NCBI GenBank assembly: GCA_903862655.1
Contig: CAIOZA010000012.1
Location: 1 to 59,264, forward strand
Direction: 5' to 3'
Length of the DNA: 59,264 nucleotides
From: an uncultured Ignavibacteria bacterium
GTDB taxonomy: Bacteria > Bacteroidota > Ignavibacteria > Kapaibacteriales > UBA2268
In this document: positions 1 to 59,264 of the stretch, piece after piece
Layout: every line of letters starts with the position of its first letter
How positions within the stretch are numbered: the stretch's first letter is position 1
The notes under the pieces: generated by a model
What the model saw: the letters and a program-made list of their open reading frames with translations, nothing else
The model's database searches: none
Told to the model about the DNA's origin: nothing
Position numbers and translations under genes: made by a program

Positions 1-221
1 TATTTAGTATAAGAGTTAATTATCAATTTGGATATTTTTTATATAATTATTCCTTTGTTCCTTCAATTCCTCTTTTAATTCTTCCATCAGGATAACAAAT
101 TTCAAAAATTATTTTAATAGACCCCTTTTCTAGACCAATTATTCTAATTTCTTATTCCTCTATTCCATCTAAATCTAAGCCATTAATTGTTTATGCTTTT
201 TTATCAATATTAATTGTTGCG

Positions 222-974
222 ATGATTTTGATAAGGGCAACTTCATTAAAACCCGTTTATAAAAAAGCTTTATTAATGATTTATCCTGTCGTTTTCTTAT
301 TTACGATATTTGATTCATTTTATATGATTCTGCCATATTTCAATACCAACAGATATGATGAATTAATGGCATCTATTGATTTCAAACTAGTTGGATTAAA
401 TCCGACTGTTTGGATAGAACGCTTTATTAATCCTCTTTTTACTGAATTGATGTATATTTGTTATTTTCTATATTTCCCAATGCCATTGATTTTACTAGGA
501 CTTATGTATAAGAATGGGGGTTTAAAGAAAATTGAAGAAAGCATTATCATTTACTTGGTTTGTTATTATGGTTCTTATATATCGTATTTTATTTTGCCGG
601 TTCATGGACCTAGATTTTTTCTTGCTGAAGTACAAACGGTCAAACTTGAGGGGATTTATTTCACAAATTTAATTACCGGAGTTATTGATTTGGTAGAAAA
701 GAATAAGCTGGATTGTTTCCCATCACTTCATGCTTCAATATTGCTTGTAACATTATTTTTGTCATATTCTCACAATAAAAAGCTATATTATATTTATTTA
801 CCATTTGCTTTTGGAATACTAATTTCCTTAATTTATTGCCGTTATCATTATTTGATTGACATTTTAGCCGGAATTATTTGGGCAATATTCTCAGTATATT
901 TTGGTAAATTTGTTTATAAAAAGTTTAGTAAGAATTTTATGTTCCATTTTGGAGAAGACAATAGAAATGAATAA
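222..974 (+). CDS. PAP2-superfamily membrane phosphatase
   Basis: This is a polytopic membrane protein with the PAP2 phosphatase signatures: a GPR triplet (R131), FPSLHAS (residues 166-172) and CRYHYLID, in which R207, H209 and D213 fit the last catalytic motif. Such enzymes remove or transfer phosphate on lipid phosphates at the membrane; the substrate here is unknown. The start is uncertain. The frame stays open upstream to a stop at about 93-95, and the codons just before this ATG encode a further hydrophobic stretch, but no ATG, GTG or TTG start is visible there. The 3' end overlaps the next gene by 8 bases, which suggests translational coupling. An inositol-phosphorylceramide-synthase-like transferase (PAP2_3 type) is an alternative. 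Confidence 0.8.
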   Translation: MILIRATSLKPVYKKALLMIYPVVFLFTIFDSFYMILPYFNTNRYDELMASIDFKLVGLNPTVWIERFINPLFTELMYICYFLYFPMPLILLGLMYKNGGLKKIEESIIIYLVCYYGSYISYFILPVHGPRFFLAEVQTVKLEGIYFTNLITGVIDLVEKNKLDCFPSLHASILLVTLFLSYSHNKKLYYIYLPFAFGILISLIYCRYHYLIDILAGIIWAIFSVYFGKFVYKKFSKNFMFHFGEDNRNE

Positions 975-1689
975 AAAATTTGAAATATTTTTGGCTGGCT
1001 TAGACTTTGAGAAAAAAGATATCAACACCTATATAATATTATTAATTACTCCTTTATTTTTATCTATCTATTGGTATTTTGGGACGGTCAGAGGATTCGG
1101 AGAGTTTTTCCCTGTTATGAAGGAAAATCCCATATTTGATCTTTATGGAGCAATTTATCAATATGCTTTCTTTTTCTTTTTCATGTTTATAATTCCAGTT
1201 ATTTTCATAAAAACTGTAATGAAAAAGTCATTGCAAGATTTTGGTTGTGGATTAGGTGACAAAAAATTCGGGCTAATATTTCTATTAATTGTAATCCCTG
1301 TGATTGCAGTTGTAATATATTTTTCTGCAGGAATGCCAGACGTTCAAAAGGAATATCCCATATCGAAGATAATCATGACAAAACATGATTTAATAATCTG
1401 GCATGAATTATCCTATATTTTGTTTTACTATGTTGCATGGGAGTTCTTTTTTAGAGGCTTTATGCTGTTTGGATTGAAAGACAGGTTTGGAGGAGTTAAT
1501 GCAATATTAATCCAAACAATTGCTTCCTGTATGATTCATCTTGGTAAGCCTTCTGCCGAAACAATCACATCTATCTTATATGGTGTAGTTTTCGGTGCAA
1601 TAGCTTTGAGAACAAGATCAATATGGTATGTGTTGATTGCTCATATTGTAACTGGTATTTTAACCGACTTATTTATAATTTTTCGCTAA
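967..1689 (+). CDS. CPBP-family intramembrane protease homologue
   Basis: This is a hydrophobic 240-residue protein with several membrane helices and CPBP (Abi/Rce1-like) motifs. EFFFRG has E159 and R163, H191 lies in the next conserved helix, and H226 is in the last helix. The usual EExxxR pair is WExxxR, so the first glutamate is replaced by tryptophan. I chose the ATG inside the end of the PAP2 gene: it gives a tight ATGAATAA overlap, and an in-frame upstream ATG at 901 would place a long basic leader over the PAP2 coding sequence. CPBP proteins cleave prenylated or peptide substrates in the membrane or protect against bacteriocins. The role here is unknown, but coupling to a lipid phosphatase suggests envelope maintenance. 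Confidence 0.75.
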   Translation: MNKKFEIFLAGLDFEKKDINTYIILLITPLFLSIYWYFGTVRGFGEFFPVMKENPIFDLYGAIYQYAFFFFFMFIIPVIFIKTVMKKSLQDFGCGLGDKKFGLIFLLIVIPVIAVVIYFSAGMPDVQKEYPISKIIMTKHDLIIWHELSYILFYYVAWEFFFRGFMLFGLKDRFGGVNAILIQTIASCMIHLGKPSAETITSILYGVVFGAIALRTRSIWYVLIAHIVTGILTDLFIIFR

Positions 1690-1727
1690 TAAATTAACAA
1701 CTTTATAAATTTATTAAAAAGTAGAAC

Positions 1728-2723
1728 ATGTCTGATATCTTTTTAACGGGAGCTAATGGATTTATAGGTAGCCACATAGTTGAGAAACTGATCAATGCAG
1801 GTCATAGATGCAGAGGTCTAGTACGTAAAACTTCTGATCTTTCATTCATAGAAAAATTTGATATTGAACTTGTTTATGGGGATTTATCTGATGTAGAGTT
1901 ATTAAAAAAATATATCGGGAATTCCGAGATAGTAATTCATATAGCTGCTCTTGCATCGGATTGGGGACCATACAAACTATTCTATGAGACAAATGTCATA
2001 GGGACGCAGAACATCGCCAAAGTTGCAGCGGATTGTAAGGTTAAACGATTTGTTGATATTAGCACAACCGCTATGTATGGATTTGGTAATCTAGAGCTTG
2101 ATGAGAACTCCCCTTATAAAGATACAATCTTTCATTATACAGAGACTAAAAGGCTTGCAGAAGAATGGCTCAGAGATTATTCCAAAAGCACTACGATGGA
2201 AATTACTTACATTAAGCCGGGAAATGTATATGGAACGCGTGATAGAATTTTCATGGAAAACTATTGTAAAGCAATTATCGAAGGTAAAGTTGGATATATT
2301 GACGGCGGGAAGAAGCTTACATGCCCTACTTATGTGGAAAATTTAGCTGATGCAGTTGTGAAAGCTTGCTTTGAACCAAAAGCCAATGGTGAGGCTTTTA
2401 TTATTACTGATGGTTTAGATATCAGCTGGAGAGATTTTACAGAAAAACTTGCTGATGAGCTCAAAGTGAAACGCCCAAATTTTTCAATTCCTTTTTTTGT
2501 GGGTTATTCAATCGGATTTATTTGGGAGATGCTTTATATGTTATTAAACATAAAAACTGCACCACTTATAACTAGATATAGAATTTCAAACGGTGGTAGT
2601 AATTATACTTTTAAGATTGATAAGGCTAAGAGTATTTTAGATTGGGAGCCTGCCATTCCATTGGATGAGGCTATCAAAAGAACTGTTATATGGTATTATG
2701 GCTCTAGGAAAAAAGAGGTTTAG
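1728..2723 (+). CDS. NAD-dependent epimerase/3-beta-HSD-like reductase
   Basis: This is an extended short-chain dehydrogenase. The Rossmann motif GANGFIG (G8, G11, G14) is at the N-terminus, a serine/threonine run (ISTT, 111-114) follows, and the catalytic YxxxK is Y137/K141. The length of 331 residues is normal for the family. A hydrophobic stretch around residues 258-277 resembles the membrane-associating segment of sterol/3-beta-hydroxysteroid-type members, so a lipid or isoprenoid substrate is more likely than a nucleotide sugar; this is inference. It lies 38 bp after the CPBP gene and may belong to the same transcript. The exact substrate cannot be read from sequence. Confidence 0.8.
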   Translation: MSDIFLTGANGFIGSHIVEKLINAGHRCRGLVRKTSDLSFIEKFDIELVYGDLSDVELLKKYIGNSEIVIHIAALASDWGPYKLFYETNVIGTQNIAKVAADCKVKRFVDISTTAMYGFGNLELDENSPYKDTIFHYTETKRLAEEWLRDYSKSTTMEITYIKPGNVYGTRDRIFMENYCKAIIEGKVGYIDGGKKLTCPTYVENLADAVVKACFEPKANGEAFIITDGLDISWRDFTEKLADELKVKRPNFSIPFFVGYSIGFIWEMLYMLLNIKTAPLITRYRISNGGSNYTFKIDKAKSILDWEPAIPLDEAIKRTVIWYYGSRKKEV

Positions 2724-2966
2724 CTGTTCAATAGATGAAATTTGTGAAATTTAAATTATTGAATTTTCCAATTTTACTTAAGTAGGTAAATGAGGATTAT
2801 TCCTGATTGCCAGCCAAATATTGACAAGCAACGAATAAGAAATTGAAGACCCTGTTTAACCCCAAATAATTTGCTGTGTATCTAATTCAATTTACAATAA
2901 AACTATAGAGAATCCTTTTTAGAGTTTGAATTTAAGAAAGTTTTAATATATCCTAAAAGGAACAAG

Positions 2967-3755
2967 ATGAAACTCAAGACTTTGATTGTAATAATTTTGA
3001 TGTTCACTATACATTTGATAACTGTTGGCGACATTAAAGCTCAAGAAAGTATGATTCAACCAGGCGAAGATTTACTTTATGAAGTTTCTTTCTTTGGTGT
3101 CAAATTGGGAAGTATAAGAATTATAACAGAGGGCTATCAGACTTTGAATGGTGTTAAAGTAATCAAAGCTAAATCTTATATTGACTCATATAGTGGTCTT
3201 CCCTTTGTAGATCTGCATTCAATTTTTGAAACATGGATGGATGAATCAGTGAGTTATTCACATAAGTTTGTTTCAAATACAAAGACGAGTGAAGGCTGGC
3301 GTTATGAGCAATTACTTTTCAACTTTGATCAGGGTACCATTCACGTAGAAGATTTTGTGGGTAAAAAGCAGACGCGAGACTTTACAATTAATACAAAAAA
3401 GAGATATGCAGACGGATTAAATCTATTCTTTCTGGCTCGAGCAAAATTATATAGCAAAAAGAATCTTAAGATTCCAACAATAATGGAAATCGACACTGTC
3501 ACGACTATTATTAATTTTGGCGGAAAGAAGGCAAATGTTGAAATTGATGCAACTGATTATCCAATCAAAACAGTCTATTTCAATGGTGATGCGAATTGGA
3601 CAGGTTTATATGGATTGACAGGAAAATTTGAAGGATGGTTCAGTGATGATGCAGCCTGCATTCCTATTAAAGCTAATATGAAGGTGTATGTTGGTAATGT
3701 CAATTTAGAACTTAAAAGCTGGAAACGAAAGGGTTGGCAACCACCAAGAGGGTAA
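2967..3755 (+). CDS. DUF3108 exported protein
   Basis: The protein has an N-terminal signal peptide (hydrophobic residues 5-20, cleavage probably near IKAQ). It then has the DUF3108 pattern: a GEDLLYEVSFFGVKLG opening, an all-beta body and a conserved YPIKT strand. DUF3108 proteins are periplasmic or outer-membrane-associated beta-rich proteins of unknown function found across Gram-negative bacteria. The start is supported by AAAGGAAC eight bases before the ATG. The 243-bp gap upstream contains no gene. It converges with the patatin gene, and a hairpin sits between them. Confidence 0.75.
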   Translation: MKLKTLIVIILMFTIHLITVGDIKAQESMIQPGEDLLYEVSFFGVKLGSIRIITEGYQTLNGVKVIKAKSYIDSYSGLPFVDLHSIFETWMDESVSYSHKFVSNTKTSEGWRYEQLLFNFDQGTIHVEDFVGKKQTRDFTINTKKRYADGLNLFFLARAKLYSKKNLKIPTIMEIDTVTTIINFGGKKANVEIDATDYPIKTVYFNGDANWTGLYGLTGKFEGWFSDDAACIPIKANMKVYVGNVNLELKSWKRKGWQPPRG

Positions 3756-3770
3756 TCAAATAAATGATGC

Positions 3771-3802
3771 TGGAGTGAGTGTAATTCTATATATTCACTC
3801 CA
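3771..3802. terminator. Hairpin between convergent genes
   Basis: TGGAGTGA (3771-3778) and TCACTCCA (3795-3802) form an 8-bp perfect stem between the DUF3108 gene and the patatin gene. It overlaps the patatin stop codon at 3787-3789. There is only a weak T/A tract on either side, so it may be a weak bidirectional terminator. Confidence 0.45.
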
Positions 3803-6579
3803 ATACTAAAATAGAGATGCGGATATCCATAAATAATAGAATTTGGAGATTTCCGAAAGAAGAACATTTCACCAATGGCAATTTTAGCAGGTCCAATAGG
3901 AGTATTAACTCCGATACCAGAACCAATACCATGCTTAAGACTTTGAAATTTAATTGATTCGGGCACTTCCCAAACAGAACCTAAATCATATCTAAGAGTA
4001 AGAAAGGTATCAAAAAAGATATCAAATGGAAGTTTAACCTGATATTCCAGAGAACCTCTAAATAATTGTCTTCCTCTTTCTTCATTTTCTGAAATTCCAT
4101 AAAAACTTTCGATACCACCTAGATTAAAGAATTCATTACTAGGTAGGGTTTTGTCTGCAAAACCGAAATAGAATATTGGACGAATAGTATGAACCCCAAA
4201 TGTCGTATTTCCCTTGTATGAAAAAGAAATTTTAGAAAAAGATTTCGCTTCTGAATTCTGAAAAATGGAACTTTCGAGAGAAATGTTAATATTTCTTCCT
4301 TTTGTGGGAAATCCATATCGATTTTCATTATCGAATAATACCCCGAATTTGAGGGTATTAACCTTTGAATATGGCACATCGGAAGTATCATTAACTAGAA
4401 AATTTCGTTGTTTTTCATATCGATATTCACCAGAAAAGATACTATTCTTTGAAATCCTATAACCACCTGATGCAATTATTCCTAAAGCTTCTTCCCTTAT
4501 TTCATTTGCAATAGCTTTCCTATAGCGAGTGCTGTGCTCTAGGTTATCTTTAATGAAAACATGTAAATCCTGCTGTTTATAATACCCTGTGACTGAAGCA
4601 GTAATCATAGTGTTTAGGAATCTCTGTTGAGTAAGATTAAAAGAGGTAATAAAATTTCTTAATCCACCGGCTAATCGGTAATTAGCTCTGACACCCGAAT
4701 TTAGAATATTAGTCTGAATTAAATCCAAGCCAGCCTGCATATATCTTTCATTATCAAGAAAAATACCGAGACTAACCATTTGATCTGGTTCTTCCGTGAT
4801 ATCAATATTAGCAGTGATCGAAGAATCAATATTTGATTTTTTAAATGTAATATCAGCATTATCAATAATATCGCTGGAAACTAAATTTTCCCAGGAATTG
4901 AGGATTTCATCGGTCTTTAAAATCTGATTTTCTTGGAAATCCAGTTCTCTTCTTATTAAGTATTCACTAATTGTATTCTCGCCGGTTATAAGTATATTCG
5001 ACAAATAACCTTCATTATATTTGAGGGTTAGATGAGACGTGGCAGTATCCCATTCAATAAAAGATATTGAGGCAAAAGGAATGTTATTGATTCTTTGATA
5101 TCTGATGAAAGATTCGCAAATGTTTCTAAGGTTTTTGGAAGTAAGTTTTATATCGGAATATTCCTTTTTGAATCGATTATACAAATCGTTAATTTTGATA
5201 TTTTTTGGGATAAAATCAATGCTTTTGATTACAGGAAGTTGTGAGCCTGATATATTGACAGAATCATTCGTTTTGAACATCAAACTCAAATTGAAATATC
5301 TCTCATTTGTTTCATTAGCAAAGTATATAAGGTTGATAAATTTTGATAGTTCGATTTGGTTGATTTTTGGATAGTTTTTATCCCATAATGTAAGAACATC
5401 AGAAAGTAAATCTTTAATATCAGATGTGATAGCATTTTTATTCACCAGAATATTTGCGTGTTCCGATGCCAGATATTCTTCGATTTTTGAAGCCTGCTTA
5501 AGAAACAACGATTTGCTAATTTCATTAACAACTGATTTGGTGGCTTGCTTACCATGAGAAATTAATGATTCTATACGAGTAAAATCAGCATTGTTGAGAT
5601 TTCCGATAGGAGGAGTAACAATAAAATCAGCATATTTTCTGGATGAATCAGAAAAATTCTTCATTAGGATTGAAACCACCTGATCAGCGATTATCCAAGG
5701 ATTATTAATATTTTCGATTGGATTGAGTGGAGAGATATTGTCAACTGCTATAACCAAATCTGGATTCAATTCACGAGCGGTTTTAGCTGGTAGATTAGCA
5801 AATAATCCACCATCTACTAAAATCATAGAATCAATTCTGACAGTTGAATTTCTTAAAGGAAAAGTAGCACTAGCTCTTATCGCAGAAACAATATTGCCTT
5901 TATCTATTGAGACTGATACCCCATGAGCTATATCAGTTGCAACTGCCCTAAATTTATACTTTAGATTGTCGAAACTAGCAGAAGTGTGATAAATGCTATT
6001 CAGGAATAATTTTTGATTATACTGTTGAAATTTATTACCTTCAGAAATACCTTCAGGCAGAACAAGCTTAAAGTTATTGAAACGAAATCTTAATAAACTT
6101 CTATCGTAGATTAACTTTTGATCCTGAAAATACTCACTTCTAGTTCTATCTGGATTTAAATCGAAAAATTCGTTCCAGTTTGTATTTAAAGCAATTAGAT
6201 TCAACTCATCGGTTGAATAACCTGATGATATAAGACCACCAATAAAAGCACCTATACTTGTTCCAACAATGTATTCTGGCACAATTCCTTCATCGATTAA
6301 GACACTAAACACACCGATTTGTGTTAATCCGCGGGATCCTCCACCACTAAGAGCTAAGGCTATTTTAGGTTTTATTTTGTCATATTTTGGAAGATAAAGA
6401 ATATTTTTTGTTGAAGTAACGATCTGAGAATATTCAACAGAAAAATTATCTTTATTTATTTTTACTGATTGTGGGATAGAATTAGATGTAGATAAAAAAA
6501 ATAATAAAAATGTTATCATCAAATATCCTATTGAATCTGATGATAATTGAAATTGAAGTTTTGTTTTGCCTTTACTCAA
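3787..6579 (-). CDS. Patatin-like phospholipase with POTRA and outer-membrane barrel (PlpD type)
   Basis: A signal-anchor-like hydrophobic segment (about 19-30) is followed by a patatin domain. Its oxyanion loop is GGGSRG (79-84), the nucleophile is in GTSIG (S108) and the catalytic aspartate is in DGG (D256). Residues from about 460 to 600 look like POTRA-type repeats, and residues from about 610 to 930 are a BamA-like surface-antigen barrel with alternating beta strands. This is the PlpD (type Vd autotransporter-like) architecture: a lipase delivered to the surface or periplasm by its own barrel. The C-terminal residue is isoleucine rather than the common phenylalanine. The likely reaction is hydrolysis of phospholipid or lysophospholipid. 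The upstream acylphosphatase gene is only 23 bp away, so co-transcription is possible. Confidence 0.88.
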   Translation of the reverse strand: MSKGKTKLQFQLSSDSIGYLMITFLLFFLSTSNSIPQSVKINKDNFSVEYSQIVTSTKNILYLPKYDKIKPKIALALSGGGSRGLTQIGVFSVLIDEGIVPEYIVGTSIGAFIGGLISSGYSTDELNLIALNTNWNEFFDLNPDRTRSEYFQDQKLIYDRSLLRFRFNNFKLVLPEGISEGNKFQQYNQKLFLNSIYHTSASFDNLKYKFRAVATDIAHGVSVSIDKGNIVSAIRASATFPLRNSTVRIDSMILVDGGLFANLPAKTARELNPDLVIAVDNISPLNPIENINNPWIIADQVVSILMKNFSDSSRKYADFIVTPPIGNLNNADFTRIESLISHGKQATKSVVNEISKSLFLKQASKIEEYLASEHANILVNKNAITSDIKDLLSDVLTLWDKNYPKINQIELSKFINLIYFANETNERYFNLSLMFKTNDSVNISGSQLPVIKSIDFIPKNIKINDLYNRFKKEYSDIKLTSKNLRNICESFIRYQRINNIPFASISFIEWDTATSHLTLKYNEGYLSNILITGENTISEYLIRRELDFQENQILKTDEILNSWENLVSSDIIDNADITFKKSNIDSSITANIDITEEPDQMVSLGIFLDNERYMQAGLDLIQTNILNSGVRANYRLAGGLRNFITSFNLTQQRFLNTMITASVTGYYKQQDLHVFIKDNLEHSTRYRKAIANEIREEALGIIASGGYRISKNSIFSGEYRYEKQRNFLVNDTSDVPYSKVNTLKFGVLFDNENRYGFPTKGRNINISLESSIFQNSEAKSFSKISFSYKGNTTFGVHTIRPIFYFGFADKTLPSNEFFNLGGIESFYGISENEERGRQLFRGSLEYQVKLPFDIFFDTFLTLRYDLGSVWEVPESIKFQSLKHGIGSGIGVNTPIGPAKIAIGEMFFFRKSPNSIIYGYPHLYFSIGVNI

Positions 6580-6602
6580 TTTAGTAAGTCCATTTTAATA
6601 TA

Positions 6603-6887
6603 TTACTTGATTTGAAAGATGCCATTGAATTCCTGCAAAGGGATTTCATCTATTTCGATCGATTTCACTCTGGATCGTGAAGAACCGATATAAAGAGAAT
6701 TCAACAATGACTCATATTGAAGCTCGTTGCAATTTGCAACTACTTCAACCTTGCCATCATATAAATTTTTCACGTAACCTTGTATATCTAATAGTATTGC
6801 TTTTCTACTGACGTAGAACCTAAACCCAACACCCTGGACAAACCCTTCAATAAGAAATATATATGTTTTAAATTCTGTACTACTCAT
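6603..6887 (-). CDS. acyP: Acylphosphatase
   Basis: This is a 94-residue protein of standard acylphosphatase length. The phosphate-binding loop is GFVQGVGFR with catalytic R23, and VKNLYDG supplies N41; both fall at the canonical numbering. It hydrolyses acyl phosphates such as acetyl phosphate or carbamoyl phosphate in the cytoplasm. The start overlaps the stop of the DJ-1 gene by four bases, so the two are translationally coupled. Confidence 0.92.
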   Translation of the reverse strand: MSSTEFKTYIFLIEGFVQGVGFRFYVSRKAILLDIQGYVKNLYDGKVEVVANCNELQYESLLNSLYIGSSRSRVKSIEIDEIPLQEFNGIFQIK

Positions 6888-7447
6888 TTGAGAACTATAT
6901 CTTTACTGACTTTATCGGCAATTTCAGACCCACAGAATTTTTCGATTAAATGAAGAGCAAAAGCAAAAGCAGTCCCAGCTCCCTGGGAAGTAATTATATG
7001 ACCATCTTCAACAACTTCCTCATCGACGAATTGATATCCCTCGAACAGATCTTTAACTGAAGGATGAGAAGTGATAAACGATCCGGGATCGGCAATTTTT
7101 TGTTGAGTAAGTAGAGTCGTTGCTGAGCAAAGAGCAGCAAATGTAACATTTTTATCTTTATGTCTCTTACAAATTGATTGAAGATATTCATTTCTATTCA
7201 AATTAAATACTCCCTGATTTCCTCCTGGAATAACAATAGCATCAAAATGATCCTCTTCGACTATTGATTCGATTAGTATGTCAGGAATAATTTTTACACC
7301 ACGAGAACAAGTAATGATCTCACTCTCACCTGCTACTTTTACCTGAATACCAGCCCTACGAAGCATATCTACTATTATTACAGTTTCAATTTCCTCTGAC
7401 CCATTAGCTACTGGAACTAAAATCTTAATGTCCACTTTAAACTCCAA
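6884..7447 (-). CDS. DJ-1/PfpI-family protein
   Basis: This is a 187-residue DJ-1/YajL-type protein. Key residues are E19 in GSEEIE, the nucleophile elbow AALCSAT with C107, and the closing segment ITSQGAGTAF, where DJ-1 proteins have a TSxGPGT motif. Members act as glyoxalases, protein or nucleotide deglycases, or redox-responsive chaperones. The substrate is not decidable here. It is the first gene of a two-gene unit with acylphosphatase. The AT-rich 146-bp gap upstream, shared with the divergent TPR gene, probably holds both promoters. Confidence 0.88.
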   Translation of the reverse strand: MEFKVDIKILVPVANGSEEIETVIIVDMLRRAGIQVKVAGESEIITCSRGVKIIPDILIESIVEEDHFDAIVIPGGNQGVFNLNRNEYLQSICKRHKDKNVTFAALCSATTLLTQQKIADPGSFITSHPSVKDLFEGYQFVDEEVVEDGHIITSQGAGTAFAFALHLIEKFCGSEIADKVSKDIVLK

Positions 7448-7593
7448 TTATAAAAATAACGTCTGATAATAAAAGTAAATTAAAAATAAAGTTTGAATTT
7501 TAATATTATATAAAAAATTATATCAAAATTATTGCGATTTTTGTTAATATTATTTATATTTACAAAAACAAATTATAAAAAAGACAAAGGTAT

Positions 7594-8901
7594 ATGGCTA
7601 ATACTGAAACCAGAACAACCGAAGAATGGATTGAGTTCGGCGATCACGCCTTTAATAATGAGAAATACGATGAAGCAATCGTTCATTATGAAAAAGCAAT
7701 TGTGACAAATCCTAAATCAGCTTTTGCTTTTTTTAAATGCGGTAATTCTTATGCTGCGCTAAATAACCATCAATCAGCAATACACTTCTATGATACAGCA
7801 ATTACATTGAATCCTCAATTTTCTTTTGCTTATTTCAAACGAGCTATTAGTTATTTAGAATTAAAGGATATAAAAAGATCTTTTAATGATTTAAATTTAG
7901 CAATTTCTCTTAATCCAGAATTTTCTTTTGCTTATTATCGCCGTGGCTATTGCCATTATCTTTACCGTGAATATGATGTTGCAATCAAGGATTTTAACAT
8001 ATCAATTGATCAGAATCCTACAAATCCAGATGCATATTTTCACAGAGGTTGTTGTTATTTTGAGCTTCAGGACTATAATCAGTCAATACTTGATTTTACA
8101 AAAGCAATTGAAGGTGAACCCAAGAATGAAACAAATTACATTCAACGAGGAATGGCACTGAACAACCTACAAATGTACAAAGAAGCTATCCGAGATTTTT
8201 CAATCGCAATAAAATTAAATCCTGATAATATAAAGGCATACAGTTATCGTGGTCTTGTATTATGTAGAGTTAAGAACTTCACTAATGCAATTAAAGATTT
8301 TTCATTTGTTCTTGATAAAAATTCTAATCATATTGATGCTTATATCAATCTTGGAATAGCTTACATGTCAATGAAAGATTATCAAAACTCAATCCATAAT
8401 TTTGATAAAGCATTGGAACTGGATCCTAAATCAGCAATTACTTTTTATAATCGGGGTAATGCCTTTTCACATTCTAAAAAATACCTTGAAGCCATATTTG
8501 ACTTCGAGCAATCTATTATGTTGGATCCGCGCTTTGCAAATGCATATTTCGCTAAGGGTAATGCCAATATGAGGTTGGAAAGATACAAAGAAGCAATTAT
8601 AGATTTTTCTAAATCCATAACAATAAACCCAAAATTTTATCAGGCTTATATTAGCCGTGGAAACGCTTTTATGAAAGTTAAGTATACTAAAAATGCCCTG
8701 GAAGATTTTACATTGGCAATTGAAATTAAACCAGAAAATCCTTTGGTTTATCTGAACAGAGGATTGGCTTATAAGTCTGAAAGATATAATCCAGAAGCAG
8801 CCCAAGACTTTTTCAAGTTTCTTGAGCTATTCAAGCAAAAGAACCCAATGACCGACAAAATCAAGTCATGGCTGAATAAAAATGGTTTCCTTGGTGAATA
8901 A
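7594..8901 (+). CDS. Tetratricopeptide-repeat protein
   Basis: Almost the whole of this 435-residue protein is tandem 34-residue TPR units, about eleven to twelve. They have the usual W/L-G-Y-A-F-A-P spacing and repeated phrases such as FAYFKRA, AIKLNP and AYxxRG. There is no signal peptide or membrane segment, so it is probably a cytoplasmic scaffold. No catalytic domain is attached. It is transcribed alone, divergent from the DJ-1 gene, and ends at a strong bidirectional terminator. TPR content alone does not define a partner. Confidence 0.88.
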   Translation: MANTETRTTEEWIEFGDHAFNNEKYDEAIVHYEKAIVTNPKSAFAFFKCGNSYAALNNHQSAIHFYDTAITLNPQFSFAYFKRAISYLELKDIKRSFNDLNLAISLNPEFSFAYYRRGYCHYLYREYDVAIKDFNISIDQNPTNPDAYFHRGCCYFELQDYNQSILDFTKAIEGEPKNETNYIQRGMALNNLQMYKEAIRDFSIAIKLNPDNIKAYSYRGLVLCRVKNFTNAIKDFSFVLDKNSNHIDAYINLGIAYMSMKDYQNSIHNFDKALELDPKSAITFYNRGNAFSHSKKYLEAIFDFEQSIMLDPRFANAYFAKGNANMRLERYKEAIIDFSKSITINPKFYQAYISRGNAFMKVKYTKNALEDFTLAIEIKPENPLVYLNRGLAYKSERYNPEAAQDFFKFLELFKQKNPMTDKIKSWLNKNGFLGE

Positions 8902-8906
8902 TAAAA

Positions 8907-8936
8907 AAAAATCCGACAATGAAGCGGATTTTTATT
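8907..8936. terminator. Bidirectional rho-independent terminator
   Basis: AAAAATCCG (8907-8915) and CGGATTTTT (8925-8933) form a perfect 9-bp stem with A and T tracts on the two sides. It lies between the convergent TPR and NAGK-like genes and can serve both. Confidence 0.8.
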
Positions 8937-8961
8937 AATATTCAAAATTATTATTGTCTTA

Positions 8962-9909
8962 TTATTCCATTTCTTCAATTAATCTATAACCAATAGCAAT
9001 AGCTCCTTCAACAGCTGATCCTTTGGGCTTTATTAATTTGTATCTTTTATCTTTTTGTACAGTATCGGCAACCATTTTAGCAAGCAGGGTATTGGCATCT
9101 ATTATCCCACCCATTAATGCAATTGGAATTTGTTTCATATTGAATTGACCATATAATGCATCAAGATGTTCTACTAAATGATCTGCGGCTCTTTTTATGA
9201 TTTCCAGGCATACTGGATCCTTTTCAACAGCGCATTTCATTACCATTGGTGACAGCATGTGATATTCAAATGCTCTCTCAGAAAATGCTTTGACTATCGT
9301 GCGAGCCTCTTTGAGGTCAATTGAGGGATTAATATCAGCAAATGGTTCAAGTAGAGTAGTTTTCTTTCCACGACCATCAATATCTCTAACAATAGCAGTT
9401 AATCCTTCTCTGCCTATCCAAGCACCTGAACCTTCATCGTCAAGTTCAATACCCCATCCACCACATCTAATAATTTTATTCTTCTCAGTTTTACCAATTG
9501 CGATTGAACCGGTACCAACGATCATAACAGCACCAGGATTGCCTTCAAATGCGCCTTCTAGAGCTAGTTCAGCATCACTTGTTACCATCACGTCATTAAG
9601 AGTCATTTCCTGCCCTCTGGCTAGAGTTTTAATTAACTTCGTTGAACGTAGTTTTTCTTCTTCAAGCCAGACACCAGCCAGACCAATAACAACGGCATCT
9701 ATTTCGGCTGAATCAATTTCAGCTTTTTCGCATAGATCCTCTATCATTGTCAGCAGTCTTTCGCATGATTCGCCAACACCAACAGCTCCTATTCGAGTGC
9801 TTCCAGCAGTTGCTTCGGCTAATATATTATTTCCTCGTCTAATTGTGCCTCGTGTTCGAGTTCCTCCCCCGTCAATTCCTATTAATGTGTACTCGCTTTT
9901 GATATTCAT
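8962..9909 (-). CDS. N-acetylglucosamine-kinase-like BadF/BadG ATPase
   Basis: This is an ASKHA-fold protein of 315 residues. The first phosphate loop is GIDGGGTRTR (11-20), D112 in SDAELA is the likely catalytic base, the second phosphate loop is VGTGS (131-135), and a GGWGIELDDEGSG segment is followed by the WIGREG signature typical of N-acetylglucosamine kinases. It probably phosphorylates an amino sugar released during cell-wall turnover or glycan uptake, feeding sugar-phosphate recycling. No transporter or deacetylase lies beside it, so the exact sugar is inference. The BadF/BcrA activator family is a more distant alternative, but the iron-sulphur cysteines of those activators are absent. 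Confidence 0.85.
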   Translation of the reverse strand: MNIKSEYTLIGIDGGGTRTRGTIRRGNNILAEATAGSTRIGAVGVGESCERLLTMIEDLCEKAEIDSAEIDAVVIGLAGVWLEEEKLRSTKLIKTLARGQEMTLNDVMVTSDAELALEGAFEGNPGAVMIVGTGSIAIGKTEKNKIIRCGGWGIELDDEGSGAWIGREGLTAIVRDIDGRGKKTTLLEPFADINPSIDLKEARTIVKAFSERAFEYHMLSPMVMKCAVEKDPVCLEIIKRAADHLVEHLDALYGQFNMKQIPIALMGGIIDANTLLAKMVADTVQKDKRYKLIKPKGSAVEGAIAIGYRLIEEME

Positions 9910-10066
9910 AAAATGTCCGATTTAAATTCCAAAATTTTGCCAAATCAATAGAATTAGTTACAAATACTGTGCCATTAAGTTGGCTATTTGGAATCATTTT
10001 TTACAAGTTTATTTAATTATTGATTTCTTTAAAATTATTTGATTAGTGTAGTTTATTCAGTTGTAA

Positions 10067-10684
10067 TTAGAAAATAGAATTTAAAAAATATGGTAATACG
10101 GACGGGAAAAGAATGAGCGTCACTATAATACCGGCTAATGCTCCATAGAAATGAGCATCATGATTAATGTCATCCGAAGAATTTCTTGCTGCAAAAAAAC
10201 AATATGCCAGGTAAAGTAAACCGAAAATTGGAGCAGGAATTGGTACAGGAAAAAACATTATTCCCATTTTTGCTCCGGGATTAAATAAAATGGCACTAAA
10301 TACAACACCTGATATGGCTCCTGAGGCACCAACAGCTCTGTAGTTTGGATTATTTTTGTGTTTTATAATAGTACTAATGTTGCTTAAAACTAAGCTGATA
10401 AAAAATATAATTAGAAAATCAATTGTACCTGTTATAGATTCGAGATTGAATGCAAAGAAATAGAAAGTGAGCATGTTGAACAAAAGATGAGTTAAATCAG
10501 CGTGTAGAAATCCGCTCGTAATAATTAAATACCATTTATTTTGGTGTACAATTTTATATGGCTGCAAAAGCCAGTTTTCATAGAGTTTTGGGCTTTTGAA
10601 TAATGCTATTATGCTAATTGTGCAAATTAATATTAATAAAATTATCGATGCAGGTGATTCATTAAATAAAAATTGAGTATCCAT
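10067..10684 (-). CDS. Rhomboid-family intramembrane serine protease
   Basis: This is a 205-residue polytopic protein with about six membrane helices and the rhomboid motifs: HLLFN (H66-N70) in helix 2, GASG with nucleophile S121, and HDAHFYGALAG with catalytic H178. It cleaves transmembrane substrates within the membrane; targets are unknown. The protein is short, a minimal bacterial rhomboid with no extra domain. It is divergent from the lipoyl-transferase gene with 54 bp between starts. The 157-bp gap on its 3' side shows no obvious gene. Confidence 0.9.
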   Translation of the reverse strand: MDTQFLFNESPASIILLILICTISIIALFKSPKLYENWLLQPYKIVHQNKWYLIITSGFLHADLTHLLFNMLTFYFFAFNLESITGTIDFLIIFFISLVLSNISTIIKHKNNPNYRAVGASGAISGVVFSAILFNPGAKMGIMFFPVPIPAPIFGLLYLAYCFFAARNSSDDINHDAHFYGALAGIIVTLILFPSVLPYFLNSIF

Positions 10685-10738
10685 AATAAGACTTTCTTTG
10701 TTAATTTTGTTTTTAAATTATGAATTTTCTTGTGAATA

Positions 10739-11497
10739 ATGAAAATAATTATTGAAAACACTAAACTGAATGAATTATTTGGTCCACAGTTTGAATTTAT
10801 TGCTGATGGATTTCATGATGGTGAATATAATATGAAATTTGATCTTGACAGAACAATGGGGCTAGTTCATAAGGAGTGTCTGCCATTATTCAGGCTTTAT
10901 GCATGGAACCCATGGACTGTCTCACTGGGTGCCAATCAGAAAGAACAAGATATCAATATGGACTTATTAAAACAAAAAGAATTCGCTCTAGTAAGGCGTC
11001 CGACAGGAGGCAGAGCGGTTCTTCATGCTCACGAAATCACATATTCAGCGGTTTTGAACATCCCAAAGGGTATGACTGTTCAGGATGCTTATAGAGATAT
11101 TCACATGATAATAATTAGCAGTTTAAGAAGAATGGGTGCAGATTCTCTTGATTTTGAAAAATCTCAGGCTGATTTTCTAGATTTCTATAAGAACAAAACA
11201 CTGTCAATGTCGTGCTTTGCAAGTTCTGCAAGGTATGAAGTTGAATATGAAGGTCGGAAAATTGTAGGTAGTGCTCAAAAAACTTACAATAACACCTTAT
11301 TACAGCATGGTTCAATTCTTATTGGACAAGGGCACGAGCAAATAGCAGAAATAGCTAATTTACAATCTGCAAAGGAACGTTCGATATTAAGAAATTTCAT
11401 TATTAAACATAGTGCTACAATTGAAGAAATTCTTGGACGTAATGTTGAATACACAGAATGTGAAAATGCAATATCATCTGTAATTTTGAATAATTGA
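10739..11497 (+). CDS. Lipoate/octanoyl transferase, LipM/LplA family
   Basis: This is a BPL/LplA/LipB-fold protein of 252 residues. RRPTGGRAVLH (86-96) is the acyl-binding loop, K174 in GRKIVGSAQ is the conserved lysine, and LLQHGSIL follows. C159 in SCFASS sits where LipM-type octanoyltransferases have their nucleophilic cysteine, so an octanoyl transfer from ACP to a lipoyl domain, as in the LipM pathway, is more likely than an ATP-dependent lipoate ligase. This is inference from family patterns. No lipoyl synthase lies nearby. The stop is 15 bp before coaBC, suggesting one transcript. Confidence 0.85.
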   Translation: MKIIIENTKLNELFGPQFEFIADGFHDGEYNMKFDLDRTMGLVHKECLPLFRLYAWNPWTVSLGANQKEQDINMDLLKQKEFALVRRPTGGRAVLHAHEITYSAVLNIPKGMTVQDAYRDIHMIIISSLRRMGADSLDFEKSQADFLDFYKNKTLSMSCFASSARYEVEYEGRKIVGSAQKTYNNTLLQHGSILIGQGHEQIAEIANLQSAKERSILRNFIIKHSATIEEILGRNVEYTECENAISSVILNN

Positions 11498-11512
11498 TTT
11501 ACCGGAGAATTT

Positions 11513-12778
11513 ATGTCGGAAATATTTAAGAACAAGAAAATAATCGTCGGAGTTACAGGTTCTATCGCAGCATATAAATCTGCACATCTAGTAAGAGAAT
11601 TAAAAAAGCTTGGTGCTGAAGTGTTTGTTATTATGACTCCATCTGCCACAGAATTTATTACTCCTCTCACTTTGGAGAATCTATCCCGCAATCCTGTGAC
11701 TGTAGATATGTTCGACAAAAATGCCCAAAGCGGTGGAGCATGGCACATTCATGCAGCCAATGAATGTGATTTGATGATAATCGCTCCATGTTCTGCATCA
11801 ACACTATCGAAAATCGCGACCGGAATATGTGACAATGCATTAGTAACAATTGCAACAGCTCTGCCACCAGAAGTGCCACTTATCATAGCACCCGCAATGG
11901 ATTCTACAATGTTTCTTAGTCCTGCTGTACAAAGAAACCTAAAAACTCTATTATCGGATGGAGTACACATAATACAGCCAGCGAATGGAGAGCTTTCTTC
12001 AGGATTAATTGGTCCTGGAAGGCTACCTGAAATAGATATTCTGGTGAATGAAATCAGTAAAATCCTCTCCTCAAAAACTGAAATATCATTTGCAACGAAC
12101 AAACATTACAATCTTGAATCATTAAGATCCTTCTATGAAAATAAGAAGGTTCTCGTCACGGCCGGACCAACAATTGAGAAAATAGATGACGTGCGATATC
12201 TGACTAATCGATCTTCTGGGAAAATGGGTTATGCTATTGCTGAGAAATCAAGCATGCTTGGTGCAGATGTTATTCTTATTTCGGGTCCTGTTAAAATTGC
12301 CCCTCCAGCAAATGTCAAGTTGATTAATGTAGAAAGTGCTGAAGAGATGTATGAGGCAAGCATAAAAAATTTCAAGAGCTGTGATTTTGCAATTCTATCA
12401 GCAGCAGTTGCGGATTTTACTCCCATTGTAAAAGCACAAGGCAAGATGAAAAAAGAAGATATTGGCAATGAATTAACCATACATCTGACTCAAACAAAAG
12501 ATATTCTGTTAGATATTTCAAAGTTGAGAAAGAAAAGCCAGATAGTAACTGGTTTTGCGTTGGAACATGTTAACGAAATTGAAAATGGGATAAAAAAATT
12601 GCAAAGAAAAAAGTGCGATATTATTGTTCTGAATTCAATGTCGAAGGAAAATAGTGGATTTGAAACCGATATGAATACAATTACAATCCTTGACGCAAAG
12701 GGCGTGATAAAGGATTATCCAACAATGGATAAATCTGATTGTGCTCTGGTTATACTTGAATCAATAAAAAATTATTGA
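11513..12778 (+). CDS. coaBC: Bifunctional phosphopantothenoylcysteine decarboxylase/phosphopantothenate-cysteine ligase
   Basis: The N-terminal CoaC flavoprotein domain (about 1-185) has GVTGSIAAYK, the WHIH active-site segment, and PAMDSTMF in place of the classical PxMN motif. Its substrate flap reads LSSG where E. coli has LACG. The C-terminal CoaB domain (about 200-421) has TAGPTIEKIDDVRYLTN, SSGKMG and LSAAVADF. It makes 4'-phosphopantetheine from phosphopantothenate, cysteine and a nucleotide triphosphate in coenzyme A synthesis. The start has a good CGGAG site. The stop overlaps the 3' end of the convergent BtrH-like gene by 7 bases. Confidence 0.95.
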   Translation: MSEIFKNKKIIVGVTGSIAAYKSAHLVRELKKLGAEVFVIMTPSATEFITPLTLENLSRNPVTVDMFDKNAQSGGAWHIHAANECDLMIIAPCSASTLSKIATGICDNALVTIATALPPEVPLIIAPAMDSTMFLSPAVQRNLKTLLSDGVHIIQPANGELSSGLIGPGRLPEIDILVNEISKILSSKTEISFATNKHYNLESLRSFYENKKVLVTAGPTIEKIDDVRYLTNRSSGKMGYAIAEKSSMLGADVILISGPVKIAPPANVKLINVESAEEMYEASIKNFKSCDFAILSAAVADFTPIVKAQGKMKKEDIGNELTIHLTQTKDILLDISKLRKKSQIVTGFALEHVNEIENGIKKLQRKKCDIIVLNSMSKENSGFETDMNTITILDAKGVIKDYPTMDKSDCALVILESIKNY

Positions 12779-13830
12779 TTTTTATGAATGTATTCAACTA
12801 ATCTAAGGAAAAGCTCCTTTTCTCGAAGAAAAACTATAAATAATTTCTCAGAAATTGAATTAAGACGGCTTTTATTTGAATTTTTATAAATTTCAAAGAA
12901 AGTATCGGCAATCTTATCCCAAATCTCTGCAATTTTCAGATACTCAACCCCACAAAGGTAAATAAATTCATCATTCATAGAATCTCCGGAATTGCGCAGG
13001 AAATTACCATAAATTTTTCTAAAGCAACCACCACCGGTACCACCAATTTGATTAATCATCACAAAAGCATGGTAAGCAGAAAATCTTAAATCTTCGTCCG
13101 GCATTTCGGACCACGATTTTACTTTTTCGGAGAAAAGTTCAATACCTAGTATCCCAAGGTTTTTTCCTGGTGGATTTAGAAAGTTTTCAGCATTCTTTAG
13201 AATTGCTTCGAATATCATTGTTCGGTTAATTTGAAGTATTCCATGAAAATCAAAAGTAAGCCAACGATTTTTTGGAGGATATGGTTTTTCTTTTGACGAT
13301 CGTGCTAATATTAAGTTATCGAAAGAAAGTATATGGAATTCATCGGGATTTTCTAGGTCTGAAAGGGTAATTTTATAATCTTTTGAGTCTCGATCAGAGA
13401 TATAGACAACTTCCTGTGAATCATCAAATCCAAAGACTATGACAGAATGCCCGCCAAAATGATAATGATCGGGTAGATTCAGATACGGAAGGTATCCCAT
13501 GTCGACATATACAAGTACCGGATCTTCATCTTGAATCATTTTTAACATTTCACTGAAGCCACGTTTTTTTGAAGTGGTCTCATGTCTTTTTATTTTTATA
13601 TTTAGCATTTGAGCTAAGTTTTCTTCAAAATCTCCGATTTTATTTCTTCCACCAAGAAACGGAATTTTGCTGAAGTTAAACTCAAAATAATAGAAGTTAA
13701 GGGCAGAAGCAAGCCCGAACAGCATTTCCTCTTCGAAATCATGTCCATAATATGAAAAGATTTGCTTTAATGAATTACTTACGCTATGGTATCCGGATTG
13801 CGGTTTGAAATTTTCAATAACGTGCTTCAT
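12772..13830 (-). CDS. BtrH N-terminal/DUF4872-type protein
   Basis: This 352-residue protein resembles the family of BtrH, the butirosin acyltransferase, with a papain-like N-terminal domain and a DUF4872-like helical C-terminus. Visible anchors are GYHSVSNSL (13-21), MLFGLASALNFYYFEF, YVDMGYLPY, HFGGHSVIVFGFD and VYISDRD. Family members usually have a cysteine after the first histidine (HC near position 15); here it is H15-S16, so classical cysteine catalysis is doubtful. The histidine of GGHSV is retained. It is followed at about 100 bp by the HpnE-like gene in the same direction. Function is unknown: an acyl or aminoacyl transfer or peptidase-like role is possible, or a non-catalytic descendant. 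Confidence 0.65.
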   Translation of the reverse strand: MKHVIENFKPQSGYHSVSNSLKQIFSYYGHDFEEEMLFGLASALNFYYFEFNFSKIPFLGGRNKIGDFEENLAQMLNIKIKRHETTSKKRGFSEMLKMIQDEDPVLVYVDMGYLPYLNLPDHYHFGGHSVIVFGFDDSQEVVYISDRDSKDYKITLSDLENPDEFHILSFDNLILARSSKEKPYPPKNRWLTFDFHGILQINRTMIFEAILKNAENFLNPPGKNLGILGIELFSEKVKSWSEMPDEDLRFSAYHAFVMINQIGGTGGGCFRKIYGNFLRNSGDSMNDEFIYLCGVEYLKIAEIWDKIADTFFEIYKNSNKSRLNSISEKLFIVFLREKELFLRLVEYIHKNQ

Positions 13831-13930
13831 ACATTACTCTTTATGCGTTAAATTAGATTGGGTAAACTTCGGCAGAACAAATATTCGAAGAAAAATCGAG
13901 AATTTAAAATTATTTCTAAATGATGTACAC

Positions 13931-15274
13931 TTAGTGTTGCAATTCTAAAATTTTTCTGGCAGCCATTATTCCACTAATAGCGGCTCCTTCGATTGTTGCT
14001 GGTAGCTTTGTAGCAGTCCAATCACCAGCGACAAAAAGATTTGATATTGGAGTAGAATTGTTGGGACGAATTCTCTCGGTTGCTGGATCTGCAATGAATG
14101 TAGCTCTTTTATCGCGTATCAACTTGGCATGCAGAATTGAAACACCTGATAGCATAGGAAATGTTAAATTTAGTTCAGAAAAGCATTTTTCTATTAATTC
14201 TTGGGACGGGATATCAATGTATTGATTTGCACCACTGATGGTAACATTTAGATGGCCTGGATATTTTTTCTTTTGTTGCTCTGACACCTCAATAAAATTT
14301 CTACGGTTAAACATCCATTGAGCTGTTGTTCCGATAAGAGCATAAAAATCATTCGTTTCTATTGGTTTATCCAGCCAATAATAGATATTGATTATTGTTG
14401 AATAATGAAAGTCTTTGAAATTTGAAAAATATTCATAATTTTTTAATTCATCGGGTAAAAGTTTGTATGCTGAGTGAGGCTGAGTTGTCAGGATATAATA
14501 ATCGGACACAATCTTCTCCCCTGACTTTAATTCTAGAGAAGAAATTTTAGCACCGGAAGTAAGCATTTTAACTACAGGATTAGCAAAAATAATTTTCCCA
14601 TTTCTTTTAATGAACCAATCAACAAATGGATCAAGCAGAGAGCTCAAATCTTTAGTTGGAAGGATGAGTCTGGAGGCGTTTTTGCCTGTAAGAAAAGTTC
14701 TTTTAAATACTTCATAAAGAAGTTCAGCAGAAGCAATGCCAGGACTTTGATTCAAGGTAGCATAGATTAATGGACTCCAGAAATTATCAATCGATTCCTG
14801 AGTTTGCTTATTACGCGTTAGCCAATTTATGGCGGTTTTATTTCGAGAATTATTAATCCCAAATTGTAGTTTCAATAAAAAAAGGAATAAATAAAGTTTC
14901 GATTTGAGATTTAGTAAGTTAAAATTAAAGAAACCTAGCAACATACCAAATTTTCCAGGTAATAAATTGGAATTTAACTGGAATTGTTCACCAAGCAGAT
15001 TTACAAAATTAACTTTTAAAGAATTTTGAAATCTCAGTAATTTTTTTGTATCTAATATCTCTAAAATTTCAATAAACCGAGTGTAAGCATCGACTAATGC
15101 ATGCTGACCATTATCAATCATTTCATTAGTGACTGAATCATGAATGGAATATACCCTTCCACCAATTGAATTTTTGGATTCAATAATAATCACAGAAAAT
15201 CCGGATTGAACTAATTCAATAGCTGCTGAAATTCCAGCTATGCCGGCACCGATAATAGTAACTGAAGGTGGCAT
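13931..15274 (-). CDS. hpnE: HpnE-like squalene/phytoene FAD-dependent desaturase
   Basis: This is a 447-residue flavoprotein amine-oxidase-fold enzyme. The N-terminal dinucleotide motif is GAGIAG (9-14), followed by ESKNSIGGR. DNGQH (54-58) is the hallmark of hydroxysqualene dehydroxylase HpnE, and the C-terminal FAD motif LFVAGDW is followed by a PATIEGA segment. HpnE converts hydroxysqualene to squalene, which feeds hopanoids. Carotenoid desaturases share the fold, but the DNGQH signature favours HpnE. Its usual partners hpnC and hpnD (squalene synthase homologues) are not in this window, so the pathway assignment is inference. Confidence 0.8.
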   Translation of the reverse strand: MPPSVTIIGAGIAGISAAIELVQSGFSVIIIESKNSIGGRVYSIHDSVTNEMIDNGQHALVDAYTRFIEILEILDTKKLLRFQNSLKVNFVNLLGEQFQLNSNLLPGKFGMLLGFFNFNLLNLKSKLYLFLFLLKLQFGINNSRNKTAINWLTRNKQTQESIDNFWSPLIYATLNQSPGIASAELLYEVFKRTFLTGKNASRLILPTKDLSSLLDPFVDWFIKRNGKIIFANPVVKMLTSGAKISSLELKSGEKIVSDYYILTTQPHSAYKLLPDELKNYEYFSNFKDFHYSTIINIYYWLDKPIETNDFYALIGTTAQWMFNRRNFIEVSEQQKKKYPGHLNVTISGANQYIDIPSQELIEKCFSELNLTFPMLSGVSILHAKLIRDKRATFIADPATERIRPNNSTPISNLFVAGDWTATKLPATIEGAAISGIMAARKILELQH

Positions 15275-15420
15275 TGTCTCAAAATTTTTGAAAGTTCATT
15301 AGACTGAATATCCAGTGATTTATTTCTTTTTTTCCTATTCGATTTTAATTCAATAAAAAATAATGTAGTTATTACTTTTAATTTTCAATTATTTTCCTTA
15401 ATTTAGTGGTCTTTATTATT

Positions 15421-15502
15421 GCGGATGTGGCGGAATTGGCAGACGCGCTAGACTTAGGATCTAGTGGGGCAACCCGTGGGAGTTCGAGTCTCCCCCTCCG
15501 CA
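15421..15502 (+). tRNA. tRNA-Leu (anticodon TAG)
   Basis: A complete cloverleaf is visible. The acceptor GCGGATG pairs with CCTCCGC with one mismatch at 6:67. The D arm is typical (TGGC..AATTGGCAGAC), the anticodon stem is CTAGA/TCTAG with loop CTTAGGA, there is a long variable arm as in class II tRNAs, and the T arm is GGGAG-TTCGAGT-CTCCC. The discriminator is A, and CCA is not encoded. The trigger-factor start is 30 bp downstream, so the tRNA is probably the first element of that transcript. Confidence 0.95.
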
Positions 15503-15532
15503 CTTTTATAGAATTTAATTTTAGGATACAAA

Positions 15533-16900
15533 TTGAAACATTCAATTAACGAACTAGAAAATTGGATCAGACAGTTAGAAATAATTGCAGAACCGAGTGA
15601 AGTTAACGAAGAATTGGAGAAAGCTTACCGAGAGGCCCAGCCACATATAGACATGAAAGGTTTTCGCAAAGGAAAAGTCCCATTGCACATGATTAAAAAA
15701 TTCTATGGAAAGCAGATTGAAAGCGATGCTATGTCCGATATAGCTGCTGATTTATTTAATAAAGTTTTCCATTCAGAAAAACTTTCCTTTATAGGTGAAC
15801 CAAAATTAGTTTCAACTGAGAAAGTTGAATCAGAATATAAATTTATTTTCGAGTATGAAATTGTACCTGAATTTATTTTAGCAGACTATCATGGGATTAA
15901 TATCGATGAGCCTGTACATAGAGTTACTGATGAAGAAATTGAAAAGGAAATCGAACAAATCTGTTTACAGTTCGGAAAACTAGAAGAAACCGATCAAATA
16001 ACTGATGATCTGCATGTTGCCAATACAACAATTCAAGAAGTTGACGAATCAGGATTACCAATAATCGGATCGAAAACTGAGAATCCAGATATTTTCCTGC
16101 AGTCACCATATTTGGCTCCAGATTTAAAAGCTCTTTTTATTAATCTGAAAGCCGGAGATAGTTTTATTCACAACCAACCAGCTCAACAAGCTGATCAACC
16201 TTCGAAGAGATTAAGCTTCACGATCAACAATATTAAGAAATTAGTTCCTGCTGAGTTTAATGATGCTCTAGCTGAGACATACACTGGTGGTAAATTAACT
16301 TTAGCACAGGATCTTAAAGATGAAATTGGATTCCAACTTCAAGAACAATGGGATCAAAAGAGCCGTCAAGCAATGGAAGATCAGATAGTTGAGAAGATGG
16401 TAGCAATGAACGATTTCGAAGCTCCAAATGGAGTTGTAAGAAATGTCGTCATTGGAATGTTTGAAGATGTAAAAAAGAAATATAAAGACGTTCCTCAGTT
16501 CCAGACTGCAACAGTTGATCAGTTCTATAGTGAATTTGAAGATAGTGCAATATTCCGTGTAAAATGGGAAATTATCAGAAGCAAGGTGATTGAGAACGAA
16601 GACTTAAAAGTTGAAGATTTTGATTTCGATCCATACGTTGCAGAAGAATCAGCACGCAGAAAGAGCGATCCGGAGAAAATCAAAGAAGAATTGATGGAGA
16701 ATCAGAATGTTATCGCAACTATTCTTTATAAAAAGGTTGTTGATGTTATTCTTGATTTTGCCATAACAAATGAAGTTTCGTTTGATGATCAAGGCCATTA
16801 TCATCCCGATGGAGCTGAACATCACCACCACGATCATGACCATGACGAACACGAACATCATCACCAAGAAGAAGATGATGAAGTTGAAAAGAGTAAATAG
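15533..16900 (+). CDS. tig: Trigger factor with His-rich C-terminal tail
   Basis: This is a ribosome-associated chaperone of 455 residues. The N-terminal ribosome-binding domain has the signature GFRKGKVP (43-50). The middle region (about 145-245) corresponds to the peptidyl-prolyl isomerase domain but is diverged, and the helical chaperone C-domain follows. The last 37 residues are an unusual extension with 12 histidines mixed with Asp and Glu. The start codon is TTG, chosen because AGGA lies about seven bases upstream and the N-terminal beta strand begins immediately. It is followed by a strong terminator and then clpP-clpX, the common tig-clpP-clpX order. Confidence 0.93.
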   Translation: MKHSINELENWIRQLEIIAEPSEVNEELEKAYREAQPHIDMKGFRKGKVPLHMIKKFYGKQIESDAMSDIAADLFNKVFHSEKLSFIGEPKLVSTEKVESEYKFIFEYEIVPEFILADYHGINIDEPVHRVTDEEIEKEIEQICLQFGKLEETDQITDDLHVANTTIQEVDESGLPIIGSKTENPDIFLQSPYLAPDLKALFINLKAGDSFIHNQPAQQADQPSKRLSFTINNIKKLVPAEFNDALAETYTGGKLTLAQDLKDEIGFQLQEQWDQKSRQAMEDQIVEKMVAMNDFEAPNGVVRNVVIGMFEDVKKKYKDVPQFQTATVDQFYSEFEDSAIFRVKWEIIRSKVIENEDLKVEDFDFDPYVAEESARRKSDPEKIKEELMENQNVIATILYKKVVDVILDFAITNEVSFDDQGHYHPDGAEHHHHDHDHDEHEHHHQEEDDEVEKSK

Positions 16901-16926
16901 AAGTAATTACAATATATCCAATCGAT

Positions 16927-16957
16927 AAGAGCTGTCAATAAAAAGACAGCTCTTTTG
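16927..16957 (+). terminator. Rho-independent terminator after tig
   Basis: AAGAGCTGTC (16927-16936) pairs perfectly with GACAGCTCTT (16945-16954), followed by TTTT. The 10-bp stem and T tract separate trigger factor from clpP, so clpP-clpX needs its own promoter; a TATAAT-like hexamer occurs at about 17017. Confidence 0.88.
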
Positions 16958-17054
16958 ATAAGGTTCAAAATTAAATTGTTGAAAATTCAATTAAAAGATT
17001 GGCAGCTTAAATACGTTATAATTAACTGTTTTTAAAATTAATCAAGGAAAAAAA

Positions 17055-17675
17055 ATGATAGATCAGTTAGTACCGATAGTTGTGGAGCAAACCAGCAGAG
17101 GTGAACGTTCATACGATATCTACTCAAGGCTTCTTAAAGAAAGAATCATATTCATTGGGACACCAATAGATGATCATGTTGCAAGTTTAACAATTGCTCA
17201 GTTATTATTTCTCCAGAGTGAAGACCCGAATAAGGACATAAACATTTACATCAATTCACCCGGTGGAAGTGTTAGTGCAGGTTTAGCTATTTATGACACT
17301 ATGCAGTTCGTTCAACCGGACATTGTCACAATAGCTATGGGAATGGCAGCTTCGATGGCACAAGTGCTACTATGCGCAGGTGCATCAGGCAAAAGATATG
17401 CTTTGCCAAATTCCAGAATCCTTATGCATCAACCAATGGGAGGCACTCAGGGCCAGGCAACAGATATAGAGATTTATACAAGGGAAATGCTAAGAATTCG
17501 CCATAGCTTGTTCGAAATCATAGAAAAACATACTGGCAAGGATAATGAAACAATCAAAAAAGATGCAGACAGAGACTATTATATGTCAGCTCAGGAAGCA
17601 TTGGATTATGGAATTATAGACAAGATAATGGAGCGAAGCACTTTAATTCTACCAACAACTGAAGAAAAGAAATAG
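17055..17675 (+). CDS. clpP: ATP-dependent Clp protease proteolytic subunit
   Basis: This 206-residue serine protease subunit has the full catalytic triad: S100 in GMAASMAQ, H125 in LMHQP and D174 in DRDYYMSA. The length and lack of a long propeptide are normal. It forms the 14-subunit chamber that degrades proteins fed by ClpX. It lies 12 bp before clpX, a standard operon. A GGAAAAAA site precedes the ATG. Confidence 0.97.
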
Positions 17676-17687
17676 AAAAATCATTTT

Positions 17688-18959
17688 ATGGCAAAAGACA
17701 AAACATCTTTTCAGAATTTTTTGAGATGCTCCTTCTGTGGAAGATCTTCTCATGAAGTTCAGGGCTTAATCGAAGGGCCTAACAAAATATTTATTTGCGA
17801 CATCTGTATTACTAATTCGCTCGAGATACTAAAAACCAATAACAAGGAAGCGAATCCAGAATTAACGATGAATAATCTGCCTAAACCATCTGAAATCAAG
17901 CAAAGGCTTGACGAGCATGTTATAGGACAGGATTATGCAAAGCAAGTACTCTCAGTAGCTGTTTATAATCACTATAAGCGAATCCAGTCCGAACATCTTG
18001 CTGGCGAATATGCTGAAGTAGAAATTGAGAAAAGCAACATCATGTTTGTAGGTCCTACAGGTACCGGTAAGACATTGCTGGCAAGAACTCTTGCAAGAAT
18101 TTTAAGGGTACCGTTCGCTATTGCTGACGCAACCACAATTACTGAAGCTGGGTATGTTGGGGATGACGTAGAATCAATTCTTGTGCACTTGCTCCAAAGC
18201 GCAGATTACAATGTAGCATTGGCTGAACGAGGCATAATATATATTGATGAAATTGACAAAATAAGCCGCAAAAGCGAATCTACGAGCATAACACGTGATG
18301 TTTCGGGTGAAGGAGTGCAGCAGGCGTTATTGAAAATCCTAGAAGGAACAGTAGCCGGTGTGCCACCCAAAGGTGGAAGAAAGCATCCTGAACAACCTTT
18401 GATTTATCTTAACACAAAGAATATTCTCTTTATTTGTGGTGGTGCATTTGTAGGATTAGAGAAAATAATTGCTCAGAGAAAAAGGTCATCTAACATCGGG
18501 TTTACAGCAACAATGGAAGATGCAATTGAAGAAACAATGCAACTCCTGAAAAATGTAGAACCTGACGATTTGATCAAGTTTGGATTTATTCCTGAATTGG
18601 TTGGCAGATTGCCTGTTCTTGCACCTCTTGAGGAATTATCGGAAGAAGCTATGATCGATATACTCATAGGTCCCAAAAATGCAATCATCAAACAATACAA
18701 GAAGTTATTCATAATGGAAGGTGTTTTGCTTGAATTTGCAGAGGACTCACTAAAGGCAATAGTAGACAAAGCACGTACTAGAAAAACAGGAGCCAGAGCT
18801 TTGCGGTCAGTAGTTGAAGAAAGAATGTTATTGGTAATGTATAAACTTCCTGACGAGAAGGATCTCCTGAAAGTAATAATTAATGCTGACTTCATCAATG
18901 GAAATTCTGAACCCATTTTTGAATATAATGACAACGTAAAGAGATCTAAATCAGCTTAA
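17688..18959 (+). CDS. clpX: ATP-dependent Clp protease ATP-binding subunit ClpX
   Basis: This is a AAA+ unfoldase of 423 residues. The N-terminal zinc-binding domain has C14, C17, C37 and C40. Walker A is GPTGTGKT, the pore loop is GYVGDDVE, Walker B is IIYIDEIDK, and sensor 2 is in GARALR. An IGF tripeptide within RSSNIGFTA is the loop that docks on ClpP. It recognises and unfolds tagged substrates for ClpP encoded immediately upstream. Nothing unusual was seen. Confidence 0.97.
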
Positions 18960-18984
18960 TCATAAGTTTGTGATAAATATATTT

Positions 18985-19012
18985 TTGAAAATTCAACAGA
19001 AATCTATATATT
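18985..19012 (+). promoter_or_regulatory. Candidate sigma-70-type promoter for rplU-rpmA
   Basis: TTGAAA (18985-18990) and TATATT (19007-19012) are separated by 16 bp and lie about 47 bp before the L21 start. The match to a housekeeping promoter is reasonable, but no start site can be read from sequence. Confidence 0.4.
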
Positions 19013-19058
19013 GCATATCTATTTATAGCAAATATTTAAAATTTACAAGGTATATATC

Positions 19059-19367
19059 ATGTTCGCAGTTGTTAAAATTGCAGGTTCACAAGTAGAAGTT
19101 AGCCCAAATGCTAAAGTTGACGTTCCATTCATAAATGGAAATCCCGGAGACATAGTTGAATTCTCAGATATCTTGCTTTTTGAGGACAATGGAACAACAA
19201 AAGTTGGCACACCACTGATCAAAGGCACAGTTTCAGCTAAAATTATTGAGCATTTCAAAGGCGACAAACTTATTGTCTTTAAGAAAAGAAGACGTAAGGG
19301 TTACCGTAAAATGAACGGTCATCGTCAGCAGTATACAAAAATTGAAATTACAAATATTAAAATATAA
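19059..19367 (+). CDS. rplU: 50S ribosomal protein L21
   Basis: This is a 102-residue L21 protein of normal length. It begins MFAVVKIAGSQVEV and ends in the basic FKKRRRKGYRKMNGHRQ RNA-binding segment. It binds 23S rRNA next to L20. It is paired with L27 18 bp downstream, the universal rplU-rpmA operon. Confidence 0.97.
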   Translation: MFAVVKIAGSQVEVSPNAKVDVPFINGNPGDIVEFSDILLFEDNGTTKVGTPLIKGTVSAKIIEHFKGDKLIVFKKRRRKGYRKMNGHRQQYTKIEITNIKI

Positions 19368-19385
19368 TTCTGAAAGGTATTAGCT

Positions 19386-19640
19386 ATGGCACATAAAAAA
19401 GGTGGCGGTTCCTCTAGGAACGGACGCGATTCCAATGGTCAAAGACGCGGTGTTAAGAAATTTGGTGGTGAGTCCGTTATACCCGGGAATATAATAGTTC
19501 GCCAGTGTGGTACAAAATTTCACCCAGGTGACAATGTTGGATTAGGCACAGATTACACTATTTATTCATTAATAGATGGTGTTGTTAAGTTTGAAAGAAA
19601 AGATAGATCAAGATTGCAGATTTCGGTTTATCCAAACTAA
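19386..19640 (+). CDS. rpmA: 50S ribosomal protein L27
   Basis: This is an 84-residue L27 with the characteristic start [16 protein letters not shown], so no cleavable N-terminal extension is present, followed by GVKKFGGE and the body [10 protein letters not shown] and GTKFHPG. The N-terminus reaches the peptidyl-transferase centre. The gene is second in the rplU-rpmA unit and is followed by a strong terminator. Confidence 0.97.
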
Positions 19641-19656
19641 TAAGCCTTAGAAAATA

Positions 19657-19701
19657 AAAGGTCTTTGTAAAATTTAAATATTGTTACAAAGACCTTTTTT
19701 T
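19657..19701 (+). terminator. Rho-independent terminator after rpmA
   Basis: AAAGGTCTTTGTAA (19657-19670) pairs perfectly with TTACAAAGACCTTT (19684-19697), followed by a continuing T run. The A tract on the other side could let it also serve the minus-strand acidic-protein gene ending at 19716. Confidence 0.9.
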
Positions 19702-19715
19702 ATATCAAAACCTTA

Positions 19716-19979
19716 CTAAATCACATCTTCATCGAAATCATCTTCATCATCGTCGTCGTCAAGATCGTCGAATTCTTCATCTACGATTTCTTCTTCGTCA
19801 AAGTCTTCTAAATCTTCTTCATCATAATCATCTTCGAACTCATCATCATCTTCATCGTCATCTTCGTAGTCTTCTTCTTCGTAATCTTCTTCTTCATCAA
19901 GTTCATCATCTTCAAATTCTTCATCCTTTGGCATCAAAGAATATTTGCGAAATTTTTCTTCTTCGGAATTGTAAAACAT
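19716..19979 (-). CDS. Small polyacidic protein
   Basis: This is an 87-residue protein in which most residues after position 18 are Asp or Glu, with Tyr and Phe interspersed. Only the first 18 residues (MFYNSEEEKFRKYSLMPK) look ordinary. The start is preceded by GGAGAC about eight bases upstream, which supports real translation. There is no membrane segment or signal peptide. Such acidic proteins may act as nucleic-acid mimics, metal binders or chaperone-like tails, but no family is recognised. It lies between a terminator shared with rpmA and the ppdK terminator, so it is a single-gene unit. Confidence 0.6.
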   Translation of the reverse strand: MFYNSEEEKFRKYSLMPKDEEFEDDELDEEEDYEEEDYEDDDEDDDEFEDDYDEEDLEDFDEEEIVDEEFDDLDDDDDEDDFDEDVI

Positions 19980-20144
19980 AAAGTCTCCTGCTATAAACTT
20001 ATTAAATAATATTTTTTGATTATCTTTTTATAAATTAAATTAATTTCGAAAAACTCTGGATTGCTAATTTATAGAAATTTTATTAATCAAAAAAAAGAAC
20101 TTTTAAAAATTAAAAAAAAAAAATGATAAAAAGCCTTTCTAAAG

Positions 20145-20176
20145 AAAAAGCCGGAGATATTATCTCCGGCTTTTTA
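20145..20176 (-). terminator. Rho-independent terminator after ppdK
   Basis: AAAAAGCCGGAGATA pairs with TATCTCCGGCTTTTT in a long GC-containing stem just after the ppdK stop. On the minus strand the second arm ends in a T run. The stem is symmetric, so it could also stop plus-strand readthrough. Confidence 0.9.
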
Positions 20177-20203
20177 AAGATTAGGAAGCCATATGAAGGC
20201 TTA

Positions 20204-23005
20204 TTATTTCTTCTTTTTTGCTGTTTTCTTTTCAAGTTCTTCTCTTATGGCAGCTCTTGCTGCTGCTAGACGAGCAATGGGCACTCTAAATGGAGAACAA
20301 GAAACATAATTCAAACCTAAAGTATGGCAAAATTCTACTGATGAAGGTTCACCACCATGTTCACCACAAATACCAATTTTAAGTTTCTTATTTGTTTTTC
20401 TACCTTCTACAACTGCATGTTTCATCAAAAATCCCACACCTTCCTGATCAATTGCCTCAAATGGATCTCTATTGTAGATTTCACTTGCTATATAATGCGG
20501 GAGAAATCTTCCGGAGTCATCTCTACTTAAGCCCATAGTTGTCTGAGTCAGATCGTTAGTACCAAACGAGAAGAATTCGGCTACTTCTGCAATTTTACCT
20601 GCAGTAATAGCACCACGAGGAACTTCAATCATTGTACCAACCATATAGTCTAATTCAATACCAGATTTTTTGATAACATCGTCAGCAACTCTTCTAACAA
20701 TTTCTTCCTGAAGTTTTAATTCTACCACATTGCCAACCAGAGGAATCATTATTTCGGGCATAACAGCTTGTCCTGCCTTTTTAACATTGATTGCAGCTTC
20801 GAGAATCGCTCTTGCCTGCATCTCAGTGATTTCGGGGAATAGAATGCCTAAGCGGCAACCACGGAAGCCCAGCATAGGATTAAATTCGTGCAAAGCTTCA
20901 ACTCTTTCTTTAACTTTGGCAACAGGAATACCAATCATCTTTGCTACTTCTTTCTGTCCTGCTTCATCGTGAGGAAGAAATTCATGCAATGGTGGGTCAA
21001 TCGTTCTAATTGTAACTGGACGTCCATCCATGGCCTTGAAAATGCCTTCAAAGTCTTTTCTCTGTAAAGGTAACAATTTTGCAAGTGCTGCTTTTCTCTT
21101 TTCGACTGTTTCAGCAAGGATCATTTCTCTCATAGGACCAATCTTACCTTCGCCAAAGAACATGTGTTCAGTGCGGCAAAGTCCGATACCTTCTGCTCCG
21201 AATGCAACAGCATTAATGCTTTGATCAGGCTGATCAGCATTTGTGCGAACATTTAATGTACGATACTTATCTGCCCATTCCATTATTTGCTTGTAGATAT
21301 GGAAAGTTGGTGCATCTTTCTCAGCAAGTGTTTTGTCTATCAAAACCTGGATAACTTCACTTGGTTTTGTAGGAATCTTGCCAAGAATAACTTCACCGGT
21401 TGAACCGTCAATGGAGATAAAATCACCTTCTTTGACTACATCTTTTTTACCTTCAGATCTTAGTTCTCTTGTCTTATAATCTATTTTAAGCTCACCACAG
21501 CCTGCAACGCAGACTTTACCCATCTGGCGTGCGACGAGAGCAGCATGCGATGTCATACCTCCACGAGCAGTTAAGATACCTTCGGCAACATTCATACCAC
21601 CAATATCTTCAGGTGAGGTTTCAATTCGTACAAGAATAACTTTTTCGCCTTTATTTGCCCATTCGACAGCATCTTCAGCGTTGAAAACAACTTTGCCACA
21701 TGCAGCACCAGGACCTGCGTTCAGACCTTTTGCAAGAAGTTTACCACCTTTTAAAGCTTTATTTTTCTCGTTAACATCAAATATTGGACGAAGTAATTGA
21801 TTGAGCTGATCTGGATCTATTCTCATCAAGGCTTCTTTCGGTTTGATATAACCTTCTTTGACCATATCAACGGCTATTTGCATAGCAGCAAAGGCAGTTC
21901 TTTTACCAGAACGGCATTGAAGCATATAAAGTTTGCCTTTTTGAATAGTAAACTCAATATCTTGCATATCTTTATAGTGGTCTTCAAGAATTTTTCTGAT
22001 GCTTACTAGTTGGTCATAACTTTTTTTGTCAATTTCAATCAGTTTTTCCATTCCGAGAGGTGTTCTTGTACCGGCAACAACATCTTCACCCTGAGCATTC
22101 ATGAGGAACTCACCGTAGAATTTGTTAGTACCAGCTGCAGGATCTCTTGTGAAAGCAACACCTGTTCCGGAGTCCTCGCTAAGATTACCAAAAACCATAG
22201 CTTGAACATTTACAGCTGTTCCCCACCAATCAGGAATTCCATTTAATTTTCTATAGATATTTGCGCGATTGTTTTGCCAAGATCCAAATACTGCACTGAT
22301 TGCTCCCCAAAGCTGTTCCTGAGGATCTTCCGGGAAATCAATTTTTAATTTTTTCTTAATTGCAGCTTTGAATTCTTTAACTAATTCTTTAAGATCCTCA
22401 ACAGTTAGTTCTGTATCGGTTGTTACTTTTCGTGCGTGTTTTTTCTTTTCAAGAATTTCTTCGAATGGATCGATGTCATCTTTGCCTTCTGGCTTCAATC
22501 CAAGAACAACATCGCCATACATCGCTACAAATCTGCGATATGAATCATAAGCAAATCTGGGATTGTTGGAATGTTTAATTAATCCTTCAATAGTTTCATC
22601 ATTTAAACCTAGATTGAGAACGGTATCCATCATTCCGGGCATTGATGCTCTAGCACCAGATCTTACTGAGACTAACAATGGATTGTTTTTATCGCCGAAC
22701 TTTGCTCCCATTTCGTTTTCAACTTTAGCTAAGGATTGTTTAACCTCATCATAAAGCGATTTAGGATAAGTCCTGTCATTGTCATAATAGTATGTACATA
22801 ATTCAGTTGAAATAGTAAAACCGGCAGGTACAGGCAGGCCTATATTAACCATCTCAGCTAAATTAGCTCCTTTACCACCCAATAATTCTTTCATGGCGGC
22901 ATTACCATCGGATTTGCCCCCACCGAAGAAATAAACATACTTTGCACTTTTTTTAGACTTGTCAGATTTTTTTGACTTACCATCTTTTTTCTTGTCTTTT
23001 CCCAT
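20204..23005 (-). CDS. ppdK: Pyruvate, phosphate dikinase
   Basis: The enzyme interconverts pyruvate, ATP and phosphate with PEP, AMP and pyrophosphate. An N-terminal ATP-grasp domain opens with FGGGKSDG and [10 protein letters not shown]. The central swivelling domain carries the phospho-histidine motif [15 protein letters not shown], and the C-terminal PEP/pyruvate TIM barrel has GFRGCRLGI and the catalytic-cysteine segment [11 protein letters not shown] start it at the internal ATG because GGAGAAG lies six bases upstream; the longer reading begins 11 codons earlier over that site. Oddities are a Lys/Ser-rich leader of about 25 residues before the conserved domain and a KKTAKKKK tail. It may support gluconeogenesis or pyrophosphate-dependent glycolysis. 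Confidence 0.96.
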
Positions 23006-23133
23006 TATATCTTCTCCAAGTAATATTGAAAACTTCAAAACATTATATAATAAATACAGATTACAAATTTAGTTATCTTTATGTTAATAGACAAAATTTT
23101 GCTAAAAATTAACAAATCAGATAATTACAAATA

Positions 23134-24693
23134 TTAATCCTCATTGACTTTAAAATCAATTTTTAGATCGAGAATTTTTTCAAGTAATAATTTTCTACGG
23201 TTGGCACCCCATATTTCAATATCAATATCAATGGATGGTACCTTTGTTGAAAGGAATATATCAACATTTCTTTCATGAATGAAACATTTGATTTTAGAAA
23301 CCACCTGCATCTGCCTCCTATCAACACCTTCGGCTATACGAAGAATTCCGGCTAGAATGGTAACGATCTGTTGCTTCTCCTTTGACAGTATCTGAAAATT
23401 CTCATGTTTCTTTTTAGGAAGACTTTTACGGTGGTAGCGCGCAATGTTGGCAATGATCTCAGCTTCATCATTTGTGAAACCAGGCATAATACAATTTTTT
23501 ATAATATAGTAACTATGCTTATGATGCTGATCATGCGAAATGTGATATCCGACATCATGCAGATAAGCAGAGGCTTCAAGCAGTTCCCTCTCTGGATAGC
23601 CAAGTTTGTGAATTTCTTGTAAATCATCGAAGATTTGAAGACAAATTTCATGAACGAGCTCGGAATGTTCCATATTCACACTGAAGTGTTGAGCTGCATT
23701 CCTAACTGTATCATATCTCAATCTGCTCAAATGGTGATACTGCATCAGTTCCTGAGTCTTCTGAACTGTATCGAACACAATACCTTCTCTAAGAGAATAA
23801 TCTGATAGAAGGAATTTATCAATCTTTAATGCCTTGATGATATGTTCGAGAATTAAGGCCCCGCCAAGAATAATATCTGCTCTTGTAGGATCCATCCCTG
23901 GTATAGCAAGACGTTGCTCTATAGATTTAGCTGAAATAATTTTTTCAATAATTTTAAGGATATCTGTACTGGTTACGGAAATACCATTAAGAATTGGTGG
24001 AACAGTTTTTCCATTAGATGCAAGCACCATAGCCACAAGACTAGTAATTGTTCCGGATGTTCCAACAACATTATGGAATCCTGTTTCCCTGATATATTGA
24101 ATAGTTGGGGTCCAATCACCGCGAATATACTCCCTACATTCCTGCACATTATGATAGCTGAAATTTGTGTCAAGTTTGAATCTTTTTGTCATTCTTATGG
24201 CACCTAGTTTTGCGCTATGCAAGTATTTAATATCACCAGATTCACCAACGACTGTTTCAGTACTACCACCACCAATATCAATAACCAGTGTTCTTTTATT
24301 CATGACAGGTAAGGCATGAATAACACCGATATAAATAAGCCGAGCTTCTTCTGCTCCAGAAATCACTTGTATGTCGACACCAGATGCGTCTTTAACTTTT
24401 TTGAGGAAAATATCCTTATTGGTGGCTTCTCTAACGGCTGAGGTAGCCACGGCAACTATTTTTGCATCCTCACTTTTGGCAAGCTTTTCGAAACGGATCA
24501 TAGCTTCAACGCCACGTTCGATAGCATCGGGATGAAGAACCTTCATATCGGTACTGCCAGAACCAAGACGAACCATTTCTTTGTCTCGGGTATGAACTTT
24601 TAAAATGCCATTTTTTGAAACGGAAGTGATAACCAGATGGAATGAGTTAGTGCCTACGTCGATTGCTGCAATGACAGGTAGTTTCTTATTCAT
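23134..24693 (-). CDS. Ppx/GppA phosphatase with HD domain
   Basis: This is a 519-residue exopolyphosphatase/guanosine pentaphosphatase-family protein. The ASKHA fold has phosphate loops DVGTNS (12-17) and VIDIGGGSTE, and a C-terminal HD-type domain contains YLHDVGYH followed by further histidines (HDQHHKH). It hydrolyses polyphosphate and/or pppGpp. Domain order matches E. coli Ppx/GppA, and the two activities cannot be separated by eye. It overlaps no gene but starts 3 bp after the small membrane protein gene, so the two are co-transcribed. A polyphosphate link to the pho genes at 33-42 kb is plausible but indirect. Confidence 0.9.
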   Translation of the reverse strand: MNKKLPVIAAIDVGTNSFHLVITSVSKNGILKVHTRDKEMVRLGSGSTDMKVLHPDAIERGVEAMIRFEKLAKSEDAKIVAVATSAVREATNKDIFLKKVKDASGVDIQVISGAEEARLIYIGVIHALPVMNKRTLVIDIGGGSTETVVGESGDIKYLHSAKLGAIRMTKRFKLDTNFSYHNVQECREYIRGDWTPTIQYIRETGFHNVVGTSGTITSLVAMVLASNGKTVPPILNGISVTSTDILKIIEKIISAKSIEQRLAIPGMDPTRADIILGGALILEHIIKALKIDKFLLSDYSLREGIVFDTVQKTQELMQYHHLSRLRYDTVRNAAQHFSVNMEHSELVHEICLQIFDDLQEIHKLGYPERELLEASAYLHDVGYHISHDQHHKHSYYIIKNCIMPGFTNDEAEIIANIARYHRKSLPKKKHENFQILSKEKQQIVTILAGILRIAEGVDRRQMQVVSKIKCFIHERNVDIFLSTKVPSIDIDIEIWGANRRKLLLEKILDLKIDFKVNED

Positions 24694-24696
24694 AAG

Positions 24697-24918
24697 TTAT
24701 ATTGTTTTCTCCCTGTTGTCATTTTTTGCTGCTTCGCCTTTGAGCACAACGACATCATCATGTTTATAAATAACATTCTCTTCTGATCTTCTAGGACTTG
24801 ATTGACTTTGTTGGGGCTGGAATTGTCCGAAGAAATTCTTCAATTTTTTTAGTACATAAGTAAAAATCAATAATACACCGACGAAGATCGCGAGTAATAT
24901 CACAAAGAATTTGACCAT
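24697..24918 (-). CDS. Small single-span membrane protein
   Basis: This 73-residue protein has one N-terminal transmembrane helix (about 3-24), a basic and Gln/Ser-rich linker and a short acidic/basic tail containing VIYKHDDVVVLKGEA. The layout resembles DUF4834-like small proteins of Bacteroidota-related bacteria, but I cannot confirm the family. It is the upstream partner of the Ppx/GppA gene, separated by 3 bp, which supports it being real. Confidence 0.6.
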   Translation of the reverse strand: MVKFFVILLAIFVGVLLIFTYVLKKLKNFFGQFQPQQSQSSPRRSEENVIYKHDDVVVLKGEAAKNDNREKTI

Positions 24919-25268
24919 ATTTTCTTTTAATTCTAGTTCTAAAATTTGATTGACGATTGAGGACGAAAAAATAATCTAATTATAATAATAAAAAAAGCGA
25001 GTAATTTCTAAAAATTATTCGCTTAGATAAATTTAATTAATTGTTTATCGTTGGTAAGATAGACCACAAGTAGATATTATCTAAATCAAAATAGATCTGA
25101 TTTTCAGCAATTACTTCGGATGAAGCATTGATTTGACAATGCAAAACCATATAATGGCGATATTCCTCAACCTAACGTTCAGAATAATCGCAACTAATTT
25201 TTAAACATAGCTCAATCGAGTTAGAAAAAGCAAATAAACATCTATACGGATTAAATAGTAATCATAGA
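24919..25268. other. Intergenic region, 350 bp
   Basis: The region holds the 3' trailer of the RRM-protein gene with its terminator hairpin, and presumably the promoter for the small membrane protein-ppx unit on the left side. I see no coding potential or RNA gene in the rest. Confidence 0.5.
24996..25025 (-). terminator. Terminator for the RRM-protein transcript
   Basis: AAGCGAGTAATTT pairs with AAATTATTCGCTT with one G.T wobble. Read on the minus strand, the hairpin is followed by a T-rich run (complement of the A run at 24988-24996). It lies about 245 bp after the RRM stop, so the mRNA would carry a long 3' trailer. Confidence 0.6.
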
Positions 25269-25604
25269 TTAGAATTGCTGATCGTCGTCTCTTTGACTAA
25301 AAGTTCTTGGTCTGAAACCACCGCCACCACTTCTGTTACCAAAGTCACCTCTTTGTTCGCCTTCGGTTCTTTCATGAGCAACGTTAACCTTGATGGTTCT
25401 ACCTTCGACTTCAATTCCATTTAGTGCATCGATTGCTGCCTGACCGGTAGCATCGTCCATCTGGACAAAGCCGTAACCTTTTGATCTGCCGGAATTTCTA
25501 TCAGTGATGATTTTGACTGATTCGACATCACCAAATTTTGAAAAAACATTTTTCAATTCTGCTTCAGACATACTGAAACTTAAATTAGAGACATAGATAT
25601 TCAT
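25269..25604 (-). CDS. RRM-type RNA-binding protein
   Basis: This 111-residue protein has one RNA-recognition motif: RNP2 is IYVSNL (3-8) and RNP1 is KGYGFVQM (42-49). A Gly/Arg-rich tail (GGGGFRPRTF) follows. It belongs to the small bacterial glycine-rich RRM proteins, often cold-induced in cyanobacteria and Bacteroidota. I start it at MNIYVSN, preceded by GGAG; an in-frame ATG 23 codons upstream would add a Phe-rich leader with no match to the family. A leader of about 200 bp separates it from the divergent radA, consistent with post-transcriptional control. Confidence 0.9.
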   Translation of the reverse strand: MNIYVSNLSFSMSEAELKNVFSKFGDVESVKIITDRNSGRSKGYGFVQMDDATGQAAIDALNGIEVEGRTIKVNVAHERTEGEQRGDFGNRSGGGGFRPRTFSQRDDDQQF

Positions 25605-25850
25605 AAAAAACTCCAAAAAAAAGCAAAAAAAAACAAATATGCAATTAGATGATTTAAGAGTCCTCTGGGTCAAGTTAAATTATAATAAACATCAGCCTGA
25701 CTTTACTCTACTTTTTATGGTTAATAACACTATATTCCATGAAACAATATCAAAGATTTATTAAATTAAACAATTTTATAAAACAAAAAAAATTATTTTT
25801 TGTAATTTATAACAATACAAGTTTGAGATTACTTAGAATCGTTCTAGAAA

Positions 25851-27197
25851 ATGAAAAATAAAACTGAATATAGCTGTTCAAATTGTGGGATCAAATCACC
25901 CAGATGGCTTGGTAAATGCACATCTTGTGGTGAATGGGATACTTTTTTGGAAGTAACTCAAACAGCTCATGAAAAAAAATCAGGAAGAGTAAAAGTTGAC
26001 AAGCCCAAAATTTTTCGTTTAAACGAAATTGAAACCGCTCACGATTACAGAATGAAAACAGGAATATCTGAGCTTGACCGTGTACTTGGGGGTGGAATTG
26101 TACCCGGTTCAATTATTCTCGTAGGTGGTGATCCAGGAATTGGAAAATCAACTTTAATGCTTCAAATGTGTAGCAAGAATAATAAATTCAAACCTTTGTA
26201 TGTTACAGGTGAAGAGTCACTCCAACAGATAAAACACAGATCAGAAAGATTGACCGACGTAACGCCAGATTTGATGATACTTTCAGAAACTAACATAGAA
26301 ACAATCAATGCAGCTATAGAAGACACTGATGCTGATTTTATTATTATTGATTCGATTCAATCTGTATATTCCGAAAGAGTGGAATCAACTCCAGGAAGTA
26401 TTATTCAGGTCAGAGAATGTGCGTCTCTACTTATGCAGACCGCTAAGAAGCTGAATAAGCCAGTTTTTATAATCGGCCATGTTACTAAAGATGGGTTTAT
26501 TGCAGGTCCGAAAATTCTTGAACACATGGTTGATACTGTTCTGCAATTCGAAGGAGAAAAGATGTATTCATACCGGATACTTCGTGCTTTGAAAAACAGA
26601 TTTGGGTCAACTAATGAAATTGGTATTTTCGATATGATTCAGAGCGGACTTAGGGAAGTCAAAAATCCGTCGGAACTATTTTTAATTCACAGGAATAATC
26701 AGGACACAGGAATCGCTATTGTTGCAGCCATAGAGGGTTCAAGGCCGATACTGCTGGAAGTACAGGCATTGGTTTCGACTTCGGGTTATTCTATGCCTCA
26801 GAGAACGGTTAACGGCATCGAATTGAGACGAATGCAAATGATACTGGCAGTACTTGAAAAAAGACTGGGGATTCAATTTAAAAATAATGATGTTTTTGTG
26901 AATGTTGCCGGAGGTGTTTACATCAATGATCCTGCAGTCGATCTTGGCGTCGCCGCTGCATTGGTGAGTTCGTATCAGGATAAAGTAATTAATCCTAAGA
27001 CAGTTATTATTGGTGAAATTGGTCTGACTGGTGAAGTGCGGCAGGTATCCTCACTCGATCAACGAATTTCAGAAGCTGAGAAACTTGGATTCGAAACAGC
27101 AGTAATTCCAAAAACTAATAATCATTTTAAAAAATCTAATATCAACATTATCCAGACTGAAAGAATTTCTGTGGCTCTATCTCAAATATTTGACTAA
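25851..27197 (+). CDS. radA: DNA repair protein RadA
   Basis: This is a 448-residue RecA-like branch-migration ATPase. The N-terminal zinc finger has C9, C12, C23 and C26, Walker A is GGDPGIGKST (92-101), the RadA-specific KNRFG motif is present, and the C-terminal Lon-like domain has GEIGLTGEVR. It processes recombination intermediates. The ATG context is weak (no clear Shine-Dalgarno), but the zinc finger begins at once, so the start is secure. The stop overlaps a possible start of the next gene by 8 bases. Confidence 0.96.
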   Translation: MKNKTEYSCSNCGIKSPRWLGKCTSCGEWDTFLEVTQTAHEKKSGRVKVDKPKIFRLNEIETAHDYRMKTGISELDRVLGGGIVPGSIILVGGDPGIGKSTLMLQMCSKNNKFKPLYVTGEESLQQIKHRSERLTDVTPDLMILSETNIETINAAIEDTDADFIIIDSIQSVYSERVESTPGSIIQVRECASLLMQTAKKLNKPVFIIGHVTKDGFIAGPKILEHMVDTVLQFEGEKMYSYRILRALKNRFGSTNEIGIFDMIQSGLREVKNPSELFLIHRNNQDTGIAIVAAIEGSRPILLEVQALVSTSGYSMPQRTVNGIELRRMQMILAVLEKRLGIQFKNNDVFVNVAGGVYINDPAVDLGVAAALVSSYQDKVINPKTVIIGEIGLTGEVRQVSSLDQRISEAEKLGFETAVIPKTNNHFKKSNINIIQTERISVALSQIFD

Positions 27198-27213
27198 TAT
27201 CTCGGGAAAAAAT

Positions 27214-28989
27214 ATGTTTAAAGAAATAATCAATGTTCACAATCGACAACTCAACAATTTGTTAAATAAAAAAAAGCAGTTTACTTATTTAGCAGATATA
27301 ATGAATAACCCTCACCTTGATCAATCATTCAAGACTTATTTTAATGCTGAAGTTGAATGGTGGATTTATGAAGAGTCCATTCGCAGAAGGATTAATGTCA
27401 ATTTTGATTATGAGAATGCTGATCTGAAGAACAATCTGTCTAATATTGATGATCTGCTGTACAATTCGGCAAGATTTGACAAGAACAGCCTGGAAATAAC
27501 TATTGACTCATCGATAACAACTTTACTTAACTATTTTTTAAGACCTAGAACTGCATTGAAGTGGTTTATTTACAGAGGTGAGCCCACAAAGCCTTTCAAT
27601 GAGATAATCAAGAGACTAAATTATTTTAACGAATATCAATATTTAATAATGGGTTTTTTAAATTATGTTGAAGAAAACCACATTCAGCGGAATCCTGATG
27701 ATCTATTCTCAGTTATTGAATTTAACAGAATTATCGAAAAAATAGACAATGACTATTTGTTTAATCTTCTTCCTGAAGATTTCATAAATTTACTTCTACC
27801 TTTTATTAAATTTTTCAATCCTGCTATTCCTGATATCGACAGTAAGACTCAAATTCCGAGTGAAGCACTGATTGTTTTCTTGGATGATAAAGGGATTGAT
27901 CCATTAAAACAACTAGTAGAAAATCACCTCATTCATGATAAATTGAAATCAATCAATGGAGAGCAATTTTTAGAAATAATTTATGCATTGATAAATCAAC
28001 TAGATTCTGAAGGGATTGTATCTCCAGGTATTCACACAGTTCCAGAACAAAAGTCTTCAATTTCAGATTTTAATATGAATGATTTTGATTATACTTCTGA
28101 AGAGGCAATTTTACTAGATGAAATTTCAACCAATATAAATGTTGAATCAAATAATATTCCGGATCAAAATGACAAGTTTATTCCAGATAAAATGGTTGAA
28201 ATCGTAGATGAAGAGGCAATTCTTAGTGCCGTTAATGAGAACGAAGAAACAACCGATGCCTTCGCTGAAGAATCTAATATTGAAATATCTGATGAGCTTG
28301 ATAGTCCTATGAATGATATTCTTCAACCAGTTGTGGAATTCAATGATGGGAACCAAAACAATAATGAGATAAATGATGAAGTCCTGTTGAACGATTCTAT
28401 TAATGATGAAATTCAATCTATTACTGATAATAATGCTGTTGAAAAAGATTCCATTGAAGAAGAATTACTTACTGAAGATGCCTTTATTGACTTACTGGAA
28501 GGAAAAGATAATTCTGATGAAGAGATAAATCTTTCAGATAATAATTTTACTCCCGTAGTTGAAGAAAATCCCGAAGTTAATCTTGAAGATTTTCAGAGTG
28601 AACCGACGATTGAAGAAATTCAGGATGAAGCCGCAAGTACTTATGAAAAGGAAGACGACGACGAAGTAATCTCAGAAGAAGCGATATTTGAACAAGAACA
28701 ACAGATGCTCAGTGACTTCAGAGAATTGAGTGAATTGTCTGAACAGATTAATACTACTTTTTCGAAGGTTCTTGATTTGAGAGAAACTGATGTAACAGAA
28801 TTTGATTCCATAATTGCTATAGCTGATGAAAATGAAGATGTAATTGAAAGTATCGATGAATCAACATCTATTGAGCAAACTGTTGAAGCAGATTTTGAAG
28901 AAGTTGAAGAAAAAATATATACAGATGAACAAAAAAACTTCGGACATTTTAGTAATGGCGAAGATATTCTAAAATTTGATAATAAGTAA
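27214..28989 (+). CDS. Unknown protein with helical N-domain and acidic tail
   Basis: I do not recognise this protein (591 residues from the preferred ATG). Residues 1-260 look like a folded, mostly helical domain rich in Trp, Tyr and Phe (for example EVEWWIYEESIRRR). The rest is a long acidic, Asn/Glu/Asp-rich and probably disordered tail. In the tail the short phrase EEAI(L/F) recurs three times, with a related EDAFIDLL. There is no signal peptide or membrane helix. I prefer the ATG preceded by CGGGAAAAAAT; an in-frame ATG eight codons earlier overlaps radA. It sits between radA and obg in one direction, so it may be co-transcribed with both. Confidence 0.75.
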   Translation: MFKEIINVHNRQLNNLLNKKKQFTYLADIMNNPHLDQSFKTYFNAEVEWWIYEESIRRRINVNFDYENADLKNNLSNIDDLLYNSARFDKNSLEITIDSSITTLLNYFLRPRTALKWFIYRGEPTKPFNEIIKRLNYFNEYQYLIMGFLNYVEENHIQRNPDDLFSVIEFNRIIEKIDNDYLFNLLPEDFINLLLPFIKFFNPAIPDIDSKTQIPSEALIVFLDDKGIDPLKQLVENHLIHDKLKSINGEQFLEIIYALINQLDSEGIVSPGIHTVPEQKSSISDFNMNDFDYTSEEAILLDEISTNINVESNNIPDQNDKFIPDKMVEIVDEEAILSAVNENEETTDAFAEESNIEISDELDSPMNDILQPVVEFNDGNQNNNEINDEVLLNDSINDEIQSITDNNAVEKDSIEEELLTEDAFIDLLEGKDNSDEEINLSDNNFTPVVEENPEVNLEDFQSEPTIEEIQDEAASTYEKEDDDEVISEEAIFEQEQQMLSDFRELSELSEQINTTFSKVLDLRETDVTEFDSIIAIADENEDVIESIDESTSIEQTVEADFEEVEEKIYTDEQKNFGHFSNGEDILKFDNK

Positions 28990-28998
28990 AAAGACAAA

Positions 28999-30006
28999 AT
29001 GAAATTCATAGACACAGCGAAAGTAATGATTCAATCAGGCAATGGCGGGAAGGGTCTCGTTAGCTTCCGAAGAGAGAAATTTGTACCTAAAGGTGGTCCT
29101 GACGGTGGCAATGGCGGAAAAGGCGGCGATGTTGTGTTCATTCCCGATCCACAAATGAGTACTTTACTTGATTTTAAGTATAACAGAATTTATAAAGCTC
29201 AGAATGGGAAACCAGGCGGAAACAGCAGAAAATCAGGAAGAGGCGGCTTGGATATCGAAATCAAAGTACCATGTGGTACACTGGTTAAAAGATTAGAAGA
29301 TGGAGAAATCATTGCTGACCTTGTAACTCCTTACAAAAGAGTTGTTGTGCTTGAAGGAGGTAAGGGCGGTCATGGTAATTCCGAATTTGCTACGCCAACA
29401 AAACAAACTCCACACTATGCTGAACCCGGATTACCCGGTATTGAGCTTGAAGTAGTACTTGAGCTCAAGCTTATAGCTGATGTAGGAATAGTTGGGTTCC
29501 CGAATGCAGGGAAGTCAACATTAATTTCTGTAATATCAGCAGCTAAACCAAAGATAGCCGATTATCCATTTACAACACTAGTTCCAAATCTTGGAATTGT
29601 AAGAATTGATTTATCAAAAAGTTATACAGTAGCGGATATTCCAGGACTGATTGAAGGAGCGGCAGAGGGAAAAGGTCTTGGTACTCAATTTCTTCGTCAT
29701 GTGGAACGAACAAAAGTATTATTATTTATGCTGGATCCGTTTCATGGAGACATTAAATCAGATTATAAGATTTTAACCAATGAGTTAAAAAAATATAATC
29801 CTCAGATGTTGAAAAAGCAGCAAGTAATCTGCATTAGTAAAGCTGATGCAATGGATGATGCGATGAAAAAGGAGATTAAGAAGATTTCTTTCAAATCCGG
29901 GAAAATCAAACCAATGATCATTTCTTCAGTTACTGGTGAGAATATAGAAGAAATCAAATTTAAACTTTGGGATATAATCTCTGGCGAACAAATTCAAGCT
30001 AAATAA
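28999..30006 (+). CDS. obgE: GTPase Obg
   Basis: This is a 335-residue ribosome-associated GTPase. The glycine-rich Obg domain (about 1-158) contains GGPDGGNGGKGGDVVF. The G domain has G1 GFPNAGKST, the switch segment YPFTTLVPN, G3 DIPGLIEGA and G4 SKAD. It acts in large-subunit assembly and stress control. There is no C-terminal extension, which is normal for many bacteria. It follows the acidic-protein gene by 9 bp. Confidence 0.96.
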   Translation: MKFIDTAKVMIQSGNGGKGLVSFRREKFVPKGGPDGGNGGKGGDVVFIPDPQMSTLLDFKYNRIYKAQNGKPGGNSRKSGRGGLDIEIKVPCGTLVKRLEDGEIIADLVTPYKRVVVLEGGKGGHGNSEFATPTKQTPHYAEPGLPGIELEVVLELKLIADVGIVGFPNAGKSTLISVISAAKPKIADYPFTTLVPNLGIVRIDLSKSYTVADIPGLIEGAAEGKGLGTQFLRHVERTKVLLFMLDPFHGDIKSDYKILTNELKKYNPQMLKKQQVICISKADAMDDAMKKEIKKISFKSGKIKPMIISSVTGENIEEIKFKLWDIISGEQIQAK

Positions 30007-30082
30007 TCAATATTGAATAGTAAATTTTAGGTAAATAATTCTTAAATTTTCATATAATTGTAATAATTTTTCAAGAAATTTA

Positions 30083-30214
30083 ATGAAATTATTATTTTTT
30101 ATACTTCTACTTTCGCAAACTGTACATTCCCAGTTTCTTACAAATGTTGATAGCAGAGTAAAGGAATTAATTTCCTCAATTGCATTACGAGGCACCTGCT
30201 ATAGATCGCCTTAA
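30083..30214 (+). pseudogene. Detached signal-peptide fragment of the GH3 gene
   Basis: An ATG opens a short frame encoding a clear signal peptide (MKLLFFILLLSQTVHSQ) followed by FLTNVDSRVKELIS, the standard N-terminal start of secreted GH3 glycosidases. The frame then runs into a stop. The rest of the GH3 protein continues in another frame from about 30180. GH3 proteins normally have about ten more residues (an MTLEEK-type segment) between these parts, so a net loss of about 29 or 32 bases fits both the missing residues and the frame change. Confidence 0.7.
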
Positions 30215-32843
30215 TATAACTGATTATAATTGGTCTAACGAATGTCTTCATGGAGTTTGTACGGTCAATGCTACAGTTTTTCCACAATCAATAGGAATTG
30301 CCGCCACCTGGAATATTCCTTTAATGTCTCAAATTTCAAATGCTATCTCGGATGAAGCCAGAGTATTCTATAGAAAAAAAATCAGAGGATTAACTTATTG
30401 GTCTCCAAATATTAATTTATTAAGAGACCCCAGATGGGGCAGGGCTCAGGAAACTTACGGTGAAGATCCATACTTAACCTCGAGGATGGGTGTAGCATTT
30501 ATAAAAGGATTACAGGGAGATGACAAGAATTTTTTAAAAACAATTGCGAGTCCAAAACATTTTACAGCACATAGCGGGCCAGAAGGAATCAGGTTTTCAT
30601 TTAATTCAATTGTTAGTGAAAGGGATTTACGAGAAAGTTATTTGCCAGCTTTCAAGGCGGCTATAACTGAAGGTAAAGCCAATTCTATTATGAGTTCTTA
30701 TAATGCAATTAATGGAATCCCAAATTCTGCAAATAAAGGGCTATTAACAGATATTCTCAGAAAAGAATGGGGATTTAATGGTTATGTCGTTTCAGATTGT
30801 GGTGCACTTGCTTTCATACAATGGGGACATTTATATTCAAAATCAGAGGAAGAATCTGTTGCATTGGCATTGAAAGCGGGCTTAGATCTGGAATGCGACG
30901 CTGTTTATTTCAGAAGTTTTAAAGCAGCTTTGGCCAAAGGATTAGTAAAAGAAAATGAATTAGATACATCGCTTTTCAGATTAATGAAGGCAAGATTTCT
31001 GCTAGGGATGTTTGAGCCTTTCGATAGCGTCAAATATAATTTTATCCCAGACTCAGTAGTCGATAGCTATGCAAACAGACAGCTTTCACTATTAGCATCA
31101 AAAGAATCAATTGTTCTGCTAAAGAATCATAACAACACTTTACCATTAAGCAAAGATATTAAGTCGGTACTTGTGATTGGTCCAAATGCAAAAGGATTTG
31201 TCAACGGGAATTATTCCGGTGTGCCGTCAAAATATGTGTCAATATTTGACGGGATAAGAGCAAAATTAAATTCTAATATTCAAGTAGATTATTTAAAGGG
31301 ATGCGATTTAGTCAGACCCTTGACTATCCCTATTTCTAAAAAGAATTTGAAAACACCAGAAGGATTACCCGGGTTAAAAGGTGAATATTTCAATAACATG
31401 TATTTAATGGGTAAACCTGATTTTGTAAGAATAGATAGTTCAATAAACTTCGATTGGTTCTATGAATCACCAGACAATTCTATAAGAAATGATTCTTTCT
31501 CAGTCAGATGGACTGGCTTTATAAGATTTGACAAGGAAGAAGTTGTCTCTTCCCTAAGGATTTCTGCTGATGATGGATTTCGTTTATTTCTTGATGACAA
31601 ACTGATAATTGACAAGTGGCAGTTCCTTAACTCAGTACCACAATATCTTTATGATACACTGATTGCCGACCATGAGTATAAATTCGTTTTAGAATATTAT
31701 GATAGTAACAGTGCTTCTAATGTACGATTTGAATATGGGAGCGACACAACAGGAAGTGGTTATTGCAACAATATTACAGATGTATCCAGAAAATATGATG
31801 TTTGTATTTTTGTTGGTGGTTTGTGGATAGAATATGAGAATGAAATACAAAAATTGAAAATTCCTGGATTTCTTGATGGTGACAGAACAACTCTTGACTT
31901 GCCTGAGTGCCAGCAGAAAATATTAAAAGCGTTAAATAAGAGCGGTAAACCAGTGGTATTGGTATTATGTAATGGCAGTGCCATGAGTATTAACTGGGAA
32001 AACGAGAATATTCCGGCAATTATTGAAGCATGGTACCAGGGAGAAGAAGGAGGAACGGCAATAGGTGATGTATTATTCGGCGATTACAATCCATCAGGGA
32101 AATTACCATTAACATTTTATAAATCGGTAAATGATTTACCAGATTTCAGTAATTATAGTATGTCAGGCCGAACATACCGCTATTTTGACAAGCCTGTTTT
32201 GTATCCTTTTGGTTATGGTTTAAGTTATTCAACATTTAGCTTTGAATCTATGGAGATTCCTTTCAAGACAATTAAATTGTGTGAAAGGGATACAATACCA
32301 ATTTTCTTTTCAATAAAAAATACATCTCTACGAACCGGAGCTGAAGTTGCTCAATTATATATAAGAAATCTTGATTCAAAATTTATTCAACCAAATAAAC
32401 AACTAAAAGGTTTCAAAAAAATAGAGATAAAACCAAGCCAATTAGTAAATGACTCTATTTTATTAAATCTAAATGAATTATATAGCTATGATACTGTATT
32501 GCACAAATATTTTGTAGAATCTGGCAGGTATGAAGTTCAACTTGGTTCATCATCAGTCAATATTCATTTCAAAGATACAATTATTGTAGATAATTGCATC
32601 ACTGATTCAGTTGAGCCTTCTTTAGCTCCTGAAGGTGGAATATTCCCTATTCCCGCAGAAGATATTCTATACCTGAAAACAAATAATAGTAATCATAATC
32701 TAAGAATTGAAATAATATCAGTTGAGGGAATCAAAGTTATGGACTTAGAATATAGTACATCTATTGATATTCACTCTCTATCACCAGGAGTGTATTTTAT
32801 AAGGGTAGGAAATTTTAAGGAGAAATTTATAAAAATCAGATAG
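30180..32843 (+). CDS. Glycoside hydrolase family 3 beta-glycosidase with PA14 and T9SS sorting domain (frameshifted N-terminus)
   Basis: The body is a GH3 enzyme. HYEAPAIDRL, ECLHGV and TVFPQSIGIAATW open the barrel, and GYVVSDCGAL carries the nucleophile D206. The (alpha/beta)6 domain is interrupted by a PA14 carbohydrate-binding insert (about 397-520), then comes the fibronectin-III-like domain. The last 70 residues are a type A T9SS sorting domain ending in GVYFIRVGNF. It should be exported and secreted to cleave plant or microbial oligosaccharides (beta-glucosides or xylosides). The only in-frame start is a TTG in mid-domain without a signal peptide; the proper signal peptide lies just upstream in another frame. 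The gene as read is therefore broken or affected by a sequence error. Confidence 0.88.
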   Translation: MHYEAPAIDRLNITDYNWSNECLHGVCTVNATVFPQSIGIAATWNIPLMSQISNAISDEARVFYRKKIRGLTYWSPNINLLRDPRWGRAQETYGEDPYLTSRMGVAFIKGLQGDDKNFLKTIASPKHFTAHSGPEGIRFSFNSIVSERDLRESYLPAFKAAITEGKANSIMSSYNAINGIPNSANKGLLTDILRKEWGFNGYVVSDCGALAFIQWGHLYSKSEEESVALALKAGLDLECDAVYFRSFKAALAKGLVKENELDTSLFRLMKARFLLGMFEPFDSVKYNFIPDSVVDSYANRQLSLLASKESIVLLKNHNNTLPLSKDIKSVLVIGPNAKGFVNGNYSGVPSKYVSIFDGIRAKLNSNIQVDYLKGCDLVRPLTIPISKKNLKTPEGLPGLKGEYFNNMYLMGKPDFVRIDSSINFDWFYESPDNSIRNDSFSVRWTGFIRFDKEEVVSSLRISADDGFRLFLDDKLIIDKWQFLNSVPQYLYDTLIADHEYKFVLEYYDSNSASNVRFEYGSDTTGSGYCNNITDVSRKYDVCIFVGGLWIEYENEIQKLKIPGFLDGDRTTLDLPECQQKILKALNKSGKPVVLVLCNGSAMSINWENENIPAIIEAWYQGEEGGTAIGDVLFGDYNPSGKLPLTFYKSVNDLPDFSNYSMSGRTYRYFDKPVLYPFGYGLSYSTFSFESMEIPFKTIKLCERDTIPIFFSIKNTSLRTGAEVAQLYIRNLDSKFIQPNKQLKGFKKIEIKPSQLVNDSILLNLNELYSYDTVLHKYFVESGRYEVQLGSSSVNIHFKDTIIVDNCITDSVEPSLAPEGGIFPIPAEDILYLKTNNSNHNLRIEIISVEGIKVMDLEYSTSIDIHSLSPGVYFIRVGNFKEKFIKIR

Positions 32844-32870
32844 CAGCTTAACTGAGGAAAATCAATAGAA

Positions 32871-33578
32871 TTATACATCAAATTTGTATCCAATACCACG
32901 TACATTTTTGATCAACTTGCCTGAATCCTTTAGCTTCTCGCGAAGATTTTTGATGTGTACATCCACAGTTCTATCAAGAATTCCCTTATCGTTGGAATCA
33001 ATATAGTCTAGAATCTGATTTCGAGAGAACACCCAACCTTTTTTACTGACAAGTAGTTTTAGAATTTTAAATTCTGTGGTTGTAAGTTCAGCTTTTTCTC
33101 CATTGATTCTGATTTCATACTTTTGAAAATCTATTTCAAAATTGTCATTGACTCTGAATTTTTGAGTTTGAGGTTCAATATTTTCTCTGCGAATAACCGC
33201 TTTTACTCTTGCTACAAGTTCTCTTGGAGAGAATGGTTTGGTAACATAATCATCGGCACCTAATTCCAGTCCAATGATTTTATCGAGCTCTTCAGCTTTT
33301 GCTGTCAACATAATGATTGGAAGCTGAGAGTATTTTTCACTTTTCCTTAATAGCTTACAAACTTCCAGTCCATCCATGTCCGGGAGCATAAGATCCAGGA
33401 TCAGCAAATCGGGAATTTCTTCTTTCAGAGCATTAAAGAACCGGTCAGCACGCAAAAATTCTTTAGTTTTAAATCCAGCTTTTTGGAGATTGATAGAAAC
33501 TAGTTCAGCTATATCCTTCTCATCTTCGAGAATATATACTTTCTTAGTTGACATTTCTTTATCAGTATTAGGAATCAT
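32871..33578 (-). CDS. phoB: Phosphate-regulon response regulator PhoB
   Basis: This is an OmpR-family regulator of 235 residues. The receiver domain has D62 as phosphorylation site in LILDLMLPD and K114 in YVTKPF, and the C-terminal winged helix has the TTTEFKIL and DVHIKNLREKL segments. The position at the end of the pst-phoU-phoR run identifies it as PhoB. It should bind the 11-bp-spaced TTAAG arrays upstream of pstS and the porin gene; this is inference. The start is 3 bp after the phoR stop. A second ATG eight codons in (MSTKKVYILEDE) is equally possible. Confidence 0.92.
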   Translation of the reverse strand: MIPNTDKEMSTKKVYILEDEKDIAELVSINLQKAGFKTKEFLRADRFFNALKEEIPDLLILDLMLPDMDGLEVCKLLRKSEKYSQLPIIMLTAKAEELDKIIGLELGADDYVTKPFSPRELVARVKAVIRRENIEPQTQKFRVNDNFEIDFQKYEIRINGEKAELTTTEFKILKLLVSKKGWVFSRNQILDYIDSNDKGILDRTVDVHIKNLREKLKDSGKLIKNVRGIGYKFDV

Positions 33579-33581
33579 ATA

Positions 33582-35321
33582 TTACCCATTTAATGTTGAA
33601 GAATACGGTAGAAGAACAGTAAACCTTGATCCTTTATCACTTTCACTTTCCAAAAATATTTTTCCTCTATGAAGGTTAACGATGTGTTTAACTATTGATA
33701 AACCAAGTCCTGTGCCTGCTAGCTGTCTAGAGCGTGATTTATCAACTGTATAGAATCTTTCAAAAATTCTATCCTGATCTTTAATTGGAATACCAATACC
33801 AGTGTCACTTATCACAAATTTAATATGATCAGATTCAGGCGATGCTGAGATCTGAATAGATCCTTTTTCAGTATACTTAATGGCATTATCGATCAAGTTA
33901 ATGAACATTTGCTCGAGTTTAAAAGCATCAGCCATAAATCCATGAATATTATTGTTATAATCAATGGACAAAGTTATGTTTTTAGTTTTAAGCTTTTGTT
34001 CGAAAGTATTATTCAGGTTTTCAAATAGAGAATTCAAATCAATATCTGAAATGTCGAGTTTGACATTAATATCTTCAAGCTGAGAGACTGTCAATAAATC
34101 CTGAACAATGTTGATTAATCTATTTGTATGATTCTTAATGATAGATATATATTTTTTATTCTTTTCCTCAATATCGTCTTCAATGGTTTCGATGTATCCT
34201 TTAATAACAGTAAGTGGAGTTCTTAGCTCGTGAGAAACATTCACAACGAAATCCCTTTTGATGTACTCCAATTTTTTTAATTCCGAGATGTTATTGAAAA
34301 TCAGCACTAGTTCACTTTTATCGTTGATGTGGTTAGCACTGCAAATGAAAAAATCATTTTTAAGTTCAATTTCTGCAGTGATATTAATTTCAGATTCTAT
34401 CATTTTCTTAATTGTTTTGTTTGCTTGATTATCGCGTATTACTTCCCAATAATGCTTACCAATAAGAGCTTCGTAACCGGTGATTAATTTAAAACTATCA
34501 TTAGACAGTATTATTAATCCATTATTATCGATTACAACTAAGCCTTCCTGAATGGATGAAATAATTTTATTCAATTCATCTTTTTGGCTATTGGTTTGAT
34601 TGAAAAGACTCTCTAGCCTTTCTATCATGTTGTTAAAACTATCTCCCAAGGATTCCAATTCGTCATTTGTTTTAACATTTGTTCTTATTGTAAAGTTACC
34701 ATTTGCAACATCCTTGGACGCTTTTGCAAGAATGATGATCGGTTTAGTTAATGTGCGAGATAAAAATAGAGCAAGTAAACAAGATATAACGGCAACTATA
34801 AGCACTATTTGAAGTATCTTATACTCAAGACTATTAATAAGACTGGTATAATCCTCCATGAGTATGCTCAATCTGGTAACACCGAAAAGAGCATTGTTAA
34901 CTTTAAGAGGAGTTGCCACATACATCATATCCTGATTGATTGTATAACTGTGACGCACTGATGTTCCTAACCCTGACTGTAAAGCTTTCACTACCTCTGG
35001 TCTATCGGCGTGATTATCCATTGATGTTGGATTAGCTTTGGAATCAGCAATTACTTTACCATTAATATCGATAATAGTTATACGTGAATTAATATTACCA
35101 CCCAAATCCTTAACGACTGAATCGAGTTTTACCAAATCTCTGGATAATAATAATGGCTGTATGTCGATATCTATAGTGTGACTAATATTGATCTGGCTTT
35201 GAATCAAATTACGCTGATAATTTTCACTTATCGTATTAAATGAAAAATAAAGTATCGGTAAGATCAAAACAATGATGATTAACAAGTAGCCGAAAAATAT
35301 TTTTGTAAAAATTCTTTTCAT
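33582..35321 (-). CDS. phoR: Phosphate-regulon sensor histidine kinase PhoR
   Basis: This is a 579-residue membrane kinase. TM1 is about residues 8-30, a periplasmic sensor-like domain extends to about 168, TM2 is about 169-188, HAMP is about 190-245 and PAS is about 250-350. The dimerisation domain has H364 in NVSHELRTPL, and the ATPase domain has NLIDNAIKY, DTGIGIP and GTGLGLSIV. It senses phosphate supply through the Pst transporter and PhoU and controls PhoB phosphorylation. The periplasmic domain is larger than that of E. coli PhoR, which has almost none, and is more like the Bacillus type. Confidence 0.92.
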   Translation of the reverse strand: MKRIFTKIFFGYLLIIIVLILPILYFSFNTISENYQRNLIQSQINISHTIDIDIQPLLLSRDLVKLDSVVKDLGGNINSRITIIDINGKVIADSKANPTSMDNHADRPEVVKALQSGLGTSVRHSYTINQDMMYVATPLKVNNALFGVTRLSILMEDYTSLINSLEYKILQIVLIVAVISCLLALFLSRTLTKPIIILAKASKDVANGNFTIRTNVKTNDELESLGDSFNNMIERLESLFNQTNSQKDELNKIISSIQEGLVVIDNNGLIILSNDSFKLITGYEALIGKHYWEVIRDNQANKTIKKMIESEINITAEIELKNDFFICSANHINDKSELVLIFNNISELKKLEYIKRDFVVNVSHELRTPLTVIKGYIETIEDDIEEKNKKYISIIKNHTNRLINIVQDLLTVSQLEDINVKLDISDIDLNSLFENLNNTFEQKLKTKNITLSIDYNNNIHGFMADAFKLEQMFINLIDNAIKYTEKGSIQISASPESDHIKFVISDTGIGIPIKDQDRIFERFYTVDKSRSRQLAGTGLGLSIVKHIVNLHRGKIFLESESDKGSRFTVLLPYSSTLNG

Positions 35322-35344
35322 ATTGAGATTAATAAATATTCATT

Positions 35345-36061
35345 TCATTTGTCATCTATTTCGACCATTTCAGGATCGATTTTAAGTATATCTTCAATCT
35401 TCATGTGCTTGATAACTTTTGAATCAAAAAGATAGACCAATTCTTCTGCAATGCTTTTGGTTTGTTGTGATATCGCTTGGAAATTTTTATTAATATCCTG
35501 AATATAACAACATGGATCAATATACTTAGGATCCTTTTTCATAAGGTCTGTTAGGATGTTGAAGTTTTCGATATATAATTCTTCAACATGTCCAACGAGC
35601 TTGAGGGTATCCAAAGCCAAGTTAAGATTAATATCAACAAATGAATCCATTAGTTTGGTGATCATTACAACAATTTGCTCAGCCATAACTTTAATTTTTG
35701 TCAATTCCATCAAATCTGGAGGACAGAACATTTTCAGAACATCACGAGTAATATTTGTGGTCATATCACCTATGATTTCCAAATAAATATTTATCTGATA
35801 CCCGGTAAGAACGAGTCTTAAATCATTAGCCACAGGCTGATGCAATGCTATTATTTTTATACATTGAGTATTTATTTTTACATCAAGTTTGTTGATATTC
35901 TTTTCTAGATCGAGTACCAGCTGTGCAATTTCTGTATTGTTATTCAACAATGAACTGATTGCCAATTCGATTTGCTGTTGTACTAGCGTTCCCATTTTAA
36001 CTAAACGGTATCTTAGCTTTTTTAGTTCATCGTCAAATCTTTTAAGAACATGATCATTCAT
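35345..36061 (-). CDS. phoU: Phosphate transport regulator PhoU
   Basis: This is a 238-residue all-helical PhoU with two tandem three-helix repeats. Metal-binding acidic segments are recognisable, for example LDVKINTQCIKIIALHQP and DLRLVLTGYQI. It connects PstB with PhoR and represses the regulon when phosphate is plentiful. It sits between pstB and phoR as expected. The gap to pstB is 55 bp, with no terminator visible. Confidence 0.93.
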   Translation of the reverse strand: MNDHVLKRFDDELKKLRYRLVKMGTLVQQQIELAISSLLNNNTEIAQLVLDLEKNINKLDVKINTQCIKIIALHQPVANDLRLVLTGYQINIYLEIIGDMTTNITRDVLKMFCPPDLMELTKIKVMAEQIVVMITKLMDSFVDINLNLALDTLKLVGHVEELYIENFNILTDLMKKDPKYIDPCCYIQDINKNFQAISQQTKSIAEELVYLFDSKVIKHMKIEDILKIDPEMVEIDDK

Positions 36062-36116
36062 CTATGTGACCTTTTAAAATTTTATATACAAATTAATAAA
36101 TTTAAAGTAAAAAAAA

Positions 36117-36881
36117 TCAACCAAATCTTCCGGTTATGTATTCTTCTGTCTTTTTGTTGCTTGGATTAGTAAAAATTGTTTTTGTTTTATCAAACTCAAT
36201 CAGCTCCCCGATATAGAAAAATGCAGTAAAATCACTAACTCTTGCTGCTTGCTGCATATTATGTGTAACAATTACGATTGTATAATTATCCTTTAATTCA
36301 CTGATCAATTCTTCAATTTTTGATGTTGAGATTGGATCTAGAGCTGATGCAGGTTCATCCATTAATATTATATCAGGATTAACAGCAAGACATCTAGCTA
36401 TACACAACCGCTGCTGCTGACCACCGGAAAGACCGAGTGCTGAACTTTTCAATCTATCTTTAACTTCATCCCAAATGGCTGCACGTTTAAGACTTTCAAC
36501 AACAATTTCTTCAAGTTTGCTTCTTTCAGATATTCCATTTACTCTTGGACCATAAGCAACATTGTCAAAAATTGATTTTGGAAATGGATTAGATTTCTGG
36601 AATACCATTCCGATACGTTTTCTAAGCTGAACAACATCAATATTCTTATCATAGATATTAATATCATCAATGTAAACACTTCCATCAATTTTAACTCCAT
36701 CTATAAGATCATTCATACGGTTTAATGTGCGCAAGAAAGTTGACTTACCGCAACCTGAGGGACCAATAAATGCTGTAACTTGTTTTTCAGGAATATCTAA
36801 TGTGATATCCATTAATGCCTGTTTTGTTCCATAATACAAGTTGAGATTTTTAGTGCTTATTTTGATGTTTACATTTTTCAT
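36117..36881 (-). CDS. pstB: Phosphate ABC transporter ATP-binding protein
   Basis: This is a 254-residue ABC ATPase. Walker A is GPSGCGKST (40-48), the Q-loop is in [11 protein letters not shown], the signature is LSGGQQQRL, and Walker B is [13 protein letters not shown] followed by the switch histidine in [13 protein letters not shown]. These match PstB closely, including the RMNDLIDG segment after Walker A. It powers high-affinity phosphate import with PstC and PstA. Normal length. Confidence 0.96.
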
Positions 36882-36925
36882 TTCTAATAATTTCGTTTGT
36901 TTGTCTAATTATCATTTATTAATTT

Positions 36926-38122
36926 CTAACTGTTCTTAGCAGCTCTGGATCTTATTCTTGATCGGATAAAAACTGCAGTAAAATTCAGTAAAAAAGTCAA
37001 CATAAGCAATACCAATGTCGTTGCATATTGCAAAGGTTTAGTTAATTCTACGTTAGTCGATTGAGTGGTCAAAACATAAATATGATATCCAAGATGCATA
37101 AATTGTGAATAAAATGTATTAGGTAAATCAGGTAAATAGTATGCAACACCGGTAAACAAAATTGGTGCTACCTCCCCTGCCCCACGACTGATTGTAAGAA
37201 TTGTTCCGGTTAATACACCAGACATTGCGCCGGGAACAACAATTTTCATAATTGTTGTGAACTTGGTCGCTCCTAATGCCAGACTTGCTTCTCTCTGTTC
37301 TCTGGGAATTGTTCGTATAGCTTCTTCAACAGACACAATAACAACAGGTAGTGTGAGTAGAGCCATAGTCAGTGCCGCCCAAATCAGAGCCGGTTGTGCC
37401 CATTTTGGTCTGCTTCTATCTTTAAAGAATTTTATAGTCTCAGTTTTCTTTATTGCAACACCAGATCCAAACATTTCTGTTAGAATTTTAACCTGATCAA
37501 TTTGTTCAATCCAATATTTAGAATCATTATCAGCTAAACATTTTTTGATGTCATTGTCTGAAGCAGATCCTGAATTTTTAAATGGAGAAGCGGATGAATT
37601 GAAAACTGTTTCTAAATTATTCATTCTCCGGTTTAGCTCAACATTATCCATTTGTTTACCAACGAACCCTATGAAGAAACCAAGGCCAAAAAGACCGAAA
37701 ACAATAGCAGGAACACCTGCTAAGGTATTAACAGCAAATCTTATAGATTTAGTTAGTATAGAATTCTCTTTGGCGTATTCAGCCAGATAAATAGCTGTTA
37801 TTGTGCCAATTGGAACACCTATTAAGGACATAATTAAAACCAGAAGTGATGTACCAACAAGAGCAGGAAATATTCCCCCACCAGTTAAACCTTCTTTGGG
37901 AGCTGTGAATAGAAATTCCCAGGTGAGGTGACTTTTTCCCAAAAGGAAAATATGCAGCAAAAGGTAAATTATGAACAAAATTATAAACAAAGCCGAAAAA
38001 CCACTTAAGGAAACGAAAAATCGCTCACTTATCTTTCGCTTTATGCTAATTGAAAGTTTGCCACGCATGAAGAATCCGGCAATGAGGCTAAATATAACTA
38101 TTATTAGAAAAATAATATTCAC
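36926..38122 (-). CDS. pstA: Phosphate ABC transporter permease PstA with large insert
   Basis: This is a membrane permease with the PstA signatures: GGGIFPALVGT, the NTLAGVPAIVFGLFGL segment, and the EAA loop EAIRTIPREQREASLALGA. The total of 398 residues is about 100 more than usual. Most of the excess is an insert at roughly residues 155-243, between two membrane segments. The insert is polar, partly Ser/Asn-rich and has no hydrophobic helix. It lies immediately after pstC (end to start, no gap), so the two permease genes are tightly coupled. Confidence 0.92.
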   Translation of the reverse strand: MNIIFLIIVIFSLIAGFFMRGKLSISIKRKISERFFVSLSGFSALFIILFIIYLLLHIFLLGKSHLTWEFLFTAPKEGLTGGGIFPALVGTSLLVLIMSLIGVPIGTITAIYLAEYAKENSILTKSIRFAVNTLAGVPAIVFGLFGLGFFIGFVGKQMDNVELNRRMNNLETVFNSSASPFKNSGSASDNDIKKCLADNDSKYWIEQIDQVKILTEMFGSGVAIKKTETIKFFKDRSRPKWAQPALIWAALTMALLTLPVVIVSVEEAIRTIPREQREASLALGATKFTTIMKIVVPGAMSGVLTGTILTISRGAGEVAPILFTGVAYYLPDLPNTFYSQFMHLGYHIYVLTTQSTNVELTKPLQYATTLVLLMLTFLLNFTAVFIRSRIRSRAAKNS

Positions 38123-39520
38123 TTATAATCCTTGTATTCTTTTCATTAATTTTTTGCGAACGTAGAATTCTGCTAATGCATTCAAAGAGAATGTAACCAT
38201 GAAGAGTATAGCTCCAATCAAAAATAAAACTCCATAATGTACACCTCTGAATTCAACTTCAGCCATCTCAGCACCAATTGTTGCAGCCATTGTTCTTACA
38301 GATTCAAATATATTATTCGAGACTAATGCAGCATTGCCTGTTGCCATAAGTGCAATCATTGTTTCACCGAAAGCCCGGCCGAAACCAAGAATCAAAGCGG
38401 CAAAAACACCTGGAGCTGCAGAAGGCAAAAGAACTCTCCAAGCAGTCTGCCAACGCGATGCACCCAAAGCCAGGCTTGCCTCACTCATGAATCGTGGAAT
38501 AGCAGTTAGTGCATCCTCTGTAACTGTGTAAATAATAGGAATAACCGCTAAAGCCATACCAATACCGCCTACAAATGAATTGAGCCGATAAGTAGTATGG
38601 AAAACTTCCTGAATAACAGTTGCTAAAGTCATCAAGCAAAAGAAACCAAGAACTACCGAGGGGAAACCCGCAAGGATTTCAATTGCTGGTTTAATAATTT
38701 CTTTAAGCCACTTAGGTGCGAATGAGACTGTAAAGATTGCAGCCAGGATAGCTAATGGTGCAGCAATAACCAGCCCTATCATGGTTACTTTCAAAGCACC
38801 ATAAAAAAGAGGTATAAAACTAAATTTAGGAGTATTACCAACAGGTTGCCAAACATAATCAGGTTTATTATCAATATAATCATTTGGAGAAAACATCTCT
38901 TTGAAAGTGATTGGCTTTTCTCCCAATGTTTCCTCTAAGGAGGTCTTTAGAATTTGGGCTCTTTGTGAAATTGCTTGTTTATCAGATTCAGTAAGATTTT
39001 CAATTGGAGTTTCGACTGATGTTTCTATTTTTTTTAATTTGGATTTATTTTTGGTTTCGACAATTTGCTTTGGCACATCTTTTTCAGAAGAATAAGTATC
39101 TTGCTTCAACTCACCTTCGGTAGTTGTTGGAGAATATGATTCCTGCTTCAAATTTTGATCAACATTTGATGAATAAGATTCTTGTTTCAAATCCTCTTGG
39201 TTAGTTGATGGTGAAGTAGAGTTATCTGAATTTGAATTATAACTTTCCTGCTTGAGATTATCACTCGAAGTGTTTTGATTTGAATTTAAATGACTTTTTT
39301 GTACATATTCATTAATTTTCTCCGGACTCTTGAATGCGTAGGTTGCTTCCTGAAAAACGTAGTAAAAAATAGCGAATATTGCTGCGATCGAAATAAAAGC
39401 TACTAATTTGATAAATTTTTCGGCAAGAAACTCTCCGATATATAATTTCTTTCCATAAGCTAAAGGTTTATGAATGATGTATTTTACAGAATTTTCGCTA
39501 TTTGGTTTTTCTTTTTCCAT
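38123..39520 (-). CDS. pstC: Phosphate ABC transporter permease PstC with repeat-containing insert
   Basis: The C-terminal part (about 230-465) is a normal PstC permease, with YGALKVTMIGLVIAAP, LAGFPSVVLGF and the EAA loop MSEASLALGASRWQTAW. TM1 is about residues 38-57. Between them lies about 170 residues of hydrophilic sequence. It has four copies of LKQ(E/D)(S/T)Y (89-94, 111-116, 124-129, 138-143) in a Ser/Asn/Thr-rich context, then a Lys/Glu-rich stretch. The topology places this insert outside the cytoplasm if TM1 is N-in. Typical PstC is about 300 residues. It partners with PstA and PstB for phosphate import. Confidence 0.92.
   Translation of the reverse strand: MEKEKPNSENSVKYIIHKPLAYGKKLYIGEFLAEKFIKLVAFISIAAIFAIFYYVFQEATYAFKSPEKINEYVQKSHLNSNQNTSSDNLKQESYNSNSDNSTSPSTNQEDLKQESYSSNVDQNLKQESYSPTTTEGELKQDTYSSEKDVPKQIVETKNKSKLKKIETSVETPIENLTESDKQAISQRAQILKTSLEETLGEKPITFKEMFSPNDYIDNKPDYVWQPVGNTPKFSFIPLFYGALKVTMIGLVIAAPLAILAAIFTVSFAPKWLKEIIKPAIEILAGFPSVVLGFFCLMTLATVIQEVFHTTYRLNSFVGGIGMALAVIPIIYTVTEDALTAIPRFMSEASLALGASRWQTAWRVLLPSAAPGVFAALILGFGRAFGETMIALMATGNAALVSNNIFESVRTMAATIGAEMAEVEFRGVHYGVLFLIGAILFMVTFSLNALAEFYVRKKLMKRIQGL
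39092..39256 (-). repeat. Four-copy LKQ(E/D)(S/T)Y peptide repeat inside pstC
   Basis: The repeat is visible at the protein level (three copies of LKQESY and one LKQDTY, spaced 22, 13 and 14 residues) and at the DNA level as recurring TTCCTGCTT or TTCTTGTTT-type words on the plus strand. Spacing is irregular, so this is not a simple slippage tract. Confidence 0.75.
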
Positions 39521-39553
39521 TTTTCTAAATTATTGATTTTTTCATAAAAAAAT

Positions 39554-39589
39554 TTAAAGCCCGTAATAAATTGATCATTACGGACTTTA
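39554..39589 (-). terminator. Attenuator-like hairpin between pstS and pstC
   Basis: On the minus strand, after the pstS stop, AAAGTCCGTAAT pairs with ATTACGGGCTTT (one mismatch) and is followed by AAATTTTTTTA. This has the form of a rho-independent terminator inside an operon. It would lower transcription of pstC and later genes relative to pstS. Confidence 0.65.
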
Positions 39590-39601
39590 ATTTAATAAAA
39601 A

Positions 39602-40414
39602 TTAGAGTGGGAAATAACCAACTTCAGTTACAACTTTTTGCCCTTCTGGAGAAAGAATCCAATCAATGAAGAGTTTCAAGCTACCACTTGGTCTGTTTCT
39701 CAAATACATATATAATGCTCGTGAAATAGGATATTTACCGTTACCGATGTTTTCCTTCGTAGGATCTATTCCATTTACCTTACACATTTTAACACCCTTA
39801 CTATAACCATGACCTCCATAGCCAATTCCGTTTATATCTTTTGATACTGCATTTACAACTGCAGCAGTACCCGGTAGATTCTGACATGAAGGAGCATAGT
39901 CCTGACCACCTAGAACATTATCTTTGAAATACACATAAGTACCAGAGTTGTTTTCACGTGAGTACATTATGATCTTTGAATCTTTACCGCCAACCTGTTT
40001 CCAATTTGTGATCTTACCTGTATAAATTTGTTTCAATTGATCCATTGTTAGATTTGAAACTGAATTTTCACCGTGAAGATAAATTGTGATACCATCTTTT
40101 GCACATGGAATCTCAACACCGAGTGAACCAAAGCGCTCTTTTAATTTTTTGATTTCTGACTGCTTCATTGGACGTGATGAGTTGCAAATATCTGTTGTTC
40201 CATTAATCAAAGCTGAAATACCTGTACCTGACCCACCACCTGTGACCTGTATGGAAACATTAGAATGTCCGGACATATATCTCTCAGCCCATCTTTGAGA
40301 CAAAATGACCATTGTATCTGATCCTTTGACTGTAATTTTATCCTGAGACATAAAAGCAGAGAAAATAAACAGACCTGAAAGAAGCAATAACGGAAGAATT
40401 AATTTCTTTTTCAT
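39602..40414 (-). CDS. pstS: Phosphate ABC transporter substrate-binding protein
   Basis: This is a 270-residue exported binding protein. The signal peptide is at 1-22, and the mature part opens with ITVKGSDTM. Phosphate-binding loops include GGGSGTG and CNSSRPMK. There is no lipobox cysteine, so it is likely periplasmic and soluble. It captures phosphate for PstCAB. It is the first gene of the run to phoB, with AAAAGG before the ATG and a PHO-box-like array 64-101 bp upstream. Confidence 0.95.
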   Translation of the reverse strand: MKKKLILPLLLLSGLFIFSAFMSQDKITVKGSDTMVILSQRWAERYMSGHSNVSIQVTGGGSGTGISALINGTTDICNSSRPMKQSEIKKLKERFGSLGVEIPCAKDGITIYLHGENSVSNLTMDQLKQIYTGKITNWKQVGGKDSKIIMYSRENNSGTYVYFKDNVLGGQDYAPSCQNLPGTAAVVNAVSKDINGIGYGGHGYSKGVKMCKVNGIDPTKENIGNGKYPISRALYMYLRNRPSGSLKLFIDWILSPEGQKVVTEVGYFPL

Positions 40415-40477
40415 ACGATAAAACCTTTTAATTATTTATAATTTCATTTTATATTTTACAAATTTCAACTAATAGTA

Positions 40478-40515
40478 TTAAGTCATTATTAAGATTTTGT
40501 TAAGATTGCGTTAAG
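40478..40515 (-). promoter_or_regulatory. PHO-box-like array upstream of pstS
   Basis: TTAAG (plus strand) occurs at 40478, 40489, 40500 and 40511: four perfect copies at exactly 11-bp intervals. Read toward pstS, they are CTTAA(C/T) plus five AT-rich bases. PhoB in E. coli and PhoP in Bacillus bind direct repeats with an 11-bp period, so this is the likely PhoB operator. A -10-like TATAAA occurs at about 40452-40457 (reverse strand), where the exact start is unknown. Confidence 0.8.
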
Positions 40516-40566
40516 ATGTATTTTTCTTAACAATCGGACAAATCCATAATAATCAATCAAGTGCGT

Positions 40567-41832
40567 TTAGAACTTATATTGAAATCTCAATGTTAAAAGA
40601 TTATCAATTGGATCTGATGCCAACAATGCTTTTCCTTTAATTAGATTATTAGAAATAGTGGTTTTGGGCATATCATACCATAATGAAATCCTCAAGTTAT
40701 CGAATGAATAATTATGAATACCCAAACCGATTGTTGAAATTGCAAGATCTTTTGTATTATCAATAGCTGAAGCAGCAATTTTAGTGTTTGGATTGTAATT
40801 ATCATATTTTGCAGCAAATTGCCATTCGCTTGTAATGTTTTTTACCAACATTACATAAAATCCACTGAAATCTCTTTTTCTGATAACTGTACCGGTTGAT
40901 TCGTCAGCATTGCTTCCCATAATATATTCACCCAATATTTTCATTCCACCAAGGAAATCCCAATAAACCTGTGCTTCGAATCCATACCAGTTTCTAGCGA
41001 TTGCATCGCCTTTTTTCATTGTTGTCGAGTCCACAGCTGAAGTAGCAAGGTCACTTGAAGTGAATTTATTTGTATTGGCAATCATATTACCCATTCTTGT
41101 ATGAACACCTAAATCAATACCAAGACCGAGATCGGGGATTGCGAATTCTTTAGTAAGTCTCGCCATATAATACAATGGTGCACTGTTATAATTTGGCCAG
41201 AATTGGCTTAAATCACTATTATAAGTATTATTATAAGCTGCCAGCTGAAGTTTGAATAAATCATCAGGAGCAACCGTAAACATGAAGCCTAGATCTCTTT
41301 CCTTTGGATATAAAGTAGCTATTACTTTCGAACGCTCCATAGACTCTCTTTGGCTTGAAGAATACTCAACTTCATAATTTGGTCTGTTAAATACACCAAG
41401 AGTAAGAGAAACATATTTTGTCCATGGATCAGTAAAGTTAATATAAGCATCTTTTAATTCAAATTTTTCGTTTGAAAAATCACCCTGCAATACGTATTGT
41501 GATAATCCAGCATCGTAGGCAAATTTAATTCTGCTACGACGTACTCTGAAACGTCCCTGAACCTTGCTGTCAGTTGCATCGTAAGGATTTGCTCCAAATC
41601 CAGCTGATGATTCAGTTTTTTCAAGTTGAATCTGCATATAACCTGATACTTTAAACTTTTTGAGTCCGGCTACATCGGTAATTAAAGTTGTAACACTTTC
41701 ATCGATACCTTCGACTTTACCTTTGATTTCTTCTATGCTGACAGGTTTTTCTTCGCCTTCCTGAGCAATAAGCGTCAAGTTGAACATTATAATTGTTAGA
41801 AAAAGAATTGAAAGTGAAGTTCTGAGCTTCAT
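40567..41832 (-). CDS. Phosphate-selective outer-membrane porin (Porin_O_P family)
   Basis: This 421-residue protein has a signal peptide (1-23), a short predicted coiled segment (IEEIKGKVEGIDESV) and a beta-barrel. Its strands begin with KFKVSGYMQIQLE and RFRVRRSRIKFAYDAG, and it ends in LRFQYKF with the typical C-terminal phenylalanine. It belongs with OprO/OprP-like porins, which move phosphate or polyphosphate across the outer membrane. The location upstream of pstS and the TTAAG array before it support regulation by PhoB. Confidence 0.88.
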   Translation of the reverse strand: MKLRTSLSILFLTIIMFNLTLIAQEGEEKPVSIEEIKGKVEGIDESVTTLITDVAGLKKFKVSGYMQIQLEKTESSAGFGANPYDATDSKVQGRFRVRRSRIKFAYDAGLSQYVLQGDFSNEKFELKDAYINFTDPWTKYVSLTLGVFNRPNYEVEYSSSQRESMERSKVIATLYPKERDLGFMFTVAPDDLFKLQLAAYNNTYNSDLSQFWPNYNSAPLYYMARLTKEFAIPDLGLGIDLGVHTRMGNMIANTNKFTSSDLATSAVDSTTMKKGDAIARNWYGFEAQVYWDFLGGMKILGEYIMGSNADESTGTVIRKRDFSGFYVMLVKNITSEWQFAAKYDNYNPNTKIAASAIDNTKDLAISTIGLGIHNYSFDNLRISLWYDMPKTTISNNLIKGKALLASDPIDNLLTLRFQYKF

Positions 41833-41917
41833 ATTTACTCCAAAAATTGATAAAACAAAATAATTAATTTTTCTATTATGTATTCTGCAAAAATCAGGGA
41901 ATAGTATGAAGATAAAA

Positions 41918-41954
41918 TAAAGAAGATGTTAAGAAAGAGTTAAGATGAGCTAAG
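41918..41954 (-). promoter_or_regulatory. PHO-box-like array upstream of the porin gene
   Basis: On the plus strand TTAAG occurs at 41929 and 41940 (11 bp apart), flanked by TAAAG at 41918 (again 11 bp) and CTAAG at 41950 (10 bp). The phase and core match the array before pstS, and it lies about 86-122 bp before the porin start. Another TTAAG at 41985 is roughly in phase. Confidence 0.7.
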
Positions 41955-42109
41955 TAATATATATTAAAAGATAATCCTGTAATGTTAAGTTAAAATAAAA
42001 TCAGAATATTGATTGAAATACTTTAATTCATAAAATGATGTATTGATGAAAATTTTTATACTAAATACGACTAAGAGAAAATAAATGAGATGCTGAAGGA
42101 GAAAACAAA

Positions 42110-42229
42110 ATGAAAAAGCTGAGGAATTTGGGGAGTTGTTTGGGGAGTTGTTTATCATTTCTTATCATCACTAATTATCGTTTATTATCATATATTTGCA
42201 AATTTTGCAAAGCACCCAAAAACGTATAA
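42110..42229 (+). CDS. Possible 39-residue peptide
   Basis: A short frame begins with a well-placed GAAGGAG site nine bases before ATG and encodes MKKLRNLGSC followed by a hydrophobic segment and Cys/Lys-rich end. It contains a tandem 12-base GGGGAGTTGTTT repeat. It matches nothing I know. It may be a chance frame in a region between the porin promoter and tRNA-Thr that otherwise holds no gene. Confidence 0.2.
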   Translation: MKKLRNLGSCLGSCLSFLIITNYRLLSYICKFCKAPKNV

Positions 42230-42257
42230 CTTAATGATTTTAAAGGACTTATGCCTG

Positions 42258-42330
42258 AGCCAAATGGGGGACTCGAACCCCCGACCTACTCATTACGAAT
42301 GAGTTGCTCTACCAGCTGAGCTAAGTTGGC
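42258..42330 (-). tRNA. tRNA-Thr (anticodon CGT)
   Basis: This is a full cloverleaf on the minus strand. Acceptor GCCAACT pairs with ATTTGGC with one mismatch at 6:67. The D arm is TAGCTCAGCTGGTAGAGCA, anticodon stem ACTCA/TGAGT with loop TTCGTAA, and T arm GGGGG-TTCGAGT-CCCCC. The discriminator is T, acceptable for threonine tRNA. CCA is not encoded. Confidence 0.95.
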
Positions 42331-42402
42331 ATATTTTTTAAATATACTATTTATCAATCAGTTAGGGCATCACAAAAAGCCATTAAAAGTTTCTAAAAAT
42401 TC

Positions 42403-42437
42403 AATGTGACCCGAATGTGACCTTTTTGAATGTGACC
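42403..42437. repeat. Triplicated AATGTGACC motif beside tRNA-Thr
   Basis: AATGTGACC occurs at 42403-42411, 42414-42422 and 42429-42437, giving spacings of 11 and 15 bp. It lies 73-107 bp from the 5' end of the tRNA. The purpose is unknown. No integrase or phage gene is nearby. Confidence 0.6.
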
Positions 42438-42453
42438 TAAAAAATGATTTTAT

Positions 42454-42666
42454 TTAAATGTACGATCTGCGATTAATTCTGTTGTTGAAATTATTTGTTG
42501 CCTGTGCAACTTCTGACTCAACGACATGAATACGACCTTCAAAATTACTAAATTGTTGGTTAAGTTGTTCGAGATTTTTTATGATCTGAGTGATCGCTAT
42601 GTGTTTAACGAATAAATTTTTCAAATAATCCTTGTAAAAACTTACAAACAATGAAAATATTAGCAT
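42454..42666 (-). CDS. Possible 70-residue coiled-coil peptide
   Basis: The frame encodes a hydrophobic N-terminus (MLIFSLFVSFY) and a heptad-like segment (IIKNLEQLNQQFSNFEGRI). No ribosome-binding site is evident, and no family is recognised. It fills a 400-bp gap between tRNA-Thr and the PP2C gene, so it may be a true small gene or a chance frame. Confidence 0.3.
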   Translation of the reverse strand: MLIFSLFVSFYKDYLKNLFVKHIAITQIIKNLEQLNQQFSNFEGRIHVVESEVAQATNNFNNRINRRSYI

Positions 42667-42739
42667 TTTTGGAACTTTTTTCTCTTTTTTTCGTTTATTC
42701 TGTATAATTATTTAACTTGCAACAAAAAATGAGTAAAAA

Positions 42740-45556
42740 ATGAAGTTAACAAAATACCCGTGGATTATGAGAACATCGATATCTTTGTTGTCTGCATTCC
42801 TACTATTTGTTGCATTATATAATTTCATCGGCACCAGCATTTCTGCTACTGATGAAAATTTGTTCGACAATCCTGTCTCGAAGTTTTATCTTATTGACAA
42901 CATCCCAGTTTCCGATTCAATCCCCAAGAACAAATTCATTGAAAACTCCTATACTATTTCAAAAGGTGTGTTCATTCTTAAGATCAACAATCAAAACCTT
43001 AAGGATTTAGGAGATTTAGACAAAGCTCTATCAAATAAAGATGCTAAAAATCAAATCAAAATTTTAATCTATGATTCTAAAACTGGAATCAAGAAAACTG
43101 TATTTACAAAATCTGAATATATTTCTGATAAGTCCGTAGAGTTTCTAAAGTCAGATGTGGTTGTTGTGCAGGTAATTAAAAATGGTGCTTCCGATAAAGC
43201 AGGACTACTTGTTGGCGACATCATTACAGAGATTAACGGCAAACAGTTCAAAGATATTTATGATGCGGATAAAATACTCAGAAACTCCCCCATTAATTCA
43301 GCTATCAATTATGGAATTCAAAGAGCCGATCAACATTTGTTATTGAAGGTTATTCCTGTCAAATTTGGTATCCCTTTTATCAACGTAATCCAACTGTTGA
43401 TCTCATTGGTCTTTCTGATATTTGGTTTATTCCTATCACTGCACAAGCCACAGATCAAAGCATCAGTGGTTCTTGGTTTAGCTCACATAGCAACATTTGC
43501 ATTGTTGTCACTTGAGTATTCAAGGTTTCTAACTTTGAACGAAACAATAGGCGCATTACGTATTTTCATTATGATATTCGCATCTAATCTTGTATTTGCA
43601 TTATTTATTCACTCATCATTTTTATTCCCCTTAGAAGTCAGGGAAGTAATCAAAAGAAAATGGATAATCATTTCGATTTATTCTTTTGTAATCTTTGAAT
43701 CTTTACTGAGAATATTCAATGCGTACGCATTTAAAAATATATTTATTTTTCAGTATATAAGCACATTAAATATAACACTAGTGCTCTTCTTTATCATCAT
43801 AAGAATCGTTTACAATAAAGGATATTCCCTTGAATATAAGAAGATTAACAGAGTAGTTGGTCTGTCAGTTATGGTAACTTTTCTTGGAATATCAATTGTC
43901 AATACACTATTGTCCTCAATTCCATCTCTTATGGTCGAAAGAAATCCTATCATTTGGGTAAGATTGTTTATACTCATGATCCCAATCAGCTTCTTCTTGA
44001 CTATATCGAAGTATAAGCTGTTAGATACCAATATCAGAATAAAAAAGAATATTCAATATATTTTTGCAGCTTTTGTATACCAGATATGTGCTTTGGTTAT
44101 ATTGCTTACTCTACTGATCTGGATATCCCAACTGAATATAAGTTTTCCTAATCTTACAATATCGGGTACAAATATAGAAGTCTTAAATACGGCTCTGAGT
44201 ACTGAATCACAATTATGGCATCAGAAAATATTTTTGATAATCTCCACTATTTTATTTTCAATAATTGGGTGGAAAGCCAGGATCAGAATCTTAAAATTTC
44301 TTGATAAAAAATTTCATAGAGTCAGATTTGATTATCGGAAAGCGACGAGTGAACTAGCTGAAATATTATCTAAATATTTAACCATCCGTGATCTTACGGC
44401 TACAATAGTCAGAGAAATTGCCGATCTTGCAATGCTCAAGAAGACAGGTCTGATCGTATTCCGAAATGAAGAAACAATAGCAGCACATGATTATTATGGT
44501 GTAAATAGCAGTGAACTTTATGATCTGCTTTCATCATCAGGGATTACTCTAGTCCAATCGATCAAGAGTTTCAAAGAGTCTTTTAGGGTTGAGTATTTAC
44601 CAGAACCGCATAAGGAAATACTTCGTGCATTCGGTTTTGTTCAAGTTTTACCTATTTATTCGAAGAATAAACTTTTGGGCGCGGCACTAATTGGAGAAAA
44701 GAAAGCCGAATCTTCTTTGAACAGAGCAGACATCGAATTCCTGAATACTTTTTCAGGACAACTTGCAGTAGCTATTGACAATTCCTTCATGTACGAAGAG
44801 TGTACTTTACAAGAAAGAATCATGCATGAGCTTGAGATTGCCAGACGTATACAGCTTGCTTCACTTCCAGACTCAATTCCGAATATTGAAGGTCTGGACA
44901 TTTCGGGAACATCAATTCCGGCTTATGAAGTTGGTGGTGATTTTTATGATTTTCTCGAATCGGATAACGGCGATTTCATGATGATAATTGGGGATGTCAG
45001 CGGTAAGGGGACATCAGCGGCATTATATATGTCTAAGATTCAGGGTGTGATTCGTACATTGCACGAGTTTGGATTATCTCCGCGTCAATTGCTGATTCGC
45101 TCAAATAATATCCTAGCAAAATATATTGAAAAAGGGTATTTTATTTCTGCAACAATTATTAATTTTGAGACAAGCAAACGCAAAGCTCAGTTTGCCCGGG
45201 CTGGTCATCTTCCGGTTTACTCATATTCGAAGAAAAGTGGAAAGTTAAAGCGCATAATAAGCAAGGGCATGGTGTTAGGATTGACTAGGGATAAACTATT
45301 CGAGAGAAATCTTGAAGAAGAAGAACTAAATTATGAATCAGGTGATATTTTGGTATTTGTAACCGATGGGATTACAGAATCAAAGAATAGCATGATGGTA
45401 GAGTTTGGTGAGGACAGGCTTATAGAAACTATTAAAGCTAATGCAAATCATAACGCAGAAGAAATAAGAAATCAAATAATGAAAAATTCGAGGGAATTTG
45501 CATCAAACGAACCTCAGTTTGATGATATGACGGTTGTAGTAATCAAAATACCTTGA
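42740..45556 (+). CDS. PDZ-multi-TM-GAF-SpoIIE phosphatase (PP2C) signalling protein
   Basis: This 938-residue protein has TM1 (about 13-33) and an extracytoplasmic region with a PDZ domain (about 138-205, containing NGASDKAGLLVGDIITEING) preceded by a weaker PDZ-like segment (about 70-125). A multi-helix membrane region (about 210-520), a GAF domain (about 550-705) and a PPM/SpoIIE phosphatase domain (about 735-938) follow. Metal-binding motifs of the phosphatase are VGGDFYDF, GDVSGKG, VTDGITES and FDDMTVV. It probably removes phosphate from an anti-sigma-factor antagonist or similar serine-phosphoprotein in response to an envelope signal. No STAS or anti-sigma partner is in the window. Confidence 0.88.
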   Translation: MKLTKYPWIMRTSISLLSAFLLFVALYNFIGTSISATDENLFDNPVSKFYLIDNIPVSDSIPKNKFIENSYTISKGVFILKINNQNLKDLGDLDKALSNKDAKNQIKILIYDSKTGIKKTVFTKSEYISDKSVEFLKSDVVVVQVIKNGASDKAGLLVGDIITEINGKQFKDIYDADKILRNSPINSAINYGIQRADQHLLLKVIPVKFGIPFINVIQLLISLVFLIFGLFLSLHKPQIKASVVLGLAHIATFALLSLEYSRFLTLNETIGALRIFIMIFASNLVFALFIHSSFLFPLEVREVIKRKWIIISIYSFVIFESLLRIFNAYAFKNIFIFQYISTLNITLVLFFIIIRIVYNKGYSLEYKKINRVVGLSVMVTFLGISIVNTLLSSIPSLMVERNPIIWVRLFILMIPISFFLTISKYKLLDTNIRIKKNIQYIFAAFVYQICALVILLTLLIWISQLNISFPNLTISGTNIEVLNTALSTESQLWHQKIFLIISTILFSIIGWKARIRILKFLDKKFHRVRFDYRKATSELAEILSKYLTIRDLTATIVREIADLAMLKKTGLIVFRNEETIAAHDYYGVNSSELYDLLSSSGITLVQSIKSFKESFRVEYLPEPHKEILRAFGFVQVLPIYSKNKLLGAALIGEKKAESSLNRADIEFLNTFSGQLAVAIDNSFMYEECTLQERIMHELEIARRIQLASLPDSIPNIEGLDISGTSIPAYEVGGDFYDFLESDNGDFMMIIGDVSGKGTSAALYMSKIQGVIRTLHEFGLSPRQLLIRSNNILAKYIEKGYFISATIINFETSKRKAQFARAGHLPVYSYSKKSGKLKRIISKGMVLGLTRDKLFERNLEEEELNYESGDILVFVTDGITESKNSMMVEFGEDRLIETIKANANHNAEEIRNQIMKNSREFASNEPQFDDMTVVVIKIP

Positions 45557-45623
45557 TTCACCATCAATGCAAACCTAATTCAATCGTTTATATCCGATGT
45601 ATAAAGATTAAAATGGTAAATAA

Positions 45624-46286
45624 ATGGAATTAGTTGAATTTTGGACAATTTGTTCTTCCAATGGTATTATTCTAAGTAAGGAACAGATATTTGATCTTGA
45701 GAGATATTATAATGAGATGATATACTGGAATGAGAAAGTGAATCTAGTTTCAAAAAATGACGCAGAGAAATTTTTTGAAAAGCATATCATGCACTCACTT
45801 ACCTTACTGAAATACTATGAGATTCCACAAAGAGCCAGAATGCTGGATGTAGGTACTGGTGGTGGATTGCCTGGAATTCCATTAACAATTGCAAGACCTG
45901 ATATTTTTACGACTTTGATTGATTCCATCTCGAAGAAAATCAAAATCACTAAAATGTTCGCCCAACATACTGGAATAAGATCGATGAAAGCTGTGTGCGG
46001 AAGGGCAGAAGATTTGGCGTTAGATAAGCAACTAGTAGGCACTTTCGATTTGATTGTCAGCCGCGGAGTTTCCAAAATTGGAGTTGTGAGTGCATGGGTT
46101 TACAAATTGCTGAAACCTAATGGCGCAATTGTCTTTTATAAGGGTGGAAATCTTGATGAAGAGATTGAATCGGCTCAGGATCAGTTCAAGAAAATGTATT
46201 TTAATGAAATTGATATTGAATTACTTGGCGCACCCTGGTTTAAGGAAGATGAAAAAAAGCTTGTTATCTGTAAGTTTTTAAGATGA
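45624..46286 (+). CDS. rsmG: 16S rRNA (guanine-527-N7)-methyltransferase
   Basis: This is a 220-residue SAM-dependent methyltransferase of the RsmG/GidB family. The N-terminal segment has YWNEKVNLVS, the SAM loop is LDVGTGGGLPGIPL, and GRAEDL and VSRGVSKI follow. It methylates G527 of 16S rRNA. The stop overlaps the start of the next gene by four bases (ATGA), so the DUF4159 gene is coupled to it. Confidence 0.94.
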   Translation: MELVEFWTICSSNGIILSKEQIFDLERYYNEMIYWNEKVNLVSKNDAEKFFEKHIMHSLTLLKYYEIPQRARMLDVGTGGGLPGIPLTIARPDIFTTLIDSISKKIKITKMFAQHTGIRSMKAVCGRAEDLALDKQLVGTFDLIVSRGVSKIGVVSAWVYKLLKPNGAIVFYKGGNLDEEIESAQDQFKKMYFNEIDIELLGAPWFKEDEKKLVICKFLR

Positions 46287-46966
46287 AAATAAACAAAAAG
46301 TATATTATATTTATTTTTCTGCTTTTATTTGGATTTATGATTTCCGAAGCCCAGCAGAACAATGTCTCAAAAAGCAGGGTTAAACTCGCAAGAGTGAAGT
46401 ACAACGGCGGCGGAGACTGGTATAACGATCCATCCGGTGAAGTTAACCTGTTGAAGTATGTGGCTTCAAATACAAGCATACTTGTCGATCCGACGTATGA
46501 ATATGTTGATTTGTCGACAGACAATCTATTCCTTTATCCTTTGATTTTTCTGACAGGCCATGGGAATATAAATTTTTCTGAAGCAGAAGTAACCCGTCTC
46601 AGAGCTTATCTCGAAAATGGGGGCTTCCTTTATATTGACGATGATTATGGCTTAGATGAATTCGTTAAAAAGGAAATGAAAAAAATATTCCCTGATCAAA
46701 AATTCATTGAGTTACCTTTCGAACACGAAATATACTCAGCACATTTTAAGTTTCCTAAAGGTCTCCCGAAGATACATGCACACGACGACAGGCCTCCACA
46801 GGGCTTTGGTCTTTTCTTTGAAGGTAGATTATGCGTCTATTATACTTACGAGTCTAATCTTGGGGACGGTTGGCCCGACGCTGATGTACACAACGATAGT
46901 CCTGAAGTCAGGGAACTGTCGTTGAAGATGGGTACAAATATTATCGTTTATGCTTTAACACATTAA
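46283..46966 (+). CDS. DUF4159 domain protein
   Basis: This 227-residue exported protein has a signal peptide (about 1-24, ending SEAQ) followed by the DUF4159 pattern: LARVKYNGGGDWY, LFLYPLIFLTGHGN, LENGGFLYIDDD and a C-terminal NIIVYALTH. The fold resembles glutamine-amidotransferase-like proteins without an obvious nucleophile. Function is unknown, but this domain often accompanies BatA/VWA-type membrane proteins and DUF4175 proteins, as here. Confidence 0.85.
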   Translation: MKINKKYIIFIFLLLFGFMISEAQQNNVSKSRVKLARVKYNGGGDWYNDPSGEVNLLKYVASNTSILVDPTYEYVDLSTDNLFLYPLIFLTGHGNINFSEAEVTRLRAYLENGGFLYIDDDYGLDEFVKKEMKKIFPDQKFIELPFEHEIYSAHFKFPKGLPKIHAHDDRPPQGFGLFFEGRLCVYYTYESNLGDGWPDADVHNDSPEVRELSLKMGTNIIVYALTH

Positions 46967-46977
46967 ATCTGAGTATA

Positions 46978-49900
46978 ATGAATAGTAAAATAGCAACAAT
47001 ATTAAATAAACTCAAAAGCACTAGGAGACAGGAAACTGTTCTTCTTCTCAACTCCGGACTTTTGAACACTCTCTCAGCATCATTACTTGTACTACTGATG
47101 ATCTCAGTTGTTGAGCTTTTAGCTCATGGTGATGTCAGTTTCAGAAGTATTTTGTTTGGAATATTAATTCTCGGTTTCGGTGTTGCATTTTACTATTTCC
47201 TGATGCCTAATTTTCTAAGAGCATTAGGTTTTAAGTATAATCCAGATCTCAATTCTTTAGCAATTAGAGTTGGGAAAGTTTATCCGGATATCGAAGATAA
47301 ACTCGCAAATTCACTTCAGCTCGTCTCAGATTTAAATTTACTTAAGGGAACTTCAGGGAATTTAGCCGAAGCTTCTTTTGATAATATTTATGATAAGAGT
47401 ATTAATAAGGATTTCAATAAGATAATTGAAAAGGATAGGATCAAAAAATCACTTCTTTTCTTTCTTGCAATAGTTCCATTGACGGCAATACTTTTCATTG
47501 TTTTCAGCTCATCACTTGGTGCTTCTCTCTATAGGATTGTCCAATTCAACAAATCATTTATTCCACCGGCACCTTTTACCTTATCCATCAATAAGATTGA
47601 TAATCAGGTTCTTCGTGGTTCAAATATTAAAATAATAATCAAAGCAAGTGGTAAAATTCCTGATCTTGTTCAGATTTGCGTCCGTGAGTTGCAGCAAAAG
47701 GAATTTGATGTACTCAATCTTAAAGGCGATTCGCTTGGAAATTTCGAATATAATATAACCTCAATCAAGAAATCGGTAGTATTTTTCGCCAAATCACCAT
47801 GGATGAATACAGAAGTTAAAACAGAGATGGTGACAATCACTGTTGCTGATCTTCCCCTAGTGAGAAATTTTGCTGGCAGAGTTAATTATCCTACTTACAC
47901 AAACTTGTCCGGTAAAGATTTCAATGAGCAGAGTGGCGACATAACAGCATTGAAAGGCTCGAATGTTAATTTCTCTATTGTTGCCAATAAAGATCTGAAA
48001 TCAGCCCAGATTTATTATGTTAAATCTAAATTCAGTTCAGATTCAATTCAAACTGCTCAATCCGATACTACACTTGTAAATCTAAGCCTACAGGGTAGAA
48101 AAGCATTTGGTGGATTTAATATCAGCAATTCAGGATATTATTTCTTTAAACTTACAGATAATGATAATCTTATTAGTACAAATCCTGTTGTGTATTCAAT
48201 AGTGGCTCAAAATGACGAATGGCCTACAATCAATCTTGAAGAACCCAGAACTGATGTTCAGCTATCCGATGATGCAATTTTGCCAATAAAGGCTGGGATA
48301 AGCGATGATTACGGTTTCTCAAATTTAACACTAAATTATAGGTTGATTGAATCCAGATACGCTGATCCCGATACTAAATTCGCTACAGTTCAGATTCCAT
48401 TTCCAAAAGGTCAGACTTCACTTTCTGTGCCTTATATCTGGGATTTGAATAAAGTGAATATTTCGCCTGAAGATAAGTATGAGTTTTATCTTGAAGTGTT
48501 CGATAACGACAGAGTTTCCGGACCAAAATCTGCTAAAACGAAGATTTACACACTTCGTTTGCCTTCACTCGATGAAGTATTAAAGTCAACCGATAATATT
48601 CAGGAACAGGTTAGTAAGGACGTTCAGAAACTCGTAAAGCAGGCTGAAGAAGTCAAAAAAGATATGGAGCAAATGAACCGTGAACTCTTACAGAAACCAA
48701 AAGGAGCTCAGTTAGACTGGAAAGAAAAGAAAAAAACTGAAGATCTACTCAAGAAGCAGGATGATATAAAGAAGAAAATTGAAGATGTTCAGAAGAATTT
48801 AGATGAAATGACTAAAAAGCTAGAAGAAAACAAAGCCATTTCACCTGAGACACTAGCTAAATATATGGAACTGCAGAAACTTCTGAAGGAAGTTAGTGCG
48901 CCGGAACTGAAGAAGCTCCAGGATCAGATTCAGGAAGCTATGCAGAAAATGAGTCCTGAGGAATTGCAGAAAGCACTGAAGAATAACAAATTTGATGAGG
49001 AGCAGTTCAGGAAATCGATTGAAAGAACGATGAAGCTTTTAAAGAGGCTTCAAGCTGAACAGAAAACAGATGCAATCCAAAAGAGGACTGAGGATTTGAT
49101 AAAGAAGCAGGAAGAGCTCAATAAAAAGATGAATAATTCCAATCCTCAGGATAAAAAACAGAGGGATGAACTTGCGAAAGAGCAAAAGGAATTAGGAAAA
49201 GATCTGGAAAAACTGAACGAAGATATAAAAGATCTTGATAAATTGATGAAAGATCTCGCCAAGGATATGCCAATGAGTGAGATGGAAAAAGCAAAAGAAG
49301 ATTTGAATATGCCGGAAACTGCTCAAGAAATGGATAATGCTGAACAGGAGATGGAGAAGAGCGATTTAAATAAAGCAGATAAAAGCCAGAAGAAAGCAAC
49401 ATCCAATCTCAAAAAGTTTGCGGAATCAATGAAGCAAGTAAAGAAAAAGATGCAGGATAAAGTCGCCAAGGAAGCTATGAAGAAGATGCAGAAATCTATG
49501 GAAGATTTGCTTGAGTTATCAAAACAACAGGAGAAACTGAAACAACAATCTCAAAATACTGATTATAATTCTACCAAAATTCCTGAAATGAGCGAGAATC
49601 AATCCGACATCGAGGAAGGACTTGAAAATGTTGCTAATTCTATGATGGAATTATCTCAGAAGTCTATGGCAGTAACACCAGAAATGGGCTCTCAGATTGG
49701 TAAGGCTCTTCAACAGATGCAAAAGTCTATGCAGGAAATGGCAAACCGGAATATGCCTTCTGCGGCTCAAGCTCAACAGCAGTCAATGGCAGCAATGAAC
49801 AACGCAGCTGCTCAAATGCAAGCGATGATAAGTGCAATGCAGAACCAGGGTGGTTCTTGTGACAATCCTGGTGGATCAGGATCCGGCAAGAAAGGCACTG

Positions 49901-50466
49901 GAATGAGCTTCGGACAAAAACTTCAGCAATTGGCGCAACAACAGCAAGGAATTAATAGCGGCATGCAAAGCATGGGATCGCAAGCATCTAATAACGGACA
50001 ACTTTCTCCGGAACAGCAGGCTGAACTCGGAAGAATAGCAAACGAACAGGGAAGAGCTCAGAAAGCCTTACAGGATTTAGCGAATGAACAGAAGCAATTC
50101 GGTGGAGAGAAAAAAGCTCTCGGCAGTCTTGATAAAATCGTACAGGAAATGCAGGAAGTACTAACGGATCTACAGAGCGGAAATGTAAATCCAGAAACTA
50201 TGAAGAAGCAGGACAGGATTCTTTCCCGTCTGCTTGATGCTTCTGTTTCGATGAATGAGCGTGATTTTGAGAAGAAAAGAGAATCAACAACTGGTAAAGA
50301 GATGAACAGACAAGGACCAAGCGATGCTGAACTTGAAAAAATAAACAAGGCTAAATCTATTCAGGATATGATGAGAACTATCCAACAAGGTTATACAAAG
50401 GATTATGAGATGATAATCCGCAAGTATTTCGAGGCTTTGCAGAACCAGGGGAATTCACCGAAGTGA
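46978..50466 (+). CDS. DUF4175-family large membrane/coiled-coil protein
   Basis: This 1162-residue protein has membrane helices at about 24-48, 55-75 and 155-180, then a beta-rich extracytoplasmic region (about 190-530) as in the DUF4175 family. A long Lys/Glu/Gln/Met-rich coiled coil runs from about 545 to 980, containing KxxxELxxKM-type heptads. The C-terminal part is Gln/Gly/Ser-rich (residues about 955-1040), including GGSCDNPGGSGSGKK. Function is unknown; it may act as a membrane-anchored periplasmic scaffold. It begins 11 bp after the DUF4159 gene. The coiled coil is highly repetitive and can mislead homology searches. Confidence 0.82.
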   Translation: MNSKIATILNKLKSTRRQETVLLLNSGLLNTLSASLLVLLMISVVELLAHGDVSFRSILFGILILGFGVAFYYFLMPNFLRALGFKYNPDLNSLAIRVGKVYPDIEDKLANSLQLVSDLNLLKGTSGNLAEASFDNIYDKSINKDFNKIIEKDRIKKSLLFFLAIVPLTAILFIVFSSSLGASLYRIVQFNKSFIPPAPFTLSINKIDNQVLRGSNIKIIIKASGKIPDLVQICVRELQQKEFDVLNLKGDSLGNFEYNITSIKKSVVFFAKSPWMNTEVKTEMVTITVADLPLVRNFAGRVNYPTYTNLSGKDFNEQSGDITALKGSNVNFSIVANKDLKSAQIYYVKSKFSSDSIQTAQSDTTLVNLSLQGRKAFGGFNISNSGYYFFKLTDNDNLISTNPVVYSIVAQNDEWPTINLEEPRTDVQLSDDAILPIKAGISDDYGFSNLTLNYRLIESRYADPDTKFATVQIPFPKGQTSLSVPYIWDLNKVNISPEDKYEFYLEVFDNDRVSGPKSAKTKIYTLRLPSLDEVLKSTDNIQEQVSKDVQKLVKQAEEVKKDMEQMNRELLQKPKGAQLDWKEKKKTEDLLKKQDDIKKKIEDVQKNLDEMTKKLEENKAISPETLAKYMELQKLLKEVSAPELKKLQDQIQEAMQKMSPEELQKALKNNKFDEEQFRKSIERTMKLLKRLQAEQKTDAIQKRTEDLIKKQEELNKKMNNSNPQDKKQRDELAKEQKELGKDLEKLNEDIKDLDKLMKDLAKDMPMSEMEKAKEDLNMPETAQEMDNAEQEMEKSDLNKADKSQKKATSNLKKFAESMKQVKKKMQDKVAKEAMKKMQKSMEDLLELSKQQEKLKQQSQNTDYNSTKIPEMSENQSDIEEGLENVANSMMELSQKSMAVTPEMGSQIGKALQQMQKSMQEMANRNMPSAAQAQQQSMAAMNNAAAQMQAMISAMQNQGGSCDNPGGSGSGKKGTGMSFGQKLQQLAQQQQGINSGMQSMGSQASNNGQLSPEQQAELGRIANEQGRAQKALQDLANEQKQFGGEKKALGSLDKIVQEMQEVLTDLQSGNVNPETMKKQDRILSRLLDASVSMNERDFEKKRESTTGKEMNRQGPSDAELEKINKAKSIQDMMRTIQQGYTKDYEMIIRKYFEALQNQGNSPK

Positions 50467-50707
50467 TGAACTTTTGTGTCATTCCTGCGCATGAGACTGT
50501 GTGCAAAGTCTGATTTAGAGCTCATTCCGAACGCAGTGAAGAATCTGGATGAATATAGAATATCGAACATTGAACACCGAATAATGAAGTGAAATACAGT
50601 AAAGGAGAGCCATTAGGAACGCAGAGAGGAATCTAGTCAGCATGAATACTGGATGCGCTTCGCAGGCCTAATGACAGGCTAATTATAACAATATATTTTG
50701 ATCAGAA
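50467..50707. repeat. Dispersed TCATTCCGAAC-type repeats, intergenic
   Basis: The gap has no gene. It contains a TCATTCCGAACGCAGTGAAG word ending in AATCT at 50522-50546. A diverged inverted pair follows at about 50610-50690, with ATTAGGAACGCAGAGAGGAATCT-like sequence facing TGCGCTTCGCAGGCCTAATGACAG-like sequence. The same family recurs at 51795-51822 and 58386-58491. Confidence 0.6.
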
Positions 50708-51772
50708 TTGCATTCAATAATCATAAATTATAAATCAATTACCGCTGCAGCCTTCATTGCAATTGCTCTGATGACCGGTTGTTCCTCATTCTCCTCAACT
50801 CCCTACAAAGGAAATATTTCAGATCATTTCGATGGTGAGAAATTCCACAACACAGATTCAATCGAAAGTAAGAACTTTTTCGATCTTCTTTACTGGTTTG
50901 CTACAAGAACCGAGAGTACATGGCCCATGTATTGTTCAAGTCCCTTAGGTGAGAAACCTGTCGAAAAGATAGGGAATGGATCGCTCAGAGCCACATTCAT
51001 CGGACATGCAACAGCTCTGCTTCAATTTGATAATATTAATATTTTGACTGATCCGGTCTTGTCAGAAACCATTGGACCCGGAACGCTTCTGGATCAAAAC
51101 AGAACTCGTCCGCCAGGCATCCGATTCGAAGATCTGCCAAAGATAGATATCGTACTATTAAGCCACAATCATTATGATCACACTGATATTCAGACTCTCA
51201 AGCGACTGGCTGAGAGATTCAACCCTGTTATGCTTGTTCCTTTGGGCGAAAAAGCTCTGTTACTGGAGAATGGTTTGACTAATGTCATAGAGCTGGATTG
51301 GTGGCAGGAGACAACGCTTCTGAACAGAAAGATATCACTTGTTCCGGCTCATCATTTTACTATGCGTGGCATTGAGGACAGAAACACATCTCTCTGGGGA
51401 GGATATGTTGTCGAGACAGAGCAAGGTCCAATCTACTTTGCAGGCGACACTGGCTGGGGGGATCATTTCAGGAAAATCAATGAGAAATTCGGCAAGATCA
51501 GGCTATCACTTCTTCCGATTGGACCGGTTAATCCTCGTGGTTTTATGGCTCCTGTTCACATTGATGGTGTAGAAGCCGTCAAAGCGCATATTGTCCTCCA
51601 ATCGCAGACTTCTATGGCTATTCATCATGGGACATATCAGCAGGGGGATGATACCATGCTTGAGCCGCTGGAGGTGCTGATAAGAGAAATGAAGAAGAAT
51701 AATATTCAGAAAAGTGAATTCCGTTATCCGTTCAATGGGAAGTTTATTGATGTAGCTCCGCTTAAACCTTAG
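50708..51772 (+). CDS. MBL-fold hydrolase lipoprotein
   Basis: This is a metallo-beta-lactamase-fold protein of 354 residues. A lipoprotein signal peptide ends in LMTGC (C25). The metal site has HNHYDH (H153, H155, D157, H158), and further histidines occur in PAHHF, FAGDTGW and AIHHGTY. It resembles the NAPE-PLD/UlaG-like branch, which cleaves phosphodiester bonds in lipids or lactones. The start is TTG; no in-frame ATG keeps the signal peptide. It stands alone between repeat-rich gaps. Confidence 0.85.
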   Translation: MHSIIINYKSITAAAFIAIALMTGCSSFSSTPYKGNISDHFDGEKFHNTDSIESKNFFDLLYWFATRTESTWPMYCSSPLGEKPVEKIGNGSLRATFIGHATALLQFDNINILTDPVLSETIGPGTLLDQNRTRPPGIRFEDLPKIDIVLLSHNHYDHTDIQTLKRLAERFNPVMLVPLGEKALLLENGLTNVIELDWWQETTLLNRKISLVPAHHFTMRGIEDRNTSLWGGYVVETEQGPIYFAGDTGWGDHFRKINEKFGKIRLSLLPIGPVNPRGFMAPVHIDGVEAVKAHIVLQSQTSMAIHHGTYQQGDDTMLEPLEVLIREMKKNNIQKSEFRYPFNGKFIDVAPLKP

Positions 51773-51794
51773 CTCTTTTCAATTGAAGCAGCCA

Positions 51795-51822
51795 AGATTC
51801 CTCACTTCGTTCGGAATGACAG
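51795..51822 (-). repeat. TCATTCCGAAC-family repeat copy
   Basis: AGATTCCTCACTTCGTTCGG followed by AATGACAG is the reverse complement of the GTCATTCCGAAC...GAATCT word found at 50522 and 58386-58491. It lies just after the MBL gene stop. Confidence 0.6.
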
Positions 51823-51854
51823 AAAAATCAAAGAAGCTCAATTAACCTTAAACC

Positions 51855-52385
51855 CTAGTAGTTCGATTCATCTATCCATTTTTCTATCTGCCAGATGGCT
51901 CCGGGAGCGGCTCTAACAAGAGTCAGATTGACCCTGCCGATAACTTCATCGGAGTAGGTGGGATCGAAAATGATATTGAGTGTAAATCCGCGAGTGATGT
52001 TCATCCGGCTGGAATCTCCGATTGCTATCACAACCTGATTCCAGATCAGATTCACACTTTGAGCAGCATTGAACAAACCGAGAGTCGTCATCATGTCCTC
52101 GGCTCTACCCCAGGAAACATCGACATTCTTGTCGTAGTTGTGGTAAGTGAAAGTGAAGTTATCCGACAGAAGTTTCCCGTAAACAAGTGTATCCTTGAAA
52201 ATATAAGCATATCTGAAATTCTCGAAAACTCCGTCAATAGTCTTCTGATCGGTGAGAATGTCATGTGAACCTGTCGCCAGCTTAGGTGCAAACGGGTTTG
52301 TGCATGAATATGCAACGATTAAAGTTACTAAAATCATGATGAGAAGAGACATGTTTTTGTTATATTTTGAATGTTGATTTTTCAT
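51855..52385 (-). CDS. Putative lipoprotein, NTF2-like
   Basis: This 176-residue protein has a lipoprotein signal ending near VAYSC (C28), followed by TNPFAPKL. The remainder suggests an NTF2/SnoaL-like alpha+beta cone: helix (TIDGVFENFRYAYIFKD), then beta strands ending in IWQIEKWIDE. It resembles in layout the lipoprotein at 54219-54827, so both may descend from one family. Function unknown. A shorter start at the internal MSLL is possible. Confidence 0.65.
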   Translation of the reverse strand: MKNQHSKYNKNMSLLIMILVTLIVAYSCTNPFAPKLATGSHDILTDQKTIDGVFENFRYAYIFKDTLVYGKLLSDNFTFTYHNYDKNVDVSWGRAEDMMTTLGLFNAAQSVNLIWNQVVIAIGDSSRMNITRGFTLNIIFDPTYSDEVIGRVNLTLVRAAPGAIWQIEKWIDESNY

Positions 52386-52392
52386 TATTTTT

Positions 52393-52740
52393 AATATTTA
52401 ATCGCTACGCGATATTTTTTGCATCTTTTGCATCAATTTCATCGTGTTTTTCGTGTTTCAAATTAGCATCAGAAAAAATACAATTACACAGAGAACCACA
52501 GAGTATTTTGTATTCTCTGTGTGACTCTTGTATTCCTCTGTGAAGCTCTGTGTAATTTCTTAAATATAGTTGAGAGAACCACAGAGAAAAACAAATTACA
52601 TATTTTGCATCATTTGCATCGGAAATCTGCACTTTTTGCACTATTTTAATAAATAACGAGTTATGAAAATATTCTCTAACAGCCTTATTTTTCAATCAGC
52701 TTATTTTTATAATTGCATCATTTGCATCAATTGCATCGCG
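52393..52740. repeat. Repeat unit A, copy 1
   Basis: The unit starts AATATTTAATCGCTACGCGA, runs through GCATC repeats, then a hairpin with perfect 12-base arms AATTACACAGAG (52482-52493) and CTCTGTGTAATT (52546-52557). It ends in further GCATC repeats. It is about 348 bp long and nearly identical to copy 2 over most of its length. Confidence 0.8.
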
Positions 52741-52779
52741 TTTTTTGTTTTCTGCATCGAAGATGCTGAATTTGAATAA

Positions 52780-52848
52780 CCGCGGGTGAAACCCGTGGAG
52801 GTGAACAAAAGAACCCCACCCTAGCCCTCCCCGCGAGCGAGGAGGGAG
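52780..52848. repeat. Two foreign palindrome families inserted between unit copies
   Basis: CC(G)CGGGT-GAA-ACCCG(T)GG at 52780-52798 is a near-perfect palindrome. It is followed by a C-rich segment ending in CCCTCC (825-830 of the 52,000s) facing GGAGGG (52841-52846). Both are unlike unit A and much more GC-rich than the surroundings. Confidence 0.6.
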
Positions 52849-52964
52849 AAATACAAATTGCAATTTTTGAATTATTTGCATTGTGTTTTTCATTTTTTTT
52901 CAAGTTAGGGATTTGATATTGGTAGAAAACCGTACCCCCAAACAAAATTACATCGCAGATGTTA

Positions 52965-53303
52965 AATATTTAATCGCTACGCGATATTTTTTGCATCTTT
53001 TGCATCAATTTCATCGCGTTTTTCGTGTTTCAAATTAGCATCAGAAAAAATACAATTACACAGAGAGCCACGAAGTATTTTGTATTCTCTGTGTGACTCT
53101 TGTATTCCTCTGTGAAGCTCTGTGTAATTTCTTAAATATCGTTGAGAGAACCACAGAGAAAAACAAATTACATCATTTGCATCGTGCCTTTGCACTTTTT
53201 GCACTATTTTAATGAATAATGAGTTATGTATAATTTCTCTAACATCCTTATTTTTCATGCATCTTATTTTTGTAATTGCATATTTTGCATTAATTGCATC
53301 GCA
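52965..53303. repeat. Repeat unit A, copy 2
   Basis: The copy lies 572 bp from copy 1 and begins with the same AATATTTAATCGCTACGCGA. The 12-base hairpin arms are at 53054-53065 and 53118-53129. It differs by a few substitutions and by a 9-base loss in a GCATC run. Its 3' half keeps the GCATC, TTTTTGCACTATTTTAAT and AATTGCAT words of copy 1. Confidence 0.8.
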
Positions 53304-53313
53304 AATTTTAATT

Positions 53314-53452
53314 TTTCAAGTTATCATCAGAAAAAATACAATTACACAGAGAACCACAGAGTATTTTGTATTCTCTGTGTATCTCTTGTATTCCTCTGTG
53401 AAACTCTGTGTAATTTCTTAAATATCGTTGAGAGAACCACAGAGAAATACAA
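53314..53452. repeat. Repeat unit A, partial copy 3
   Basis: Only the central part is present, from the ATCAGAAAAAATACAATTAC word through the hairpin arms (53340-53351 and 53404-53415) to GAGAGAACCACAGAGAAATAC. The ATCGCTACGCGAT head and the GCATC tail are missing. Confidence 0.8.
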
Positions 53453-53483
53453 AAAAGCATCAGACATATCTTTTTCCCAGATC

Positions 53484-53546
53484 GCTCCGATGGAGCTATG
53501 ATCATTTTATTAATTTTTTTCTACACACAGTTCGCTACTACGTAGC
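53484..53546. repeat. Paired short palindromes
   Basis: GCTCC-GAT-GGAGC (53484-53496) and GCTAC-TAC-GTAGC (53534-53546) have the same form, a 5-bp stem with a 3-base loop, as ATCGC-TAC-GCGAT at the head of unit A copies. They suggest a family of short mobile or structural palindromes. Confidence 0.6.
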
Positions 53547-53668
53547 TGAATATCACCCGATGAAATATGCGAAATAGAATCGAATATTTCAAAGAAACGG
53601 TTTAAAAATAATATTAAAAAGAAATATATATTATATTCCAAAAATCCAGTTAGGGATTCATGAAATTT

Positions 53669-54175
53669 CTATTCTTTAGCCTTGTAAATATGACATGTGT
53701 CTTTCAGCATTTCCTTTGATAAATCATATCTTTGGGTTTCGTTCAGCATGTTGAAACTGCGGTTCATCAAGCCAAGACCCTGATCATATCCAATCAATGT
53801 TGTCGCTGCAAAATTGATTGTTTCGAGTATTAATTCTCTAAGGTGAACACATCCGTCGCTTCCGCCGATCCGATGCGTAACTTCTTTCACGATGCCGCGT
53901 TCAATCTTCAGACCGATTAACATTGCGGCTTTGATGGAAACGATAGGACACTGACCATGCGGATTGTTCGCAAATTCGCTCTTGGCATGGACAATCAGCT
54001 TTGACTGCGGTTCGATGTGCATATTGAACCGTATCAAATGATAGGGATCCAACAAAGTTGCTTCGAGCATGAGATTCCCGTTCTCCAGCTCGAATGCTTC
54101 AATTCCGATGTCGCGCTTCGACACCAGATGTTTTACAGGAATTCTATCCAAATCCGATATGTTATTTGTATTCAT
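53669..54175 (-). CDS. DUF2889-like protein
   Basis: This is a 168-residue cytoplasmic protein with the GGSDGCVHLREL motif and the preceding ATLLDPYHL and RFNMHIEPQS segments typical of DUF2889 proteins. Function is unknown. It has no signal peptide. It lies 43 bp after the lipoprotein gene in the same direction and could be the last gene of a three-gene unit that begins with the GlcD-like oxidase. Confidence 0.65.
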   Translation of the reverse strand: MNTNNISDLDRIPVKHLVSKRDIGIEAFELENGNLMLEATLLDPYHLIRFNMHIEPQSKLIVHAKSEFANNPHGQCPIVSIKAAMLIGLKIERGIVKEVTHRIGGSDGCVHLRELILETINFAATTLIGYDQGLGLMNRSFNMLNETQRYDLSKEMLKDTCHIYKAKE

Positions 54176-54218
54176 GTTTTTTGTAATTCTAAAGTTATAA
54201 ATGTTCGGCTTTATAATG

Positions 54219-54827
54219 TTAATTCGCTAATCTTGCCTTTAAAATGCTCCACGACTGAAGAGAATCAGATGTATTTTGTATGTCATACCATGTTCTGATA
54301 GCCCAGAGCCCGCTTGTTCTTGGAACAATTGTCAACTGAAGCGTCCCGGCATAGCTCTTTGCCAAGGCATCTATAGTATGTTTGACGCTGAGCAGATATG
54401 AGCCTGTGAACACTGCCGAATCGGGTGACAATACATCGAATTTACCGTTTATAAGGCTGATAGCTGGTATAATGTCCGTCGGAGTGGCATTTAGCAGGGT
54501 TGAGAAGTATCTGCGTTCTGAAAAGAGATTCCATGACATAAACGTAGATGAATATGTCGCTGATGCTTCAGATGACGGTCTGAAGAAGAAGGGGAATCTG
54601 TCTCCCTGTGATGTATCTGCCAGACATGCTATGTAGTTATCTACGTTCTTCTCGGTGATCGAGTTGATGAAATTGGATATCACAATCGAGGCCGATGTAG
54701 GAGGAACAAACGAAGATTTCTTCTTGTTCGGCTCTTCAGGTGTTCGGGTTGAGAATAAATCACATCCTCCAAGAACAATGGCTATACTCATTAACAGTAT
54801 GATAAATATGGATTTAGACTTAGTCAA
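54219..54827 (-). CDS. Putative lipoprotein, NTF2-like
   Basis: This 202-residue protein has a lipoprotein signal ending VLGGC (C22). The mature part has a Pro/Lys-rich linker, a helix (ISNFINSITEKNVDNYIACL), a polar insert and beta strands ending in LWAIRTWYDI, similar in shape to NTF2-like proteins. I prefer a TTG start because GGGGGAA lies just upstream and the signal peptide follows directly; an ATG 12 codons earlier would put a non-signal leader over the end of the oxidase gene. It overlaps that gene by 8 bases. Confidence 0.65.
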   Translation of the reverse strand: MTKSKSIFIILLMSIAIVLGGCDLFSTRTPEEPNKKKSSFVPPTSASIVISNFINSITEKNVDNYIACLADTSQGDRFPFFFRPSSEASATYSSTFMSWNLFSERRYFSTLLNATPTDIIPAISLINGKFDVLSPDSAVFTGSYLLSVKHTIDALAKSYAGTLQLTIVPRTSGLWAIRTWYDIQNTSDSLQSWSILKARLAN

Positions 54828-56295
54828 AGATATTCCCCCGTCCCAATAAGTTGTATGGATCAAGAACCTTCTTAACTGTTCTCATGCAATCGATTGCTTC
54901 ATCTCCGTACATGTCCAGCAGATATTGCTTCTTCAGCTTGCCAATACCGTGTTCTGCCGAAACTGTACCTCCAAATATAAGCGTTTGATGTATAATTTCA
55001 TCATATATTTTCACAGAATCATCAAATTGTTTCTGACTGTTCGGGAGTAGATTTGCATGTAAATGTGAATTCCCTGCGTGAGACCAGATAGCATATTCAA
55101 TCCCGGATTTATCCAGAAGATTTTTCACAAACTTATAAAACGGGATAAATTTATCGTCGGGAACGGCAGTGTCCGTTCCGACTTTTCTGAACCCTATCCT
55201 CTGAATCTGTTCAGAAATATGCAAAGGCAGCTGATGTCTGAACTCTCTGAATGTATTATGCTCATTTTCTGACAATGCAGTCCAAATGAAATCCGTAAAC
55301 TTAGTAAATTCAGCAATTAACGCGTACCATTTAGAAATAATTTCATCTTCATTCTGTGCAGTCATTTCCTGTTCTATCCAAACTGCACCGTTTACATTTT
55401 GTGGAATTTGCGGGTAATAACTTTGGAGAATTTTCAACGCATTGGCATCATAAAGCTCGATTGACCTAGCAGAGATGTCGCTAACATCCTGATAATTAAG
55501 CTTATTATTTATTTTGCTTGTATAGCGGATGTTATCCACAAATGTTAATAACTTATCGACACTATCAAAGAAAATGATTAAACCGAGTATCTTTTCGGGT
55601 AAAGGTAAGAATTCCAATTCAGCTTCAGATATAACACCTAAAGTACCTTCATTGCCAATAAATAAATCAATCGCATCCATTCCGTTTTTCATGAAATATC
55701 CTGAAGCATTTTTTATATCTGGCATATTTATATCATAAATAGGGATATTATATGATATTTTTCTTAAAGAATAGAATTTAAGCATTTTATTTTTAACATT
55801 ATACTTGCCTCTAGATATTAACGTTTCGTCACCATTTGGAAGAATGATATTTAGTGATTTAACGAAATTACGATATGCACCATATTTGAAAGTTCTTGAA
55901 CCTGAAGCATTTACTGCGATATTACCTCCAATTGAGCTGTTCTTCTCTGTTGGATTGGGTGGAAAGAAGTATCCTTTGTGATTCAGTTCCGCTTCCAGCT
56001 CTGATAGGAATAATCCGGGTTGAACTTTGGCAAGTCGAGTATTCTCATCTATTTGTACAATGTGATTGAGGTTTTCTGTAGATATAATTGCACCATTTTT
56101 GGGTACTCTTCCGCCTGCCAGACCTGTGCCGGCACCGGAAATAGTATAAGGAGTTTTGCTGAAGTAACATTCGGAAACCGCTTTTTGTAGTTCGCTAGAA
56201 TTATCCGGTATATAAACTTTATCGGAGTCTCCCCGATAATTAGATGCGTCGGAAAGGTAATTCTGAATTGTATCGGGATCTGTCTTAATGATCAT
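54820..56295 (-). CDS. GlcD-like FAD-linked oxidase
   Basis: This is a 491-residue flavoprotein of the glycolate oxidase/D-lactate dehydrogenase group. The FAD-binding PCMH domain has TISGAGTGLAGGRVP and the SSIGGNIAVNASGSRTFKYG segment. The C-terminal FAD-oxidase domain has the metal/substrate motif HAGNSHLHAN and SAEHGIGKLKK near the end. It likely oxidises a D-2-hydroxy acid such as D-lactate or glycolate and passes electrons to a quinone or iron-sulphur partner. No GlcE/GlcF-like gene is adjacent. Confidence 0.88.
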   Translation of the reverse strand: MIIKTDPDTIQNYLSDASNYRGDSDKVYIPDNSSELQKAVSECYFSKTPYTISGAGTGLAGGRVPKNGAIISTENLNHIVQIDENTRLAKVQPGLFLSELEAELNHKGYFFPPNPTEKNSSIGGNIAVNASGSRTFKYGAYRNFVKSLNIILPNGDETLISRGKYNVKNKMLKFYSLRKISYNIPIYDINMPDIKNASGYFMKNGMDAIDLFIGNEGTLGVISEAELEFLPLPEKILGLIIFFDSVDKLLTFVDNIRYTSKINNKLNYQDVSDISARSIELYDANALKILQSYYPQIPQNVNGAVWIEQEMTAQNEDEIISKWYALIAEFTKFTDFIWTALSENEHNTFREFRHQLPLHISEQIQRIGFRKVGTDTAVPDDKFIPFYKFVKNLLDKSGIEYAIWSHAGNSHLHANLLPNSQKQFDDSVKIYDEIIHQTLIFGGTVSAEHGIGKLKKQYLLDMYGDEAIDCMRTVKKVLDPYNLLGRGNIFD

Positions 56296-56380
56296 TTAAT
56301 TTCCAGTTTAAAATATTGACGTTTAATTAAAGATTTAATATATTGACATATTATTTTAATTACAGTTTAAAAAAACTGAT

Positions 56381-58375
56381 ATGAAGTTGACAAAATTATT
56401 ATTAATAATAGCTTTGCTGTTATCGAATCAGATATACTCGCAACAACTGTTCCAAAATGAGTTATTTGCCATTCATCCGCGTGTGGGATATTTATTGAAT
56501 TATCACAGCGGTGATTTCGTTGGCGTTAACGGTATGTACAGCTGCGGCAGTTTTACAAGTGGATTTGGAGCCGGACCCGGCTTTTCTCTATCATTCGAGA
56601 AAGCTTTTGGTGGATCATTAATTACAATTGGATTCGGTTATGAGGATAAAAGTGGAAAGCTTAAAGTCAGCAGTTCCTATCCAGAACGCGATACTTCCAC
56701 AGGAATAATCAGAAATATTGTCACAGAAAACGAAATGGATGCCACTTTAGGCTACTTCACTGCCAAGGCTGATTTCAGGTATCTTTTACTCGATAACTTC
56801 ATAAACGGACCGCTGAGGGCATTTGCCGGCTTTGGTATGGATCTCCCTATTAAATCAACTTACATTCAGAACGAAAGAATAATAAGTCCAACTGATGCCA
56901 CCTTTCTAGATAATGGATTAAATGTACGCGAAAGACAGCTGGCTTCGGGTGAAATCGCACCGAGAAGCGGAATGGTTCCAGGAATTTATATTGGGCTGGA
57001 AAATATGCTGAAAGTCGGCAAAACTGATTATTTCACTCAGCAAATCAGTTTCAATCTTGGCCTATCAAATATTGTCCAGAATGTTAACTGGAAGATAAAT
57101 TCAATCAAATTTGAACTTGGTTATAGATTCAGTATCGCCAAACCGGAACCAAAACCGGAAGAGATTATCACTCCACCGGTTGAACCTGATAATGTTAAGA
57201 TAATTGCATCTTCAATACCATTGAAGGATACTACAAGTATTAAGCTAAATAATATTCAGGAGATACCTATTCCCGTACTTCCTGCAAAGCCTGAGCTAAA
57301 AATTGCAATAGAGAAATTGGAACATCAACTTTACACGGGAAATGAAATTCTGGCTACCTTACCCATCGTGGATGCCGTTTTCTTCGAAAGAGGATCGGCT
57401 GAAATTCCGGCGTTCTATCTGCAGAAATATGATTCTCTTCCAGATTTCTATCACGGCGACGCTGTAGATGTTCATAAATGGGTTATCCCACGAATAGTTG
57501 AAATTTTAAAAGCAAATCCCAGAGCTAAACTGACCATTGACGGTACAACCAGCGGTCCTAAGAACGAACCCGAGGGACTGAATCTATCGATGCAGAGAGC
57601 AAAAGCAGTTGAGAATGTTTTTCTCAATTTGGGAATCAAAGGAAATCAAATAACAAAAGGAACTAGAATATATCCACTTTACCAGTCGAATCAGGATCAT
57701 GAGAAAGGGCAAATTGAGAATCAGCGCGCCGATCTGTTTGTGGAAAATGCACCTCTTCAGAAGTATGTTTCATTACAGAGATACAAGCTACTCGAGGGTA
57801 AAGCTTATTTCAGCATCGAATCGAAAAATGTTCCGAAAGATAGTTTAGTTTATTTCTCATCGAACATTCTCGATAAAGACGTACAAGTGAAACAGAACTC
57901 AAAATTCGATTTCGGTTACAAGCGCAGGATACAAGATTCGGATTCAAACTATTCTGTAACTGCGGGCCTTCGCTATGAAACAGATTTTAGTCCAATGATT
58001 TCCAAAGAAAAGTCTATCAATCATAACGATACAATTATGATTGATCTTATTGTCGAGAATTTCAATGCTGTACTTAGATTCGATTATAACAGCTCAAAGC
58101 TCAGCGAAGACAACAGGGGACTTCTGCGTGATCTTATCGCAGTTTTGCCGGTCGGCATAACGATAATCGTTGCCGGATCTGCAGATGCTCTCGGTCCTGA
58201 TGAACGCAATGTCGTTCTAACAAAAGAGAGAGCAGACGTAACAATAGCATATCTCAACAAGATATCCGGAGGAAAGTACAACATCGAGAAAAGTTATGAG
58301 TTCGGGAAATTCCCTGAGGACACACAGCAGGGAAGATTCTTGGACAGATCGATAAGGATAAGGCTGAGAAGATAG
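56381..58375 (+). CDS. Outer-membrane protein with two OmpA-like modules
   Basis: This 664-residue protein has a signal peptide (1-20) and an N-terminal beta-barrel-like region (about 25-250, starting FAIHPRVGYLLNY). A Pro/Glu linker (KPEPKPEE) leads to a first OmpA-like module (about 325-455, with NLSMQRAKAV and ENQRADLFVE), then a beta-rich spacer and a second OmpA-like module at the C-terminus (about 560-664, with FDYNSSKLS, LTKERADV and DRSIRIRLRR). The modules should bind peptidoglycan and link it to the outer membrane. The double module is less common than a single one. Confidence 0.85.
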   Translation: MKLTKLLLIIALLLSNQIYSQQLFQNELFAIHPRVGYLLNYHSGDFVGVNGMYSCGSFTSGFGAGPGFSLSFEKAFGGSLITIGFGYEDKSGKLKVSSSYPERDTSTGIIRNIVTENEMDATLGYFTAKADFRYLLLDNFINGPLRAFAGFGMDLPIKSTYIQNERIISPTDATFLDNGLNVRERQLASGEIAPRSGMVPGIYIGLENMLKVGKTDYFTQQISFNLGLSNIVQNVNWKINSIKFELGYRFSIAKPEPKPEEIITPPVEPDNVKIIASSIPLKDTTSIKLNNIQEIPIPVLPAKPELKIAIEKLEHQLYTGNEILATLPIVDAVFFERGSAEIPAFYLQKYDSLPDFYHGDAVDVHKWVIPRIVEILKANPRAKLTIDGTTSGPKNEPEGLNLSMQRAKAVENVFLNLGIKGNQITKGTRIYPLYQSNQDHEKGQIENQRADLFVENAPLQKYVSLQRYKLLEGKAYFSIESKNVPKDSLVYFSSNILDKDVQVKQNSKFDFGYKRRIQDSDSNYSVTAGLRYETDFSPMISKEKSINHNDTIMIDLIVENFNAVLRFDYNSSKLSEDNRGLLRDLIAVLPVGITIIVAGSADALGPDERNVVLTKERADVTIAYLNKISGGKYNIEKSYEFGKFPEDTQQGRFLDRSIRIRLRR

Positions 58376-58740
58376 AGCTATACTTTCATTCCGAAAGTAG
58401 TGAGGAATCTAAACTAGATATACAAAAACAGATCCCTCTCTTCGCTCGGGATGACAGACAAATATGTCATTTCGAACGTAGTGAGAAATCTATGTATTTA
58501 TATCGTGGGCACATGCAATGTACCCCAACAAAAAACCAAAAATTCGCAAATATTACTCTTTTTACCAAAACCCGAAACGCCGCATCCAATGCACTATAAC
58601 AAACTATTTTTATTTTCTGTGAGACGTTTTGCCATTTTTTGTGTCATTATAGTATAGGTTGTGACAAATTTCAAAATACTTATTGTAATAGTGATAGATA
58701 TGTGTAAATTTGTATAAATGAATAAATAAGGATAATTCTA
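58376..58740. other. Intergenic region with dispersed repeats
   Basis: The gap holds TCATTCCGAAAGTAGTGAGG-type sequence at 58386-58410, its inverted form (AGATCCCTCTCTTCGCTCGG, GATGACAG) at 58430-58457, and a third direct copy at 58466-58491. The first pair could form a hairpin after the OmpA gene. The rest is AT-rich and presumably carries the promoter of the FISUMP gene. A 68-codon frame here is not convincing. Confidence 0.6.
58386..58491. repeat. Three TCATTCCGAAC-family repeat copies
   Basis: Two direct copies and one inverted copy of the same 25-28 base word lie within 106 bp. They share the core CATT(C/T)CGAA, GTAGTGAG and AATCT. The family also occurs after the DUF4175 and MBL genes, so it tends to follow genes in this part of the window. 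Confidence 0.65.
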
Positions 58741-59264
58741 ATGAAAAAGAACCTTTTAATTTTGTTATTGATTTTGAGTTCCACTTTTTGTTTATCCGCT
58801 AAGGATCCTCTTTTTAGCATATATTATTCTGATGGAACTAATAAATTAATGAATTTAGATTCTATTGCTACCTTAAAATTTAGCAATAATCCCAACAGAT
58901 TAATTGGTTTTTGGGGATTTAATATTGCAATTTTTTATTCAACTGAAAATATTGATTCAATAACATTTTTACCAGATCGTTATTTTAAAATCAATTTCAA
59001 ATCTGATGAACCTGCATTATATTATATGTACAATATTGACAGAATTGTTTTTAAAGATATATCTGATTCAGTCCAAATATGCTCCAAAGTATGGATGACA
59101 AAAAATCTAAATGTTGATCACTATAGAAATGGGGATCTGATACCTGAAATTAAAGATTCTGATGTATGGAAGAATTTAACTTCTGGTGCATGGTGTTATT
59201 ATTATAATGATTCAACTCTAGGAACAATTTATGGCAAATTATATAATTGGTATGCTGTAAATGA
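58741..59264 (+). CDS. FISUMP-domain exported protein, 3' truncated by window edge
   Basis: The frame is open from an ATG with a signal peptide (MKKNLLILLLILSSTFCLSA) to the window end, 174 codons. An AT-rich N-terminal part is followed, from about residue 118, by the FISUMP pattern: VWMTKNLNVDHYRNGD, WKNLTSGAWCYYYND and GKLYNWYAVN. FISUMP domains occur in surface or secreted proteins of Fibrobacter, Bacteroidota and relatives. The N-terminal 110 residues resemble the leader common before this domain (repeats of a SIxTLxF type). The rest of the domain is beyond the window. Confidence 0.85.
   Translation, partial: MKKNLLILLLILSSTFCLSAKDPLFSIYYSDGTNKLMNLDSIATLKFSNNPNRLIGFWGFNIAIFYSTENIDSITFLPDRYFKINFKSDEPALYYMYNIDRIVFKDISDSVQICSKVWMTKNLNVDHYRNGDLIPEIKDSDVWKNLTSGAWCYYYNDSTLGTIYGKLYNWYAVN

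Follow-up and report, generated by a model that had tools for sequence, protein, structure and literature searches.

Inverted word arrays around GxxExxY genes point to a possible enzyme-and-repeat element type behind some common bacterial repeats

Introduction

What are the repeats crowded into a short island between two open reading frames, and with which enzymes do they belong? The question is raised by the contig analyzed here, a stretch of 59,264 bp that we call the window, which is one of the 148 contigs (C12) in the 4.07-Mb genome of an uncultured Ignavibacteria bacterium. The island spans approximately positions 52391 to 53608 and has as neighbors an ORF of 176 aa without a Pfam match on one side and a DUF2889 ORF on the other. 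Among named records, the best match to a neighboring protein comes from an Ignavibacteria MAG, at 55% identity.

The analysis points to inverted arrays of short words around GxxExxY genes as a so far unrecognized kind of element, pairing an enzyme with repeats, from which some of the common but unexplained repeats of bacteria may derive. A very common uncharacterized family would gain a DNA partner, and hence a testable function, and a set of short repeats in environmental genomes would gain a candidate source. In addition, TnpA subclass 1.2, tabulated in 2018 without REP, sits among palindrome doublets in this class, and for both enzyme-repeat pairs coevolution becomes directly testable in small genes.

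Results

The island is a mosaic of dispersed repeat families

The island is put together from repeat families that are unrelated to one another and dispersed genome-wide. Every feature that a previous, sequence-only reading had named in it, including hairpin units, GCATC runs, and palindromes, was located in its sequence:

52393-52739, no strand: local duplication, left copy; pairs with 52965-53302, 316 identical over 347
52401-52413, plus strand: ATCGCTACGCGAT palindrome with a 5-bp stem, end of another chain like that at 52900-52985
52476-52590, plus strand: unit A copy 1, core 52484-52555, gene-less inverted word arrays TTACACAGAG...CTCTGTGTAA; model match
52596-52760, plus strand: GCATC module copy 1, with words arrayed over 52607-52620 and 52715-52737
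52780-52798, plus strand: ACCCGTGG palindrome, CCGCGGGTGAAACCCGTGG; REP-like, repeats on several contigs
52825-52847, plus strand: CCCTCC/GGAGGG element, CCCTCCCCGCGAGCGAGGAGGGA palindrome; REP-like
52900-52985, plus strand: second palindrome chain, GGTAGAAA motif, ACATCGCAGATGT (52950-52962) and ATCGCTACGCGAT (52973-52985), both 5-bp-stem palindromes; doublet-like build
52965-53302, no strand: local duplication, right copy; pairs with 52393-52739
53048-53162, plus strand: unit A copy 2, core 53056-53127; model match
53168-53310, plus strand: GCATC module copy 2
53334-53448, plus strand: unit A copy 3, core 53342-53413; model match
53484-53546, plus strand: palindrome doublet, GCTCCGATGGAGC ... 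TTTTTTTCTA ... GCTACTACGTAGC; resembles the kind flanking TnpA subclass 1.2 genes
53484-53496 and 53534-53546, plus strand: 5-bp-stem palindromes within the doublet

The duplication is real, but its description as nearly identical over 340 bp proved slightly generous, since the match falls into two slightly overlapping pieces, one of 96% identity over 225 bases and one of 83% over 147 bases. Recurrence of the words across the genome was borne out by at least 62 own-genome matches to island DNA, a lower bound because 40 of the 133 candidates were scored. Each part of the island matches different places in the genome, and the parts are therefore separate families; the GC-rich inserts do look like the separate arrivals that they had been taken for. 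The proposed landing area for REP-like elements describes a minor part of the island, the 5-bp-stem doublets, but not the main unit A, which is not REP-like. A plasmid search gave no match.

Unit A is a sharply bounded, noncoding repeat

Unit A is 115 bp long and is present in three island copies; the starts first given for it (52393, 52965, and 53314) belong to three existing copies but take in flanking sequence. The amplified 115-bp unit is longer than its 72-bp core, which has no coding capacity, has inverted ends, and occurs at nine places in an own-genome sample of 452,723 bp that was partly chosen for repeats, with one variant base allowed per end. In an alignment of 13 copies, conservation ends at both edges, and the sequence outside is unrelated in most of them. 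A covariance model built from 14 copies gave 23 partly overlapping matches in the own genome, 14 of them above 110 bits. The sequence-only reading would have been refuted by a lack of copies elsewhere: these exist in the own genome, although the exact 115-bp form was not found in any of 39 relatives searched with the covariance model (93 candidates scored per genome).

The unit also folds strongly. As RNA, with dinucleotide shuffles for comparison, the plus strand of the three copies gave z-scores between -5.5 and -6.0, and the minus strand of the one copy folded reached -4.3; as DNA, copy 1 reached -3.7 on the plus strand and -3.0 on the minus strand. Target-site duplications were not readable by eye in the flanks, and the words of unit A were not found in open-licence PMC full text.

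CACAGAG words lie beside GxxExxY genes

Of the 296 genomes of the phylum, 21 contained the exact sequence CACAGAGNNCCACAGAG, made of two adjacent words (backward control, 0 among the matches listed), and at some of the loci read these words adjoin ORFs of the GxxExxY type. This family (PF13366/TIGR04256) belongs to the PD-(D/E)XK nuclease superfamily and has proteins of about 120-130 aa. The L303 protein, for example, scores 160.8 bits with TIGR04256 (cut-off 35) and 156.4 with PF13366 (cut-off 22), and the catalytic-type residues D and ExK are 98-100% conserved in 54 GxxExxY proteins. In the accessible parts of open-licence PMC text, we found no link between repeats and GxxExxY, PF13366, TIGR04256, or PDDEXK_3.

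All 21 genomes holding CACAGAGNNCCACAGAG have PF13366, a co-occurrence that is weak evidence alone because the family is already present in 102 of the 149 class genomes. The positional association of CACAGAG words with PF13366 genes is strong: among the 81 pattern matches listed (95 were counted), 15 were located at most 500 bp from a PF13366 match, where uniform placement would give 0.16. The remaining 66 listed matches had no PF13366 match within that distance, and 12 of the 21 genomes had no listed pattern match near one.

Two or more CAC[AGT][AG]AG words were present upstream on the gene strand at 13 of 30 GxxExxY genes, downstream on the opposite strand at 13 of 30, and on both sides at 10 of 30, with the two wrong orientations accounting for 2 and 5 of 30. 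Among 24 transposase loci used as controls, one had two or more such words in any orientation; among 16 MBL loci, none did. Database entries for GxxExxY proteins often have N-terminal extensions that read such words, and the words themselves are frequent in the intergenic DNA of environmental bacteria; we treat both as leads and not as evidence.

Unit A matches (C6:6883-7145) come right after one PF13366 gene of the own genome (C6:6525-6872). Because this gene has an in-frame stop and no words upstream, no intact cognate enzyme was found in the own genome. GxxExxY genes with unit A-type word arrays do occur in relatives. Contig C99 of the own genome carries two more GxxExxY genes, L301:858-1199 and L300, each flanked on either side by arrays of GGATTACACGGATT or CACGAATT.

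The two flanks of many GxxExxY genes match each other in inverted order

For each gene, the upstream flank was aligned to the reverse-complemented downstream flank of that gene, and a score of at least 30 was taken as an inverted pair. This threshold was reached at 18 of 24 newly drawn GxxExxY loci of the class and at 18 of 29 loci of CACAGAG-positive genomes (one of 30 having been dropped for a short flank); among mismatched pairs the rate was 7-8%, and none of the 16 MBL-gene controls passed. The result was replicated at 80 further class loci, taken from among the PF13366 matches listed (not all were used, and some near contig ends were skipped): 41 of them had inverted flanks, against 2.7% of mismatched pairs. 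By subgroup, the counts were 24 of 45 for GPG proteins (4.8% of pairs mismatched within the subgroup), 10 of 19 for GxGFLE (5.8%), 6 of 11 for other proteins (0.9%), and 1 of 5 for GNGFQE (0 of 20 mismatched).

The named-record genomes (29 loci between L059 and L118) had PF13366 in 11 of 29, and inverted flanks were found at 11 of the 20 loci tested. These 20 came from 33 matches listed, 13 being omitted as fragments, as weak matches, several with in-frame stops, or for want of a fetched locus. The 11 passing loci include Ignavibacteria, Desulfobacteraceae, Gemmatimonadales, and Latescibacteria. Across the four sets, the share of GxxExxY loci above the threshold is only about a half to three quarters (41/80, 11/20, 18/29, and 18/24). 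Where the two ends match, they do so in a locus-specific manner. Within the arrays, words are most often spaced 8-11 bp apart.

Word type tracks the enzyme subgroup

The type of word at a locus tracks the subgroup of its GxxExxY enzyme. In the first set, GPG-type proteins had AG words at 38 loci, AT words at none, and neither at 4, and G[YF]GFLE-type proteins had AT words at 9, AG words at none, and neither at 1; two other proteins had no words. The 80 further loci gave 34 AG, 3 AT, and 8 without words for GPG, and 0 AG, 15 AT, and 4 without for GxGFLE, with 4 AG, 4 AT, and 3 without among the 11 other proteins and 1 AT and 4 without for GNGFQE. Words in the opposite orientation also reached the threshold at 11 of 45 GPG loci (AG) and at 5 of 19 GxGFLE loci (AT). 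On a protein tree of the 107 of 134 loci that had a word call, five changes of word type were counted against 27.9 in shuffles, and 0 of 500 shuffles went as low; this tree is built on few columns, many of its forks are weak, and the shuffles ignore relatedness.

Gene-less arrays and an empty site suggest a mobile element

The outer ends of the unit A core, TTACACAGAG and CTCTGTGTAA, are the same as those of a gene-bearing locus, L245. Presence and absence of a gene were also seen at one site within one genus, where 2 of 8 congeneric genomes have the GxxExxY gene and the other 6 have the two neighbors adjacent; in G285, the gene at this site has inverted CGCCAA-type flanks. Loss of the gene would account for this pattern as well as gain would, and the edges of the site are located less precisely than to the base.

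We consider that unit A is probably a gene-less, MITE-like derivative of an array - GxxExxY gene - array element, spread in trans. The full element would consist of an inverted array on either side of the gene, each array being about 40 bp long, with three or four 7-bp words (here CACAGAG) that point inward on both sides. The arrays would most likely be binding and processing sites of the GxxExxY protein, which we infer to bind, cut, and move them. An intact relative might act in trans on gene-less arrays and thereby spread them, and the lineage studied here would have amplified a gene-less unit to about 20 copies. The island itself may have grown by nesting, by local duplication, and by the arrival of unrelated REP-like palindrome elements.

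Extended to the whole family, the proposal becomes more tentative. It is conceivable, at somewhat short of even chances, that GxxExxY proteins are the enzymes of widespread, unrecognized selfish or mobile elements, each with one small PD-(D/E)XK nuclease flanked by inverted arrays of subgroup-specific words at a spacing of about 10 bp (CACAGAG/CGCAAAG for GPG and CACGGAT for GxGFLE), whose gene-less arrays are mobilized in trans and are the source of several very common, so far unexplained repeats between the genes of environmental bacteria.

Other explanations for unit A

The best surviving alternative, which we nevertheless regard as unlikely, is that the word arrays are operators through which GxxExxY proteins regulate their own transcription or translation, and that the gene-less arrays are relics of lost genes. 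That words track the enzyme would agree with such a role, as would several loci (L245, L246, and L248) at which the last upstream word stands just before the start codon. However, the downstream arrays mirror the upstream ones, and some 20 sharply bounded copies of unit A in different settings go beyond what gene loss alone would leave.

A REP/BIME-type element moved by a Y1 tyrosine transposase has very little probability as an account of unit A, even though other parts of the island are of that kind and the unit forms strong hairpins. The sequence-only reading had suggested looking for a mobilizing transposase of this kind, and the own genome does have 14 PF01797 matches, 13 of them above the cut-off, to tyrosine transposases of the REP-associated superfamily. 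Yet CACAGAG was found at none of the eight Y1 loci fetched (on six contigs, for 8 of the 14 matches), and CACAGAG words bracket GxxExxY genes instead. Unit A copy 1 has GTAG on neither strand and GTGG twice, on the minus strand only, within the paired arms of the predicted fold and not at its foot. The REP/RAYT candidate was dropped on the result at the Y1 loci.

Growth of the island without any enzyme, through local duplication and the slipping of simple words alone, is similarly improbable. Copies 1 and 2 are indeed a local duplication, and short words at a spacing of about 10 bp could slip, but this would not give copies that sit on many contigs and share their boundaries, or locus-specific inverted flanks around one gene family. 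Least credible of all is a structured RNA or transcription terminator kept by selection, a candidate dropped despite the strong plus-strand fold, since the consensus structure has two-sided change at 1 of 26 pairs and almost no covariation, all eight Rfam matches at E<=1 (miRNA, snoRNA, and scaRNA families) fall below the gathering score, and unit A was not found in the 39 relatives.

The proposed gene-less derivative of a GxxExxY element has known counterparts. MITEs, for which the parts of PMC3733652 available to us name RUP, NEMIS, and ERIC as examples, are like unit A in being short, non-coding, and dispersed between genes, with inverted ends and a possible autonomous partner. They differ in that the ends of unit A are word arrays with words about 10 bp apart and those of a MITE are one TIR sequence; moreover, the candidate partner gene is of the PD-(D/E)XK family and not a known transposase, and no target duplication was seen. 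REP/REPIN sequences with their RAYT (TnpAREP) enzymes, as described in the accessible parts of Quentin 2018 (PMC6006769), likewise combine a repeat-flanked enzyme gene with repeats dispersed alone and a cognate pairing of enzyme subgroup and repeat. Unit A departs from them in its enzyme class, in having no GT[AG]G at the hairpin foot, and in its direct word arrays in inverted order.

The palindrome doublet resembles the flanks of TnpA subclass 1.2 genes

The doublet at 53484-53546 resembles, in its sequence, the kind that flanks IS200-like TnpA subclass 1.2 genes. Three IS200-like genes (L031, L032, and L033) each lie among palindromes, and their DNA reads Y---Q--HH (YINNQEIHH in L031), which is the signature of TnpA subclass 1.2. 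Among the 26 homologous class loci listed (of 30), this motif is present in 25 and lacking in L220. The window doublet is tied to such flanks solely via better copies in the own genome: it matches a copy on contig C142 (E 6.8e-10), which in turn scores 52 against the L031 flank (shuffled maximum 26), whereas the window copy itself scores 25 (shuffled maximum 27). By its architecture only, the second chain at 52900-52985 may be of the TnpA 1.2 kind as well.

In the class, a GC-rich hairpin was found within 160 bp upstream of the TnpA 1.2 gene at 26 of 27 loci, downstream at 24, and on both sides at 23; these 27 of 30 loci had a recognized start, and L199, L218, and L220 were dropped. Shuffled flanks gave hairpins on both sides at 0.21 loci on average, and the 15 MBL controls had 3 upstream, 2 downstream, and none on both sides. 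An earlier consensus, CCGNAGG..., had 0 matches in the own-genome sample, and the pattern CGWAG... was used instead. At least five matches to this flank-derived doublet pattern were found in 23 of 85 genomes with the transposase and in 0 of 64 without it (Fisher p 8e-7, ignoring relatedness), compared with 1 and 0 for the backward control. Because transposase flanks had supplied part of the pattern, flank copies add to these counts, and genomes without the transposase are those not among the matches listed at E<=1e-15. In G336, 18 of the 20 pattern matches fetched share one doublet build; compared with the flanks of its own transposase, the stems differ, and the spacing and TAG motif agree.

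In the parts of PMC6006769 available, TnpA subclass 1.2 is generally without IS200 structures and is entered as 'no' under REP, and the REP rule calls for a basal stem of 7-20 nt with GTAG or GTGG 0-2 nt 5' of the structure. Because of that stem length, doublets with 5-bp stems would escape the search. The closest precedent for the doublets is that of TIRtrons/TIRYT: the portions seen of Di Nocera 2013 (PMC3733652) describe tyrosine-transposase genes between inverted, sometimes double-palindromic flanks, some of which belong to repeat families, and the main-text parts seen make no tie to the Y---Q--HH subclass 1.2. Since such flanked genes were already described there, the doublet finding extends a known kind.

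Other repeats of the island and the genome

GCATC words also stand about 10 bp apart and in one orientation in the island (52421-52434, 52607-52620, 52715-52737, and 52993-53006), a build like that of the GxxExxY arrays, but no gene was found between them; no inverted GCATC pair around a gene was noticed in an oriented listing of the own-genome sample. At the right edge, the GCGAAATAG..TTTCAAAGAAACGGTTT stretch (53565-53610) recurs, by eye, beside other islands (e.g., L138, L139, and L141), where it adjoins what look like secretion-domain genes.

Some palindromes lie within open frames. On contig C15 of the own genome (L136:6650-7050 and 8100-8420), GGGCGAAC/GGGCGGGTT and CCCTCC-type palindromes are found inside frames whose ends resemble C-terminal domains of the secretion type (SPNPASDF ... 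YFVRIGD); the palindromes keep the frame and add peptides such as TPTLPASREGV. On C6, a Y1 transposase gene (L038:1459-1959) has a GGGCGG...CCCGCCC palindrome within its reading frame and another beside it, as is described for TnpA subclass 2.4 in the accessible parts of PMC6006769. Fragments that look like members of a single Y1 transposase family are also scattered through the genome in a repeat-like manner (L127:5744-5987, L128:2140-2387, L130, L131, and L132).
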